Shown here: positions 1 through 64,000 of the stretch, in pieces
How the letters are laid out: every line of letters starts with the position of its first letter
How positions within the stretch are numbered: the stretch's first letter is position 1
Assembly: GCF_002196855.1 (NCBI RefSeq)
Contig: NZ_NIPW01000006.1
Coordinates: 1 to 64,000 of the forward strand
DNA from: Haematobacter genomosp. 1
GTDB lineage: Bacteria; Pseudomonadota; Alphaproteobacteria; Rhodobacterales; Rhodobacteraceae
Length of the DNA stretch: 64,000 bases
Direction of reading: 5' to 3'
Translations under genes and position numbers: made by a program
Notes under the pieces: generated by a model
Told to the model about the DNA's origin: nothing
The model's database searches: none
Seen by the model: the letters and a program-made list of their open reading frames with translations, nothing else

Positions 1-13
1 GTTCTCTGGCGAT

Positions 14-364
14 GTGGACGGTGTGACGGCGGCGGTGATGACGGATCGGGACGACACGCCTGTCATGCAGTGGTTTGGGCGCTGGCTGGAGGTGACCGCC
101 CGCATGCGCGCGCTTCCAGCCGGGTCGCCCGCTTTCGACGGGCTTCTTGATGAGCAGACCTCAATCGAGGACAGCCTGCTCACCCTCCCGGCGGAGAACG
201 CCCGTGACTTCGTGGCGAAGGTCTATGCCTACACGAACCGTGGGGAGGGCGGGTTGCCCAGCCACAACGAGCTACCGGCGCTCTGGGCCGAGGCCCGCGC
301 CCTGGTGTTCCACACCGGCTGCATCGTTCACGCCCAAGCCCATCCACAGGAGGACAGGACATGA
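14..364 (+). CDS. Phage-type hypothetical protein, possibly 5'-truncated
   Basis: A 116-residue reading frame with no family I can name. It is acidic and predicted mostly helical, with a WFGRWLEV stretch near the N-terminus and an LPALWAEARALV stretch near the C-terminus. This resembles small proteins that recur in rhodobacterial prophages and islands. The start is uncertain: a GTG at 14, an ATG at 38, or a start upstream of the window, since the frame is open to base 2. Its stop overlaps the next gene by 4 bases (ATGA), so translation is probably coupled. No function is inferred. Confidence 0.6.
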   Translation: MDGVTAAVMTDRDDTPVMQWFGRWLEVTARMRALPAGSPAFDGLLDEQTSIEDSLLTLPAENARDFVAKVYAYTNRGEGGLPSHNELPALWAEARALVFHTGCIVHAQAHPQEDRT

Positions 365-588
365 TTACCGACAGCGACATTGCCCATATCGACAAGATCG
401 AACGGGCCGTCAGCTTCGCCTATACCGCCTCCGGCCTCGTCACGGCCGCCCGGCTGGCTCTGGAGAGCAACACGGGTGCCAGTCAGGGGGAAGGCGCGGA
501 ATGGGCCGTCGCCCTCACCCTGGAACTCGCGGAGGTGTTCATGGGCGCCAGCATCGATGGCATGGAACTGGCCGGGATGAAGCCATGA
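361..588 (+). CDS. Small hypothetical protein of the phage-like trio
   Basis: A 75-residue protein of unrecognised family, with an Ala/Glu-rich helical composition and no signal peptide or metal motif. It overlaps the preceding gene by ATGA at 361-364 and the following gene by ATGA at 585-588. Such tight chains of tiny genes are common in prophage early regions. An aggaggaca ribosome-binding site lies just before the ATG. The coupling supports it being a real gene, but its role cannot be read from the sequence. Confidence 0.6.
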   Translation: MITDSDIAHIDKIERAVSFAYTASGLVTAARLALESNTGASQGEGAEWAVALTLELAEVFMGASIDGMELAGMKP

Positions 589-779
589 GCGATGAAACCC
601 CAGAGGATTTCCGACCAGAGCGCGCAGCGCTCGCCGGGCTGGATGCCGTCGAAAGACTAATGCTGATGCACTCGCTTCGCCTGACAGTGGAAGCCAAAAG
701 CAGGAGCTGGGAGACGCGCCGTCTCAACCAGTTCATGGCAGCTATCCAATCCTACCGCGCCACCAAGACGGCTCCGTGA
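585..779 (+). CDS. Small hypothetical protein closing the phage-like trio
   Basis: A 64-residue charged protein starting MSDETPEDFRPER, predicted to be one or two helices and without a recognised family. The start at 585 is chosen because it overlaps the previous stop (ATGA) and because the frame upstream of it is only a shadow of the two preceding genes. The last of three translationally coupled small genes, followed by a roughly 90 bp gap. Function unknown. Confidence 0.55.
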   Translation: MSDETPEDFRPERAALAGLDAVERLMLMHSLRLTVEAKSRSWETRRLNQFMAAIQSYRATKTAP

Positions 780-872
780 TTGCCCTGCCACAGACTGACG
801 GCCCCGCCCAGCGCGGGGCTTTGTCCATTGTGGACAGCCCGCTAGGTTCCCCGCGACATATGAGGAACCGAA

Positions 873-1028
873 TTGATTCGATCTGTTTTTGCATGCGCGT
901 TGGCGCTGGTTTTCGCCATTGGAGTTTTCACCCCGGTTTCCGCCCATGGCGGCGGGTGCAGGAAGTCATCCCCACCGGGCAAATGCTGCCATATGGACAA
1001 GAAGCGCGGCGAGGTGCACTGCCATTGA
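873..1028 (+). CDS. 51-residue secreted Cys/His-rich protein, TTG start
   Basis: A short gene starting with TTG at 873, supported by a GAGGAA ribosome-binding site 6 bases upstream. An in-frame stop at 861 excludes any longer version. Residues 1-24 form a signal peptide (Arg near the start, hydrophobic core, cleavage near PVSA-H). The mature part is only about 27 residues and has the pattern HGGGCRKSSPPGKCCHMDKK followed by a VHCH end: four Cys and three or more His. Similar GC-[RK]-xSPPG-x-CCH tails occur in small secreted proteins of alphaproteobacteria and their phages. The pattern suggests metal binding or disulfides, which is inference. It is convergent with the broken nuclease at 1045-1422. 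Confidence 0.6.
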   Translation: MIRSVFACALALVFAIGVFTPVSAHGGGCRKSSPPGKCCHMDKKRGEVHCH

Positions 1029-1044
1029 GGCAGAGGCAGGGAGC

Positions 1045-1422
1045 CTATCGTCTCCGTGCCTTGCGCCAATCCCACGGCCCAGCCGTTCGCGACCATCCAG
1101 CGATTCACGTCGATCCCCCGCACAGCGCACACCGCGACGACGCGACCGTATTGGTCAACGTCCCTCTCGACACAGGTCACAGGAGAGCGGGCAATAAGGG
1201 CTGCCAGCGCATTCGCGGCCTCTGTCCCGCATCGCCTTCCTTGCCTCCGCGCTCGCACCGCTGCCGCCCCTCCGGGCTGTCAATACCATGCAGTCGGATG
1301 CGCTGGCCGTGAATCTCGATTGTGTCGCCGTCAATGACGCTAGCGGTCCCTGCAATGTTGGCAGGTGCTGCGTTCGCAACGGGCGCGGCAAGTAGTGCGA
1401 TGAGGGCAAGGGCGTATTTCAT
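1045..1422 (-). pseudogene. Decayed secreted thermonuclease (SNase-like) gene
   Basis: The minus strand from 1422 encodes a signal peptide (MKYALALIALLAAPVANA) followed by the start of a staphylococcal-nuclease-type fold: VIDGDTIEIHGQRIRLHGIDSPEG. The frame breaks near 1235-1240. Restoring one base there would give GGKEWRCGTEAANALAAL, the usual family sequence, and the second half continues in another frame as ERDVDQYGRVVAVC and WMVANGWAV. A third frame then gives PWDWRKARRR and a stop at 1045, the family's typical C-terminus. About 35 residues normally lying between WAV and PWDW are absent. One frameshift plus one internal deletion make this a clear pseudogene within the accessory region. 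Confidence 0.75.
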
Positions 1423-1822
1423 GCCGCCACATAGGATGCTGGGTATCGCTCCCGCAAGCGACGGCGGAGGGGGGTGGTTAAGGTCGGTCGCCAGTGCGGC
1501 CCGTCACACCCGCGCCCCGCTTCTCGCGTGCACCCGCGATTCAGAAAAAGGCAGTGTGAGATGTGGGGGGGGTAGTCAGCATTCCGGCGGCAGGTCTGCA
1601 TGCCACACCCGCGCCCCTCCCACGCGCAGATTTTTTCGTGCGGTTGAGACTGCGGACTTCGGACTTCGGGATAGCTATCCCGAGGTTGCTGGCATGGGCC
1701 GGAGTCTCACACGGTATCGTGAAATGTCAGATCATCTCGCGCGTGATGTGGGGTAAAGTGTGGGAGGCGTCGAAGGCAACGGCAAAAAATGCCAATATTA
1801 TCAAACGTCTAGGTGGTAGATT
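1423..1822. other. Non-coding end of the accessory region
   Basis: No convincing gene in about 400 bases. A 14-base direct repeat CACACCCGCGCCCC occurs at 1505-1518 and 1604-1617, with a run of eight G around 1565 between the copies. The stretch ends at the 3' side of tRNA-Ala, so an island attachment site is likely near 1800-1840. I see no integrase remnant. Confidence 0.5.
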
Positions 1823-1898
<76 letters not shown>

Positions 1899-2009
1899 AC
1901 CGGAGGTCCGGGCGTCGCCGCCCGTGTGCGGTGCTTCTAGGCAGCTGCGGGGGGAAGCGCAAGGGGAAAAATCCGCCCTGCTGTCATTTCCCCCGCGCAC
2001 CCCGAAGGA

Positions 2010-2333
2010 TCAGTTGTCCTCGTCGTCCCCTGCCACGTCAGCAAGATCGTCGAGCGAGACGTTGTCGTCCTCGTCATCCTCAAGAAGATCGTCGTCGATA
2101 TCGGCTTCGGGGGTGTCTTCTTCGAGAACCTCTTCATCCGCGTCGATATTGTTGTCATTGATGGTCGACTTGCTCTTATCGGCGGCCATCACGCGGCCAC
2201 GCCCTGCAAGCAGGCTCTCGAGCGAGAACGTATGGCCGCATTCGGGGCAGGTCATCGGATCGCGCTGAAGGTCGTAGAAACGGCTCCCGCAGTGCGGGCA
2301 AAGGCGTTTGACGCCCCATTCGTCCTTGGGCAT
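2010..2333 (-). CDS. TIGR02300-type FYDLN acid-tail protein
   Basis: A 107-residue protein with two zinc-knuckle pairs, CPHC at residues 12-15 and CPEC at 29-32, flanking the FYDL motif at 19-22. The C-terminal half is extremely acidic (long Asp/Glu runs). This is the layout of the alphaproteobacterial TIGR02300 family, whose biochemical role is unknown; a zinc ribbon plus acidic tail suggests binding to a basic partner or nucleic-acid machinery (inference). The start at 2333 is preferred over in-frame upstream codons because AAAGGGG lies just before it and conserved sequence begins at MPKDEWG. It is divergent from the metallopeptidase gene at 2525. Confidence 0.85.
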   Translation of the reverse strand: MPKDEWGVKRLCPHCGSRFYDLQRDPMTCPECGHTFSLESLLAGRGRVMAADKSKSTINDNNIDADEEVLEEDTPEADIDDDLLEDDEDDNVSLDDLADVAGDDEDN

Positions 2334-2524
2334 GGGAACCCCTTTCATGTCAGGTCGTCGAGTGAATCGGGGCCAACTGCCACAGCTGGCGAAGGCTGTC
2401 AAAGCCTTTCCATGTAAGGGCAGCGGGCACAAGGCTTCGCATATGGGAAACGCTGCAGGGGAATGCCAGAGGGCCGTTGCGGGAGGGCTTTTGCGGGGAC
2501 GCGGCCAAGGCTAATCTCCGTCGC

Positions 2525-3226
2525 ATGACATCCCTTGTGCTGCCGGGCAGCCCGCCCATCGACATATCGCTCCGCCGCTCTGCCCGTGCGCGCCGATTCT
2601 CCCTCCGGGTGTCCCGGCTGGATGGGCGTGTCACGCTCTCCCTGCCGGAGCGGGCGCGGGTTTCCGATGCAATGGCCTTTGCCCGTGATCGCGAAGGGTG
2701 GATCCGCGACGTTCTCTCCGTCCGTCCGCAGGAGGTGCGAATCGCTCCGGGCGCCGTGCTTCCGGTGGAGGGCAGGATGCGCCACGTGCGGCTGGCCCGC
2801 GTGCCAAGGATCATGGAGGATGGGGCGGGGGGGCTTCTGGTGCCGGAGGCGGCCGCGGCGCGGACGGCGGCACGGGTGGAGGCCTTCCTGAAGCGCCTGG
2901 CCCATGAGCGGCTGGAGGTGGCATGCAGCCGTCATGCGCGTGCCGCGGGTCGCGGCTATGCGAAACTGACGCTGCGTGACACGCGGTCCCGGTGGGGGTC
3001 ATGCACTTCGGATGGTCGGCTCATGTTCTCCTGGCGGCTGATTCTCGCGCCGCCGGAAGTGCTGGACTATGTCGCGGCGCATGAAGTGGCGCATCTTGTC
3101 CATATGGACCATTCACCGGCGTTCTGGGCGGAGGTGGCGCGGCTGATGCCGGGCTATGCGGCCCCCCGCCGCTGGCTCCGCGATCACGGGCAGGAACTGC
3201 ACCGATACATCTTTCGAGGGGATTGA
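2525..3226 (+). CDS. YgjP-like zinc metallopeptidase (SprT/M48-type)
   Basis: A 233-residue protein with an HEVAH zinc motif at residues 186-190 followed by HMDHSPAFW, and an upstream RSRWGSCTSDG motif near 155-165. These are the signatures of the YgjP/DUF45 metallopeptidase group. The two His of HEVAH plus a downstream His are expected to bind zinc, with Glu as catalyst. No signal peptide or membrane segment is visible, so it is probably cytosolic. The ATG at 2525 is chosen because conserved sequence begins soon after and the 16 upstream codons have no family character. Physiological substrate unknown. Confidence 0.85.
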   Translation: MTSLVLPGSPPIDISLRRSARARRFSLRVSRLDGRVTLSLPERARVSDAMAFARDREGWIRDVLSVRPQEVRIAPGAVLPVEGRMRHVRLARVPRIMEDGAGGLLVPEAAAARTAARVEAFLKRLAHERLEVACSRHARAAGRGYAKLTLRDTRSRWGSCTSDGRLMFSWRLILAPPEVLDYVAAHEVAHLVHMDHSPAFWAEVARLMPGYAAPRRWLRDHGQELHRYIFRGD

Positions 3227-3259
3227 CGGCGGCTCCCTCCGGGTGGGATCACTGGCGCC

Positions 3260-3910
3260 ATGCTGCCCCAGATCCGCCCCTCAGACACCACGCCCGCCGC
3301 GCATGAGCGGCTCTATCGCACTTTACGCCAGCAGGTCATGCACGGCGAGCTTGCGCCCGGCCAGTCGCTCACGCTCCGTGGTCTGGGGCGGACATTCGGC
3401 GTCTCCATGACCCCTGCGCGGGAGGCCGTGCGGCGGCTGGTGGCGGAGGGTGCGCTGACGCTCTCCTCCTCCGGGCGGGTCTCCACGCCGGAACTGTCGA
3501 ACGAGCGGATCGAGGAGCTTGCGGCCATCCGTGCCCTGCTGGAGCCGGAGCTTGGCACACGCGCCCTGCCGCGCGCCCACATGGCGCTGATAGAGCGGCT
3601 CCAGACCATCAACGCCGCCAATGCGGAGGCGGTCGCCAAGCATGACGCCGTGGCCTATATCCGCACCAACCTGGAGTTCCACCGGACCCTCTATCTCCGT
3701 GCGCAGGCCCCCGCGATGCTTGCCATGGTGGAGACGGTCTGGCTGCAACTCGGCCCGACGATGCGGGCGCTCTATGGTCGGCTCCGGCGGAATGAGGCGC
3801 CGCCCTATCACCGCCATATCATCGCCGCGCTGAAGGCGGGGGACGATCCCGGACTGCGGCTCGCGATCCGCACGGATGTCACGCAGGGCTTGCGCCATCT
3901 GACGGCATGA
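3260..3910 (+). CDS. GntR-family transcriptional regulator (FCD type)
   Basis: A 216-residue regulator. Residues 10-75 form the winged helix-turn-helix, with the typical GELAPGQSLTLRGLGRTFG and TPAREAVRRLVAEGAL motifs. The C-terminal half is an all-helical FCD effector domain with the metal-binding pattern in NLEFHRTLY and a later YHRHIIAALKAGD segment. FCD regulators usually sense organic acids such as sugar acids or C4-C6 carboxylates. The gene stands alone downstream of the metallopeptidase gene (33 base gap), so its target cannot be deduced. The older copy of the repeat element begins 40 bases after its stop. Confidence 0.9.
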   Translation: MLPQIRPSDTTPAAHERLYRTLRQQVMHGELAPGQSLTLRGLGRTFGVSMTPAREAVRRLVAEGALTLSSSGRVSTPELSNERIEELAAIRALLEPELGTRALPRAHMALIERLQTINAANAEAVAKHDAVAYIRTNLEFHRTLYLRAQAPAMLAMVETVWLQLGPTMRALYGRLRRNEAPPYHRHIIAALKAGDDPGLRLAIRTDVTQGLRHLTA

Positions 3911-3950
3911 CGGGCGCGCAGGAAAGCGGGGCTGACCGGATTTTTACCCT

Positions 3951-4273
3951 TAACAACCCGCGGAGAAAGGTCTTCGGGCCGGCGCTGGGGCGGAACCATT
4001 CGCGGTCTTAGCAGGCTGCTGAAAAAGTCCTGACCTGTCATGCCTATGCGCCGGAATAGGAAAATCGGCCCGGAAACGCCCGGAAATCTATGGATTTCCG
4101 GCTGAATTTCGTCAGATGGCGAACGATTTCCGCTCCAACACAGGCCAAAAGCCTTTTTCAGCAGCCTGTTAGGAAAGCCAGCCGAAAACCTCCATATTTC
4201 GGATCATTCGCGGACCGATTTTTCCGATTTCCGAAGCAGAACACGAGGCCCGAGGATTTTCCGCGGCCTGTTG
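3951..4273 (-). mobile_element. Older, degenerate copy of the TAACAGG element, split by a younger copy
   Basis: On the minus strand, 4273-4172 matches the left half of the younger copy: a diverged terminal repeat CAACAGGCCGCGGAAAATCC, then GGAAATCGGAAAAATCGG and TTTTCGGCTGGC. It continues at 4008-3951 with the matching right half, ending in CGCGGGTTGTTA. Excising the inner copy (4009-4171) and keeping one TA restores GGCTGGCTTTCCTAAGACCG, which aligns without gaps to GGCTGAATTTCGTCAGATGG of the young copy. Reconstructed length is 162 bp against 163 bp for the inserted copy. It encodes nothing and lies between the GntR gene and the lpd terminator. Confidence 0.75.
4009..4171 (+). mobile_element. 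163-bp TAACAGG element, copy A (short form)
   Basis: The terminal inverted repeats are TAGCAGGCTGCTGAAAAAG at 4009-4027 and the complement of TAACAGGCTGCTGAAAAAG at 4153-4171. A perfect internal hairpin lies at 4080-4101, with arms CCGGAAATC and GATTTCCGG. The outermost TA on each side is probably the duplicated target, as shown by the interrupted older copy around it. It has no coding capacity. It is non-autonomous, presumably moved by a transposase encoded elsewhere; TA targets suggest an IS630/Tc1-mariner-type enzyme (inference). Confidence 0.8.
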
Positions 4274-4371
4274 ATCGCCGCGTGCGATGGCATGAAAAGA
4301 CTCCCACGCGGCGACCGGCTTCGGCGCCGCGGCAGAGAAGGGGCGGACCTGCGGTAGCCGCCGAAGCATGA

Positions 4372-4402
4372 AAAAGGGCGGCGCCCGTGACGCCGCCCTT
4401 TT
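4372..4402 (-). terminator. Rho-independent terminator of the sucC-lpd operon
   Basis: A 12-bp stem AAAAGGGCGGCG / CGCCGCCCTTTT with a 7-base loop lies 17 bases after the lpd stop. Read on the minus strand it ends in a run of five T. Confidence 0.9.
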
Positions 4403-4419
4403 CACCGTGAAGCCGGTTC

Positions 4420-5808
4420 TTACGAGTGGATCGGGCCGTCGCCACAGGCGAGCGCCGCCTCCCGCACTGCTTCCGAATAGGTCGGGTGGGCATGGCAGGT
4501 GCGGGCCAGATCTTCTGCCGCAGCGCCGAACTCCATCGCCACACAGGCTTCATGGATGATCTCGCCCGCCGACGGGCCGATGATATGAACCCCGAGGATC
4601 CGGTCCGTTTCCTTGTCGGCGAGGATCTTGACGAAGCCTTCCGCCGCCAGCGTCGCCTTGGCCCGGCCATTGCCCATGAAGGAGAACTTGCCGACCTTGT
4701 AGGCCCGGCCCTCCTTCTTCAGTGCTTCCTCCGTCGCACCGACGGAAGCCACTTCCGGCGTGGTGTAGATCACGCCCGGAATGACCTCGTAGTTCACGTG
4801 GCCATGCTTCCCGGCGATCGTTTCCGCCACGGCCATGCCCTCATCCTCCGCCTTGTGGGCGAGCATCGGGCCCTGGATCGCATCGCCGATGGCGTAGATG
4901 CCGGGGACGGTGGTCTGCCAGTGGCCGTTCGTGACGATCTGGCCGCGCGGGGTCAGCTCGACACCCAGCGCGTCAAGGCCAAGGCCCTCCGTGTAAGGCT
5001 TGCGTCCGGTGGCGACGAGCACGACATCGGCTTCCACCGTCGCCTCGCTGTCGTCCTTGCGGAGCTTGTAGGTCACGGTCGCGCCAGCCGCGCCCTTCTC
5101 CACCTTCTGGACGGCGGCGCCCAGCACGAATTTCAGCCCCTGCTTGGCGAGGATGCGCTGGAACTGCTTTTGCACCTCCGCATCCATGCCGGGGGTGATG
5201 GCGTCGAGATACTCGATCACCGTGACTTCCGCGCCGAGCCGCTTGTAGACCGAACCAAGCTCCAGACCGATCACCCCCGCGCCGATCACTGCAAGGCGCT
5301 TCGGGATGTCCTTCAACGCCAGCGCGCCGGTGGAGGTGACGACGGTTTCCTCATCGACATCCACGCCGGGCAGGCTGGAGGAGACGGAACCGGAGGCGAT
5401 GACGATGTTCTTCGCCTCATGCACCTCGTCTCCGACCTTGACCTTGCCGGCCTCCGGGATGGAGGCCCAGCCCTTGATCCAGTCGATCTTGTTCTTCTTG
5501 AACAGGAACTCGATGCCCTTCGTGTTCTGCCCGATCACGTCTTCCTTGAAGGCGAGCATCTTCGGCCAGTCCACGGTGGGATGGGCGCCCATGAGGCCCA
5601 TTTTCTCGAAATTCTCGTGGCTTTCGTGCAGCAGATGCGTCGCATGCAGCAGCGCCTTGGAGGGGATGCAGCCAACGTTGAGGCAGGTGCCTCCAAGCGC
5701 TTCCCGCCCCTCGACGCAGGCGGTCTTCAATCCCAGCTGGGCCGCGCGGATGGCGCAGACATAGCCGCCGGGGCCGCCGCCGATCACGATCACATCATAA
5801 CTTGCCAT
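4420..5808 (-). CDS. lpd: Dihydrolipoyl dehydrogenase (E3)
   Basis: A 462-residue flavoenzyme that reoxidises dihydrolipoyl groups of 2-oxoacid dehydrogenase complexes with NAD+. Visible features: FAD-binding [17 protein letters not shown] at the N-terminus; the redox disulfide in [16 protein letters not shown] (Cys42 and Cys47); an NAD-binding [20 protein letters not shown] segment; a TGRKPYT motif; and the C-terminal active-site HAHPTYSE. The length is normal. It is the last gene of the minus-strand cluster and sits just before a strong terminator, so it probably serves as E3 of the oxoglutarate dehydrogenase complex. It is separated from odhB by two small genes. Confidence 0.97.
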
Positions 5809-5850
5809 AACTTGACTCCTTGCGGGCGCCGCTCTTGCCGTGCGCCCAGA

Positions 5851-6240
5851 TCAGATAAGTGCCGCGAGGATCATCACAAAGGTGGCAAGAAATCCCACCC
5901 CGAAGATGACGGACCGCCAAGGCGACCAGCCAAAGGCATAAGCGGGAATGTAAAGCACCCGCGCCGCCAGATAAATCCAGGCACAGAGGGCGGTGAGTGA
6001 CGTGGCCGCGCCGGACAGCGTGACGACGACCACCGCGATGGTGAAGAAGCAGAGCGCTTCGAAATGGTTGTTGACCGCGCGCCGGAGGCGACCGGTCAGG
6101 GGGGAGAAATCGGGCTGGGTGTCGCGTGGTCCCACGTTCCACTCAGGCCCGATATCGCGGTTCATCGCCACGGCGGCCAGCCCGATCTGAACTGCCTGCA
6201 ACAGCGCCGCGAGCGCGAGGACCGTGAGTTCAGGGGTCAT
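5851..6240 (-). CDS. MAPEG-family small membrane protein
   Basis: A 129-residue protein with about four hydrophobic helices and the MAPEG signature NHFEALCFFTIAVVVV near residues 58-73, followed by ARVLYIPAYAFG. The family includes membrane glutathione transferases and eicosanoid enzymes; bacterial members are mostly uncharacterised. It lies 42 bases before lpd and 7 bases after the small gene at 6248, inside the oxoglutarate dehydrogenase cluster. This arrangement recurs in Rhodobacterales as far as I know. Whether it is functionally tied to the TCA cycle is unclear. Confidence 0.85.
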   Translation of the reverse strand: MTPELTVLALAALLQAVQIGLAAVAMNRDIGPEWNVGPRDTQPDFSPLTGRLRRAVNNHFEALCFFTIAVVVVTLSGAATSLTALCAWIYLAARVLYIPAYAFGWSPWRSVIFGVGFLATFVMILAALI

Positions 6241-6247
6241 GTGAGGG

Positions 6248-6493
6248 TCACGCCGTTTCGACGAATTCTGTGCTGGTGAAGCCGGTGCCGAGCGCGTTTT
6301 GCTTGCTCAGCCACGTTTGCGCCCGCCCGCGGTCGTGCACCTCGAACAGCACGACGACCCGGGAGGGTTGATCGGCGCCGCGCCAGATCTGGAGCGTGGA
6401 CAGGCCGGCTGCCTCGATGTTCTCGACCTCCGAGTCGAACGCGGCTTTCCAGGCGGTGTAGTCGGGAGCGTCGGCGTGACAGATGAGCTGCAT
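6248..6493 (-). CDS. Small hypothetical protein between odhB and the MAPEG gene
   Basis: An 81-residue protein starting MQLICHADAPDYTAWKAAFD. The alternation of short strands and helices, with RVVVLFEVHDRGRAQTWL in the middle, suggests a small ferredoxin-like or dimeric alpha/beta-barrel fold of the antibiotic-biosynthesis-monooxygenase sort, but that is inference from the pattern only. No signal peptide, no metal motif. It lies 57 bases after odhB and 7 bases before the MAPEG gene, on the same strand, so it is likely co-transcribed. Confidence 0.7.
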   Translation of the reverse strand: MQLICHADAPDYTAWKAAFDSEVENIEAAGLSTLQIWRGADQPSRVVVLFEVHDRGRAQTWLSKQNALGTGFTSTEFVETA

Positions 6494-6550
6494 CGAAGCC
6501 TCACAGGTTGAAGGAAGGCGCCCCCGACAGGACCGGAGGCGCCGGGGTCG

Positions 6551-8095
6551 TCAGAGATCCATCAGCAGGCGGCGCGGATCCTCCAGCGCTTCCTTGACGC
6601 GCACGAGGAACGTCACGGCGCCCTGACCGTCCACGATACGGTGATCGTAGGACAGTGCCAGATACATCATCGGACGGATGACGATCTGTCCCTTCACCAC
6701 AACGGGGCGCTCCTGGATCTTGTGCATGCCGAGGATGCCCGACTGCGGCGGGTTCAGGATCGGCGAGGACAGCAGCGAGCCATAGACACCGCCGTTGGAG
6801 ATCGTGAAGGTGCCGCCCTGCATGTCGTTCATGGAGAGCTTGCCGTCCCGCGCCTTGGCGCCAAGCTCGGCAATGGTCTTTTCGATCTGTGCAAACGACA
6901 TCTGGTCGGCATTGCGCACGACCGGCACGACGAGCCCGTTCGGCGTGCCCACGGCCACGCCCATATGGACGAAGTGCTTGTAGACGATGTCCGTCCCGTC
7001 GATCTCGGCGTTGACTTCCGGCACTTCCTGAAGCGCATGGACGCAGGCCTTGGTGAAGAAGGACATGAAGCCGAGCTTCACCTTGTGCTTCTTCTCGAAC
7101 TGCTCCTTGTATTCATTGCGCAGCGACATGACCGCCGACATGTCCACCTCGTTATAGGTGGTCAGCATGGCGGCGCTGTTCTGCGCATCCTTCAGGCGGC
7201 GGGCGATGGTCTGACGCAGGCGCGTCATCTTCACCCGTTCCTCGCGGCCCACGTCATCCGCAGCGACCGGCGCGCGGGCGACAGGGGCGGCGGCAGGCGC
7301 GGCGGAGGCGGCGGGCGGGTTGGCCAGCGCCTTCAGCACGTCTTCCTTCATGATGCGGCCATCGCGCCCGGTGCCGGTCACGGCGTCACGGGACAGGCCC
7401 GCGTCCGCCATGGCGACCTTGGCGGAGGGTGCATCCTCCACATCCCTCCGACCGGAGGCAGGCGCGGCCGTGGTGGCGGGTGCGGCAGCCGCAGCGGGCG
7501 CGGCGGCAGCGGCGCCCGCACCGGAGGCGATCACGGCGAGCTTGCCCGCGGCCTCGACCGTGGTGCCTTCAGCGGCGAGGATCTCGACCAGCACGCCCGA
7601 AGCCGGGGCAGGAACCTCGACGGAGACCTTGTCGGTTTCCAGTTCGCACAGCATCTCGTCGGCGGAGACCTTGTCGCCCACCTGCTTGAACCAGGTCGCG
7701 ACGGTCGCCTCCGTCACGCTTTCGCCCAGAGCGGGGACCTTGACTTCGACACGCTCGCCGCCGGTGCTGGCCGGCTTGGCCTCGGCAGCCTTCGCTTCCG
7801 CAGCCTTCGCTTCTGCAGGCCTGGCGGCGGGCGCGGGCGTGGATGCGGCGGCGCCGGCACCCTCGCTGATCGTCGCCAGCAGCGCGTCAACTCCGACGGT
7901 TTCGCCTTCCTTCGCCACGATCTCACCCAGTGTCCCGGCGGCGGGGGCCGGAACCTCCACCGTCACCTTGTCGGTCTCCAGTTCGCAGAGCATCTCGTCA
8001 GCCGCGACCCTGTCGCCCGGTTTCTTGAACCAGGTCGCCACGGTCGCTTCGGTGACGCTTTCCCCCAGCGTGGGGACGCGGACTTCAACGGTCAT
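6551..8095 (-). CDS. odhB: Dihydrolipoyllysine succinyltransferase (E2o) with two lipoyl domains
   Basis: The 514-residue E2 core of the 2-oxoglutarate dehydrogenase complex. Two N-terminal lipoyl domains are present, each with [14 protein letters not shown] and ELETDKV; lipoylated lysines are predicted at Lys43 and Lys156. They are joined by Ala/Pro/Glu-rich linkers containing a tandem AAEAK repeat. A peripheral-subunit-binding domain follows around residues 225-260, then the catalytic domain with SYDHRIVDG near the C-terminus. Many bacterial SucB proteins have a single lipoyl domain (about 400 residues); the doubled form is common in Rhodobacterales. It starts 6 bases after the sucA stop. 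Confidence 0.96.
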
Positions 8096-8101
8096 TAGTC
8101 T

Positions 8102-11071
8102 TTATCCTTCGATCGTGAGCGCTTCATTCACGAGCGCTTCCTGCTGTGCCTTGTGCTGGCTGGAAAGGCCCGTCGCCACCGAGGCGGAGGCCGCACGGCC
8201 GACATAGCGCGGCCGCTGATGAGTAGAGCCGAGGCGGGTCAGAACCCATTCGATATTCGGCTCGACAAAGGTCCAGGCGCCCTGGTTCTTCGGTTCCTCC
8301 TGGCACCAGACGATTTCCGCATCCTTGAACCGGCCCAGTTCACGGACGAGCGTGAGCGCCGGGAACGGATAGAGCTGTTCGAGCCGCAGGATGTAAACGT
8401 CGGTGATGCCCCGCGCATCCCGCTCCTCCAGCAGATCGTAATAGACCTTGCCGGAGCAGAGCACGACACGCCGGATTTGCTCGTCCGCCACCAGTTCCGT
8501 GGTGGAGTTGCCTTTCTGCGCATCGTCCCAAAGCACCCGGTGGAAGTTGGACCCGGTGGTGAAATCCTCCGCCGTGGAGACGGCGAGCTTGTGCCGGAGC
8601 AGCGACTTCGGCGTCATCATCACCAGCGGCTTGCGGAAGGTGCGGTGCAGCTGGCGGCGCAGGATGTGGAAATAGTTGGCGGGGGTGGTGCAGTTCGCGA
8701 CGATCCAGTTCTCCTGCGCGGAAAGCTGAAGATACCGCTCCAGACGTGCGGAGGAGTGCTCCGGGCCCTGACCCTCGTAGCCATGCGGCAGCAGCATCAC
8801 GAGCCCGGACATCCGCAGCCATTTCGATTCGCCCGACGAGATGAACTGGTCGAACATGATCTGCGCGCCGTTGGCGAAGTCGCCGAACTGCGCCTCCCAC
8901 AGGGTCAGCGCGTTCGGCTCTGCGAGCGAGTAGCCGTATTCGAAGCCCAGCACCGCATATTCGGAGAGCATCGAATCGATGACCTCGTAACGGGATTGCC
9001 CCTCACGGATATGGTTGAGCGGATAGTAACGCTCCTCCGTCGCCTGGTCGATGAAGGCGGAGTGCCGCTGCGAGAAGGTGCCGCGCGTCGAATCCTGCCC
9101 CGACAGACGGACCGGAAAGCCTTCCGTCAGCAGGGAACCGAAGGCCAGCGCCTCGCCCGTCGCCCAGTCGAAGCCGGCGCCCGTCTCGAACATCTGCTTC
9201 TTGGCGTCGATCAGGCGGGTGACGGTCTTGTGGATCTCGAACCCGTCCGGTGCGGTGGTGAGCGCGTGGCCGATATCCTTCAGCGTCTCCGGCGTGATCG
9301 CGGTGTCGCCGGGCTGGTAGTCCTCCCCCTCGCGGTTGATGTTCTTCCACCGTCCGTCCAGCCAGTCGGCCTTGTTCGGCTTGTATTCCCGACCGGCTTC
9401 GAACTCTCCGTTCAGCATCGTCTGGAAGGCGGCCTTCATATCCTCGATCTCACCCTCGGGGATCAGGCCGTCGGCGACGAGCCGGTCGGTGTAGAGCTGA
9501 AGCGTGGTCTTGTGCTTCTTGATCTGGGTGTACATCACCGGGTTGGTGAACATCGGCTCGTCGCCTTCGTTGTGACCGAAGCGACGGTAGCAGAAGATGT
9601 CGATGACCGCGTCCTTGTGGAACTTCTGCCGGAACTCGGTCGCCACCTTGGCGGCATGAACGACCGCCTCCGGGTCATCGCCGTTCACATGGAAGATCGG
9701 CGCTTCCACCATCAGGGCGATGTCGGTCGGATAGGGCGAGGAGCGGGAGAAATGCGGCGCGGTGGTGAAGCCGATCTGGTTGTTCACCACGATATGGATG
9801 GTGCCGCCCGTCCGGTGGCCGCGAATGCCCGAAAGCTGGAAGCATTCCGCGACGATGCCCTGACCGGCAAAGGCCGCATCGCCATGCATCAGGATCGGCA
9901 GGACGGCCACGCGTTCCGCCTGATCGTGAAGCTGGTCCTGCTTGGCGCGCGCCTTGCCCAGCACGACCGGGTCCACCGCTTCGAGGTGCGAGGGGTTCGC
10001 GGTCAGGCTGAGGTGGACTGTGTTGTCGTCGAACGTCCGGTCGGAGGAGGCGCCGAGGTGATATTTCACGTCACCCGAGCCGTCCACGTCGTCAGGCTTG
10101 AAGCTGCCGCCCTGAAACTCGTTGAAGATCGCGCGGTAGGGCTTGCGCAGCACGTTGGCCAGAACGTTCAGCCGGCCGCGGTGCGGCATGCCGATCACCA
10201 CCTCCCTCACGCCGAGCGCGCCGCCCCGCTTGATGATCTGCTCCATCGCCGGGATGAGCGCCTCGCCCCCGTCAAGGCCGAAGCGCTTGGTGCCCATGTA
10301 TTTGACATGGAGGAATTTCTCGAAACCCTCCGCCTCGACCAGCTTGTTCAGGATCGCGCGACGGCCTTCGCGGGTAAAGGTGATTTCCTTGCCGTAGCCT
10401 TCGATCCGCTCCTTCAGCCAGGCGGATTGCTCCGGGTCGGAGATGTGCATGTATTGCAGCGCGAAAGTGCCGCAATAGGTCCGCTTCACGATATCGACGA
10501 TCTGCCGCATCGTGGCGTGCTCCATCCCGAGCACGTTGTCGAGGAAGATCGGCCGGTCCATGTCGCCTTCGGTAAAACCGTAGGACGCGGGGTCGAGCTC
10601 CGGGTGATCCGCGCTTTGCCGCACGCCCAGCGGGTCGAGATCGGCGGCCAGATGCCCCCGGATGCGATAGGCGCGGATCAGCATGATCGCGCGGATCGAA
10701 TCCAACACGGCGCGGCGGATCTGGGCATCCGACACCTCGACGTCGAGGGCCTTGGCCTTTTCGGCGATCTTCTGACCGGCGGCCTTTGCCTCCTTCGCGG
10801 GGGTGGCGACGGGCCATTCGCCGGTAAGCGCGGCGGTCAGGTCGTCATTGGGAAGCGGGGGCCAGTCGCTGCGGGTCCAGCTCGCGCCCTCCGCATTGCG
10901 CTGCGCATCCTGCTTGTCGTCACCCAGCGCCTTGAAGAATGCCTGCCAGCTCGCATCCACGGAATTCGGATCCGTGGCATAGCGCGCCTGCAGCTGCTCC
11001 ACGTAATCCGCGTTCGCTCCCTGCAGGAAGGACGAGGCGTGGAACACGTCGTTCGGGGATTGGTCGGTCAT
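8102..11071 (-). CDS. sucA: 2-oxoglutarate dehydrogenase E1 component
   Basis: A 989-residue thiamine-diphosphate enzyme that decarboxylates 2-oxoglutarate and transfers the succinyl group to E2. Diagnostic segments include YMHISDPEQ, the active-site region VVIGMPHRGRLNVLANVL, HLGASSDR, the ThDP motif GDAAFAGQGIVAEC with the later NNQIGFTT, and a C-terminal RYVGRAASASVATG. Normal length. The start at 11071 overlaps the DUF805 stop by four bases (ATGA). The frame opposite it is also open over nearly its whole length, but only the minus strand has family sequence. Confidence 0.97.
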   Translation of the reverse strand: MTDQSPNDVFHASSFLQGANADYVEQLQARYATDPNSVDASWQAFFKALGDDKQDAQRNAEGASWTRSDWPPLPNDDLTAALTGEWPVATPAKEAKAAGQKIAEKAKALDVEVSDAQIRRAVLDSIRAIMLIRAYRIRGHLAADLDPLGVRQSADHPELDPASYGFTEGDMDRPIFLDNVLGMEHATMRQIVDIVKRTYCGTFALQYMHISDPEQSAWLKERIEGYGKEITFTREGRRAILNKLVEAEGFEKFLHVKYMGTKRFGLDGGEALIPAMEQIIKRGGALGVREVVIGMPHRGRLNVLANVLRKPYRAIFNEFQGGSFKPDDVDGSGDVKYHLGASSDRTFDDNTVHLSLTANPSHLEAVDPVVLGKARAKQDQLHDQAERVAVLPILMHGDAAFAGQGIVAECFQLSGIRGHRTGGTIHIVVNNQIGFTTAPHFSRSSPYPTDIALMVEAPIFHVNGDDPEAVVHAAKVATEFRQKFHKDAVIDIFCYRRFGHNEGDEPMFTNPVMYTQIKKHKTTLQLYTDRLVADGLIPEGEIEDMKAAFQTMLNGEFEAGREYKPNKADWLDGRWKNINREGEDYQPGDTAITPETLKDIGHALTTAPDGFEIHKTVTRLIDAKKQMFETGAGFDWATGEALAFGSLLTEGFPVRLSGQDSTRGTFSQRHSAFIDQATEERYYPLNHIREGQSRYEVIDSMLSEYAVLGFEYGYSLAEPNALTLWEAQFGDFANGAQIMFDQFISSGESKWLRMSGLVMLLPHGYEGQGPEHSSARLERYLQLSAQENWIVANCTTPANYFHILRRQLHRTFRKPLVMMTPKSLLRHKLAVSTAEDFTTGSNFHRVLWDDAQKGNSTTELVADEQIRRVVLCSGKVYYDLLEERDARGITDVYILRLEQLYPFPALTLVRELGRFKDAEIVWCQEEPKNQGAWTFVEPNIEWVLTRLGSTHQRPRYVGRAASASVATGLSSQHKAQQEALVNEALTIEG

Positions 11072-11595
11072 TGTCTTACCTCAAGCGGGTCGGGGCCGAA
11101 GCGGTTCTGCCCGGCGGTGCCGCGCTGGATGAGCCAGTAGAGCGGCAGGAAAACGGCGGCGATGAACATCACGAACCAGGCCAGTCCGGCGAGCGTTGGC
11201 GCGATGTTGAACAGGGCGGCGATGGCAAGGAGGCCGATCACCACGATGGCGAACGGGGCAAGCACGTACCAGCCGGAGCGGTTCGTGTCATGCAGCCGTC
11301 GGATCATGACGGCGAGATGCGGCAGAAAGACGAGCAGCCCGAGCAGCGAAGAAACGGGCCCGTTCTCGGCCGTGGCCCAGGCGGAGGCACCATAGCCCTC
11401 GACCGGGGGAGGCGGCGTGGATGTGGCGACGCCGGTGGAAACGGTGGCTCCGAACAGCATCGCATCGATCAGGGATGCGACCATGCCCGCGATCGTCAGC
11501 GCAAGCACGAACCACCAGTATTCCGAGCGCGGTGCGCGACCCCGGAAACCGACATATTGCCTCAGGCATGAACGGACAGCTTCTGCGAAGCCCAT
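11068..11595 (-). CDS. DUF805 membrane protein inside the suc cluster
   Basis: A 175-residue protein with about four hydrophobic helices and DUF805 hallmarks: FRGRAPRSEYWWFVL near the N-terminus and MIRRLHDTNRSGWYVL in the middle. Its role is unknown; the family is widespread and often sits beside unrelated genes. The ATG at 11595 is preferred because AGGTGAG lies five bases upstream; a GTG at 11604 would add three residues. Its stop overlaps the sucA start by four bases, so the two are probably translationally coupled. A Pro/Thr-rich loop of about 35 residues interrupts the region between helices one and two. Confidence 0.88.
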   Translation of the reverse strand: MGFAEAVRSCLRQYVGFRGRAPRSEYWWFVLALTIAGMVASLIDAMLFGATVSTGVATSTPPPPVEGYGASAWATAENGPVSSLLGLLVFLPHLAVMIRRLHDTNRSGWYVLAPFAIVVIGLLAIAALFNIAPTLAGLAWFVMFIAAVFLPLYWLIQRGTAGQNRFGPDPLEVRQ

Positions 11596-11687
11596 GATGC
11601 TCACCTGTTTCGGAGGATGCGGCCTCCGGCGAATGGGCGCCCTTCCGGGGCGCAGGCGGGGCCGTGGGCCGGCCCCGCGAGGGGGCG

Positions 11688-12572
11688 TTACTTGCCCATG
11701 GCCTTCAGAACGGCCTCACCGAGACCGGCAGGGCTGTCGGCGACGATGACGCCCGCGGACTTCATCGCCTCGATCTTCGATTCCGCATCGCCCTTGCCGC
11801 CGGAGACGATGGCTCCGGCATGACCCATGCGGCGGCCTTTCGGAGCGGTGCGCCCGGCGATGAACCCGGCGGTCGGCTTCCAGCGGCCCCTTTTCTTCTC
11901 GTCGGCGAGGAACTGCGCGGCGTCCTCTTCCGCCGAACCACCGATCTCACCGATCATGATGATGGACTCGGTTTCCGGGTCGGCAAGGAACATTTCCAGC
12001 ACGTCGATGTGCTCGAGCCCCTTGATCGGGTCGCCGCCGATGCCGACTGCGGAGGACTGGCCGAGACCCACGTCGGAGGTCTGCTTCACCGCCTCGTAGG
12101 TCAGCGTGCCGGAGCGGGAGACGACGCCCACTGAGCCGCGCTTGAAGATGTTGCCCGGCATGATGCCGATCTTGCACTCGCCCGGCGTCATGATGCCCGG
12201 GCAGTTCGGCCCGATGAGGCGCGACTTGCTGTTGGCGAGGGCGCGCTTCACCTTCATCATGTCGAGCACCGGGATACCCTCGGTGATCGCGACGATCAGC
12301 GGGATCTCCGCGTCGATGGCTTCGAGGATCGAATCGGCCGCGAAGGGCGGCGGAACGTAGATCACGGAGGCGTCTGCCCCGGTCTGTTCCCTCGCTTCCA
12401 GAACCGAGTTGTAGACCGGCAGGCCGAGATGCTCGGTGCCGCCCTTGCCCGGCGTCACGCCACCGACCATCTTTGTGCCGTAGGCGATGGCCTGTTCGGT
12501 GTGGAAGGTCCCCTGGGAACCGGTGATCCCCTGACAGATGACCTTGGTGTCTTTGTTGACGAGAACGGACAT
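11688..12572 (-). CDS. sucD: Succinyl-CoA synthetase alpha subunit
   Basis: A 294-residue alpha subunit catalysing succinyl-CoA to succinate with nucleoside triphosphate formation. It shows the CoA-binding N-terminal segment with [13 protein letters not shown] and VTPGKGG, the [12 protein letters not shown] motif and the phosphorylated-histidine loop [14 protein letters not shown] near residue 246. The length is typical. It starts three bases after the sucC stop and is followed by a 92-base gap before the DUF805 gene. Confidence 0.97.
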
Positions 12573-12575
12573 TCC

Positions 12576-13769
12576 TTACCCCTTCACCGCTTTCACGATC
12601 TTCTGAGCAGCGTCGCTCAGATCGTCGGCAGCGATCACGTTCAGGCCGGACTCGGCGATGATCTTCTTGCCGAGTTCGACGTTGGTGCCTTCAAGTCGCA
12701 CGACCAGCGGAACCTGCAGACCCACTTCCCTCACCGCGGCGATGATGCCTTCCGCGATGATGTCGCACCGCATGATCCCGCCGAAGATGTTGACGAGAAT
12801 GCCTTTGACGTTCGGGTCGGAGGTGATGATCTTGAAGGCTTCCGTCACCTTCTCCTTCGTCGCGCCGCCGCCCACGTCGAGGAAGTTGGCCGGTTCCGCG
12901 CCATAGAGCTTGATGATGTCCATCGTCGCCATGGCAAGGCCCGCGCCGTTGACCATGCAGCCGATCTCACCGTCGAGCGCGATGTAGTTCAGATCGTATT
13001 TGGAGGCGGCGAGTTCCTTCGGATCCTCCTCCGTCTCGTCGCGCAGCGCGAGAATGTCGGCGTGGCGGTAGAGGGCGTTGTTGTCGAAGCCCACTTTCGC
13101 GTCCAGCGCCTTCATGTCGCCGTCGGTGGTGACGATCAGCGGGTTGATCTCCACCATCTCCGCGTCTTTCTCGACGAAGAGTTTGTAGAGCTTGCCGATC
13201 AGGTCCACGCATTGCTTGACCTGCTTGCCTTCGAGACCCAGCGCGAAGGCCACCTTGCGGCCGTGGAACGGCTGGATGCCGGTCGCCGGATCGACGGAGA
13301 AGGACAGGATCTTCTCGGGGGTGGAGGCCGCCACTTCCTCGATGTCCATGCCGCCCTCGGTGGAGACGACGAAGGACACGCGGGAGGTCACCCGGTCCAC
13401 CAGCAGCGCGAGGTAAAGCTCGCGGCTGATGTCGGAACCGTCCTCGATGTAGATGCGGTTGACCTGCTTGCCGGCCGGCCCGGTCTGGTGCGTGACCAGC
13501 GTGCGGCCCAGCATCTGCTTGGCGAGTTCGGCCGCTTCCTCGACCGACTTGGCCAGACGGACACCGCCCTTTTCGCCGGCTTCCGGCTCCTTGAACTTGC
13601 CCTTGCCGCGGCCGCCCGCGTGGATCTGCGCCTTGACGACCCAGAGCGGTCCGCCCAGTTCGCCTGCGGCGGTCTTCGCGTCTTCGGCCTTCAACACGGC
13701 GCGGCCATCGGAGACCGGCACGCCGTAGTCGCGCAGGAGCTTCTTGGCCTGATATTCGTGGATGTTCAT
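12576..13769 (-). CDS. sucC: Succinyl-CoA synthetase beta subunit (ADP-forming type)
   Basis: A 397-residue beta subunit with an N-terminal ATP-grasp fold starting [19 protein letters not shown] and a C-terminal ligase domain with [16 protein letters not shown]. It pairs with SucD just downstream. The start at 13769 is fixed by the conserved N-terminus; upstream in-frame sequence is non-conserved. First gene of the minus-strand operon sucC-sucD-DUF805-sucA-odhB-small gene-MAPEG-lpd. Two TGTGATCACA palindromes lie 147-177 bases upstream of the start. Confidence 0.97.
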
Positions 13770-13915
13770 TCTCTCACCGGTTCCTCTGCTGAGTTCGGTC
13801 CTCTCCCGTCCCGGTCGTCGAACCGGGCCGACTGGGCGGTCTTTTGGCACGATCCGCGGACAGGGGAAAGGGAAAGGCTGGGCAACCGCGAAGCAGCCAG
13901 CCAAAATCCGCCTTA

Positions 13916-13946
13916 TGTGATCACAAGGAAAAATCGTGTGATCACA
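13916..13946 (-). promoter_or_regulatory. Paired TGTGATCACA palindromes upstream of sucC
   Basis: Two perfect copies of TGTGATCACA at 13916-13925 and 13937-13946, with centres 21 bp apart, i.e. on the same face of the helix. A nearly identical pair precedes sdhC. The location and spacing suggest binding of a dimeric regulator controlling TCA genes. The protein is not identifiable here; a GntR/MarR/CRP-type regulator (for example the AkgR type known from Rhodobacter) is conceivable. Confidence 0.65.
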
Positions 13947-13953
13947 AAATGCA

Positions 13954-13989
13954 GATGGCCGCCTCCGAGGTGAGTCGGAAGCGGCCATC
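13954..13989 (-). terminator. Probable mdh terminator
   Basis: A long hairpin with outer stem GATGGCCGC/GCGGCCATC and inner stem TCCGA/TCGGA around a 6-base loop. It lies 14 bases after the mdh stop and is followed on the minus strand by TGCATTTTG. It would separate mdh from sucC transcription. Confidence 0.7.
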
Positions 13990-14003
13990 CGATGACAAGA
14001 CGA

Positions 14004-15837
<1,834 letters not shown>

Positions 15838-15898
15838 CGCGGGTTGCGGAGCGGCTGGTCTTCCCGCATCGTGGCGCCGATCTGCGAGGAGATGACCC

Positions 15899-16738
15899 AT
15901 GGACCTGCTGACCCGCCCGTGGCGCTCGGCTCTCTATATGCCTGCAAGCCGTGCCCGCGCCGTTGAAAAAGCTCGCGAGCTTGAGGCCGATGCCCTGATC
16001 TTCGATCTGGAGGACGCGGTCGCCCCCTCGGACAAGGAGGCCGCGCGCACATCCATTGCCAATGCTCTGGAAATGGGCGGTTTCGGCGACCGGACGCGGC
16101 TCGTCCGAATCAACGGGCTGGATACGCCATGGGGGGCGGACGATCTCGCTGCACTGGAAGGCGTGCCGTTGGACGGTCTCGTCGTGCCGAAGGTTTCAGG
16201 CCCCGAGATGCTGGAGCGAATCGACCGCCCCCGGATCTTTGCGATGATCGAAACGCCTGCCGGTGTTCTGAATGCCGCCGCGATCGCGGCGCATCCCTCC
16301 ACCGCCGGCCTGATCGCGGGGACGAACGATCTCGCACGGGAACTCCGCAGCAAGGACCGGCCGGACCGGCTCGCGCTGCTGCCGTCCCTCGGGGGCATCG
16401 TGCTCGCAGCACGCGCGGCGGGGGTGATCTGTCTGGACGGGGTCTATAATGCCTTCCGGGACGAGCAGGGCCTGACATGGGAATGCGAGCAGGGCAGGGA
16501 CCTGGGCTTCGACGGCAAGACGCTGATCCACCCCGGCCAGCTCGCCATCGCCAACGCGATCTTCGCGCCTTCCGCAGAGGAAATCGACTTGGCCACCCGG
16601 CAGATCGCCGCCTGGGAGGAGGCCGAGTCGGAAGGGCGGGGCGTGGCCGTCGTGGACGGCAGGATCGTGGAAAATCTGCATGTTGCAACGGCGCGCGATC
16701 TGCTTGCACGCGCGGCTGTCATCGCCGCACGCGATTGA
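15899..16738 (+). CDS. mcl2: HpcH/HpaI-CitE family enzyme, probable (3S)-malyl-CoA thioesterase
   Basis: A 279-residue CitE-type protein. It has the N-terminal RSALYMPASRARAVEKARE segment, the metal-binding DLEDAVAPSDK motif, MIETPAGVLNA with the catalytic-site Glu, and DGKTLIHPGQL near the C-terminus. Size and position between mdh and sdhCDAB match Rhodobacter Mcl2, the thioesterase completing acetyl-CoA assimilation through the ethylmalonyl-CoA pathway. A plain malyl-CoA lyase (Mcl1) is usually about 318 residues, so Mcl2 is preferred, though the two cannot be separated with certainty from sequence alone. Confidence 0.8.
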   Translation: MDLLTRPWRSALYMPASRARAVEKARELEADALIFDLEDAVAPSDKEAARTSIANALEMGGFGDRTRLVRINGLDTPWGADDLAALEGVPLDGLVVPKVSGPEMLERIDRPRIFAMIETPAGVLNAAAIAAHPSTAGLIAGTNDLARELRSKDRPDRLALLPSLGGIVLAARAAGVICLDGVYNAFRDEQGLTWECEQGRDLGFDGKTLIHPGQLAIANAIFAPSAEEIDLATRQIAAWEEAESEGRGVAVVDGRIVENLHVATARDLLARAAVIAARD

Positions 16739-16750
16739 AACAGGGACACC

Positions 16751-16954
16751 ATGAAACTCTACAGATTTCTGAGCGATGACGACACTTCTACCTTTTGCCA
16801 CAAGGTGACGGCGGCTCTCAACGCAGGGTGGGAGCTGCATGGCGGGCCGACTTACGCTTTTGACGGGACCAACGGCATAATGCGTTGTGGTCAGGCGGTG
16901 GTGAAAGAGGTTGAGGGAACCTACACCCCCGAAATGAAGCTTGGCCAGTATTGA
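16751..16954 (+). CDS. DUF1737-domain small protein
   Basis: A 67-residue cytosolic protein beginning MKLYRFLSDDDTSTFCHKV, with the GWELHGGPTYAFDG core of DUF1737 proteins. The function of the family is unknown. It starts 12 bases after the mcl2 stop and is probably co-transcribed with it. The paired palindromes of the sdh promoter begin 20 bases after its stop. Confidence 0.85.
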   Translation: MKLYRFLSDDDTSTFCHKVTAALNAGWELHGGPTYAFDGTNGIMRCGQAVVKEVEGTYTPEMKLGQY

Positions 16955-16974
16955 CCGTCGGTTGTGACTCCAAA

Positions 16975-17004
16975 TGTGATCACAGCAACTGCGCCGTGAT
17001 CACA
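16975..17004 (+). promoter_or_regulatory. Paired TGTGATCACA-type palindromes upstream of sdhC
   Basis: TGTGATCACA at 16975-16984 and CGTGATCACA at 16995-17004, centres 20 bp apart, 184-213 bases upstream of the sdhC start. The same pair occurs before sucC with a 21 bp spacing, which suggests both TCA operons are under one regulator. The sdh transcription start is not determined here. Confidence 0.65.
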
Positions 17005-17187
17005 TATCTGCGATTTTTCTGGCGCTTCGCTGCGTAATAGGGGAAACGGGGTCCAGCATGGGCGTGACATGGGCCGCAAATCGGCTATTCATGCCCGGAT
17101 GAGGCCCGGTTGACCGGTCCGCACATCTTGGGAAAGCCAGACCCCGGGCGGCGCGGCCCGCGGGCCGCCAGTACGGAGAAGAACGTC

Positions 17188-17574
17188 ATGGCCGATGTCG
17201 AGCGCGGTAATCGCCCGCTTTCGCCCCACCTCCAGATTTATCGCCCGCAGTTGACGGCATTCACCTCGATCATGACGCGGATCACGGGCAATGGCCTGAT
17301 CGTCACCGCCGTTCTGATCGTGTGGTGGTTCGTCGCTCTTGCGTCCGGGCCGGAAGCCTATGACCGGGCGAACGGGTTCCTGACCTCATGGTTCGGCGAC
17401 CTCATCATGACGCTGTCGGTGGCGGCGATGTGGTATCACCTCCTCGCAGGGTTGCGGCATGTGTGGTGGGACAACACCACACGCGGCATGGATATCCCGA
17501 CCGCCTACAAAATCGGCTACGCGATGTTGGCGGGCACGGTTGTCCTCACCCTCCTTACCCTGATCATCGTCTGA
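17188..17574 (+). CDS. sdhC: Succinate dehydrogenase cytochrome b556 subunit
   Basis: A 128-residue membrane anchor with three hydrophobic helices. It begins with the conserved RPLSPHLQIYRPQLTAFTSI and SIMTRITGN motifs and has the haem-ligand histidine in YHLLAGLRHVWWD. It forms the quinone site and haem anchor with SdhD. The start at 17188 is chosen because the family begins at MADVERGNRPLSPH. First gene of sdhCDAB. Confidence 0.95.
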   Translation: MADVERGNRPLSPHLQIYRPQLTAFTSIMTRITGNGLIVTAVLIVWWFVALASGPEAYDRANGFLTSWFGDLIMTLSVAAMWYHLLAGLRHVWWDNTTRGMDIPTAYKIGYAMLAGTVVLTLLTLIIV

Positions 17575-17582
17575 GGCCCGAC

Positions 17583-17954
17583 ATGCGTTACCTGACGTCC
17601 CGCAAGCAGGCCGAAGGGCTCGGCTCCGCCAAGACCGGCACGCATCACCACTGGCAGATGCAGGTCAAGGGCATGGCGCTCGTGTTCCTCATCCCGCTTT
17701 TCATCTTCACCTTCGGCCCGATGCTCGGTCGCCCCTATGCGGAAGTCGCCGCCTATTACGCGCGCCCCTTCCCGGCGATCGTCGCGGGCCTGACCTTCAT
17801 CGTGGGTCTGATCCACTTCAAGGAAGGCGCGCAGATCATGATCGAGGATTACACCGACGGCAACGCGCGGAAGATCCTGATCCTGCTCTCCACCTTCATC
17901 AGCTATGCCGCGGCGGCTGCGGGCGTTTACGCGCTGATCCGCCTCGCGCTTTGA
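17583..17954 (+). CDS. sdhD: Succinate dehydrogenase membrane anchor subunit
   Basis: A 123-residue protein with three predicted transmembrane helices and an N-terminal [19 protein letters not shown] segment typical of alphaproteobacterial SdhD. A histidine in the second helix ([16 protein letters not shown]) corresponds to the haem/quinone region. It starts eight bases after sdhC and ends 16 bases before sdhA. Confidence 0.93.
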
Positions 17955-17970
17955 GCCAACGGAGCTAAGA

Positions 17971-19779
17971 ATGGCAGCCTATCCTTACGAGACCCATACC
18001 TATGACGTCGTTGTCGTGGGTGCGGGCGGCTCCGGGCTCCGCGCCACGCTCGGCATGGCCGAGCAGGGGCTCCGCACGGCTTGCATCACCAAGGTTTTCC
18101 CGACGCGGTCCCATACCGTCGCAGCACAGGGCGGCATCGCCGCCAGCCTTGCCAACATGGGGCCGGACAACTGGCAGTGGCACCTCTACGACACCGTGAA
18201 GGGGTCGGACTGGCTTGGCGACACCGATGCGATGGAATACCTCGCCCGGCAGGCGCCCAAGGCGGTTTACGAGCTTGAGCACTACGGCGTGCCCTTCTCC
18301 CGCACGGAAGAGGGCAAGATCTACCAGCGTCCCTTCGGCGGTCACACGACGGAATTCGGCGAAGGCCCGCCCGTGCAGCGCACCTGCGCCGCGGCAGACA
18401 GGACGGGGCACGCGATTCTGCACACGCTCTACGGCCAGTCGCTGAAGGAGAAGGCGGAATTCTTCATCGAATACTTCGCCATCGACCTCATCATGTCGGA
18501 AGACGGCAAGCAATGCGTCGGCGTCCTGGCATGGAAGCTCGATGACGGCACGATGCACGTCTTCTCCTCCAAGATGGTCGTGCTGGCGACGGGCGGCTAC
18601 GGGCGCGCCTATTTCTCCGCCACCTCCGCGCATACCTGCACGGGTGACGGCGGCGGCATGGTGGCCCGTGCCGGGCTGCCGCTGCAGGACATGGAATTCG
18701 TGCAGTTTCACCCGACCGGTATCTACGGCTCCGGCTGCCTCATCACCGAGGGCGCGCGGGGCGAGGGTGGCTATCTCACCAACTCCGAGGGCGAGCGGTT
18801 CATGGAACGCTACGCGCCCACCTACAAGGACCTGGCGTCGCGCGACGTGGTATCGCGCTGCATGACGCTGGAGATCCGCGAGGGCCGCGGCGTGGGGGAG
18901 CACAAGGACCACATCTTCCTGCACCTGAACCACCTGCCGCCGGAGACGCTGCACGAGCGGCTTCCCGGCATCTCGGAATCGGCGCGCATCTTCGCCGGCG
19001 TGGACGTGACGAAGGAGCCGATCCCTGTTCTGCCGACCGTGCACTACAACATGGGCGGCATTCCGACGAACTACCACGGCGAGGTGCTCAACCCGACGGC
19101 GGACAATCCCGACGCGATCTTCCCCGGCCTGATGGCGGTGGGCGAGGCGGGCTGCGCCTCCGTCCACGGGGCGAACCGGCTGGGGTCCAACTCGCTGATC
19201 GACCTCGTGGTCTTCGGGCGCGCGGCGGCGATTCGGGCTGGCGAGCTGCTGAAGCCCGAGGACGCGAACCCGCCGCTCAACAAGGCCTCGATCGACAAGG
19301 CGCTCGACCGGTTCGACCATTTCCGCCACGCCAACGGTTCCGTCCCGACGGCGGAGCTGCGGCTTGAGATGCAGCGCACGATGCAGGCCGATGCCGCCGT
19401 GTTCCGTACCGACAAGACGCTCGCCGAAGGCGTGGAGAAGATGGACAGGGTCGCGGCCAAGATGGCCGACATCAAGGTGACGGACCGCAGCCTCGTGTGG
19501 AACTCCGACCTGATGGAGACGCTGGAGCTCACCAACCTGATGCCGAACGCGCTGGCCACCATCGTGGGGGCGGAAGCGCGCAAGGAATCGCGTGGCGCCC
19601 ATGCCCATGAGGACTGGCCGAACCGGGACGATGCGAACTGGCGCAAGCACAGCCTTGCCTGGGTTGACGGCACGAAGGTGACGCTGGACTACCGTCCGGT
19701 CCACCTCGATCCGCTGACGCCGGAATCCGAAGGCGGCATCCCGCTGAAGAAGATCGCGCCGAAAGCGCGCGTCTATTGA
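17971..19779 (+). CDS. sdhA: Succinate dehydrogenase flavoprotein subunit
   Basis: The 602-residue catalytic subunit that oxidises succinate to fumarate. It has an FAD-binding [19 protein letters not shown] motif, the covalent-FAD histidine in [10 protein letters not shown], the substrate motif [21 protein letters not shown] split over normal positions, [10 protein letters not shown], and [18 protein letters not shown]. Full length. The stop overlaps the start of a small lipoprotein gene by one base (TGATG). Confidence 0.98.
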
Positions 19780-20093
19780 TGCGGTGCGGGATCTCCCCTC
19801 CGGTCGCCATGCTGCCGCTTCTGGCGGCGCTGGCAGCCTGCGGGCCGATCCCGCTCGACGCGGCCGAGCGGCAGTGTGCGGGCCAGGCCTATGATGCGGT
19901 CCGCCCGCGCGGGCATGTGGCCTTCGGTCTCGGCACGGATGGACGGCGGGTCTCGACCGGCACGAGCGTCGGTATAAGTGTGACCTCCGACTACCTCCGC
20001 GGACGCGATCCGAACGAGGTCTATACGAGCTGCGTCGTCCGGCGTTCGGGCGGCCTTTACCCGACCCGCCCCTATTATGAGCTTACGCCATGA
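19779..20093 (+). CDS. Small lipoprotein encoded between sdhA and sdhB
   Basis: A 104-residue protein with a type II signal: a hydrophobic stretch ending in the lipobox LAAC (MLPLLAALAAC), so it should be lipid-anchored in the envelope. The mature part contains two further Cys and no family I recognise. The ATG at 19779 overlaps the sdhA stop, which implies translational coupling. An envelope lipoprotein inside the respiratory-complex operon is odd; a role in complex II assembly is possible but unsupported. Confidence 0.75.
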   Translation: MRCGISPPVAMLPLLAALAACGPIPLDAAERQCAGQAYDAVRPRGHVAFGLGTDGRRVSTGTSVGISVTSDYLRGRDPNEVYTSCVVRRSGGLYPTRPYYELTP

Positions 20094-20170
20094 CCGGGGC
20101 GCCCGTGTCATCGTTCGAGCAAGCCCGGCCGCTTCACGGCGCCAGCAAGACAACGACAAGGTAGGACAGC

Positions 20171-20953
20171 ATGGTCCAGTTCACACTTCCCAAGAACTCC
20201 AAGATCCGCACCGGCAAGACCTGGCCCAAGCCGGAAGGCGCGACGAACGTCCGCAAGTTCCAGATCTACCGCTGGAACCCGGACGACGGGCTGAACCCGT
20301 CCGTCGATACCTATTACCTCGACATGGACAAGTGCGGCCCGATGGTTCTGGACGCGCTCATCAAGATCAAGAACGAGGTCGATCCGACCCTCACCTTCCG
20401 CCGGTCCTGCCGCGAGGGGATCTGCGGCTCCTGCGCGATGAACATCGGCGGGATCAACACGCTGGCCTGCATCTACGGGCTGGACGAGGTGCATGGCGAA
20501 ACGGTGAAGATCTATCCGCTGCCGCACATGCTGGTGGTGAAGGACCTGATCCCAGACCTCACCCTGTTCTACGCGCAGCACGCCTCCATCATGCCGTGGC
20601 TGGAAACCAAGACCAACCGCCCGCAGAAGGAATGGCGCCAGTCCATCGAGGATCGCAAGAAGCTCGACGGGCTCTATGAATGCGTGATGTGCGCCTCCTG
20701 CTCCACCTCCTGCCCGAGCTACTGGTGGAACGGCGACAAATACCTCGGTCCGGCAGCGCTGCTCCATGCCTACCGCTGGATCATCGACAGCCGTGACGAG
20801 GCGACGGGCGAGCGTCTGGACGGGCTGGAAGATCCGTTCAAACTCTATCGCTGCCACACGATCATGAACTGCACCAAGACCTGCCCGAAGGGCCTGAACC
20901 CGGCGAAAGCGATCGCCGAGATCAAGAAGATGATGGTCGAACGCGCGATCTGA
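20171..20953 (+). CDS. sdhB: Succinate dehydrogenase iron-sulfur subunit
   Basis: A 260-residue subunit carrying electrons from SdhA to quinone. The N-terminal ferredoxin domain has [12 protein letters not shown] for the 2Fe-2S cluster. The C-terminal domain has [16 protein letters not shown] and [17 protein letters not shown], which supply ligands for the 4Fe-4S and 3Fe-4S clusters. Normal length; separated from sdhA by the lipoprotein gene. A strong hairpin follows 17 bases after the stop. Confidence 0.98.
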
Positions 20954-20970
20954 TCGCAGGTGCTTCGATG

Positions 20971-21003
20971 AAAAAGGGCGGCGCCGTCAGGGTCGCCCTT
21001 TTT
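20971..21003 (+). terminator. Rho-independent terminator of sdhCDAB
   Basis: Stem AAAAAGGGCG (20971-20980) with CGCCCTTTTT (20994-21003), ending in five T. Very similar to the terminator after lpd. Confidence 0.9.
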
Positions 21004-21252
21004 CATGGCCTTGGAGCTTGGAGCGCCTTGCCCGGCAGACCTTCCTCCGGTGTCGAAACCGGACCGTCCGCCATGTCCCTCATGCGCTTCAGCCGGATAC
21101 TTCCGGCGACAAAGTCCCGCGACCGGCAGGTTTGTTACAAACGCCTCCCCGCGTCTGACCCGGAGGCGCGCTTGACCGCGGGGCCTGCTGTCGCAGCGAC
21201 AACGGCCCCCAAGGCGCTCGGCAAGGCAGGAGACGCGCGGTAATACAGCCTG

Positions 21253-21729
21253 TCAGTCGGCGTGGCGCGGCACTGTTCGGGACGGGGCGAGATAGGGTCG
21301 CGTCACATCGCGCAGGCGCAGATTGACACATTCCACATCGATCGCGATGGCTCCGTCGCCCGCGAAGGTCAGGGTGATCCGCCCCGCGCCATCCTCGGCC
21401 GGCTCGAACGCAAGCGTGAGAAGGGACAGGACGACATCCGTGTCCCCGCGATACAGCCCCTGTGTCGCCACCCGAAGCGCATCGTCGATGATGAGGAGGC
21501 TCTGCACCCGCTCGGGCGCGTTGCGCTGCTCCGCGGTCGCTGCATCTTCCCAGCGGAAACGATTGGCCAGCAGCGCGAAGCGGCGCTGAGCAGGCTGCCA
21601 GCGCATCTCCGTCACGGGCAGAACCGAATCCTGCAACAGCGCCGAGATGACCGTTACGTCATCGCCATCCACAGCGGCAAGGTTCAGCGGCTGGCGCGGC
21701 GCGCCGTCTTCAAACCGGGCGTCGGTCAT
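21253..21729 (-). CDS. DUF2948 family protein
   Basis: A 158-residue cytosolic protein of the DUF2948 family, found next to murA in many alphaproteobacteria. It has the family's [20 protein letters not shown] start and the [11 protein letters not shown] segment. No catalytic motif is visible and the function is unknown. It begins with a four-base overlap with the murA stop (ATGA), so the two are co-translated. It is convergent with sdhB. Confidence 0.88.
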
Positions 21730-23018
21730 TCCGCGGCCTCGTCACGACGGAGTTCTCCGGTAATGCGTTCGATACGGGCCCCGCAGGCGCGCAGTTTTTC
21801 TTCCACCCGCTCATACCCCCTGTCGAGATGATAGACCCGGCTGACCACCGTCTCCCCTTCCGCTCCGAGAGCGGCAAGGATCAGCGAGACGGAGGCGCGC
21901 AGATCGGTCGCCATCACCGGGGCGCCGCGCAGACGCTCGACCCCTGTAACCGTGGCGGTACCGCCATGGACGGAAATGCGCGCGCCCATCCGTGAAAGCT
22001 CGGGGGCATGCATGAACCGGTTCTCAAAGATCCGTTCCTCAAGCACGCTCGTTCCCTCGGCCGTGCAGAGGAGAGCCATCATCTGGGCCTGAAGGTCCGT
22101 CGGGAAACCGGGGAAGGGTTCTGTCGTGACATCCACGGCGCGGGCGCGGCCGTTCCTGCGAGACACCTTCAAACCGCGCTGGGTTTCCTGCACCTCGATC
22201 CCCGCCGCGTCCAGCTTCTCCGCGAAGGAGGCGACGAGGTCGAGCCGCCCGCCGATCAGTTCTACCGTGCCGCCGGTAATCGCCGGCGCGAGCATATAGG
22301 TGCCGAGTTCGATCCGGTCCGTCACCACGGGATGGGTCGCGCCCGAGAGGCGGTCCACACCCTCTATCGTCAGGGTCGATGTGCCCTCGCCCTCGATCCG
22401 TGCGCCCATGCGCCGCAGGCAATGGACGAGATCGACGATCTCCGGCTCGCGTGCCGCATTGGTGATGACTGTCGTGCCGCGCGCCAGGGTCGCCGCCAGC
22501 AGCGCATTCTCCGTAGCGCCCACGGAGACGAGCGGAAAATCTATCCGTGCGCCCTTCAGCCCGTTCCGTGCCTCGGCATGGACATAGCCGTCCCTCAGGT
22601 CGAGGCTCGCCCCAAGGGCCTCCAGTGCCTTCAGATGCAGATCGACAGGCCGCGCCCCGATCGCGCAGCCGCCTGGAAGGGACACAACGGCCTGCCCATA
22701 CCTCGCCACCAGCGGCCCGAGCACGAGAATGGAGGCGCGCATCTTGCGCACGATCTCATAATCCGCGGTGAGGTTGGTGATGTCGTGGGAGGAGAGCGCC
22801 AGAACCTGCCCGCCCTGCAACTGGGTCACTTCCGCGCCCAGCGATTGCAGCAGCGTCGTCATCGTGTGTATGTCCGAGAGCCGCGGCGCATTGGTGAGCG
22901 TCAGCGGCTCATCCGACAGCAGCGTCGCCGGCATCAGCGTAAGACAAGCGTTCTTAGCCCCCGCGATCGGGATGGCGCCGTTCAGCGGTGTCCCGCCAGT
23001 GATCAGGATCGAATCCAT
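21726..23018 (-). CDS. murA: UDP-N-acetylglucosamine 1-carboxyvinyltransferase
   Basis: A 430-residue enzyme transferring enolpyruvate from PEP to UDP-GlcNAc, the first committed step of peptidoglycan synthesis. It contains the [15 protein letters not shown] substrate-binding start, the [15 protein letters not shown] segment with the catalytic cysteine (target of fosfomycin), and the [12 protein letters not shown] motif. The start at 23018 (MDSILITGG) is fixed by homology. The downstream DUF2948 gene overlaps it; a small basic-protein gene lies 8 bases upstream. Confidence 0.97.
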
Positions 23019-23026
23019 TGCTCGCC

Positions 23027-23212
23027 TCATTCCTGCCGGTCTGTGCCGGTTTGGTCGCTGTCCGCGTCCTGCGGGTTTTCCGTTTCCGACACAGCGCGCG
23101 CGCGGGCCTGCGCCTTGCGCCGGGCAAGGTTCGCCCTGAGCGCCGCGCGCAACCGCTCCTCGCGTTCCGTAGCGGCTTTGCCACCGCTTTTGCCACTGTT
23201 TTGCCGGGTCAT
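23027..23212 (-). CDS. Small basic hypothetical protein upstream of murA
   Basis: A 61-residue, highly charged protein. It contains the segment [20 protein letters not shown], a helical basic stretch, and an acidic, polar C-terminus ([15 protein letters not shown]). Small Arg/Lys-rich proteins of this kind precede murA in related genomes. No domain is assigned. The eight-base gap to murA and shared strand suggest co-transcription. Confidence 0.7.
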
Positions 23213-23330
23213 GTGCCGTCTCTATCGCAGGCGTCGCAATCCGTCCAGTTTGGCCTTGCACCCCTGCGGATTTCCGACTAATCAGCCGGCGTTCACTCCG
23301 GGAAGCACAATATCCCACCCGGACCGGTTT

Positions 23331-23405
<75 letters not shown>

Positions 23406-23623
23406 TTAAATTTACCTGAATTTTCATAGCGATCTTGAACCTCAGCGCAGGGCTGATGCGGCCGATGCCGGCGCTATCCCGCTCCTGCAAAATCATGGCC
23501 GTGGTCGAGCGGGTGGCAGGTTCTTTTTGCTCAGGCCATGACAGGTGGACTTTTGGCAGGGCGGCGGGAAGCGACATGTGACCGACAGGTCTGGTGACCA
23601 AGGATCGCAGGGACTGGAGCGGG

Positions 23624-23699
23624 TGGTAGGCCCGGAGGGACTCGAACCCCCAACCAAGGCGTTATGAGCGCCCTGCTCTAACCATTGAGCTACAGGCCC
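23624..23699 (-). tRNA. tRNA with CAT anticodon, probably tRNA-Ile2
   Basis: The minus strand reads GGGCCTGTAGCTCAATGG, with anticodon arm GGGCG-CTCATAA-CGCCT (CAT), a T arm around GGTTCGAGTCC, and an encoded CCA at 23624-23626. The TTAGAGCAGG and TTGGT context and the G1-U72 wobble resemble lysidine-modified tRNA-Ile2 more than elongator tRNA-Met, and initiator tRNA features (three G-C pairs at the anticodon stem base) are absent. The amino-acid assignment is moderate. Confidence 0.9.
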
Positions 23700-23772
23700 G
23701 CCACGCTCTGCCTAGGTGGCGGGCCCGTCCGGGTCAAGGGGGAAGGAGGGCTCCTGCGCGCCCTCCACCAGT

Positions 23773-24135
23773 TCATTGCACGACGATGTTGCGGAAGTTG
23801 TCGCTGGCGGAACTGTCGATCACCGCCTTGGAAATGGTCAGCACGATCGAATCCGGTCCAATCATTTCCACACCGTTGGTGACACGGAAGCTCGAGCCGT
23901 CTTCCCCATAGACCACGATGAAAGGAAGCTTGCCGTCCACCGCCTCGGGGGAATAGGTCACGCGACCGACCGGAATTCCTTCCTTTGAAAGAACCGGCCA
24001 ACCCGCGTAGGGGCCGGGGGCCGCGCTGTCGGCGGCGGAAACGGCATTCTGGCTTGTGCCCTGCGCGAAGGCGGCACCACTCAGGCCGAGCGCCAGCAGG
24101 GCGCCAAAAACTGCGGATTTTCCATTCAGGATCAT
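23773..24135 (-). CDS. Secreted PRC-barrel-like small protein
   Basis: A 120-residue protein with a clear signal peptide (MILNGKSAVFGALLALGL, cleavage near AFA-Q). The mature region GWPVLSKEGIPVGRVTYSPE followed by an IVVYGEDGSSFRV strand resembles a PRC-barrel sheet, as found in several periplasmic alphaproteobacterial proteins. The start at 24135 is set by the signal peptide. It is divergent from purM (138 base gap, shared promoter region). Function unknown. Confidence 0.75.
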   Translation of the reverse strand: MILNGKSAVFGALLALGLSGAAFAQGTSQNAVSAADSAAPGPYAGWPVLSKEGIPVGRVTYSPEAVDGKLPFIVVYGEDGSSFRVTNGVEMIGPDSIVLTISKAVIDSSASDNFRNIVVQ

Positions 24136-24273
24136 CTTATCCTCCGAAAAAAGTTGCTGCCGACAAACCCGCCCGGATGCTTCCCGGTTCCCGCAACCAT
24201 CAACTGAGCCGAAAGCGTTGTGGAAAGCCCGCGTATCGTCTATCGGTCGCGCGGACGAATCTCGGAGGCGCAG

Positions 24274-25329
24274 ATGACCACAGACCCGCAGAAGCGGAAC
24301 GGTCTCACCTATGCTGAGGCAGGCGTGGATATCGCCGCTGGAAACGCGCTCGTCGAGCGGATCAAGCCCGCGGCGAAACGCACCAACAGGCCCGGCACCG
24401 TGGCGGGGCTGGGCGGGTTCGGCGCGCTGTTCGACCTGAAGGGCGCGGGCTACAGCGACCCCATTCTGGTCGCGGCGACGGATGGCGTGGGCACCAAGCT
24501 TCGCATCGCCATCGACACGGGCCGGGTGGATACCATCGGTATCGACCTCGTCGCCATGTGCGTGAACGACCTCGTCTGCCAGGGGGCGGAACCGTTGTTC
24601 TTCCTCGACTATTTCGCGACAGGAAAGCTGGAGCTGGACGCTGCGACCCGCATCATCGAAGGCATCGCCGAGGGCTGTGCCGCCTCCGGTTGTGCGCTGA
24701 TCGGCGGAGAGACGGCGGAGATGCCGGGCATGTATCACGGCGGCGACTTTGATCTTGCCGGTTTCGCCGTGGGAGCGATGGAGCGGGGCGATGACCTGCC
24801 GCAGGGGGTGAGGGAGGGCGATGTCCTGCTCGGTCTCGCCTCCTCGGGCGTGCATTCGAACGGCTACTCGCTGGTCCGCCGGGTGGTGGAGATGTCCGGG
24901 CTGGGCTGGGATGCGCCGTCGCCGTTTGGCGAGGGCACGCTTGGGGATGCGTTGCTGACCCCGACGCGTCTCTATGTGAAGCAGGTTCTTGCTGCGCGGA
25001 AGGCGGGCGGTCTTCATGCCGCGGCGCATATCACCGGCGGCGGCATCACGGAAAACCTGCCCCGCGTGCTTCCCGAAGGTCTGGGCGCGGAGATCGATCT
25101 TGCCGCATGGACGCTGCCGCCGGTGTTCCGCTGGCTGTCGGACGTGTCCGGTATGGAGCGGGAGGAGCTTCTGCGCACCTTCAACAGCGGCATCGGCATG
25201 ATCCTCGCCGTGGCCGCCGACCGGGCGGAGGCATTGACCGCGTTGCTGGAGGGAGAGGGCGAAGCCGTCTTCCGTCTCGGCACGGTCACCGCGGGCGAGG
25301 GCGTGAGCTACCGGGGCGCGCTGGCGTGA
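24274..25329 (+). CDS. purM: Phosphoribosylformylglycinamidine cyclo-ligase
   Basis: A 351-residue AIR synthetase, the fifth step of purine synthesis. The family segments are [70 protein letters not shown] and [16 protein letters not shown]. The start at 24274 is chosen for the GGAGGCG ribosome-binding site and the family N-terminus. It overlaps purN by four bases (GTGA). Confidence 0.97.
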
Positions 25330-25934
25330 AACGGGTCGCGATCCTCGTCTCTGGCGGGGGGTCCAACATGGTGGCCCTTGTGCGCAGCATGACGGGGGAT
25401 CACCCGGCGCGGCCCGTGCTGGTCGCGTCCAACGATCCGGGAGCACAGGGACTGCTGCGTGCGGCGGAGCTTGGCGTGCCCACGGCTGCCGTGGATCACC
25501 GGCCTTTCAAGGGAGATCGGTCGGCGTTCGAGGCGGAACTCCTCCGGCCTCTTCTCGCGACGGAGCCGGATATCCTGTGCCTTGCAGGTTTCATGCGGGT
25601 GCTGACGCCTGACTTCGTGGCGCGGTTCGAGGGGAGGATGCTCAACATCCATCCCTCGCTCCTGCCGAAGTATCCCGGCCTCCACACCCATGCGCGCGCC
25701 ATTGCGGCGGGAGATCAGGAAGCAGGTTGCACCGTTCATGAAGTGACGGCTGTGCTGGATAACGGCCCGATACTTGGTCAGGCGCGCGTTCCCGTTCTGC
25801 CGGGCGATACGCCGGAGGCGCTGGCGGGCCGTGTCCTCGGTCAGGAGCATATTCTCTACCCGGCGGTGCTGCGGCGTTATGCGGCGGGCGACCGCTCTCC
25901 GATAATGCTGGCGGAGACGTCGGAAAGGCTCTGA
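25326..25934 (+). CDS. purN: Phosphoribosylglycinamide formyltransferase
   Basis: A 202-residue GAR transformylase using 10-formyl-THF. It shows [17 protein letters not shown] at the N-terminus, [13 protein letters not shown], the catalytic [20 protein letters not shown] region and [21 protein letters not shown] start at 25326 overlaps the purM stop, giving coupled translation. Usual size. Confidence 0.96.
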
Positions 25935-26016
25935 CCGCCGTCGCCCAAGCATAAATCTTTCCGGGACTTTTCTTTCCGCCGGCTTTTCCCTATGACGGGA
26001 CAGTCAAATTTTCGCG

Positions 26017-27204
26017 ATGGCAGAGTCCTTGCCCGAAACCACTGTAAAGACACTCACCACTTCCGAAGAACTGGCCGCTTTCTGCGACCGGGCGAAGGGG
26101 CAACCCTATATCGCCATCGATACGGAATTCCTGCGTGAGCGAACGTATTATTCGAAGCTCTGCCTCGTCCAGCTGGCGCTGCCCGGAAAGACCGGGGAGG
26201 CGGTGCTGGTAGACCCCATCGCGGGCGAAGTGTCGATGGAGCCGCTTTACGACCTTTTCCGTGACGAGAGCATCGTGAAGGTGTTTCACGCCGCGCGGCA
26301 GGATTTGGAGATATTCTTCGTTCAGGGCAATGTTCTGCCGAAACCCCTGTTCGATACCCAGGTCGCTGCGATGGTCTGCGGTTTCGGCGAGCAGGTCGCC
26401 TACGAGACGCTGGTGCGCAAGATCGCGCATGAGTCGCTCGACAAGACCTCCCGCTTCACCGACTGGTCCCGCCGCCCGCTGACGCCTGCGCAGAAGACCT
26501 ATGCGATCGCGGATGTGACCCACCTCCGGGTCATTTACGAGGTGCTGGCGCAGCAGCTTGCCGATACCGGCCGGCAGAAATGGGTGGAGGAGGAGATCGC
26601 CGTTCTTCTTGACCCCGAAACCTATGTCGTACGGCCGGAGGAGGCTTGGCACCGGGTCAAGACGCGAACGAATTCGGGCCGTTTCCTTGCTGTCGTGCGC
26701 GAGCTTGCGCGATTCCGGGAGGAATATGCTCAGGGCCACAATGTTCCCAGATCGCGTGTTTACAAGGATGACGCGCTTCTGGAACTCGCCTCCACCAAAC
26801 CGACGACTGCCGAAGAACTGGGCCGCTCCCGCCTGCTGCAGCGCGAAGCGCGGCGGGGCGAGGTGGCGGAGGGAATTCTGGCTTCGGTGCGTCAGGGGCT
26901 GACGCGAAAGCCCGAAGACCTTCCGCATGTCGAGGAGAGCCGGGAGCAGCTCAACGTCAATCCGGCGCTGGCCGATCTGCTTCGGGTTCTGGTGAAGGCC
27001 AAGGCAGAGGATGCCGGCGTCGCGCAGAAGCTCATTGCCACCGCGGCCGATCTCGATGCGATTGCGGCCGGGCGTCGCGATGTGCCGGCACTCAAGGGTT
27101 GGCGAAATGAAGTCTTCGGCGAAGATGCCCTTCGGCTATGCCGTGGAGAAATCGCGCTGACGGCTCGCGGCCAGAATGTCAGGGTAATTTCCTTGAAAGA
27201 GTGA
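26017..27204 (+). CDS. rnd: Ribonuclease D
   Basis: A 395-residue 3'-5' exoribonuclease acting in tRNA maturation. The DEDD-type exonuclease domain shows IAIDTEFLRERTYYSKLCLVQ (first acidic motif), VFHAARQDLEIF (second) and YAIADVTHLRVIYE (third). A C-terminal HRDC-like helical domain follows. Transcribed alone; the next gene begins after a long AT-richer leader. Confidence 0.93.
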   Translation: MAESLPETTVKTLTTSEELAAFCDRAKGQPYIAIDTEFLRERTYYSKLCLVQLALPGKTGEAVLVDPIAGEVSMEPLYDLFRDESIVKVFHAARQDLEIFFVQGNVLPKPLFDTQVAAMVCGFGEQVAYETLVRKIAHESLDKTSRFTDWSRRPLTPAQKTYAIADVTHLRVIYEVLAQQLADTGRQKWVEEEIAVLLDPETYVVRPEEAWHRVKTRTNSGRFLAVVRELARFREEYAQGHNVPRSRVYKDDALLELASTKPTTAEELGRSRLLQREARRGEVAEGILASVRQGLTRKPEDLPHVEESREQLNVNPALADLLRVLVKAKAEDAGVAQKLIATAADLDAIAAGRRDVPALKGWRNEVFGEDALRLCRGEIALTARGQNVRVISLKE

Positions 27205-27491
27205 CGTCTTGCGCAAGATTTATTACGGTACGTCATTATAATTTCATGGAACTGTGACACATATACATCGGCCTGTCGCAGTTTATTACGAAAATCGGCA
27301 AAAGTGAGCGATTCTGGGCCAAAAACGGCCAAATAAACGTTTAGAAATCCGTCGCTTCATAGAAAATACTCACGCTCGCGTGAGCCCCCCTTTGAAACCG
27401 CTTTCTGCGGCGATAGATGGCACGGCAACGATCGGACATAAACCCGGTCGGACGCCGCCTCAGCGCGGTTCGAGGAGATGGAGTATATCTT
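27205..27491 (+). promoter_or_regulatory. Long AT-richer promoter/leader region of the outer-membrane protein gene
   Basis: 287 bases without a gene and clearly lower in GC than the surroundings. It contains a perfect palindrome CTTGCGCAAG just after the rnd stop and a 16-base hairpin at 27369-27384 (CTCACG-CTCG-CGTGAG) followed by six C and three T. It also has GGCCAAAAACGGCC near 27316. The length fits a structured 5' UTR, as often found before abundant outer-membrane proteins. No specific regulator site is recognised. Confidence 0.45.
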
Positions 27492-28100
27492 ATGAAAAAA
27501 CTTGCTCTTGCAGCTCTGGTTAGCGCCGTCGCCGCCCCGGCGGCCTTCGCTGGCAACATGGTCGCCCCGGTTATCGAGCCGGCGCCGGCTCCCGTCACCT
27601 ATGTGGCCCCCATTGCTTCCCCGTGGACCGGCTTCTACGGCGGTGCTCAGGTTGGCTACGGTGATTTCTCGGCCGGTCGCGGCTGGGGTGACTCCGACGG
27701 CGCGGTCTACGGTCTGCACGCCGGTTACAACTACGGCTTCACCAATGGCTGGGTCGTCGGCGGTGAACTCACCTATGACTTCTCCGACGTGAGCGGCACC
27801 AATGCCGACCGGAGCAGCATCGACCAGGGCGACAGCTATGCTGCCAAACTGAAAGTCGGTTACGCTCCCGCCAACTGGCTGTTCTACGGCACCGCCGGCT
27901 GGTCGCGCACTGAGTTCACGGTCGGCCGTGACGACTACAAGGACAACGGCTGGGTCGCCGGTGTGGGCGCGGACTACCTCTACGACACCAACTGGGTCGT
28001 CGGCGTGGAAGCTCTCTACCACGACTACAGCGACTTCGACGGCAGCCGCGTTGATATCGACGGCTACACGCTGAAAGCGAAGCTGTCCTACAAGTTCTGA
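27492..28100 (+). CDS. Outer-membrane beta-barrel protein (opacity/Omp25-like)
   Basis: A 202-residue protein with a signal peptide (MKKLALAALVSAVAAPAAFA) and a Pro/Ala/Val linker, followed by alternating aromatic strands: WTGFYGGAQVGYGDF, YGLHAGYNYGF, WVVGGELTYDF, YAAKLKVGYAP, WLFYGTAGWS, WVAGVGADYL, WVVGVEALYHDY. It ends in LKAKLSYKF with a terminal Phe, the outer-membrane barrel signature. Eight strands are predicted. The long leader and strong terminator suggest high expression. Confidence 0.9.
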   Translation: MKKLALAALVSAVAAPAAFAGNMVAPVIEPAPAPVTYVAPIASPWTGFYGGAQVGYGDFSAGRGWGDSDGAVYGLHAGYNYGFTNGWVVGGELTYDFSDVSGTNADRSSIDQGDSYAAKLKVGYAPANWLFYGTAGWSRTEFTVGRDDYKDNGWVAGVGADYLYDTNWVVGVEALYHDYSDFDGSRVDIDGYTLKAKLSYKF

Positions 28101-28120
28101 TCCTGACGGGTCGAACGGAA

Positions 28121-28148
28121 AAGGCGGGCTTTGTGCCCGCCTTTTTTA
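28121..28148. terminator. Bidirectional rho-independent terminator after the barrel gene
   Basis: Stem AAGGCGGGC/GCCCGCCTT with a short loop, followed by TTTTTT on the plus strand. It lies between the convergent barrel gene and the aminotransferase gene. Confidence 0.9.
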
Positions 28149-28156
28149 TTGCCGGT

Positions 28157-29327
28157 TCACGCAGCGATACGCGCGGCAAACGTCAGAAGCCGCCCGAGGG
28201 CCTCCTCGAAAGCCGGGTCGGGAATCGTCATCGCCACCCGCAGATGCCCCGCCGCCGCCGCACCGAAGCTCTCCCCCGGCATGACGGCGATGCGCTCCTC
28301 GTCCAGAAGCCGCCCGGCAAAGTCGTTGCCCGAAAGCCCGGTCGCGCGGATGTCCAGCATCAGATACATCGCACCTGAGGAGGGGACGAGCCGCACTACG
28401 CTCTGACCCGCGATGAGGTGCGTGGCGATGTCCCTGCGTCTGCGGAACGGCTCCGCGATCCGCGATTCGAATTCCGGCCCGAGGCGCAGCGCGTGAAGCG
28501 CCGCATCCTGCACGAAGGGGGCAACGCCATAGGTCGTGTTGGTGGCGAGAACTGCCAGCGCCTCGATCACCTCCGGCTCTGCCACCACCCAACCCAGCCG
28601 CGAGCCGGTCATCGCATGGCTTTTCGACATGGAGCCGACCACCAGCACCCGCTCCCGAATCGCGGCAAGCGCGCGGGGCGAGAGATGCTCGCCCTCCCAG
28701 ATCTGGGTGTCATAGACCTCGTCCGAGATCAGCCACAGATCGGCATCCGTGACCGCCTGCGCGATTCCTTCCAGCGTGGGCCGGTCATAGACGACACCGG
28801 TCGGGTTGTTCGGCGTGTTGATGAGCAGCGTCCTTGCGCCATCCGCCCGCGCAAGGATGTCCTCCGCTTTCGGCTGAAAGGCGTCGCTGGAGCGGGTCGG
28901 GACCGCCACCGGAACACCGCCTGCCGCCCGGATCGTGCCGGGGTAGGTGGCATAATAGGGATCGGCGTGCAACGCGCGATCCCCCTTGTCGAGCAGTGCC
29001 ATATGCGCGGCAAAGAGCGCGGCCTGCCCGCCCGGCGTGATGATGACGTTCTCCGGCCCGGTCGGAACGCCCGTCCGCGCGGCGACCCGCGCCGCCACTT
29101 CCGCCCGCAGCTCGGGATTGCCCGGACCGAAGGCGTAGCCGGTGTTTCCGGCGCGCGTGCTCTGGTGCATCGCCTCCAGAATCACCGGGTCGGTCTTGGT
29201 GTCATGCTCTCCGATGGTGAGCGACAACACCCGCTCCCCGCGCGAGCAGCTCCCGTGTGCGGTAGTAGATCTCCCAGCCGTCGGCACCGGCGGCGGTGAT
29301 CGCCTCAATCCTTGGGGAAATCCTCAT
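28157..29327 (-). pseudogene. Class I/II aminotransferase gene with an N-terminal frameshift
   Basis: The main frame encodes a fold-type I aminotransferase with SLTIGEHDTKTDP, the TPGGQAALFAAHMAL segment, NTPNNPTGVVY, SDEVYDTQIWEG and the PLP-lysine motif SMSKSHAMTGSRLGW. The natural N-terminus lies in another frame: an ATG at 29327 encodes MRISPRIEAITAAGADGWEI and then YYRTRELLARG. The frames join if one G is removed from the GGGG run at 29236-29239, giving ELLARGERVLSL and about 389 residues. It is thus one extra base, either a recent mutation or a read error. It sits two bases after the universal stress gene; substrate unknown (arginine/pyruvate-type enzymes are plausible). Confidence 0.8.
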
Positions 29328-29329
29328 GG

Positions 29330-29737
29330 TCAGCGGCTGACAAGCACCGAGCATTGTGCATGGCGGACGACGCGTGCCGCGGTCGAGCCGATGAAGTAGG
29401 TGCTGAACCCCGGCTTGTGGGATGCGATCATGATGAGGTCGGAGCCATGTTCCTCCGCCGCGGCCATGATCTCTGCCGCCGCGCCGCCCACGCGGATCTC
29501 CGGCACGACGCCTTCGTAGCCCGCAAGCAGGTCGTGCATGTCCTTCTCGGCGCGGCCGCTCTGGTTCATGAACAGATCGGGCGGGATTTCGGCCGTGACA
29601 TAGGCGGGAATCGGCTCGACCACGTTCACCGCACGGATGGTGCCGCCGGGTTCCAGAAGCTGTTTCGCCCGGTCCAGCAGCGCCTTTGCGGCATCTCCGT
29701 GATCGAGGGCAATGGCGACGAGAATGGATTTATACAT
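29330..29737 (-). CDS. Universal stress protein (UspA family)
   Basis: A 135-residue Usp-fold protein beginning MYKSILVAIALDHGDAA, with the nucleotide-binding tail SDLIMIASHKPGFSTYFIGSTAARVVRHAQCSVLV, listed here over its two halves as ASHKPGFSTYFIGS and VVRHAQCSVLV. ATP binding is likely. The start at 29737 follows a GGAGGAAG ribosome-binding site. The aminotransferase ATG begins two bases after its stop, so both are likely one operon. Confidence 0.92.
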   Translation of the reverse strand: MYKSILVAIALDHGDAAKALLDRAKQLLEPGGTIRAVNVVEPIPAYVTAEIPPDLFMNQSGRAEKDMHDLLAGYEGVVPEIRVGGAAAEIMAAAEEHGSDLIMIASHKPGFSTYFIGSTAARVVRHAQCSVLVSR

Positions 29738-29863
29738 GTCTTCCTCCAACAGGATGACGGGATGCTAGCAGCGCCCCGGCGGACCCGCTAGCGGAAGCTC
29801 GTGCTTGCGGAGGGGGCTGCCAGTGATTAGCTTGGACGCAACACGTTACCCGGAGGGCGTAAA

Positions 29864-30970
29864 ATGACGCCCATGCGTCCACAGGCTGCGGGCGCGATCC
29901 CTGTAGAGGTCGAACCGACCGCCGCCAAGACCCCCGAGACGGGCGAGCTTTATGCCGCGCTCGACCTTGGAACCAACAGCTGTCGGATGCTGGTGGCCGA
30001 ACCGCGCGGCAACCAGTTCCATGTCATCGACAGCTTTTCGAAAGCGGTTCAGCTGGGCATGGGGCTTGAAGCCTCCGGCCGGTTGTCGCGTGCCTCGATG
30101 GCGCGCACCGTTCAGGCGATGCGCATCTGTCAGCGCAAGCTGGAGACGCACCGCGTCCGCAAGATGCGGCTGGTCGCGACCGAGGCTTGCCGGCGTGCCC
30201 GCAACGGGCGGGAACTTCTGCGGCAGATCCGGGCGGAAACGGGTCTCAGCCTCGAAATAATCCCGCCGGAGGAGGAGGCGCGGCTTGCCGTCATCTCCTG
30301 CGCGCCGCTCGTGTCACACCGGACGGAGCAGTTGCTGGTCGTGGATATCGGCGGCGGCTCGACGGAGCTTGTCTGGATCGACCTGTCGCAGGTGCCGCGG
30401 GCGGACAGGCCCGCCGCCATCATGCGGCTTCACCGGGGCTTCAATGCGCCGCAGCGCGGTCCGGCGGCCAAGGTGGTGGACTGGATTTCCGTGCCGCTCG
30501 GCGTGGCGACGCTCCGCGACCAGTTCGAGGATGTGGAAGACGATGCTGCCCGCTTCGCCTTGATGAGCTGGCATTTCGAGGAGAACCTGGCGAGCTTTTC
30601 TCCCTATAACGCGGAAAATCCGCGCGCGGGGTTCCAGATCATCGGCACGTCCGGGACGGTCACGACGGTTGCCGCTTCTTTCCTTGGACTGCGCCGGTAT
30701 GACAGGAACAAGGTCGATGGGCTGAGGATGACCTCTGCCCAGATCGATTCGGTTATTCGCAACTACCTGACGCTCGGCCCCGAGGGGCGGCGGGCGGATC
30801 CGCGCATCGGGCGCGACCGCCACGCGCTCATCATGTCCGGCTCCGCCATCCTGCAGGCGCTGATGCGCGTCTGGCCGACGGACAGGCTGTCCGTCGCGGA
30901 TCGCGGTCTGAGGGAGGGGTTGCTCTACGCCCAGATGTCGGCCGACGGCGTGCTGACGGACGGCTTCTGA
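29864..30970 (+). CDS. Ppx/GppA family phosphatase
   Basis: A 368-residue ASKHA-fold phosphatase, acting as exopolyphosphatase and/or pppGpp hydrolase. It shows [17 protein letters not shown] near residue 31, the [10 protein letters not shown] segment and the second phosphate loop [31 protein letters not shown] motif lies in the C-terminal half. GGAGG precedes the ATG. It starts an apparent two-gene unit with rlmE, 11 bases downstream, a pairing typical of alphaproteobacteria. Confidence 0.92.
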
Positions 30971-30981
30971 CGAGGAAGAAC

Positions 30982-31791
30982 ATGACGACGGAAAAGGGAA
31001 CATCCGGCCGCGGCCAGCGCGAGCTTCGCGTTCGGGTCAAGACCGCCAAGGGGCGCAAGCTCTCCTCCACTCTCTGGCTGGAGCGGCAGTTGAACGACCC
31101 CTACGTGCAGCGCGCCCGGCGGGAAGGCTACCGCGGGCGCGCAGCGTTCAAGATTCTGGAGCTGGACGACAAGTTCCACTTCCTCGTGCCCGGTGCGCGG
31201 GTGGTGGACCTCGGCTGTGCGCCAGGCGGGTGGAGCCAGGTAGCGGTGACGCGGGTAAACGCGCTCGGCGATCGCGGGGGGAAGAAGCAGGGCACCGTCC
31301 TCGGCGTCGATCTGCAGGAGGTGGAACCCATTGCGGGGGCGGAGTTGCACCAGCTCGACTTCCTTTCCGATGGGGCGGACGATGTGGTGCGGAGCTGGCT
31401 CGGGGGCAAGGCGGATGTGGTCATGTCGGATATGGCGGCAGCCTCGTCTGGGCACAAGCAGACCGATCACCTGCGCATCATGGCGCTCTGCGAGGCCGCG
31501 GCCTATTTCGCCTTCGACGTGCTGGAGGAGGGCGGCACCTTCGTCGCCAAGGTTCTGGCTGGCGGGGCGGAGGCGGAATTGCAGCAATTGCTGAAGCAGA
31601 ACTTCCGCAAGGTCGCCCATGTGAAGCCGCCGGCCAGCCGGTCGGACAGTTCGGAGAAGTTTGTCGTGGCGACGGGCTTCCGCGGCGCTTCACGGCGCAC
31701 GGACGAGACTGGTACGGACGAGACTGGCACGGCGGAAAGGGACGTAGCGGAGAGGGACGTGACGGAGAGGGACACGGCGGGGGACGAGTAA
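30982..31791 (+). CDS. rlmE: 23S rRNA (uridine-2'-O)-methyltransferase RlmE (FtsJ/RrmJ)
   Basis: A 269-residue enzyme methylating U2552 of 23S rRNA with SAM. Motifs: [16 protein letters not shown], the SAM motif [32 protein letters not shown] and [12 protein letters not shown]. These include the K-D-K-E catalytic set; the core ends near residue 237. The last 30 residues are a charged low-complexity tail encoded by six 15-bp DNA repeats, which homologues generally lack. A GAGGAAG ribosome-binding site precedes the ATG. Confidence 0.95.
31699..31788 (+). repeat. Six tandem 15-bp repeats at the 3' end of rlmE
   Basis: Six adjacent 15-base units, of which the first two differ in one base (ACGGACGAGACTGGT and ACGGACGAGACTGGC). 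The later units have diverged to forms like GTGACGGAGAGGGAC. The unit length is a multiple of three, so each encodes five residues ([20 protein letters not shown] and similar). Copy number could change without a frameshift. Confidence 0.8.
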
Positions 31792-31905
31792 CCCCGGTCG
31801 GGACGAGCGCCTCCCGTTCACGTTTCGGTTGACGACAAGTTTATTGCTACATGGTCCCGACTGAGCCATCCTCCCTTGTGGAGACAGGACAGAGTGGAGG
31901 CTGGA

Positions 31906-32865
31906 ATGTTCTCGCAATTCGAGAGGGGACATGTGGAGAACGTGATGGCGGTCGCCGCATCGGGCGAAGCCGCGCGATCTCCGGTTGCGGCTTCCTGGCG
32001 CCGCTCCCTCGTTCATCACAAGCTGGACCCGGCGGAAAGTCATGCTGTGGGCCGTCTGGAAAACGCGGCGCTCCGTTACCGGAGGGAGCGGGTCGGCCCG
32101 CTCCTGCGGATCGCCGCACCCGTGCTGGACCGTCTGGCGGGGGCCGCGCTCGATGCGGGCTGCGCCGTGTTGCTGACAGATGGCGACGGGCTGGTGATCG
32201 ACGATCGAACCCGCAGTTCGGATCAGGCGTGGTTCTCCGGCGCAGGTCTCGTCGCTGGCGCCAACTGGAGCGAGTCGGAGGAGGGGACCAACGGGATCGG
32301 CACCTGCCTTGCGGAGCGCCGCCCCGTCATAATCCATCGCGCCCAGCATTTCCGCGCGACCCATACGCAGCTTTCCTGCATGGGCGCGCCCGTCTTCGGC
32401 CCGGAGGGGCAGCTTACCGCTGTGATCGACGTATCCTCCGTCCGGGGGGACCTGACGGAGGGCCATGCGCGGCTCGTCTCGCTGGCCGTCGTCGATGCCG
32501 CGCGACGGATAGAGCGCGAACTGTTCCGGGCAGCTTTCGTCACCGCCCGGATCCTGACGCTGGAGGGGCGTGACACCACCGGCCCGATCCTGTTCGCGGT
32601 TGATCGGGATGACCTGATCCTGGGTGCGACGCGCGCGGCACGGCGGAGCTTCGGCCTGACGGAGGAGGACATCCTTGCCCGGCGCCCCGCCAGCGACATT
32701 CTGGGGGAGGACAGCCCTGGCGGACTGGATGAGGCGGCCCGGTCGGAGATGCTGCGGGCATTGCACCGCGCCGGGGGCAATGTCTCTGCCGCAGCGCGGG
32801 AACTGGGTATCGGACGGGCGACCTTCTATCGCAAGATGAAGCAATTCGGCGTGCAGGTTTCCTGA
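31906..32865 (+). CDS. GAF-Fis transcriptional regulator of AcoR type lacking the AAA domain
   Basis: A 319-residue regulator. Residues 1-60 carry the conserved SPVAASWRRSLVHHKLDP start of AcoR-like activators. A GAF sensor spans about 70-200 (SEEGTNGIGTCLAERRPV, VFGPEGQLTAVIDVSSVRGD), then a PAS-like linker (FAVDRDDLILGATRAARR). The C-terminus ends in a Fis helix-turn-helix with LHRAGGNVSAAARELGIGRATFYRKMK. No sigma-54 AAA+ domain is present, so it should regulate sigma-70 promoters or act as a repressor. The start at 31906 follows GTGGAGG. It directly precedes the aldehyde dehydrogenase and likely controls it. Confidence 0.88.
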   Translation: MFSQFERGHVENVMAVAASGEAARSPVAASWRRSLVHHKLDPAESHAVGRLENAALRYRRERVGPLLRIAAPVLDRLAGAALDAGCAVLLTDGDGLVIDDRTRSSDQAWFSGAGLVAGANWSESEEGTNGIGTCLAERRPVIIHRAQHFRATHTQLSCMGAPVFGPEGQLTAVIDVSSVRGDLTEGHARLVSLAVVDAARRIERELFRAAFVTARILTLEGRDTTGPILFAVDRDDLILGATRAARRSFGLTEEDILARRPASDILGEDSPGGLDEAARSEMLRALHRAGGNVSAAARELGIGRATFYRKMKQFGVQVS

Positions 32866-32877
32866 GGACTTCGCCGC

Positions 32878-32905
32878 GCAACTGTATCGCGGGTGAGACA
32901 GTTGC
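32878..32905 (+). promoter_or_regulatory. Inverted repeat, candidate operator for the GAF-Fis regulator
   Basis: Perfect 8-base arms GCAACTGT and ACAGTTGC separated by 12 bases. It is located 13 bases after the regulator's stop and about 100 bases before the aldehyde dehydrogenase start. The width fits a dimer of a Fis-type DNA-binding domain. Confidence 0.55.
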
Positions 32906-32948
32906 AGGCGCAGCATGGCACGGCGGGGGCTTCATCGCGCATCCGAAT

Positions 32949-32968
32949 GTCTAAACTCTCCTTTAGAC
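32949..32968 (+). promoter_or_regulatory. Second inverted repeat upstream of the aldehyde dehydrogenase gene
   Basis: Perfect 7-base arms GTCTAAA and TTTAGAC with a 6-base spacer, 34 bases before the start codon and upstream of the GGAGG ribosome-binding site. It could be a second operator near the promoter or a leader hairpin. Confidence 0.45.
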
Positions 32969-33002
32969 GGCCCGAGGAGGGGCCGACGAACAGGAGGAAA
33001 TC

Positions 33003-34526
33003 ATGGCAGACACCCAGACCCATTCGGAGCAGCATCACAAGTCTCCGTTCAAGAAGCGCTATGAAAACTACATCGGTGGAGAGTGGGTCGCGCCGAAGTC
33101 GGGCCGCTACATGGAGAATATCTCGCCGATGACCGGCAAGGTCGTCTGCGAAGTTGCCCGGTCGGACGGCAAGGATATCGAAGCTGCCCTCGACGCCGCG
33201 CACAAGGCGAAGGATGCCTGGGGCCGCACCTCGCCCACCGAACGCTCCAACATCCTGCTGAAGATCGCCGACCGGATCGAGCAGAACCTTGAGACCATCG
33301 CCACGGCCGAGACCTGGGACAACGGCAAGCCGCTGCGCGAGACGATGGCTGCGGATATTCCGCTGACGGCGGATCACTTCCGCTATTTCGCGGGCTGCAT
33401 CCGGGCGCAGGAAGGCACGATCTCCCAGATCGACAATGATACGGTCGCCTACCACTTCCACGAGCCGCTGGGCGTTGTCGGCCAGATCATCCCGTGGAAC
33501 TTCCCGATCCTGATGGGTGCATGGAAGCTTGCCCCCGCGCTGGCCGCCGGGAACTGCGTGGTGCTGAAGCCGGCAGAGCAGACGCCGGCCTCCATCATGG
33601 TGCTGTTCGAGATCATCGGCGATCTGCTGCCTCCGGGCGTGGTCAACATCGTCAACGGGCTGGGGACGGAGGCGGGCAAGCCGCTCGCGGAAAACCCGCG
33701 CATCGCCAAGATCGCCTTCACCGGCTCCACCGAGGTCGGCAAGCTCATCATGGGCTATGCCGCGCAGAACGTGACCAACATCACGCTGGAGCTGGGGGGC
33801 AAGTCGCCCAACATCTTCTTTGCCGACGTAATGGACGAGGACGATGGTTTTCTTGACAAGGCGCTGGAGGGCTTTGCCTTCTTTGCGCTGAACCAGGGGG
33901 AGGTCTGCACCTGTCCGTCGCGCGCGCTGGTGCACGAGTCCATCTACGACCGCTTCATGGAGAAGGCGCTGAAGCGTGTTCAGGCGATCACGCAGGACGA
34001 CCCGTTGAACCCCTCCACCATGATCGGGGCGCAGGCTTCGGCCGAGCAGTACGAGAAGATCATGGGCTATCTCGACATCGGCAAGCGCGAGGGCGCGAAG
34101 GTGCTGACGGGGGGCGACGCGGCCAAGCTCGGCGGTGATCTGTCCAGCGGCTACTACATCCAGCCGACGGTCTTTGAGGGCAACAACAAGATGCGGGTCT
34201 TCCAGGAGGAGATCTTCGGGCCCGTCGTGTCCGTCACCACGTTCAAGACCGCGGATGAGGCGATCGAGATCGCCAACGACACGGTCTATGGTCTGGGCGC
34301 GGGCGTATGGAGCCGCGACGGGAACACCGCCTATCGCATGGGGCGCGCGATCCAGGCGGGCAGGGTGTGGACAAACTGCTACCACGTCTATCCGGCGGGC
34401 GCGGCCTTTGGCGGCTACAAGCAGTCCGGCATCGGGCGCGAAACGCACAAGATGATGCTCGACCATTATCAGGAAACCAAGAACATGCTGGTGAGCTACA
34501 GCGCCAGCAAGCTCGGCTTCTTCTGA
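33003..34526 (+). CDS. NAD-dependent aldehyde dehydrogenase
   Basis: A 507-residue enzyme oxidising aldehydes to acids. Features: [20 protein letters not shown], the cofactor loop [13 protein letters not shown], the catalytic glutamate in [13 protein letters not shown], and the nucleophilic cysteine in [11 protein letters not shown]. The C-terminal part has [15 protein letters not shown]. It belongs to the AldA/AldB group induced by short-chain alcohols and aldehydes. Context supports this: a GAF-Fis activator lies upstream and an alcohol dehydrogenase downstream. An AGGAGG ribosome-binding site precedes the ATG. Confidence 0.93.
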
Positions 34527-34755
34527 TCCCCTCGGGGCTTCCGGCGCGGCCGGGAGCCTGTTCCTCCATTCGGCGCGGACCGGCTTGGCCCGCTGCCGCA
34601 AGAGGGTTCCGGTCCGGGTGCCTTCCCCTCCACACCTTGATCGGCGCTGCGGACGGGCCGCCTTCCATGCGCGCCCGTCCGCCCCCCATTTCCCAACCTG
34701 AGACGCCTCCGCGTCCCCCACGGCGTGGAGGTTTTTCATTGCCAAAGGAGACGTC

Positions 34756-35781
34756 ATGCAGAAGACCATGAAAGCCGCCGTCGTGCGGGAGTTCGGCAAG
34801 CCGCTCGTCATCGAGGAAGCAAAGGTGCCGGACGTGGCGCCGGGCACCGTGCTCGTCAAGATAGAGGCCTGCGGCGTCTGCCATACCGATCTCCACGCCG
34901 CGCATGGCGACTGGCCGGTGAAACCCAAGCCGCCGTTCATCCCAGGGCATGAGGGCGTCGGTCACGTGGTTGGCGTCGGCAAGGGCGTGACGGCCGTGAA
35001 GGAGGGGGACCGGGTGGGCGTGCCGTGGCTCTACACCGCCTGCGGTCATTGCGAGCACTGTCTGGGCGGCTGGGAGACGCTGTGCGAGTTGCAGCAGAAC
35101 ACCGGTTACTCCGTGAACGGCGGCTTTGCGGAATATGTGCTGGCCGATCCGAACTATCTTGGCCATCTGCCGAAGGAGGTGGGCTTCGTGGAGATCGCGC
35201 CCGTGCTCTGCGCCGGGGTGACCGTCTATAAGGGCCTGAAGATGACGGACACGCGCCCGGGCGAATGGGTGGTGATCTCCGGCATCGGCGGGCTGGGCCA
35301 TATGGCTGTGCAATATGCCAAGGCGATGGGGCTGCATGTCGCCGCCGTCGATATCGACGACTCCAAGCTGAAACTCGCCCGCGAACTGGGGGCGGAGGTG
35401 ACGGTCAACGCAAAGACCACCGATCCCGTGGCCACCATCAAGAAGGAAATCGGCGGCGCGCATGGCGTTCTGGTGACGGCCGTGTCGCCCAAGGCGTTCG
35501 AGCAGGCGCTGAAATTCGCGCGCCGGGGCGGCACCATCGCGCTGAACGGCCTGCCGCCGGGGGATTTCCCGCTGCCGATCTTCGACATGGTGCTGGAGGG
35601 GATCACCGTACGCGGCTCGATCGTAGGCACCCGGCTCGATCTGGCGGAGTCGCTGGATTTCGCGGGGCGCGGGCTTGTGCACGCCCATACCTCCACCGCG
35701 AAGCTGGAAGAGGTGAACGACGTCTTTTCCCGGATGGAAAAGGGGCAGATCGACGGCCGCGTGGTGCTCGACTTCGCGTGA
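34756..35781 (+). CDS. adhP: Zinc-dependent alcohol dehydrogenase (AdhP type)
   Basis: A 341-residue medium-chain alcohol dehydrogenase. It has catalytic zinc ligands in [17 protein letters not shown] and [16 protein letters not shown], a structural zinc loop with [15 protein letters not shown], and the NAD-binding [17 protein letters not shown]. The substrate class is primary alcohols such as ethanol; together with the upstream dehydrogenase it would convert alcohol to acid. It lies 229 bases after the aldehyde dehydrogenase, with an AAAGGAG ribosome-binding site. The intergenic stretch holds no gene. Confidence 0.93.
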
Positions 35782-35788
35782 GGGGGAG

Positions 35789-35804
35789 GGGGCCGGCAGG
35801 CCCC
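35789..35804. terminator. Short GC hairpin between convergent adhP and UPF0114 genes
   Basis: GGGGCC-GGCA-GGCCCC, flanked by only a short T stretch. It fits a weak bidirectional terminator between two convergent stops. Confidence 0.5.
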
Positions 35805-35805
35805 T

Positions 35806-36309
35806 TCACTTCTTCGGCTTGGCCTTTACGGTGATCCAGTCCATCAGCGCCAGCAGAACGCCGGAAATCACGAAGACGAGGTGGATGATGACCATCCAGC
35901 GGATCTGCTCGGGCGAGGTCGAGGTGACATCCATGAACACCTTGAGCAGATGGATGCCGGAGATCGCCACGATGGAGGCTATGAGCTTCAGCTTGAGGCC
36001 AGAGAAATCGACCGTCCCCTGCCATTCGGGGCGGTCCTCATGTCCGTCCATGTTCATCTTGGAGACGAAGTTCTCGTAGCCCGAGAAGATCACGATCAGG
36101 ACGAGGTTCCCGGCCAGCGTCAGGTCTATCAGCGCCAGCGTCCCGAGGATCACGTCATACTGCGTGATATGGCCGATATCCGAGAACAGGTGGATGAGTT
36201 CCTTCACGAACCCCCACAGGAGCAGCAGCAGGGCACCGACCAGACCGATATACATCGGCGCCATCAGCCAGCGGCTGGCGAACAGACCGCGTTCGATAAG
36301 CTTTTCCAT
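35806..36309 (-). CDS. UPF0114 (YqhA/TIGR00645) membrane protein
   Basis: A 167-residue integral membrane protein with about four transmembrane helices, starting MEKLIERGLFASRWLMAPMY and containing VILGTLALIDLTLAGNLVLIV across the second helix (listed here in part). It has the soluble-loop segment ENFVSKMNMDGHEDRPEW. Matches the YqhA family, whose function is unknown. Monocistronic by position; convergent with adhP. Confidence 0.92.
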   Translation of the reverse strand: MEKLIERGLFASRWLMAPMYIGLVGALLLLLWGFVKELIHLFSDIGHITQYDVILGTLALIDLTLAGNLVLIVIFSGYENFVSKMNMDGHEDRPEWQGTVDFSGLKLKLIASIVAISGIHLLKVFMDVTSTSPEQIRWMVIIHLVFVISGVLLALMDWITVKAKPKK

Positions 36310-36387
36310 GCCTCACGGGCCTCCGGGTTGGGACTGGCTCCTGTCCGATGCCCGAGCCGCCCCGTCGCCGTCAAGAGATCCGAAGGG

Positions 36388-36951
36388 TCAGGGGATGATG
36401 CGGGTGTATTTCGTGCCCGCGAGGGTCGCGCCGACCAGCAGCCCCGCCTGTCCGAAGACCAGCGCGATGACCGGCGCCAGCGCCGTTGTCGTGTCGAGAC
36501 CGAGGTTGCCGCCCTGATCGAAAACCGCGTATTTGAGGTCCGCGCCCGCGGCCCAGCCCTCTCCCGCGCGGAACTGGCCGAGCGACTGCTCCGTCATGAA
36601 GAACAGGGCGTGGGCATATTGCTGTGCGCCGATCTGCAACCCGGCCGACACCTTGGTGGCGGAGTAGTAGTCCACCGTCACGTCGTTGATGCGAAGCGCG
36701 CCCTGACCGTAGGCACCGCCGAAGCCGAAGCCCGCCTCTGTCATCAGGGGGATGTAGAGCACACCTTGCGCCTTGGCGGCGAGATCGACCGTGCCGGGAT
36801 AGCGGCTGAACAGGAAGTCGCGTGTCGCGTCCACGCGGGCATCGATGCGTTGGGCATTGGCCGTGCCCACCCCGTTCCCGCAGGCCGCCGTGAGGCCAAG
36901 CGCCGCGCCGCCCGTCGCGATGAAGAAGCCCCTGCGGGAAATCTGGACCAT
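36388..36951 (-). CDS. SYLF/Ysc84-type lipid-binding lipoprotein with Tat-like signal
   Basis: A 187-residue protein starting MVQISRRGFFIATGGAALGL and continuing to a lipobox-like LTAAC. The twin-arginine motif SRRGFF plus the Cys suggests a Tat-exported lipoprotein. The mature part has SYLF-domain segments: ARVDATRDFLFSRYPGTVDL, AQGVLYIPLMTEAGFGFGG and the Gly/Ala-rich strands that bind lipids in eukaryotic homologues. The start at 36951 is chosen for the signal and a GGGGCAG site. The physiological role is unknown. Confidence 0.87.
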   Translation of the reverse strand: MVQISRRGFFIATGGAALGLTAACGNGVGTANAQRIDARVDATRDFLFSRYPGTVDLAAKAQGVLYIPLMTEAGFGFGGAYGQGALRINDVTVDYYSATKVSAGLQIGAQQYAHALFFMTEQSLGQFRAGEGWAAGADLKYAVFDQGGNLGLDTTTALAPVIALVFGQAGLLVGATLAGTKYTRIIP

Positions 36952-37141
36952 CTGCTGCCCCTTTCGAGAACCGTTGACCGGCGTTGGTTGTCTCGGCCCG
37001 CCGCAAATGCGGCGCTCCGGTTGGGCCGGAAGGCTATCCTGCGAGACAGGGCTTGTCACCCCTGCCGCCGCATCGGCCGCGATCGGGAGGAATCACAACC
37101 CCGTCAGGCGGCAGGATTGCCCGGTTGCGCCCCTTCCCCGG

Positions 37142-38795
<1,654 letters not shown>

Positions 38796-38827
38796 CTTCG
38801 CCGCATGCGTGATTACCTCACCCGAAA

Positions 38828-41800
38828 ATGGATGACATGACCCGCCCCAAAGGCCAGACAGTCACCCTCGGCGGCGCGCCGGAGGGGTTTGACGCACGCC
38901 TGCTCGCCCGTGAAGTCGAAAAGCAGAACCGTCCGGTGATCCATGTCGCCCGCGACGGCCGGCGGATGGAGGAGATGCGCCGCGCGCTGGCCTTCTTCGC
39001 CCCCGGTCTGCCGGTGCTCGACCTGCCCGCATGGGACTGCCTGCCTTATGACCGCGTTTCCCCCAACCCGGAGGTGACGGCGGCGCGCATGGCGACGCTG
39101 GCGGCGCTGGCGCGGGGCGTTCCGGGCAACTTCGTCTTGCTCACCACGCTCAACGCGGCGACGCAGCGGTTGCCGATGCGCGATCTGCTGCGCGATGCCT
39201 CCTTCAGCGCCAAGGTAGGGCAGCGGGTGGATGAGATGGCCTTGCGGGCCTACCTCGCCCGCATGGGGTTCACCCAAAGTCCCACGGTGACGGAGCCTGG
39301 GGATTTCGCGGTGCGGGGCGGCATCGTCGACATCTTCCCACCGGGGGACACCGGGCCGATACGGCTCGATTTCTTCGGCGACGTTCTGGAAAGCGCGCGG
39401 CGCTTCGACCCCGCGACCCAGCGGACCACCGACAAGCTCGACCGGATCGCGCTTGCCCCCATGTCGGAAGTGGTGCTGGACGATGCCTCCATCACCCGGT
39501 TCCGCCAGAACTATCGGCTGGAATTCGGTGCGGGCGGGTCCGACGATCCGCTTTATGAGGCGGTGAGCGCCGGGCGGCGGCATCAGGGGATGGAACACTG
39601 GCTGCCGTTCTTCCACGAGCGGCTGGAAACGCTCTTCGACTACCTGCCGGATGCGGGCGTGATGCTCGACGACCAGGCGACGCCTACGCGGCTCGCCCGG
39701 TGGGAAGCGGTGGACGACGCCTATGATGCCCGTCGCGAGGCGATGGTGCAGAAGGGGCGGACGGACTCGGTCTACAAGCCCTGTCCGCCCGGCCTGCTCT
39801 ATCTGGACGATGCCGCATGGGAGGCGGCGGTGGCGGGCCACCGCGTCGTGCAGCTCTCGCCGCTGCCGCAGGCGCCGGGGCCGGGCGTGGTGGATGCGGG
39901 CGGGCGCGTGGGCCGGAACTTCGCCCCCGAACGGCAACAGGAAAGCGTGAGCCTGTTCGGCGCGCTGGCCGATCACGTGCGGGCGCGGCGCAAGGACGGT
40001 CAGGTCATCATCGCCTCCTTCTCCGAAGGCCCGCGGGAGCGGCTGAAGGGGCTGCTGGAGGATCAGGGCCTGACCGCTTCCCGCGATGTGGAGGACATCC
40101 GCGACGTGCCGGAGGGCAAGGGCGGGCTGTTCCTTGCCGTCTGGCCGCTGGCGCAGGGGTTCGAGGCCCCGGGTCTCACCGTCATCTCCGAACAGGACGT
40201 GCTGGGCGACCGCATGGTGGGCCGCCCGAAGCGCAAGCGGAAGGCGGAGAACTTCCTGTCGGAGGCGCAGTCGCTCTCACCCGGCGATCTGGTCGTGCAT
40301 GTGGAGCACGGCGTGGGCCGCTATACCGGGCTGGAGACCATCACCGCGATGGGGGCGCCGCATGAATGCATCGCGCTCGAATATGCGGGCGGCGACCGGC
40401 TGTTCCTGCCGGTGGAAAACATCGAACTCCTCTCCCGCTACGGGCACGAGGACGGTTTGCTCGACAAGCTGGGCGGCGGCGCCTGGCAGGCCAAGAAGGC
40501 GAAGCTAAAGGAGCGTATCCGCCAGATCGCCGAAAAGCTCATGCGCATCGCCGCCGAGCGCCACCTGCGTTCCGCCCCCGTCTATGACCCGCCGCATGGC
40601 ATCTGGGAAAGCTTCGAGGCGCGCTTCCCCTATCAGGAGACGGAGGATCAGCTCTCCGCCATCGCCGATGTGATGCACGATCTGGAGGCCGGGGTGCCGA
40701 TGGACCGGCTGGTGGTGGGCGATGTGGGCTTCGGCAAGACGGAGGTGGCGATCCGCGCGGCCTTTGCCGCGGTGCTGGGCGGTGGTCAGGTCGCGGTGAT
40801 CTGCCCGACCACGCTGCTCGCCCGTCAGCATTACCGCAGCTTCGCCGACCGCTTCCGCGGCTTCCCCGTCACGGTGCGGCAACTGTCGCGGTTCGTCCCG
40901 GCCAAGGAAGCGGCGAAAACGCGGGAGGGGATGGCAGACGGGACGATCGACATCGTCGTCGGCACCCATGCGCTGCTTGCCAAGGGGGTCCGGTTCAAGA
41001 ACCTCGGCCTTATGGTCATCGATGAGGAGCAGCATTTCGGCGTCTCCCACAAGGAGCGGCTGAAGGAGATGCGGACGGATGTCCACGTCCTGACGCTCAC
41101 CGCGACGCCGATCCCGCGCACGCTGCAACTGTCGCTCACGGGGGTGCGCGACCTGTCGATCATCGGCACCCCGCCGGTGGACCGGCTGGCCATCCGCACC
41201 TATGTGTCGGAGTTCGACGGGGTGACGATCCGGGAGGCGCTGCTGCGCGAACGCTATCGCGGCGGGCAGTCCTTCATCGTGGTTCCCCGCATCGCCGACC
41301 TGCCGGATATGGAGACGTTCCTGAAGGAGCACGTGCCGGAGGTGAGTTATATCGTCGCCCACGGGCAGCTTGCGGCGGGCGATCTCGACCAGCGGATGAA
41401 CGATTTCTACGACGGCAAGGCGGATGTGCTGCTGGCTACCACCATTGTCGAATCAGGCCTGGATATTCCGACCGCCAACACGATGGTCGTGCATCGGGCG
41501 GACATGTTCGGGCTGGCCCAGCTTTACCAGATCCGCGGACGGGTCGGCCGCTCCAAGACGCGAGCCTATTGCTTCCTGACGACGAAACCCCGCGCGCCGC
41601 TGACGCCGGCCGCGCAGAAGCGGCTGCGGCTGCTCGGGTCGCTGGACAGCCTCGGCGCGGGCTTCACGCTGGCGAGCCAGGATCTGGACCTGCGGGGGGC
41701 GGGCAACCTGCTGGGAGAGGAGCAGTCGGGCCACATCAAGGAAGTGGGCTATGAACTCTACCAGTCCATGCTTGAGGAAACGATCCAGAAGCTCCGCTCC

Positions 41801-42367
41801 GGCGAGATCGACGGGCTGACAGACGACGGCGACTGGTCGCCGCAGATCAACCTTGGCGTGCCCGTACTGATCCCGGAGGACTATGTGCCGGATCTCGACG
41901 TGCGGCTGGGCCTCTACCGGCGGCTCTCCACGCTGACGACCAAGGTGGAACTGGAAGGCTTCGCAGCCGAGCTGATCGACCGGTTCGGTCCGCTGCCGAA
42001 GGAGGTGAACACACTCCTGCTCATCGTGCGGATCAAGGCGCTCTGCAAGCGTGCGGGAATCGCACGGCTGGACGGCGGGCCCAAGGGATGCACGGTGCAG
42101 TTCCACAAGGACAAGTTCGCCAATCCCGCCGGGCTGGTGGAATTCCTGCATGCCGAGGGAAATACCGCCCGGATCAAGGACAACAAGGTGGTCATCCTGC
42201 GCGACTGGGCGAAGGAGGGCGACAAGATCAAGGGCGCTTTCGCCATCGCCCGCGACCTTGCCCAGAAGGTCGTCGATGGGGAGAAGTCGCGCAAGCGTCC
42301 CGATACCCTCCCGGCGCCGGACGGCAAATCCCCCGGGAAGACCATCCCGGCACAACGCCGCCGGTGA
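38828..42367 (+). CDS. mfd: Transcription-repair coupling factor
   Basis: A 1179-residue ATP-dependent translocase that removes RNA polymerase stalled at lesions and recruits UvrA. It has an N-terminal UvrB-homology part, the CarD-like RNA polymerase interaction domain (SPGDLVVHVEHGVGRYTGLE), and SF2 helicase motifs: GDVGFGKTEVAIRAAFAAV (Walker A), VIDEEQHFGVSHKERLK (DEEQ), LTATPIPRTLQLSLTGVRDL and QIRGRVGRSK. The C-terminal TRCF domain includes LGLYRRLSTL. Normal length; an ATG at 38837 is a possible alternative start. Confidence 0.97.
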   Translation: MDDMTRPKGQTVTLGGAPEGFDARLLAREVEKQNRPVIHVARDGRRMEEMRRALAFFAPGLPVLDLPAWDCLPYDRVSPNPEVTAARMATLAALARGVPGNFVLLTTLNAATQRLPMRDLLRDASFSAKVGQRVDEMALRAYLARMGFTQSPTVTEPGDFAVRGGIVDIFPPGDTGPIRLDFFGDVLESARRFDPATQRTTDKLDRIALAPMSEVVLDDASITRFRQNYRLEFGAGGSDDPLYEAVSAGRRHQGMEHWLPFFHERLETLFDYLPDAGVMLDDQATPTRLARWEAVDDAYDARREAMVQKGRTDSVYKPCPPGLLYLDDAAWEAAVAGHRVVQLSPLPQAPGPGVVDAGGRVGRNFAPERQQESVSLFGALADHVRARRKDGQVIIASFSEGPRERLKGLLEDQGLTASRDVEDIRDVPEGKGGLFLAVWPLAQGFEAPGLTVISEQDVLGDRMVGRPKRKRKAENFLSEAQSLSPGDLVVHVEHGVGRYTGLETITAMGAPHECIALEYAGGDRLFLPVENIELLSRYGHEDGLLDKLGGGAWQAKKAKLKERIRQIAEKLMRIAAERHLRSAPVYDPPHGIWESFEARFPYQETEDQLSAIADVMHDLEAGVPMDRLVVGDVGFGKTEVAIRAAFAAVLGGGQVAVICPTTLLARQHYRSFADRFRGFPVTVRQLSRFVPAKEAAKTREGMADGTIDIVVGTHALLAKGVRFKNLGLMVIDEEQHFGVSHKERLKEMRTDVHVLTLTATPIPRTLQLSLTGVRDLSIIGTPPVDRLAIRTYVSEFDGVTIREALLRERYRGGQSFIVVPRIADLPDMETFLKEHVPEVSYIVAHGQLAAGDLDQRMNDFYDGKADVLLATTIVESGLDIPTANTMVVHRADMFGLAQLYQIRGRVGRSKTRAYCFLTTKPRAPLTPAAQKRLRLLGSLDSLGAGFTLASQDLDLRGAGNLLGEEQSGHIKEVGYELYQSMLEETIQKLRSGEIDGLTDDGDWSPQINLGVPVLIPEDYVPDLDVRLGLYRRLSTLTTKVELEGFAAELIDRFGPLPKEVNTLLLIVRIKALCKRAGIARLDGGPKGCTVQFHKDKFANPAGLVEFLHAEGNTARIKDNKVVILRDWAKEGDKIKGAFAIARDLAQKVVDGEKSRKRPDTLPAPDGKSPGKTIPAQRRR

Positions 42368-42373
42368 GGCGGG

Positions 42374-42435
42374 CCTCCCCGCACCACCGGTGAGGGGAGG
42401 GCTGGTCTCGGGGGCATCGAGCCCCCTCGGCCAGC
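42374..42435 (+). terminator. Double GC-rich hairpin after mfd
   Basis: Two adjacent hairpins. The first is CCTCCCC-g-CACC-acc-GGTG-a-GGGGAGG (42374-42400). The second has outer GCTGG/CCAGC and inner GGGGGC/GCCCCC (42401-42435). No T run follows, so it may act with Rho or as an mRNA 3' stabiliser. Confidence 0.6.
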
Positions 42436-42927
42436 GCTGCCGCGGAAGAACCCTGCGGACCGTTACAGATGTCGGGGGAGGCCCCGGGGTGGGTGAGCCG
42501 CTCACGGGAACGGGTCGAGGCTGGCGCGTGGTTGCGCCGCCTCAGATCCATGTGCCGCCCGTAAATCAGACATGCCCACGATACACCCGATGCGGTTCTC
42601 CGGCGTCGCGCCGAATGCGTCGGCGCGGGTCGCCATTGGCCGCGCCCCCGCCTGTTCTCCGGGCGTTCAGCGCCCTGAAAGCTGCAACGACGCGCTTCCG
42701 CTCCGCAAGGCGCTCTCTCGCCTGCCGGAGCGCGAACTCAATGATATCGGCGCCGCTCTGGCGATATAGGCGCGCTCGGGCCGCCAGCCAACCCGCAACC
42801 CCTGCGGGCTTGACGATTGCAGGCCCCTCCCCGAACAGGAAGCGCGCCTTGCGCATTCAGGTGAACACGCCACCCGCCGCTGCCTCGGCCATGCGCAGCA
42901 ACGGCAGGCGCGGGAGGGATGCGAGGC
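42436..42927. other. Non-coding gap with a possible DUF1127 remnant
   Basis: About 490 bases without a convincing intact gene. On the plus strand around 42683-42769 the translation LRKALSRLPERELNDIG resembles the core of small DUF1127 proteins. The expected continuation (RRSGDIG) appears one frame away, so it may be a decayed gene. A 96-codon minus-strand frame overlaps the same stretch and has no family resemblance. Confidence 0.4.
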
Positions 42928-43878
42928 TCACTCCCCCGCGCGGGTGAGCAGATCGACTTCCTCGGGCTTCAGGTCGATCATCACCGCGCGGGCGAAGCTG
43001 GTGACCTGTTCCTCACGCGTTGCGGAGGCGATGGGCGCGGTGACGCCTTTCCGGGCGATCAGCCAGGCGAGCGCGACCTCCGCCGGCTGCGCGCCATGGG
43101 CCTCCGCAACGCGATCAAGGGCGTCGAGAATACGCAGCCCCTTGGGCGTCAGGTAGGCCTTGGCCTTGCCGCCGCGCGCGCTCTGCCCAAGGTCGGCCTC
43201 GCTGCGATACTTGCCGCTGAGGAAACCGGAGGCCAGCGCATAGTAGCAGACCACGCCGATATCCTCCGCGATGCACAGATCGCGGAGCGGGCCGTCGAAC
43301 TTCTCCCGGTCGTAAAGGTTGTATTCCGGCTGGAGCACGCCGTAACGCGGCAAACCTTCCGCCGCCGCCACGTCCAGCGCGGCCCGCAGTTGACCTGCGT
43401 CGAAGTTGGAACAGCCGATGGCGCCGATCTTGCCCGCTTTCAGCAGGCGGGAATAAGCCTCCAGCGTCTCTTCATGCGGGGTCGAATCGGGAAAGTGGGA
43501 GAAGTAGAGGTCGATGCGCTCCACCTGCAACCGGCGGAGCGAATCCTCCACGGCCTCCATGATCCAGGCCGCGCCAAGCCCCTTGTGGCCCGGCTTTCCC
43601 ATGTCGGAGCCGACCTTGGTGAAGATCTTCACCCTGTCACGCAGGCCGGGGCGGGTCTGAAGCCAGCGTCCGAAGATCGTCTCCGATTCGCCGCCCTGAT
43701 TGCCCTCGGCCCAGCGGGAATAGACATCGGCTGTGTCGATGGCGTTGAAACCATGATCCACGAAGGCATCGAGAACGCGGAAGCTCTGCGCCTCGTCGAT
43801 GGTCCAGCCGAAAACGTTGCCACCGAAAACGAGCGGCGCGATGTCGATGCCGGTCCGGCCGAGCGGTCTGGTCTGCAT
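42928..43878 (-). CDS. Aldo/keto reductase
   Basis: A 316-residue TIM-barrel NADPH oxidoreductase: MQTRPLGRTGIDIAPLVFGG at the N-terminus, active-site segment AIDTADVYSRWAEGNQGG with catalytic Asp/Tyr, FTKVGSDMG for Lys, and DLYFSHFPD in place of the His motif. It ends with TPIASATREEQV, the cofactor-phosphate site. The substrate is not deducible. Copy B of the repeat element ends 59 bases upstream of its ATG, so its promoter lies within or next to that insertion. Confidence 0.93.
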   Translation of the reverse strand: MQTRPLGRTGIDIAPLVFGGNVFGWTIDEAQSFRVLDAFVDHGFNAIDTADVYSRWAEGNQGGESETIFGRWLQTRPGLRDRVKIFTKVGSDMGKPGHKGLGAAWIMEAVEDSLRRLQVERIDLYFSHFPDSTPHEETLEAYSRLLKAGKIGAIGCSNFDAGQLRAALDVAAAEGLPRYGVLQPEYNLYDREKFDGPLRDLCIAEDIGVVCYYALASGFLSGKYRSEADLGQSARGGKAKAYLTPKGLRILDALDRVAEAHGAQPAEVALAWLIARKGVTAPIASATREEQVTSFARAVMIDLKPEEVDLLTRAGE

Positions 43879-43937
43879 GGTATGTCCTTTCCTTGGTCCA
43901 TCGCAGCAGACACGCAAGGCGGGCGGAGATCCACCCC

Positions 43938-44228
43938 TAACAGGCTGCTGAAAAAGTCCCGAAGTGTCGGGCCTATGTGCCGGAAATCGGAAAATCGGCC
44001 CGGAAACGCCCGGAAATATAAAGATTTCCGGCTGCATTTCGTCAGATGGCGAACGATTTCCGCTCCAGCACAGGCCAAAAAGCATTCCGCGGTTGCCCTG
44101 GAGCGGTGATCCTTCCCGCATTGTTGAGGAACGCCCCGGGAACTGCCAGCTTTGGCGTGGCCGGGCAGAATGTTCTGGATTTCCAATGCAAGCCCGGGGA
44201 TATGCCTGATTTTTTCAGCAGCCTGCCA
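43938..44228 (+). mobile_element. 291-bp TAACAGG element, copy B (intermediate form)
   Basis: Starts with TAACAGGCTGCTGAAAAAG at 43938-43956 and ends with the complement of a slightly diverged terminal repeat (TTTTTTCAGCAGCCTGCCA) at 44228. The first 150 bases are nearly identical to copy A, including the hairpin CCGGAAAT-ATAAAG-ATTTCCGG. After ACAGGCCAAAAAGC it carries about 135 bases absent from copy A but homologous to the right half of copy C (ATTCCGCGGTTGCCC, GAGGAACGCCCC). No coding capacity. It lies between trpE and the aldo/keto reductase gene. Confidence 0.8.
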
Positions 44229-44435
44229 GAGGCGAGTTGCGCCGGGAGGGGGCTCCCCCGCTATCATGCGATGAGCGCGGGATGGCCGGAGGGAGAGGCC
44301 CCCCTCGCTCCTGCCCGCTCATCTGCGGTCATCCCTGCGGGAGACAGTTATCCGGGAGCACCCCAGGTGCGCCGCGGCAGCGTGATCCCGCAGGATTCCA
44401 GCCGACCCGTCGTCTTCGCACCCGCGACCGCGGTG

Positions 44436-45947
44436 TCAGCCGTTGCCGCGGCGCACGAAAAGCCCCGCATCCTCCGCCGCGCGACGGAGCGCGCGCGATT
44501 TGTTCACCGTCTCCATCCATTCGGACTCAGGGTCGCTGTCGAAGACCACGCCGCCCCCCGCCTGAACATAGAGCTTCTGGTCCTTCAGCACCCCGGTGCG
44601 GAGCGCGATGCACATATCCATCTCGCCATTGGCGGAGAAATAGCCGACACCGCCGCCATAGACGCCGCGTTTCTCCGGCTCCAGCTCATCGATGATCTGC
44701 ATCGCCCGCACCTTCGGCGCGCCGGAGACGGTGCCTGCGGGCAGCCCCGCCAGAAGGGCGGAAAGCGCATCCTGACCCTCCGCCAGCTGACCAACCACGT
44801 TGGAGACGATGTGCATGACGTGGCTGTAGCGCTCGATGGTGAATTTCTCCGTCGGATGGACGGTGCCCACCCGCGCCACGCGGCCCACGTCGTTCCGGCC
44901 AAGATCGAGCAGCATCAGATGCTCCGCCCGCTCCTTCGGGTCGGCGAGCAGATCGGCTTCGAGCGCGCGGTCCTCCTCCGGCGTGGCACCACGGGGGCGG
45001 GTGCCGGCGATGGGGCGGACGGTCACCTCCCCATCCCGGAGACGGACGAGAATCTCCGGGCTGGCCCCGATGATCTGGAAACCGCCGAAGTTGAAGAAGA
45101 ACATGAAGGGCGAGGGGTTGGTGCGCCGCAGGCTCCGGTAAAGCGCAAAGGGCGGCAGGCGGAAATCCTGCGTCCAGCGCTGCGCCGGCACCACCTGAAA
45201 GATGTCGCCCGCACGGATGTATTCCTTGGCCTTCTCCACGGCGGCCTTGTAGCCCTCCTTGGTGAAGTTGGAGCGGGGTTCGCCCACGGGGGCGGTCTCG
45301 TGCAACACCCGGTTGTCACCCTCCACGCTGCGGTCGAGGTCGCGGAGCGCGTCCATCACCCGCTCCGCCGCCTGCGCATAGGCGGCCCGCGCGCTCAGCC
45401 CGGAGGAGACCCATGCCGGCGAGACGAGCGTCACCTCCCCCTTCACCCCGTCCAGAACGGCAATGACGGAGGGGCGGATCATCACCGCATCCGGGGCGCC
45501 GATCGGGTCGGGGCCCGGGGTGCCGAGTTTCTCCACCAGCCGGATCATGTCGTAGCCCAGATAGCCGAACAGGCCGCAGGCGATCGCGGGGAGGTCGGCG
45601 GGCATCTCCACCCGCGATTCCTCGATAAGCGTGCGCAGCGTTTCCAGGGGGGAGCCGGGCAGATCCTCGAAGGCGGCCGGGTCGAAGCGCGCCTGCCGGT
45701 TGATGCGGCTTTCCTCTCCCCGGCAATCCCAGATCAGGTCAGGCTTCATCCCGATGACGGAGAACCGGCCACGGACCTCTCCTCCAGTCACGGATTCCAG
45801 CAGGAAGCTGTCGGCCCGCGCCTCGGCGAGCTTCAGCATCAACGAGACGGGCGTGTCCAGATCCGCGGCGAGCCGGGTATAGACGAGCTGGTTGCGGCCG
45901 GCGTTCCAGCCGGCCTCGAAAGCGTCGAAGGAGGGGATAAGCGCCAC
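44436..45947 (-). CDS. trpE: Anthranilate synthase component I
   Basis: A 503-residue chorismate-utilising enzyme making anthranilate for tryptophan. It has the N-terminal regulatory region with LLESVTGGEVRGRFSVIGM (feedback-site type residues), IFQVVPAQRW, ASPEILVRLRDGEVTVRPIAGTRPRG (given here in part), LVDLGRNDVGRV as LLDLGRNDVGRVARVG, and SGAPKVRAMQIIDELEP. The start is a GTG at 45947, only seven bases after the ppiD-like stop. That gives the usual length and makes an operon with that gene. Confidence 0.93.
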   Translation of the reverse strand: MALIPSFDAFEAGWNAGRNQLVYTRLAADLDTPVSLMLKLAEARADSFLLESVTGGEVRGRFSVIGMKPDLIWDCRGEESRINRQARFDPAAFEDLPGSPLETLRTLIEESRVEMPADLPAIACGLFGYLGYDMIRLVEKLGTPGPDPIGAPDAVMIRPSVIAVLDGVKGEVTLVSPAWVSSGLSARAAYAQAAERVMDALRDLDRSVEGDNRVLHETAPVGEPRSNFTKEGYKAAVEKAKEYIRAGDIFQVVPAQRWTQDFRLPPFALYRSLRRTNPSPFMFFFNFGGFQIIGASPEILVRLRDGEVTVRPIAGTRPRGATPEEDRALEADLLADPKERAEHLMLLDLGRNDVGRVARVGTVHPTEKFTIERYSHVMHIVSNVVGQLAEGQDALSALLAGLPAGTVSGAPKVRAMQIIDELEPEKRGVYGGGVGYFSANGEMDMCIALRTGVLKDQKLYVQAGGGVVFDSDPESEWMETVNKSRALRRAAEDAGLFVRRGNG

Positions 45948-45954
45948 GTCTGCC

Positions 45955-47802
45955 TCACGGGAAGCGGGAATGCACGGAATTGATGACAGCCTGATTGAAG
46001 CTGATCTTCGCGTCCGAGTGCAATGCGGTGGAGAAATAGTCGAACATGTCCTGCGCCAGCGCCTGTCCGCCCTGCTGGGCCAGACCGTCATGCAGGGCGA
46101 GCACATCGGGATCGCTCGCATCCGGGGAATTCACGCTGTCGAGCTGTACAAGGGAGATCATCCCGTCGCCCTTCACCGTCTGCCGGGCGCCCGGTTGCAG
46201 GGCAAAGACCGCCTCCGTGAAGCCGGGGGGAGTGCCCTCCACCACGGAGTCGCGGCGGAGCGCCTCCACCTTCGCGGCGGGGTGGCCAAGCGCGGTGATC
46301 GCCTCGCCAGCCGCGAGACGGCTCTCCAGCGTCGCGGCCTCCGCCTCCAACGCCTTCTGAACGGCATCGTGACGCCAGTCTGCCGCCACACGATCCCGAA
46401 CTTCGGCAAAGGGGATCGCCTGCGGGGGCAGGATCTCATCCATCCGCAGCACGGCGAGACCGCCATCGGAAAGCTGGATCAGGCGGGGGAAGTCGTTCTT
46501 CTGCACGGTGCGGGCCGCGTCACGGAACTCCGGATAGGCGGCGGGGCCGTCCTCCGAATCGGGGCGGAAGTCGATACGCCCTTCCTCCATGATCGTGTCG
46601 CGGGACAGCTCCTCCACCGTCGCGCCGCCGGCAATCAGGTCGTCGAACTTCGGGGTGTCTGCCGTGATCTGGCGGCGGGCCTCCTCCACGGCGACTTCGC
46701 CGCGAAGCTGGTCCCGCGCCTCGTCGAAGGTGATGTTCTGGGCTTCGAGGATGCCGTTCATCCAGTAGAGCGCCGGGCCGAAATCCGAGGGCAGCGGTCC
46801 GACCACGCCGGGAGCCGACAGCGCGAACACCTCGGCCCCCGCAGCGCCCAGTTCGGCCTCCGCCACATCGCCAAGGTCGATGTCCGCCGCCGTGATGCGG
46901 CGTTCCGCGAGCAGGCCGTCCCGCGTGATCTGTCCGGCGTCGAGGCGCGCCTTTGCATCCTGAGCCTCAGCGTCCGAGCCGAAGACCATGCGCTCGACCA
47001 GCCGCCGTTCGGGCTGGACGAACTCCTCCTGCCGCTGGTCATAGGCGCTCCGCAGCGCGGCATCGCTCACCTCGACCGTCGGGGCGAGTGTATCGGGCGT
47101 TACCCAGGCGTAGCTGATGCGCCGCGCTTCGGGCAGCGTGTAGAGATCCTTGTGCGCGTCATACCATGCGGTGAGCTCGGCCTCTCCCGGCTCAGGCACC
47201 GGCGTGGAAAGGTTCGCGTCGGTCAGCGTGATATGCGTGGCGGAGCGCGTCTCCGCCAGATAACGCACGAGGGTGTCGGCAAAGGTGCCCGGCTCGGCCA
47301 CGCCGCTGGCGATCGCCGTCTGCAGTACACCGCGGGCGGCGTCGTCGCGGAGTGTGCGCTCGAACTCGGCCTCCGTGTAGCCGGCACGGCGCAGACCGTC
47401 GGCATAGGCACGGCGGTCGAACTTGCCGTCCAGACCATGGAAGGCGGAGATGGCGAGCACCTGCCGCTGGACTTCCTGATCTCCGGCGGAAAGGCCGATC
47501 CGTTCCAGCTCCGCATCGATGAGCGCCCGCCCGACGAGCTGGTTGCGCACTGCCGCGTCCAGACCCATGGCCTGCGCGTCCCGCAGGGTGAGCGCCCGGC
47601 CCGACTGGGCGGAGAAGGTGCGGAGTTGCTGCTCCAGCGCGCGGGCATAGTCGTTGGCGGTCACGTCACGCCCGTTCACCGTGGCGACAGCCGTCGCCCC
47701 GCCGCCGAAATTGGTGACGCCGAACCCGCCCAGACCGAAGATGAGCAGCCCCATCAGCACCCAGATGGTGACGTTTGCCCCCTTGCTCCGAAACTTGGCC
47801 AT
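45955..47802 (-). CDS. PpiD/SurA-like periplasmic peptidyl-prolyl isomerase
   Basis: A 615-residue membrane-anchored folding factor. One N-terminal transmembrane helix (TIWVLMGLLIFGLGGFGV) precedes a SurA-N-like chaperone domain with the NGRDVTANDYARALEQQ segment. A central parvulin-like region follows, with a C-terminal chaperone part after it (PFAEVRDRVAADWRHDAVQK). The family assists folding of exported proteins. The rotamase consensus is weak here, as in many PpiD homologues. It stands seven bases ahead of trpE. Confidence 0.87.
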   Translation of the reverse strand: MAKFRSKGANVTIWVLMGLLIFGLGGFGVTNFGGGATAVATVNGRDVTANDYARALEQQLRTFSAQSGRALTLRDAQAMGLDAAVRNQLVGRALIDAELERIGLSAGDQEVQRQVLAISAFHGLDGKFDRRAYADGLRRAGYTEAEFERTLRDDAARGVLQTAIASGVAEPGTFADTLVRYLAETRSATHITLTDANLSTPVPEPGEAELTAWYDAHKDLYTLPEARRISYAWVTPDTLAPTVEVSDAALRSAYDQRQEEFVQPERRLVERMVFGSDAEAQDAKARLDAGQITRDGLLAERRITAADIDLGDVAEAELGAAGAEVFALSAPGVVGPLPSDFGPALYWMNGILEAQNITFDEARDQLRGEVAVEEARRQITADTPKFDDLIAGGATVEELSRDTIMEEGRIDFRPDSEDGPAAYPEFRDAARTVQKNDFPRLIQLSDGGLAVLRMDEILPPQAIPFAEVRDRVAADWRHDAVQKALEAEAATLESRLAAGEAITALGHPAAKVEALRRDSVVEGTPPGFTEAVFALQPGARQTVKGDGMISLVQLDSVNSPDASDPDVLALHDGLAQQGGQALAQDMFDYFSTALHSDAKISFNQAVINSVHSRFP

Positions 47803-47861
47803 GCGCGGATCCCTCTGCTGGTCCGGGGCTTCCTACGGCACGGAACGGGGCCGGGCAAGCA

Positions 47862-49040
47862 TCACATGGCAACCTGCGACAACCGTCCGAACAACTCGCC
47901 GATACCCGCGCGGTCGATATTGGCGAAGGCGATGCGGAAGGCGCGTGCGCCGGAGGCATCGCCTTCGGGCATGAACATCGTGCCCGGCAGCAGCAATACG
48001 CCCGCCTCCCGCACCAGCCGCTGGGCCGCCTGATCGGAGGGGAGGGTGAAGGGATGCTCCACATAGGCGAAATAGGCACCGCAGCCGAGAAGCTTCCATC
48101 CCTCCAGCCGCGGGAAGCCTTCCACGATGGCGGCGCGACGGTCGAGGATCTCCGCCCGTTCGCCCGCAACCCATTGTGCGAGGTTCCGCATGCCCCAGAG
48201 CGCGCCGCGCTGCCCGAGCTGGCCCGCGCAGATCGCCACGGTGTCGAGAAACTTCTCCGCCTCCGCCAACTGCCGCTCCGACGCGACGATGGCGCCGACG
48301 CGGTGGCCGGTCAGCCGGTATGCCTTGGAGAAGGAGTAGAGGTGGATGAGCGTGTCGTGCCAGTCGGGATCGGCGAACAGGTCGTGCGGCGCGCCGGAGC
48401 GGGCGTCGAAATCCCGGTAGGTCTCGTCCAGCACCAGCGCGATGCCCCGCGCCCGGGCAAGCTCGAAGAAGGCGCGGACGGTTTCGGGCGGATATTCCGC
48501 CCCGCCCGGATTGTTGGGCGAGACGAGCACGATGGCGCGCGTCCGGGGGGTGATGAGCCGCGCCGCGGCTTCGGCTTCCGGGATCAGCCCCGGGCCGGTC
48601 GCGAGCGGCACGGCAGCGACGCCCTGCATGTCGAGCCACATCTTGTGGTTGAAATACCATGGTGTCGGCAGGATCACCTCGTCCCCTTCGCCCGCGAGCG
48701 TGGACATGATGGCGGTGAACGCCTGATTGCAGCCCTGCGTGATGGCGACCTGCGCGGCCCGGATCTCTCCGCCATAGGCAGCGGACCATTGCGTCGCGAT
48801 CTCCTCACGCAACTCCGGCATGCCGAGCACGGGGCCGTAGAGATGGGCTGCGGGGTCGTTCAGCGAGGCCTCTGCGATGGCGCGGCGGAGCGGCTCCGGC
48901 GGCGGCTCCACCGGGGCTGCCTGGCTCACGTTGATGAGCGGACGGTCCGGCGGGAACTCCACGCCGGAGAGCCAGCGCCGGGCCTCCATCACCGGGGGAG
49001 GGAAGGTGGCGGCCATGCGGGGGTTCAGGGGGAGGGACAT
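47862..49040 (-). CDS. Class I/II aminotransferase
   Basis: A 392-residue PLP enzyme. It shows LYGPVLGMPELREEIA, ITQGCNQAFTAIMSTLAGEG, LPTPWYFNHKMWLD, VLVSPNNPGGAEYPPETV, LVLDETYRDF and the PLP-lysine motif HLYSFSKAYRLTGHRVGA. The class and length are standard; the amino donor cannot be told from sequence. It is 59 bases upstream of the ppiD-like gene on the same strand, perhaps transcribed with ppiD-trpE. Confidence 0.9.
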   Translation of the reverse strand: MSLPLNPRMAATFPPPVMEARRWLSGVEFPPDRPLINVSQAAPVEPPPEPLRRAIAEASLNDPAAHLYGPVLGMPELREEIATQWSAAYGGEIRAAQVAITQGCNQAFTAIMSTLAGEGDEVILPTPWYFNHKMWLDMQGVAAVPLATGPGLIPEAEAAARLITPRTRAIVLVSPNNPGGAEYPPETVRAFFELARARGIALVLDETYRDFDARSGAPHDLFADPDWHDTLIHLYSFSKAYRLTGHRVGAIVASERQLAEAEKFLDTVAICAGQLGQRGALWGMRNLAQWVAGERAEILDRRAAIVEGFPRLEGWKLLGCGAYFAYVEHPFTLPSDQAAQRLVREAGVLLLPGTMFMPEGDASGARAFRIAFANIDRAGIGELFGRLSQVAM

Positions 49041-49560
49041 AGGGGCTCCGTCAGATGCGCGGTCAGATGTAGCGCCCGATGCGCCCTGCACGCAAGCGCG
49101 GCTGTCCGGCAGGGCCGCAACCGGACAATGCACGGGTCCTACGGCTGGAATGCACCCCGTGAGCGGCTGACATGTCCGCGAGCGGACCATATGCGAGCCG
49201 TTCGGTTGCCGGATGACGCACGCCCCGGGGCGGCGAGGTCAAGGCACTCTCATGTGCCATGTCGCGGAGCTGCGCGGCTCCCGGCAATCACGCAGGCCCG
49301 GATGTTCTCGCTTCGGATTGTGGCCGGATGGCTGTGACCCCGGGGCACGGGTCCGCCTCTGCCTGATCGGCGCGCAGCTTCGGCGGCGCGGGGGACGCCC
49401 CCCGCGACCCCCGGTGTCGAGCGCGCGCCGAACATCCGTGCGTCTGCTCCAGCGGAGGGATCGCCATGCGACTCCTGTCAGTTCGATCGACCGGGCTGAC
49501 TTCCCCGCGCGGGCCATGCTAGGCAGACGGCGAGTCGCGACACCAGGGCAGGAGACGGCA
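49041..49560. other. Intergenic region without identified features
   Basis: 520 bases between the divergent aminotransferase and HIT-protein genes. Open frames here lack codon bias or family resemblance, and I recognise no RNA gene, repeat or element end. Promoters for both genes must lie here. Confidence 0.4.
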
Positions 49561-49941
49561 GTGGGCTACGCTTACGACGACCAGAACATCTTTGCGAAGA
49601 TCCTTCGGGGAGAGATCCCGAACAAGACGGTGCTCGAAACCGAACACACGCTCGCCTTTGCGGATATCCAGCCGCAGGCTCCGGTGCATGTGCTGGTGAT
49701 CCCGAAAGGGCCGTACGCGAGCCTCGATCATTTCACGCAGGAAGCTTCCGATGCGGAGATCCTCGATTTCAACCGCACCATCGGCAAGGTCTGCGAGATG
49801 ACGAAGGTCGAGACGAAGGACGGCGGCATGGGCTTTCGCGCGATCACCAACGCTGGTGTGCATGGCCATCAGGAAGTGCCCCATCTCCACGTGCATATTC
49901 TGGGCGGGCGGCAACTGGGCCGGATGCTGCCCCGGGACTGA
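49561..49941 (+). CDS. HIT-family purine nucleoside phosphoramidase (HinT-like)
   Basis: A 126-residue HIT protein with the triad HLHVHILGG (His108, His110, His112) and the upstream IFAKILRGEIPNKTVLETEH segment. HinT enzymes hydrolyse AMP-lysine type phosphoramidates and are cytosolic dimers. The start is GTG at 49561 with CAGGAGA upstream; the preceding frame is unrelated. Confidence 0.93.
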   Translation: MGYAYDDQNIFAKILRGEIPNKTVLETEHTLAFADIQPQAPVHVLVIPKGPYASLDHFTQEASDAEILDFNRTIGKVCEMTKVETKDGGMGFRAITNAGVHGHQEVPHLHVHILGGRQLGRMLPRD

Positions 49942-50065
49942 ACCCGCCGGCGGGGCGGCGGCGCGTTGAGGTCTGTGCGGCCTCGGGGCCGGACGGTCCT
50001 TTGCGCAGGATCCGGGTGGCGGGTCTGTGCCCCGACAGGCGATGGTGCGGAAAAAGGAGCCTGCC

Positions 50066-50563
50066 ATGGTCCTGTTCTCCGCGCTTCCCGGCCCCCACGT
50101 CGCTCGCCTGCGCGAGGGCGGGCGGGATGCCTACGACCTGCCGCCCGAGCTTCGCCGCGCGGCGGAAGGCTCGTTGCCCTGCCGCCACTGCCTGCGCCAC
50201 ATTCCGGTGGGGCGCGACTACCTCACGCTCGCATGGCGGCCGTTTCCGGCGCTGCAACCCTATGCGGAAACCGGGCCGATCTTCCTTTGTTCCGCTTGCG
50301 AGCGGGCACCGGACAGCGGGGCGCTGCCGGATATCCTCTCCTCCCCCGACTATATCCTGCGCGGCTACAGCGCCGATCATCGCATCGTTTACGGGACGGG
50401 GCAGGTCGTCGCCACGTCCGGCCTGACCCAGCGGGCGGCAGAGCTTCTCTCAGACGCGGCGGTGGCTTATCTGCACGTGCGTTCGGCGCGCAACACCTGC
50501 TACCAGCTTCGGATCGACCGGGCAGGGCAGCCATTGTCGCGGGAGGCAGGCCGTCGTCCCTGA
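50066..50563 (+). CDS. DUF1203-domain protein
   Basis: A 165-residue cytosolic protein of the DUF1203 family, seen in CRHCLRHIPVGRDYLTLAWR, RPFPALQPYAETGPIFLCSA and the downstream RIVYGTGQVV. The paired Cys may bind a metal, but no function is known. The start at 50066 follows AAAAAGGAG. It lies 124 bases after the HIT gene, same strand. Confidence 0.87.
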   Translation: MVLFSALPGPHVARLREGGRDAYDLPPELRRAAEGSLPCRHCLRHIPVGRDYLTLAWRPFPALQPYAETGPIFLCSACERAPDSGALPDILSSPDYILRGYSADHRIVYGTGQVVATSGLTQRAAELLSDAAVAYLHVRSARNTCYQLRIDRAGQPLSREAGRRP

Positions 50564-50758
50564 TGCGCCGGCCCTGCGGAAAGAGGCCCGAGCACCCCGG
50601 CAAGCGACGTGGCGCAAGAGATGCGCCGCTTGCCCGCAGGCGGGATGCGCGGCTATCCTGAACCGCAACCCTGCGGCGCCCCCCTTGCTGGGCGGGGGTG
50701 AGGCAGATAAGCAGCACCTGCTGAGCCGACCAGTTTGAGCCACGAGCGGAGCCAAGGC

Positions 50759-50944
50759 ATGACCATCGAAGCCCCCGAAACGGAAATCGTCCATTCCCGC
50801 CGCATCGCCTGCGACGGTGGCGAAGGCGCGCTCGGCCATCCGCGGGTATGGCTGACGATCCCGGAGGAGCCGGGCTGGGTCGAATGCGGCTACTGCGACA
50901 AGCGCTTCGTGCTCGACCCGAACGCGGTGCCCGACGCGCACTGA
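50759..50944 (+). CDS. Zinc-finger domain protein (NDUFS6-like)
   Basis: A 61-residue protein with [17 protein letters not shown] and [12 protein letters not shown]. The Cys-His-Cys-Cys pattern matches bacterial relatives of the complex I subunit NDUFS6 (zinc-finger CHCC type). The start at 50759 (MTIEAPETE) is used; a TTG eight codons earlier is possible. It lies between the DUF1203 gene and polA. Interestingly, another complex I accessory homologue (NDUFA12) is encoded at 56932. Confidence 0.87.
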
Positions 50945-51036
50945 CCGGCCCGGAAGGCACGACGCTGGTTCCGCCGGCCCTCGCATCCCGCCGCCCGCCG
51001 GAGTAAAAGGACGGCCTGACGGCGATGGAGGCGGAT

Positions 51037-53874
51037 ATGGCGAAGGACGATACGGCAGGCGGCACGGGGGCGATGCCCTTCGGCAAGGGGCATCACCTGC
51101 ACCTGATCGACGGCTCCGCCTTCATCTTCCGCGCCTATCATGCCCTGCCGCCGCTGACCCGGAAGTCGGACGGCCTGCCGATCGGTGCGGTCGCGGGGTT
51201 CTGCAACATGCTGTTCAAATATGTGGACGGCAACAGCAGCTCCGCCGATGCGGCAACGCATCTGGCGGTGATCTTCGACTATTCCTCCAAGACCTTCCGC
51301 AACGACATCTACCCGCTCTACAAGGCGAACCGCCCGGAGCTCCCGGAGGATCTGCGCCCGCAGTTCCCGCTCACCCGCGAAGCGGTCCGCGCCTTCGGCA
51401 TTCCCTGCATCGAGATCGAGGAATACGAGGCCGACGACATCATCGCCACGCTGGCCTGCCGGGCGCGCGATGCGGGCGGACGGGTCACCATCATCTCCTC
51501 CGACAAGGATCTGATGCAGCTCGTCGGCGACGGGGTGGAGATGCTCGACGCGATGAAGAACCGCCGCATCGGCCCGGAGGAGGTCGAGGAGAAATTCGGC
51601 GTGCCGCCCGCCAAGGTGGTGGATGTGCAGGCGCTGGCGGGCGACTCGGTGGACAACATCCCCGGCGCGCCCGGCATCGGCATCAAGACCGCGGCGATGC
51701 TCATCCAGGAATATGGCGATGTGGAGACGCTGCTGGAGCGGGCGGGCGAGATCAAGCAGCCGAAGCGGCGCGAGACGCTGTTGAACAACGCGGAGCAGAT
51801 CCGCATCTCCCGCAGGCTGGTGGAGCTGCATTGCGACATGCCGCTCGACTGCGATCTGGCGACGCTGGAAGTGCAGGAGCCGGAGGCGGAGGTTCTGATG
51901 GACTTCCTCGCCCGCATGGAGCTTCGCACGCTGACGAAGCGCATTGCCGACCGGAAGGGCATCCTGCCGCCCGCGGTCTCCGATGTGCCGCCCGCCGATG
52001 AGGAGCCGGCGGAGGCGATGGAGGAGCCGCCCTTCACGCCCGCGGATTACACATGGATCCGGGACATGGACACGCTGGAGGCGTGGATCGCCGAGATTCG
52101 CGACACGGGGCTTGTGGCCTTCGACACGGAAACCACCTCGCTTGACGAGATGCGGGCCGATCTGGTCGGCATATCGCTGGCCACCGCGCCGGGCCGCGCG
52201 GCCTATATCCCGCTGTCGCACCGGGTGGGGGAGGGCGACCTGTTCGGCGGTTCCGATCTGGCGGAGGGGCAACTGCCGCTGGACATGGTGATCGATGCGC
52301 TCCGGCCCGTGCTGGAGGATGCCGCGATCCTCAAGATCGGCCAGAACGTGAAATACGACCTGAAGATCCTGCGCCGCTACGGCATCGATGTCGCCCCCAT
52401 CGATGACACGATGCTGATGTCCTACGCGATGAATTCCGGGTTGCACAATCACGGCATGGATGTGCTGGCGGACACCTATCTTCAGCACCAGTGCATCCCG
52501 ATCAAGTCGCTGATCGGTTCGGGCAAGAGTCAGATCACCTTTGACCGCGTGCCGGTCGCGGAGGCGGTGAAATATGCCGCCGAGGATGCGGATGTCACCT
52601 TCCGGCTCTGGCGGCGGTTCAAGCCGCAGTTGCACAGGGCGCGGGTGACCACGGTCTATGAGACGCTGGAGCGCCCGCTCGTCCCGGTCCTGGCGGGGAT
52701 GGAAATGGCGGGGATCCTCGTCAACCGCGACGCGCTCTCGCGCATGTCCAACGCTTTCGCGCAGAAGATGGCGGGGCTGGAAGCGGAGATCCATGAACTT
52801 GCGGGGGAGCCGTTCAATGTCGGGTCTCCGAAGCAGCTCGGCGAGATCCTGTTCGAGCGCATGAGCCTTGCCGGCGGTTCCAAGGGCAAGAACGGCGCCT
52901 ATGGAACGGGGGCGGACATCCTTGAGGATCTGGCCGCGGAAGGCCATGACCTGCCCGCCCGGGTGCTGGACTGGCGCCAGCTCTCCAAGCTGAAATCAAC
53001 CTATACGGACGCGCTTCAGACCCATATCCACCCGGAGACGGGCCGTGTGCACACCAGCTATTCCATCGCCGGAGCGAACACCGGGCGGCTCGCCTCCACC
53101 GATCCGAACCTTCAGAACATCCCCGTGCGGACGGAGGAGGGGCGGCGCATCCGCGAGGCCTTCGTGGCCCAGCCGGGCTGCAAGCTCGTCTCCCTCGACT
53201 ACAGCCAGATCGAGCTTCGCATTCTTGCCCACGTGGCGGAGATCCCGGAACTGCGCAGCGCCTTCGATGAAGGGCTGGACATTCACGCGATGACCGCCTC
53301 CGAAATGTTCGGGGTGCCGATCGAAGGCATGGACCCGATGGTTCGGCGGCAGGCGAAGGCCATCAACTTCGGGGTGATCTACGGGATTTCGGGATTCGGC
53401 CTCGCCCGGAACCTGCGCATTCCGCGCGATCAGGCGCAGCGCTTCATCGACACTTATTTCGAGCGGTTTCCCGGCATCCGGGGGTATATGAACGGCACGA
53501 TCGAATTCGCGAAGAAGCACGGATTCGTCCGCACGCTCTTCGGCCGCAAGATCCACACGCCGGAGATCAACGCCAAGGGGCCGACGGCAGGTTTCGCCCG
53601 CCGCGCGGCGATCAACGCGCCCATTCAGGGCACCGCCGCCGATGTGATCCGCCGCGCCATGATCCGCGTGCCGCAGACCATCGCCGATCTGCCCGCGAAG
53701 ATGCTTCTGCAGGTGCATGACGAACTGGTGTTCGAGGTGGAGGATCGCGCCGTGGAGGAACTGATCGGGCGCGTTCGTGCCGTGATGGAGGAGGCAGCGC
53801 TTCCTGCCGTCGAGCTTTCCGTGCCGCTGGTGGTGGATGCGGGCTGGGGCGACAACTGGGCGGAGGCGCACTGA
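51037..53874 (+). CDS. polA: DNA polymerase I
   Basis: A 945-residue three-domain polymerase. The 5'-3' exonuclease/flap domain begins LHLIDGSAFIFRAYHALPP and includes YEADDIIATLACRARDAGG. The 3'-5' exonuclease is intact in appearance (VAFDTETTSLDEMRADLVG, NVKYDLKILRRYG). The polymerase domain has NTGRLASTDPNLQNIPVR, LVSLDYSQIELRILAH, RRQAKAINFGVIYGISGFGL and LLQVHDELVFEV. The start at 51037 is preferred because GGAGGCGGA precedes it; an ATG at 51025 would add four residues. Confidence 0.97.
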   Translation: MAKDDTAGGTGAMPFGKGHHLHLIDGSAFIFRAYHALPPLTRKSDGLPIGAVAGFCNMLFKYVDGNSSSADAATHLAVIFDYSSKTFRNDIYPLYKANRPELPEDLRPQFPLTREAVRAFGIPCIEIEEYEADDIIATLACRARDAGGRVTIISSDKDLMQLVGDGVEMLDAMKNRRIGPEEVEEKFGVPPAKVVDVQALAGDSVDNIPGAPGIGIKTAAMLIQEYGDVETLLERAGEIKQPKRRETLLNNAEQIRISRRLVELHCDMPLDCDLATLEVQEPEAEVLMDFLARMELRTLTKRIADRKGILPPAVSDVPPADEEPAEAMEEPPFTPADYTWIRDMDTLEAWIAEIRDTGLVAFDTETTSLDEMRADLVGISLATAPGRAAYIPLSHRVGEGDLFGGSDLAEGQLPLDMVIDALRPVLEDAAILKIGQNVKYDLKILRRYGIDVAPIDDTMLMSYAMNSGLHNHGMDVLADTYLQHQCIPIKSLIGSGKSQITFDRVPVAEAVKYAAEDADVTFRLWRRFKPQLHRARVTTVYETLERPLVPVLAGMEMAGILVNRDALSRMSNAFAQKMAGLEAEIHELAGEPFNVGSPKQLGEILFERMSLAGGSKGKNGAYGTGADILEDLAAEGHDLPARVLDWRQLSKLKSTYTDALQTHIHPETGRVHTSYSIAGANTGRLASTDPNLQNIPVRTEEGRRIREAFVAQPGCKLVSLDYSQIELRILAHVAEIPELRSAFDEGLDIHAMTASEMFGVPIEGMDPMVRRQAKAINFGVIYGISGFGLARNLRIPRDQAQRFIDTYFERFPGIRGYMNGTIEFAKKHGFVRTLFGRKIHTPEINAKGPTAGFARRAAINAPIQGTAADVIRRAMIRVPQTIADLPAKMLLQVHDELVFEVEDRAVEELIGRVRAVMEEAALPAVELSVPLVVDAGWGDNWAEAH

Positions 53875-53926
53875 ACGCGGAGCGCGGGGGGGCAGGCGCT
53901 CCCGCCCTCCCATGCCCGGATTTGTC

Positions 53927-54297
53927 CAGCAGGCTGCGGAAAAGCCGGGCATCTATCCCCGGCTTACGCCGAACGTCGGAAAATCGGTTCGGTCATGAGC
54001 CAGAACTTGCGGTTTCCGGGGCGCTCTTCAACGATGGGGGAAAGATCCCCGCCCAAGGGCAACCCCGGAATGTTGCTTTCCGCGGCATGCCAGGGATCGC
54101 CTCCGGTCATCGCCGAATTATGGTGCCATCAGGGCGCTCCTGCCCTCCGGCGGTACGCGCTTGAGAGGCTGCTGCGCCGGAGCGGAAATCATGCGCGATC
54201 CGCCGAATCCAGCCGGAAATCCACACAGTTCCGGAGGGCGATTTCCCGGAGTTCAGAGCGGGAACATGGCACTTCAGGGCATTTCAACAGCCTGTCA
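53927..54297 (-). mobile_element. 371-bp TAACAGG element, copy C (long form)
   Basis: On the minus strand it begins TGACAGGCTGTTGAAATGCCC at position 54297 and continues with GGATTTCCGGCTGGATTCGG, matching the left half of copies A and B. It then has about 105 bases found in no other copy. It continues with ATTCCGGGGTTGCCCTTGGG and GAAGAGCGCCCC, homologous to the right part of copy B, and ends in CTTTTCCGCAGCCTGCTG at 53927. Copies B and A look like successive internal deletions of such a form. Non-coding. Its left end gives the TerC-type gene its stop codon. Confidence 0.75.
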
Positions 54298-54951
54298 GAC
54301 ACCCGTCGCTTCAGCCACGGCCCAGACATCCATCGCCCCGCGATAGATCATGTCGAGCGCGATGTAGAGGATGATGAGCAGCCCGACATAGCCGATCCAG
54401 CGGTAGCGATGCAGCAGCCGCGCCACCAGCGAGGCCGCAAATCCCATCAGCGCCACCGAAAACACCAGCCCGAGGGCAAGCAGCCCCGGATGTTCCCGCG
54501 CGGCGCCCGCGACCGCCAGCACATTGTCGAGCGACATGGAAACGTCGGCGATCACGATCTGCCGGACGGCCTGCCCCAGCGTCTTGCGCGGAGCACGCTC
54601 GCCCACCTGACCCTCGCCCGTCAGGTCCGCATCGCCGAGCGCCTCATGCGCGGCGATCTCGTGCTCCTCCGGCGTGCGGAGTTCGCGATACATCTTCCAG
54701 CAGACCCAGAGGAGCAGGAGCCCCCCGACGAGGATCAGCCCCACCACTTCCAGAAGTTGCGTCGTCACCGTCGCGAGGATCACCCGGAGTACCGTGGCCG
54801 CGATGATGCCGATGAAGATGGCCTTGCGCCGCTGATCGGGAGGAAGACCGGCGGCGGCCAGCCCGATGACCACCGCGTTGTCCCCGGCGAGCACGAGGTC
54901 GATGGCGATCACCTGAAACAGCACTGCGAGGCTGGAGGAGAGAAAGTCCAT
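54295..54951 (-). CDS. TerC/YjbE-family integral membrane protein
   Basis: A 218-residue protein with about seven helices and the paired acidic signatures of TerC: AIDLVLAGDNAVVIGLAAAG in the first helix and IVIADVSMSLDNVLAVAGAA in the second half. The family is linked to metal (manganese/tellurium) export. An acidic loop rich in Glu/His lies between (EEHEIAAHEALGDADL). The stop codon at 54295-54297 coincides with the terminal bases of repeat-element copy C, so the original C-terminus may have been altered. Confidence 0.9.
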   Translation of the reverse strand: MDFLSSSLAVLFQVIAIDLVLAGDNAVVIGLAAAGLPPDQRRKAIFIGIIAATVLRVILATVTTQLLEVVGLILVGGLLLLWVCWKMYRELRTPEEHEIAAHEALGDADLTGEGQVGERAPRKTLGQAVRQIVIADVSMSLDNVLAVAGAAREHPGLLALGLVFSVALMGFAASLVARLLHRYRWIGYVGLLIILYIALDMIYRGAMDVWAVAEATGV

Positions 54952-55136
54952 TGCACCCCCTTCATGACGCGCGGCGGACGATGACCTGCGACATTTCATC
55001 CCATAGGCCGCGTCCCTCCGTTCCGCAATCCCTTCGCGCCTGACCGCTGGCGGAGGCCGGGAGCCTGCGGTAAAGGGGGCGCAGACCGGCAAGCAAAGCG
55101 GCAGGCAATCTGGCAGGCCCGACAGGAAAGACGCGC

Positions 55137-56855
55137 ATGGCCCGTATTCTCATCACCTCTGCAATCCCCTACATCAACGGGATCAAGCATCTGGGCAATC
55201 TGGTGGGCTCGCAGCTGCCTGCCGACCTGTTTGCCCGCTACATGCGGGCACGGGGGCATGAGGTCATGTTCATCTGCGCGACCGATGAACACGGCACGCC
55301 CGCCGAACTGGCCGCGGCCAAGGCAGGCAAGCCCGTGGAAGAATACTGCGCGGAGATGCATGAGGTGCAGAAGGAGCTTGCCGCGGGCTTCCGGCTGTCC
55401 TTCGATCACTTCGGACGGTCGTCCTCAGAGCGCAACCGCAAGCTCACGCAGCATTTCGCCGGCAAGCTCGCCGACAACGGCATGATCGCCGAGGTGGCGG
55501 AGCGGCAGGTGTTCTCCATCGATGACAACCGCTTCCTGCCCGACCGCTATATCGAGGGCACCTGCCCGAACTGCGGCTATGACCGGGCGCGGGGCGACCA
55601 GTGCGAGAACTGCACCAAGCAGCTCGACCCGACCGATCTGATAAATCCGCGCTCCGCCATCTCCGGCTCCACCAATCTGGAAGTGCGGGAGACGAAACAC
55701 CTCTACCTCCGCCAGTCCCTGATGCGCGACCGGCTTGAAGAGTGGATCGCTTCCAAGACGGACTGGCCGATCCTGACCACCTCCATCGCTAAGAAATGGC
55801 TGAACGATGGCGACGGGTTGCAGGACCGGGGCATCACCCGCGACCTGCACTGGGGCGTGCCGGTGAAGCGGGGCGACCAGGACTGGCCGGGGATGGAGGG
55901 CAAGGTCTTCTACGTGTGGTTCGACGCGCCCATCGAATATATCGCCGCGACGGCGGAATGGGCCGATGCTCAGGGCCTGCCCGACAGTGCCTGGCGGCGC
56001 TGGTGGCGGCTGGACGAGGGCGGCGATGACGTCACCTACTTCCAGTTCATGGGCAAGGACAACGTCCCCTTCCACACGCTGTCATTCCCCGCGACGATCA
56101 TGGGGTCGGGCGAGCCGTGGCGGCTTGTCGATTACATCAAGTCGTTCAACTACCTGAACTATGACGGCGGCCAGTTCTCCACCAGCCAGGGCCGCGGCGT
56201 GTTCATGGATCAGGCGCTGTCGATCCTGCCCGCCGACTACTGGCGCTGGTGGCTGCTCTCCCATGCGCCGGAGAATTCCGACAGCGAGTTCACCTGGGAG
56301 AATTTCCAGGCGAGCGTGAACAAGGATCTGGCCGATGTGCTGGGCAACCTCGTGTCCCGTGTCACGAAGTTCTGCCGCTCCAAGTTCGGGGAGGCAGTGC
56401 CGGAGGGCGGTGACTGGGGCCCGCAGGAGGAGGCGCTGATCGCCGAACTCACCACCCGGCTTCGCGCCTATGAGACCTTCATGGAGCAGATGGAGATCCG
56501 CAAGGCCTCCTCCGAGCTGCGCGCCATGTGGGTGGCCGGCAACGAGTATCTGCAATCGGCCGCGCCCTGGACTGCCGTCAAGACGGACCCGGAGCGGGCG
56601 GCGGCGATCACCCGGCTCGCGCTGAACCTCATCCGGGTCTATGCCGTCATTTCCGCGCCGTTCATTCCCGATACCTCGGCGCGGATGCTGGCCTCGCTCC
56701 GCACGATGGAGGGGGTGTGGCCCGACGATCTGGCGGAGGCGCTGACGCAGCTGAAACCCGGACATGCCTTCGAGGTGCCGGACGTGCTGTTCAACAAGAT
56801 CGCGGATGAAGACCGCGAGGACTGGGAACGCCGCTTCTCCGGCACGCGGAGTTGA
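55137..56855 (+). CDS. metG: Methionyl-tRNA synthetase
   Basis: A 572-residue class I aminoacyl-tRNA synthetase. It has the HIGH-type motif as [15 protein letters not shown], a zinc knuckle with [32 protein letters not shown], and the position of KMSKS read as [14 protein letters not shown]. The anticodon-binding domain follows ([20 protein letters not shown]). No C-terminal tRNA-binding dimer domain is visible. The non-canonical KMSKS loop recurs in alphaproteobacterial enzymes as far as I recall. Divergent from the TerC gene. Confidence 0.95.
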
Positions 56856-56931
56856 GGTTGTCCGTCCCGTCACGACTGGACGTCGTGGCGGGGATGGGCC
56901 ATATCAGGGCAGGCAAGGCCCGGAGGGACGG

Positions 56932-57306
56932 ATGGACTTTCTCAAACGTGTGCTGACCTGGTGGAATGGCCAGACCATCGGAACGCAGGTCTTCACCTGG
57001 CGTAACGGCATCCGTGTCGGTGAGGACGATCAGGGCAACGTGTTCTACCGCAACAAGGACGGCAGCCGTCGCTGGGTCATCTACAACGGTGAGGCAGAGG
57101 CCTCTCGTATCAGCCCCGACTGGCATGGCTGGCTGCACCACACCTGGGACAAGACCCCCGAACAGGCGCCGTTGGCCCGCAAGACCTGGGAAAAGCCGCA
57201 TCAGGAGAACCTGACCGGCACGCCGCTCGCCTACGTGCCGCCGGGATCGCTGCTGCGGCCCGAACCTGCCGAACGGCGGGATTACGAGGCGTGGCAGCCG
57301 GAGTAG
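56932..57306 (+). CDS. NDUFA12-like NADH:ubiquinone oxidoreductase accessory subunit
   Basis: A 124-residue homologue of the mitochondrial complex I subunit NDUFA12 (B17.2). It shows [51 protein letters not shown] and the C-terminal [16 protein letters not shown]. Found in alphaproteobacteria with mitochondrial-type complex I. A GGAGGGACGG site precedes the ATG. Followed four bases later by mlaD. Confidence 0.95.
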
Positions 57307-57310
57307 GTAG

Positions 57311-57856
57311 ATGGCGGAAACGAAGATCTCCGAAGTTCTGGTTGGCGGACTTGTTCTTGTCGTCGCAGCGGGTTTCCTGCTGTATTCCTCGGGCACAATC
57401 GGCCTGCATCGGGCGGGCGGCAGCTATGATCTGCATGCGAGCTTCCGCTCGGCCGAGGGTATCGCCGTCGGCACCGATGTACGGCTCGCGGGCGTCCGGG
57501 TGGGGTCGGTCACCGGTCTTGCGCTGAACCCGCAGACCTACTTCGCCGATATGACGATCTCCGTGCAGAACGGGCTGGAACTCCCGCAGGATACGGCGCT
57601 GCTCGTGTCATCCGAAGGGCTGCTCGGCGGCAACTTCATGGAGCTGGTGCCGGGCGGGATGCCGATGAACCTCGCCGCGGGCGATGAGATCGTCGATACG
57701 CAAGGGTCGGTCAGCCTTATTTCGCTACTCATGAAGTTTGTCGGCGGCTCCGCCAGCGATGCGCTGAGCGGTGGCGGTGAAGCCGGGGAGCATTCCTCGA
57801 CAGAGGGGGCACCCCCCGTCGAAACAGAGCCCGCTCCGGCGCCTGCGGGTCAATGA
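57311..57856 (+). CDS. mlaD: MlaD-type lipid-transport substrate-binding protein
   Basis: A 181-residue periplasmic-facing MCE-domain protein with one N-terminal helix (EVLVGGLVLVVAAGFLLY) and the MCE segment ASFRSAEGIAVGTDVRLAGV followed by VGSVTGLAL. The Mla system keeps outer-membrane lipid asymmetry; the other mla genes are not in this window. The C-terminal 30 residues are a Pro/Glu-rich tail. It overlaps the DUF2155 gene by ATGA. Confidence 0.93.
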   Translation: MAETKISEVLVGGLVLVVAAGFLLYSSGTIGLHRAGGSYDLHASFRSAEGIAVGTDVRLAGVRVGSVTGLALNPQTYFADMTISVQNGLELPQDTALLVSSEGLLGGNFMELVPGGMPMNLAAGDEIVDTQGSVSLISLLMKFVGGSASDALSGGGEAGEHSSTEGAPPVETEPAPAPAGQ

Positions 57857-58221
57857 CGGGCGGGCGCGCGCTCCTGGTGGCGGCTTTGCTTGCGGTCTCG
57901 GCAGGCAGCGCCGGGGCTGTCCCGGTGTCTTCCGCAACGGGAGGCATGGTTCGCTGGCTCGACAAGGTCTCCGGCGAGACACGGGACATTCCCCTTCGTC
58001 GCGGCGAAACCAAGACGGAAGGGCGGCTTTCCATCACGCTCGACGAATGCCGCTATCCCAGCGCCGACCCCGCTTCCAACGCTTACGCACATCTGACGAT
58101 CGTCGATTCGCTCCAGACCAGCGGCCCGGTATTCGCGGGCTGGATGATCGCCGACAGCCCGGCGCTCTCCGCGCTGGAAAGTTCCCGCTACGACGTGTGG
58201 ATACTCCGCTGCACCAACTGA
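57853..58221 (+). CDS. Secreted DUF2155 protein
   Basis: A 122-residue protein with signal peptide (MTGGRALLVAALLAVSAG, cleavage near AGA-V). The DUF2155 core is present: VRWLDKVSGETRDIPLRRGE, LSITLDECRYPSADPASNAY, FAGWMIADSPALSALE and YDVWILRCTN. The family usually adjoins aat and accC. Starts at an ATGA overlap with mlaD. Function unknown. Confidence 0.92.
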   Translation: MTGGRALLVAALLAVSAGSAGAVPVSSATGGMVRWLDKVSGETRDIPLRRGETKTEGRLSITLDECRYPSADPASNAYAHLTIVDSLQTSGPVFAGWMIADSPALSALESSRYDVWILRCTN

Positions 58222-58225
58222 CGGC

Positions 58226-58888
58226 TCATTGCGCCTGACGGGAGAGCAGAACCTCCGGCGCGGGGATGTCTCCGGGTGCCTCGAAGCTCGCATCCTTCCT
58301 GATTGCGGCGTGCAGCTGCTTCAGATAGGTGGCGCGCGGGATTTCGATGGCGCCGAGACTGGCGAGGTGGGGCGTCAGAAACTGCGTGTCGAACAGGACG
58401 TAACCCCCGGCGCGCAAGCGGTCCACCAGATAGGCCAGTGCGATCTTGGAGGCATCCGTACGGCGGGAGAACATGCTCTCCCCAAAGAACGCGGCCCCCA
58501 GCGTCACGCCATAGACCCCTCCGACCAGCATCTCCCCCTCCCATACCTCTATGGAATGGGCGTGGCCCGCGCGGTGCAGTGCGCCGTAAACCGACATGAT
58601 CTGGTCGTTGATCCATGTCTCCTCCCGTCCGGCGCAGCCTTCCATGACGGCAGCAAAAGCGCGGTCCGCGGTCACGCGAAAGCGGCCGCTGCGGATGCGG
58701 CGCGCCAATGACCGGGAAATGTGGAAGTCGTTGAGTGAAAAGACACCCCGAAGCGGAGGGTCTATCCAGCGCAGCTCCGTCGCCTCACGGCTGTCCGCCA
58801 TGGGAAACAGGCCAGCGGCATAGGCACGGAGCAGAAGCTCCGGCGCGAGCGGCAGGACCTCGGTGCCTGCCGCTCCCCGGTCAGGCAT
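58226..58888 (-). CDS. aat: Leucyl/phenylalanyl-tRNA-protein transferase
   Basis: A 220-residue enzyme that adds Leu/Phe to N-terminal Lys/Arg of proteins for N-end-rule degradation. It shows [60 protein letters not shown], and [20 protein letters not shown], followed by [18 protein letters not shown]. Normal length. The start overlaps the accC stop by eight bases. Confidence 0.96.
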
Positions 58889-60227
58889 AGGCCTGCGCCA
58901 GCCAGCGTTCGAGCCAGTGGATATCGTAATTCCCGGCCTGAATATCCGGCTCGCCCATCAGGTCGTAGAAGAGCGGCACCGTGGTATCCACGCCGTCCAC
59001 GATCAGCTCGCCCAGCGACCGGCGCAGCCGCGCCAGCGCCTCCTCCCGGTCGCGCCCATGCACGATGAGCTTGCCGACGAGGCTGTCGTAGTAGGGCGGG
59101 ATCTTGTAGCCGCTGTAGAGCGCCGAATCCATCCGCACTCCCAGACCGCCCGGTGCATGGAACATCTTCACCAGACCGGGGCAGGGCGCGAAGTTCGGCA
59201 GCCGCTCGGCGTTGATCCGCACCTCGATGGCATGGCCGTTGATGACCAGATCGTCCTGCCCGAAAGAGAGCGGCATCCCGGAGGCCACGCGGATCTGCTC
59301 CCGCACCAGATCGACGCCGAAGATCGCCTCCGTCACCGGATGCTCCACCTGAAGCCGGGTGTTCATCTCGATGAAGAAGAACTCGCCATTCTCGTAGAGG
59401 AACTCGACGGTGCCCGCACCGGAATAGCCGATCTTGGCAACCGCATCGGCGCATATCGCCCCGATACGCGCCCGGGTTTCCGCGTCGATCACCGGCCCGG
59501 GGGCTTCTTCGAGCACCTTCTGATGGCGGCGCTGGAGCGAGCAGTCCCGCTCTCCCAGATGCACGGCCTGGCCCTTGCCGTCGCCGAAAATCTGGATCTC
59601 GATGTGACGGGGCTTTTCGAGGTATTTCTCGATATAGACCTCGTCGTTGCCGAAGGCGACCTTGGCCTCGGAGCGGGCGGTGCGGAAGGCGATCTCCAGA
59701 TCCTCCTCGCTCCGCGCGGTCTTCATCCCGCGCCCGCCGCCGCCGGCAGTGGCCTTGATGATGACCGGATAACCGATCTCCCGCGCGATGACCTTTGCCG
59801 TCTCCACATCCGGCACGCCGCCGTCGGAGCCGGGAACGCAGGGCACGCCGAGCGCGCGCATGGTTTCCTTGGCGGTGATCTTGTCGCCCATGATGCGGAT
59901 ATGCTCGGCGCGCGGACCGATGAAGGTCAGGCCGTGATCTTCCACCATCTGCACGAAGCTGGCGTTCTCCGACAGGAAGCCATAGCCGGGATGGATCGCT
60001 TCCGCGCCGGTGATCTCGCAGGCGGAGATGATGGCGAGCGGCGAGAGATAGCTTTCGGAGGAGGGGGGTGGCCCGATGCAGACGCTCTCATCGGCCATGC
60101 GGACATGCATCGCGTCGGAATCGGCCGTGGAATGCACGGCGACGGAGCGGATACCCATCTCCTGACAGGCGCGCACGACGCGAAGGGCTATCTCACCCCG
60201 GTTGGCGATCAGGATCTTCTCGAACAT
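58881..60227 (-). CDS. accC: Acetyl-CoA carboxylase biotin carboxylase subunit
   Basis: A 448-residue ATP-grasp biotin carboxylase. It has [20 protein letters not shown], the biotin-carboxylase [14 protein letters not shown] motif ([10 protein letters not shown] here), [40 protein letters not shown], and [16 protein letters not shown]. It forms acetyl-CoA carboxylase with AccB (just upstream) and with AccAD elsewhere. It starts seven bases after the accB stop. Confidence 0.97.
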
Positions 60228-60234
60228 TCCCGCC

Positions 60235-60723
60235 TCACTCGATGATCATGAGGGGCGCGCCGTATTCGACAGGGGTGCCGTCCTCGATGAGGATCCGCTT
60301 GACCGTCCCGGCCCGCGGCGCCGGAATATGGTTCATCGTCTTCATCGCCTCGATGATGAGGACGGTCTGCCCCTCGCGCACCTGCGCGCCGATCGTCACG
60401 AACGGCTGCGCGCCGGGTTCGGGCTGGAGATAGGCGGTGCCGACCATGGGGGAGGTCACGGCGCCCGGATGCTGGGCAGGATCCTCGACCGCGGCCGCTT
60501 GTGGGGCCGCCGGTGCGGCCGGTGCGACTGCGAGCGGGGCCGCGTACGCCGCCTGCGGCGCGGGCGCATAGGTCACCGTCGATTGGCGCGAGATGCGCAC
60601 GTCGAGGCTGTCATCCTCGCCATAGTCGCGTTTCACGGCGATTTCCGCCAGGTCGCTCTTGTTCAGGATTTCTGCCAGCGCTTCGATGAACGCGACATCT
60701 GCCTCCCGCGTGGATTTCGTCAT
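60235..60723 (-). CDS. accB: Biotin carboxyl carrier protein of acetyl-CoA carboxylase
   Basis: A 162-residue carrier with a Pro/Ala-rich linker and C-terminal biotinyl domain. The biotin site is EAMKTMNHI (Lys128), with Thr where Leu is more often found. Upstream are [20 protein letters not shown] and the end [14 protein letters not shown]. The start at 60723 ([18 protein letters not shown]) is fixed by the family N-terminus. First gene of accB-accC-aat. Confidence 0.95.
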
Positions 60724-60970
60724 GCTCTTCCTCTTCGTGCGGCGATAGGACGTTCGGCCTTTGGACGCGCTTATATGCGACACGGCCCGCGGTTTAAAGC
60801 GGGCATCGTAGCGGCGCGAAAGCGCGCTCATGCACGCTTTCGGGGCAAAGGCCCGCAGCAATTTTATTGGCCTTTCGGTCAAAACATGGTTAATCTTCCA
60901 AAAGAAAGCGATTTTGCTTTCTGTTGGCTCAGAATTTTGGTCGAAGAGCCTATTTTATTGGGGGATTTTT

Positions 60971-61702
60971 ATGAAGTTAGCTTTGATGGGCGCATGTGCG
61001 CTCGCCATGTCCACTCTCATGGCACAAGCCACGACCCTGACGGTTTATGACGGGGTCAAGGCGGGCAAGCAGAAGTTCGATGCAACGGTCGCGGCGGCGG
61101 ATGGCGTGGTCAAGAACGATGTCCTCGACGATCTTCCCTATGCGTCGGACAGTATCGACAGGGGCGACTACACCATCACCAAGAATGATGGCGGCACGCT
61201 CTATTCCACCACTTACGGCACGCTCTCCGGTCAGGTGCTGGGCATCAGCCCGGCGGGAACGGGGCCGGGACTGGGGGCCTTCGGAAGCGGCATCACCTTC
61301 ACCTTCAAGGACAAGGTCAACGCCTTCGGTTTCGAGGTGGGCGACTGGGCGACCTGCTGCTTCCTCCCGACGAACCTCTACATCTCGTTTGACGGCGGCG
61401 CTCCGATCCTTGTGGGAAGCGCACTGGACCCGTCCGAAGGACAGTTTCCGTCGCAGGATGGAAACGGCTCTATCGTCTATGAGATTTTCGTCGCGGCTTT
61501 TGACGATACCGGCAGCTTCGGAACCGTCTCCTTCTGGGGCGATGGCTTTGGCGAATATCTGGTCGCCGGAGGTCAGGTGAAGTACGCGCTGCTTGATGAA
61601 GGCAGCCTCCCGCCGCCCTCTGCGGTTCCGCTGCCCGCGGCGGGCCTCCTGCTCATGGGCGGGATCGCCGCAGCGGCCGGCCTGCGGCTTCGCCGCCGCT
61701 GA
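60971..61702 (+). CDS. VPLPA-CTERM surface/secreted protein
   Basis: A 243-residue protein with an N-terminal signal peptide (MKLALMGACALAMSTLMAQA). The middle is a beta-rich domain similar to other PEP-CTERM-type surface proteins (YGTLSGQVLGISP, FGFEVGDWATCCFLPTNLYI). The C-terminus has the tripartite sorting signal: AVPLPAAGLLLMGGIAAAA followed by RLRRR, the VPLPA-CTERM motif. An exosortase is expected elsewhere in the genome. The start at 60971 is chosen for the signal. The upstream stretch holds a hairpin AGAAAGC-GATTTT-GCTTTCT at 60904-60923. Confidence 0.88.
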   Translation: MKLALMGACALAMSTLMAQATTLTVYDGVKAGKQKFDATVAAADGVVKNDVLDDLPYASDSIDRGDYTITKNDGGTLYSTTYGTLSGQVLGISPAGTGPGLGAFGSGITFTFKDKVNAFGFEVGDWATCCFLPTNLYISFDGGAPILVGSALDPSEGQFPSQDGNGSIVYEIFVAAFDDTGSFGTVSFWGDGFGEYLVAGGQVKYALLDEGSLPPPSAVPLPAAGLLLMGGIAAAAGLRLRRR

Positions 61703-61734
61703 GGGAAGGGGCGTGGCCCACGGGCCGCGCCCTC

Positions 61735-61887
61735 CGGCAGGGCGCTGAAAAAGGTCTGAAGTGTCCGGCGCAGGCTCTGGAATCGGGAAAATCGACGGCG
61801 GACTGGACCAAGATCGCCAGATTTCCTCAGATTACGAACGGTTTCCACTCCAATGGAAATCTGAAGGCCCTTTTCAGCAGCCTTCAG
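61735..61887 (+). mobile_element. 153-bp TAACAGG element, copy D (short, diverged)
   Basis: Left end CAGGGCGCTGAAAAAGG at 61738 and right end the complement of AAGGCTGCTGAAAAGGG at 61887. The body follows copy A through GGAATCGGGAAAATCG, TTCCTCAGATTACGAACGG and TTTCCACTCCAATGG, but with many substitutions. Both ends have lost the flanking TA. It starts 32 bases after the VPLPA gene stop; its right end overlaps the last codons of the SUFU gene on the other strand. Confidence 0.7.
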
Positions 61888-62456
61888 ACCACCGACTCGC
61901 GCTCGAAATCGAGTACGTCGGCTTCGGCTTGCTCCAGCAGATCCTCCAGCCGCTCTGCACCGTCCTGCAAGGCCAGGGCCCGCTCCGCCTCACTGATCGG
62001 GATGGCCTGCAGGAACAGCACCAGCCGTTCGGGCAGGCGAAGCGGCGCAGGCGGCGTGTTCCACAGAAAAGGCGCGGAGAGGAGGACATGGCGCAAATGC
62101 GGCGCGATGCCCGCGCGCCCCTTCAGCGCATCGGTCAGGATCATGTCAGGCACCAGCGCCTTGCCATGGTCGGCGACCTGCTGCGCGATATCGGCCAGAA
62201 GTCCCGCGCCTTCCTCACCTACGACGGAGGCGAGCACGATCTCCGCCCCGTGACCGGCGGTGGTGCCGTCATCCAGCCGCAGCGGAAGGGCAGAGAGGCC
62301 AAGCGTGGCGTGGCTCTCCACCCCCGGTTCGGGACTGTCCTCGACCGTCAGGAGGGCGGAGCCCCGCTCCCGGCGCAACCGCGCGGATTGTCCGAGGCTG
62401 TCGCGCAGATGCCGGACAAAGGCATCGCGGGGCACGTCATGGAGGGTATCGGTCAT
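61884..62456 (-). CDS. Suppressor-of-fused (SUFU) domain protein
   Basis: A 190-residue bacterial SUFU-domain protein. It shows HATLGLSALPLRLDDGT, AEIVLASVVGEEGAGLLADI, HVLLSAPFLWNTPPAPLRL, and LVLFLQAIPISEAERALAL, and ends DVLDFERESVV. In bacteria this domain occurs in immunity proteins and poorly studied housekeeping proteins. The start overlaps the TetR-type gene stop (ATGA). The stop codon lies in the end of repeat copy D. Confidence 0.85.
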   Translation of the reverse strand: MTDTLHDVPRDAFVRHLRDSLGQSARLRRERGSALLTVEDSPEPGVESHATLGLSALPLRLDDGTTAGHGAEIVLASVVGEEGAGLLADIAQQVADHGKALVPDMILTDALKGRAGIAPHLRHVLLSAPFLWNTPPAPLRLPERLVLFLQAIPISEAERALALQDGAERLEDLLEQAEADVLDFERESVV

Positions 62457-63082
62457 GGTTGCAGCAGCTTTCTGAACAGCAGGTCGAGATGGGCTTCCGC
62501 CGGGGGGAAGGGATCGCTTTCATGCGGGCCGAGCACCGCGCGCACCTGCACGTCGAAATCGGCGTAATGCTGCGTCTCTGCCCAGATGGAGAAGATCAGA
62601 TGCTTGGGGTGGACCACGGCGATCCGCCCCTCTGAGGACCAGCGGGCGATGACCTGCGCCTTCTCCTCCACCAGTTCGGCCAGCGCCCCCGCAAGCACCC
62701 CGCCGATATGTGGAGCACCCTGCAGAACCTCATTGGCGAACAACCGGCTTTCGCGGGGGAACTGGCGGCTCATCTCCAGCTTGCGGCGGACATAGGCGAG
62801 GATCTCCTCCACCGGTTCCCCCGCCGGATCCAGCGCGCGGAGCGGGTCGAGCCAGCTTTCCAGCATTCTGCCGATCAGGGTGAGATAGATCGCCTCCTTC
62901 GACGGAAAGTAATAGAGGAGGTTCGGTTTCGACAGCCCCGCCGCCCCCGCGATGGCGTCGAGCGTGGTGCCCCGGAACCCCTGCTGGGAGAAGAGGTCGA
63001 GCGCGGCCTCAAGGATCGCGTCGGAATTCTTGCGCTGTATCCGCGTCTTGCGAGCGGGGCGGACCGTGCCCTCTGGCTTCAT
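62453..63082 (-). CDS. RutR-like TetR-family regulator
   Basis: A 209-residue TetR regulator. The HTH has AILEAALDLFSQQGFRGTTL and AGAAGLSKPNLLYYFPSKEA, with the LLYYFPSKE form typical of RutR. The C-terminal domain has SRQFPRESRLFANEVLQGAP, also RutR-like; RutR senses uracil/thymine. The divergent gene at 63238 belongs to pyrimidine or hydantoin breakdown, which supports this. Overlaps the SUFU gene, so both are one transcript. Confidence 0.88.
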   Translation of the reverse strand: MKPEGTVRPARKTRIQRKNSDAILEAALDLFSQQGFRGTTLDAIAGAAGLSKPNLLYYFPSKEAIYLTLIGRMLESWLDPLRALDPAGEPVEEILAYVRRKLEMSRQFPRESRLFANEVLQGAPHIGGVLAGALAELVEEKAQVIARWSSEGRIAVVHPKHLIFSIWAETQHYADFDVQVRAVLGPHESDPFPPAEAHLDLLFRKLLQP

Positions 63083-63237
63083 CGCGATCTCCTGTTGCCT
63101 TGATGATAGGCGTTTCTCCGGCTTTGCGCCAGAGAAGCGGCAACGGGCGCCGGGGCCGGGTTGACTGTCTTCCGGCCTTTGATAGCGTCCGCTGTGTGCT
63201 GCCGGACAGGCGCGCGGAAGAACAGGCAGGACGGACT

Positions 63238-64000
63238 ATGACGGCAGCAGCCGGGAATCTGAAGGTCGATGGCGCGCGGCTGTGGACAAGTCTGATGGAT
63301 ATGGCGGAGATCGGGCCCGGCGTTGCGGGCGGCAACAACCGCCAGACGCTGACCGATGCGGATGGCGAGGGACGCGCGCTCTTTGCCCGCTGGTGTGAGG
63401 CTGCGGGACTGACGATGGGTGTCGATGCGATGGGCACGATGTTCGCGACCCGCCCCGGCACGGATGCGGAGGCGCTGCCGGTCTATGTCGGCTCCCATCT
63501 CGACACCCAGCCGACGGGCGGGCGGTTCGATGGTGTGCTGGGCGTGCTTGCCGGGCTGGAGGTGATCCGCACGCTGAACGATCTGGACATCCGCACGAAG
63601 CATCCGATCGTCGTCACCAACTGGTCGAATGAGGAAGGGGCGCGCTTTGCCCCCGCGATGCTGGCGTCCGGTGTCTTTGCCGGCGTGATCGGTCTTGAGC
63701 ATGCCTACAGCCGCACCGATGCCGATGGCCTGACCTATGGCGCGGAGCTTGAGCGCATCGGCTGGAAGGGCGATGAGCAGGTCGGTGCGCGCCGCATGCA
63801 CGCCTATTATGAGCTACATATCGAACAGGGTCCGATCCTTGAGGCGGAGGATGTCGATATCGGCGTCGTCACCCATTGTCAGGGCCTCTGGTGGCTGGAA
63901 TTCACGTTGGAGGGGCGGGAGGCGCATACCGGCTCCACGCCCATGGCGATGCGGGTGAATGCGGGCCTCGCCTTCGGCCGCATTCTGGAGAGCGTGCAGC
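63238..64000 (+). CDS. M20-type carbamoylase (beta-ureidopropionase/N-carbamoyl amino acid amidase), 3' part beyond the window
   Basis: The first 254 residues of a zinc amidase. Metal-site segments are GSHLDTQPTGGRFDGVLGVL (His87, Asp89 and Asp98), VTNWSNEEGARFAPAML (Glu132/Glu133) and YELHIEQGPILEAEDVDIGV (His in HIEQG). It shares MAEIGPGVAGGNNRQTLTDADGEG-type N-terminal features, cited here as GGNNRQTLTDADGEGRALF. Probably beta-ureidopropionase in reductive pyrimidine breakdown, given the RutR-like gene beside it; a hydantoin-pathway enzyme is the alternative. Truncated by the window edge. Confidence 0.88.
   Translation, partial: MTAAAGNLKVDGARLWTSLMDMAEIGPGVAGGNNRQTLTDADGEGRALFARWCEAAGLTMGVDAMGTMFATRPGTDAEALPVYVGSHLDTQPTGGRFDGVLGVLAGLEVIRTLNDLDIRTKHPIVVTNWSNEEGARFAPAMLASGVFAGVIGLEHAYSRTDADGLTYGAELERIGWKGDEQVGARRMHAYYELHIEQGPILEAEDVDIGVVTHCQGLWWLEFTLEGREAHTGSTPMAMRVNAGLAFGRILESVQ

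Follow-up and report, generated by a model that had tools for sequence, protein, structure and literature searches.

Conserved palindrome pairs upstream of sdhC and sucC in Haematobacter, probable tandem operators of an AkgR-type GntR/FCD regulator

In a 64,000-nucleotide stretch of DNA from Haematobacter genomosp. 1 (contig NZ_NIPW01000006.1, positions 1 to 64,000 of the forward strand; the whole analysed stretch is referred to here as the window), the sdh and suc operons are each preceded by a pair of closely spaced palindromes, and these pairs are real, strongly conserved and operator-like. Judging from the sequence, we consider it very probable that both pairs are tandem operators of one AkgR-type GntR/FCD regulator, most likely the product of a gene at 3260-3910. 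An earlier note on this DNA had suggested that the two operons form a shared TCA regulon, and this suggestion is supported by the uniqueness of the double site, by its conservation at both operons, by a linked regulator gene and by the orthologues of that gene, which often carry the same palindrome before their start. The note had also taken the regulator to be unknown, which was too pessimistic; a GntR/FCD candidate is encoded within the window.

The four palindromes, none of which is assigned to a strand, are:

16975..16984, distal palindrome TGTGATCACA, upstream of sdhC (sequence, exact match, column conservation in relatives)
16995..17004, proximal palindrome CGTGATCACA, upstream of sdhC (sequence, exact core match, relatives)
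13937..13946, distal palindrome TGTGATCACA, upstream of sucC, a minus-strand gene (sequence, relatives)
13916..13925, proximal palindrome TGTGATCACA, upstream of sucC (sequence, relatives)

The sdhC pair described in the earlier note is confirmed by the window sequence at 16975-17004, which reads TGTGATCACA GCAACTGCGC CGTGATCACA, or TGTGATCACA-N10-CGTGATCACA, with 20 bp from centre to centre and 183 nt from the end of the pair to the sdhC ATG at 17188. Upstream of sucC, positions 13916-13946 read TGTGATCACA-N11-TGTGATCACA, with 21 bp from centre to centre and 146 nt from the end of the pair to the sucC ATG at 13769 on the minus strand. The statement that the sdhC pair repeats the sucC arrangement at 20 bp therefore holds to within 1 bp, the correct figure being 20 bp for sdhC and 21 bp for sucC. 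Within each palindrome of both pairs the half-sites abut.

The genes behind the two pairs were assigned as follows:

17188..17574, plus strand, sdhC, first gene of the sdh operon (PF01127 Sdh_cyt on the longer open reading frame 17110-17574; TIGR02970 on 17188-17571)
17583..17954, plus strand, sdhD (by position only, as the open reading frame between sdhC and sdhA)
17971..19779, plus strand, sdhA (FAD_binding_2, Succ_DH_flav_C)
20171..20953, plus strand, sdhB (Fer2_3 and Fer4 domains)
12576..13769, minus strand, sucC, first gene of the suc operon (NF001913 / TIGR01016)
11688..12572, minus strand, sucD (CoA_binding, Ligase_CoA)
8102..11071, minus strand, sucA, 2-oxoglutarate dehydrogenase E1 (NF006914)
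6551..8095, minus strand, sucB, E2 (NF004309 / TIGR01347)
4420..5808, minus strand, lpd, E3, dihydrolipoyl dehydrogenase (TIGR01350)

The sdhD frame had no NCBIfam match at E 1e-20. On the minus strand the order is mdh, sucC, sucD, sucA, sucB and lpd, and sucCD, sucA, sucB and lpd are probably co-transcribed; sdhC, sdhD, sdhA and sdhB are on the plus strand. Between mdh and the sdhC pair there are an HpcH/HpaI-type gene and a DUF1737 gene, the latter (67 residues, 16751-16954) lying directly before the pair and ending in a stop codon 20 bp short of the distal palindrome. A strong terminator-like hairpin of 17 pairs is found between mdh and sucC on the minus strand (13952-13991); read in that direction, from 13991 to 13952 after mdh, it ends a few bases before the distal sucC palindrome. 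A search with consensus hexamers found no sigma-70-like promoter at the sdhC or sucC operon. In relatives, column conservation brings out a T-rich element, weakly conserved and some 50 bp past the proximal sucC palindrome, which could be a -10 region; it is indistinct in the window's own sequence and was therefore not used.

Exact copies of GTGATCAC occur four times in the 64-kb window, every one within the two pairs, and bare TGATCA is below expectation, with 7 found against 14 expected from shuffling. When up to one mismatch in GTGATCAC was allowed there were 32 matches in the window against 25 expected, which is not a clear excess. Across the organism's own 4.2-Mb genome the double site GTGATCAC-N9..16-GTGATCAC occurs in two places only, the sdhC and sucC pairs, and its reversed pattern does not occur there at all; single TGTGATCACA is found in 15 places, three of them in the two pairs, with none for the reversed control. 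Moreover, 8,200 single-base shuffles, drawn from 41 upstream regions (30 of sucC and 11 of sdhC), gave no pair at 20-21 bp with at most 3 mismatches in 20. Both the uniqueness in the genome and the shuffles bear out the view that two such occurrences are unlikely to have arisen by chance.

Phylogenetic footprinting, which had been put forward as the check on this idea, was carried out on the best 80 named loci from a SucC scan by comparison of their upstream regions. Among the 80 loci listed, the 30 closest (L018-L047) have mostly Rhodobacterales titles; 27 of them carry the exact pair ahead of sucC, as against none of the next 50 (of which L091 is titled Rhodobacteraceae). With at most 2 mismatches in 20 the pair is kept in 29 of the 30 close loci, at 21 bp in 27 of these and at 20 bp in two (L024 and L031). 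The exception, L041 (Roseovarius sp. 217), has a sucC-like gene without the pair and an upstream region that by eye resembles coding sequence; our guess is that this gene may be of the malate-CoA ligase type rather than sucC. The region upstream of sdhC could be reached in 11 of the 30 close loci and not in the other 19, and the pair was kept under the same mismatch limit in 10 of the 11, always at 21 bp, with a single site in the other (L021). In the sucC and sdhC upstream regions, column identity is mostly 80-100% in the palindromes and 25-60% for most spacer and flank columns; exceptions among the latter are bases adjoining a palindrome (the AA that follows the proximal one at sucC, 90%) and a T at +56 (83%).

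Loss of the palindromes in relatives, which the earlier note had named as evidence against its idea, is not the rule. Of 248 family genomes, representing about one per genus, 221 keep the double site and 27 lack it, with the reversed control at 0 of 248; two copies per genome are usual, as judged by eye. At the level of the class (385 genomes), the pair with a spacer of N11-14 is found in all five genomes of the same family, with two copies each, and in 5 of the 380 others, with one copy each; the reversed control matched in one genome only (G086, five matches). The out-of-family genomes with one double palindrome are G026, G159, G215, G318 and G391.

Two features of the window bear on the regulator:

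3260..3910, plus strand, GntR/FCD regulator, proposed AkgR orthologue (PF00392 and PF07729; co-occurrence with the double site; palindrome before the starts of orthologues)
3244..3253, no strand assigned, TGGGATCACT, a degenerate palindrome (2 mismatches in 10) just before the regulator's ATG

The protein encoded at 3260-3910 has the architecture of the FCD (FadR-type) subfamily of the GntR family, with an N-terminal GntR winged helix (PF00392, residues 16-68) and a C-terminal FCD domain (PF07729, residues 86-205), both over the cut-off. Of two solved structures matched by sequence, McbR (PDB 4p9f) was the better (profile match to the regulator over positions 19-203, E 1.4e-24); it serves as a structural relative only. 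Its biological role is different from that proposed here. In the FCD domain N137, H141, H184 and D206 are invariant, and by eye we assume that these may hold the usual FCD metal-ligand positions, with the last His replaced by Asp.

The organism's own genome has 21 FCD-domain matches. Orthologues of the gene at 3260-3910 (E<=1e-40) were found in 225 of the 248 family genomes, a count taken unsorted where many genomes have two matches to the regulator and thus paralogues exist. Of these 225 genomes 218 have the double site, versus 3 of the 23 without an orthologue (Fisher p 1e-20, although genomes share history and such p-values for site and regulator overstate independence). In these co-occurrence tables handles were copied by hand, and genomes not listed as negatives were inferred from their absence among the positives. 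Seven genomes keep the regulator and have no exact double site (G436, G450, G516, G541, G549, G560 and G595), and in three (G415, G490 and G508) the double site stands with no regulator detected; the G490 genome is 77% complete, and those of G415 and G508 are drafts in roughly 210 and 320 contigs, respectively.

The location of the gene is also informative. The R. sphaeroides counterpart would be AkgR, which we take to be RSP_0981. In the relevant passages of one study, the predicted targets of the GntR regulator RSP_0981 in Rhodobacter sphaeroides are RSP_0967-6 (sucCD), RSP_0974-6 (sdh) and RSP_0965-62 (2-oxoglutarate dehydrogenase) (PMC4344238). The gene at 3260-3910 is convergent with lpd in the window, as are the orthologues in Defluviimonas (L191), Maritimibacter (L192) and G602 (L199), and in G447 and G569 the orthologue lies directly downstream of sdhB, at about 2 kb and convergent. 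Either position borders the TCA cluster, in keeping with the tags RSP_0962-0981. When placement relative to sdhB was compared in 102 genomes, the two genes were on one contig in 48 and within 35 kb in 35, and this proximity, like the two genomes at about 2 kb, agrees with the tags RSP_0974-6 and RSP_0981. We infer that 3260-3910 is the orthologue of RSP_0981, with which the gene order in G447 and G569 agrees.

A palindrome is also found before the regulator's own gene in many relatives. Of 30 orthologue loci (L200-L229, a set that includes the window's own gene, counted as a miss), 12 have an exact GTGATCAC 16-22 bp ahead of the aligned first codon, and the palindrome also precedes the orthologues L191, L192 and L199, loci that were chosen because the palindrome had already been seen. 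The pattern TTGAC-N12..16-GTGATCAC-N4..20-ATG matched in 50 of 80 family genomes searched (G397-G476), and its reversed control in none. In 46 of the 80, those with the orthologue's place among the matches listed, which favours closer relatives, the pattern stands just upstream of the orthologue in 30, on the same strand and at most 46 nt from the aligned start, and is absent there in 16, as it is before the window's own gene; 13 further matches lie elsewhere in these 46 genomes. Among the 30, the gap from TTGAC to the core is 13 bases in 25, 14 in two and 15 in three, and the full TGTGATCACA is present in 24. If a 17-bp spacer is assumed, the palindrome would partly cover the expected -10 region, which is the classic position for self-repression. 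In the window, TGGGATCACT at 3244..3253 is possibly a decayed self-regulation site, an uncertain assignment; since this copy is degenerate and stands 17 bases after TTGAC, compared with 13-15 in relatives, self-regulation in this genome is doubtful.

It is conceivable that another GntR/FCD protein binds the pairs, and the candidate is L099 (G000:C28:45657-46301), a conserved gene outside the window, although we consider this unlikely. L099 is found in 218 of the 248 family genomes; 210 of these 218 have the double site, compared with 11 of the 30 that lack the gene, and in Roseibaca the L099 orthologue lies near lpd. However, each of the 11 genomes that have the double site and lack L099 (E<=1e-40; among them G456 holds a contig-end fragment of it) carries the window-type regulator, and GTGATCAC is found neither in L099's own 3.4-kb locus nor in the 9 orthologue loci examined (at least 70% identity). 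Judged by eye, no L099 orthologue among the matches listed is within 10 kb of sdhB, the nearest being about 19 kb away in G400, a genome without the double site. Genomes with a single gene of the two have the double site in 11 of 16 where this is the window-type regulator versus 3 of 9 where it is L099 (p 0.12), a comparison that is not decisive alone. L099 was dropped as first choice because 3260-3910 follows the distribution of the site more closely and many of its orthologues have the palindrome at their starts. In G444 the L099 orthologue looks broken, being in two pieces with an internal stop.

The earlier note had named CRP/FNR-type proteins, such as FnrL or a CRP homologue, as further candidates, and the half-site TGTGA/TCACA does resemble that of CRP. 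The consensus is TGTGA-N6-TCACA for CRP and TTGAT-N4-ATCAA for FNR. Abutting half-sites do not provide the 6 or 4 bases that these sites require between their arms, and Rhodobacter sphaeroides, according to the relevant passages, is predicted to lack a CRP analogue or at least is not predicted to possess one (PMC4344238). Neither TGTGA-N6-TCACA nor an FNR-type site was found in the sdhC or sucC upstream region, so that a protein of this type is a highly improbable binder. Equally hard to credit as the main regulator at the pairs is CceR, a LacI-family regulator of central carbon metabolism that we take to be RSP_1663. In the passages concerned, RSP_1663 is predicted to regulate sdh and mdh in Rhodobacter sphaeroides and the motif of CceR is given as (A/G/T)GTT-N6-8-AAC(A/C/T) (PMC4344238), but this motif is absent from 16955-17187 and 13770-14003, the upstream regions examined. 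Both CceR and CRP/FNR were excluded as binders on sequence, their motifs being missing from both upstream regions. That the palindromes are a repeat, a restriction-type site or chance matches rather than operators might be argued from the 12 other copies of TGTGATCACA in the genome (by ORF picking, nine within genes, two intergenic at G000:C35:50787 and 52267, and one ambiguous at G000:C28:48625), but has next to no likelihood and was ruled out, as the pair is unique to the two operons, its spacing is fixed and it is conserved at the same promoters in relatives while spacers and flanks vary.

For the AkgR-type regulator we propose a mechanism, with binding, an effector and the steps that follow all put forward conditionally. 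The 20-21 bp between palindromes implies that two neighbouring dimers would occupy one face of the DNA with about two helical turns between them, and their cooperative binding in tandem may switch on sdhCDAB and sucCD-sucAB-lpd together. The direction, activation, is proposed by analogy, because AkgR of Rhodobacter sphaeroides is reported as an activator. In many relatives, a single palindrome over the regulator's own expected -10 region would lead to self-repression. We give about even chances to a wider reading, a family-wide site-number code, in which one GntR/FCD protein would activate the lower TCA block from in-phase tandem palindromes at two promoters, 20-21 bp or two helical turns apart, and would repress its own gene from a single site over the -10 region, pair and regulator being kept or lost together in most genera. 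The two geometries, tandem at the targets and single at the regulator in many relatives, bear on how GntR/FCD proteins may both activate and repress.

The distribution indicates that an AkgR-type circuit is widespread in the family genomes sampled and is not peculiar to Rhodobacter sphaeroides, and the window offers a specific two-operon regulon with a candidate regulator gene inside the same 64 kb. Passages on or citing AkgR, in papers other than the original one, make no mention of tandem geometry or a self-site; the self-site and the strictness of the tandem spacing throughout the family are possibly new, and we do not claim novelty for them. In the passages of the study concerned, the palindrome GTGATCAC is also that of PS417_07240, a GntR-like regulator of the deoxyribonate cluster of Pseudomonas simiae that is 32% identical to AkgR, although there it is described at one site, for another pathway and in a gammaproteobacterium (PMC6365646). 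The closer likeness is to the AkgR regulon of Rhodobacter sphaeroides, as the earlier note had suggested for an AkgR-type protein: in the respective passages GTGATCAC is a motif among the sites of AkgR, a transcriptional activator (PMC6365646), and the predicted target operons are the same as here (PMC4344238). In Haematobacter, exact GTGATCAC cores stand at both target promoters, the sdh, sucCD and 2-oxoglutarate dehydrogenase genes lie behind the pairs (Pfam, NCBIfam) and the genome encodes a GntR-family regulator that tracks the double site; the two systems thus share a GntR regulator, the palindrome, the predicted targets and, as far as the tags in those passages tell, a location near the TCA cluster, but differ in that the Haematobacter gene, a presumed orthologue, is convergent with lpd and not on the sdh side. 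On present sequence evidence we file the two-operon system as a putative new instance of the AkgR regulon, a kind already described.
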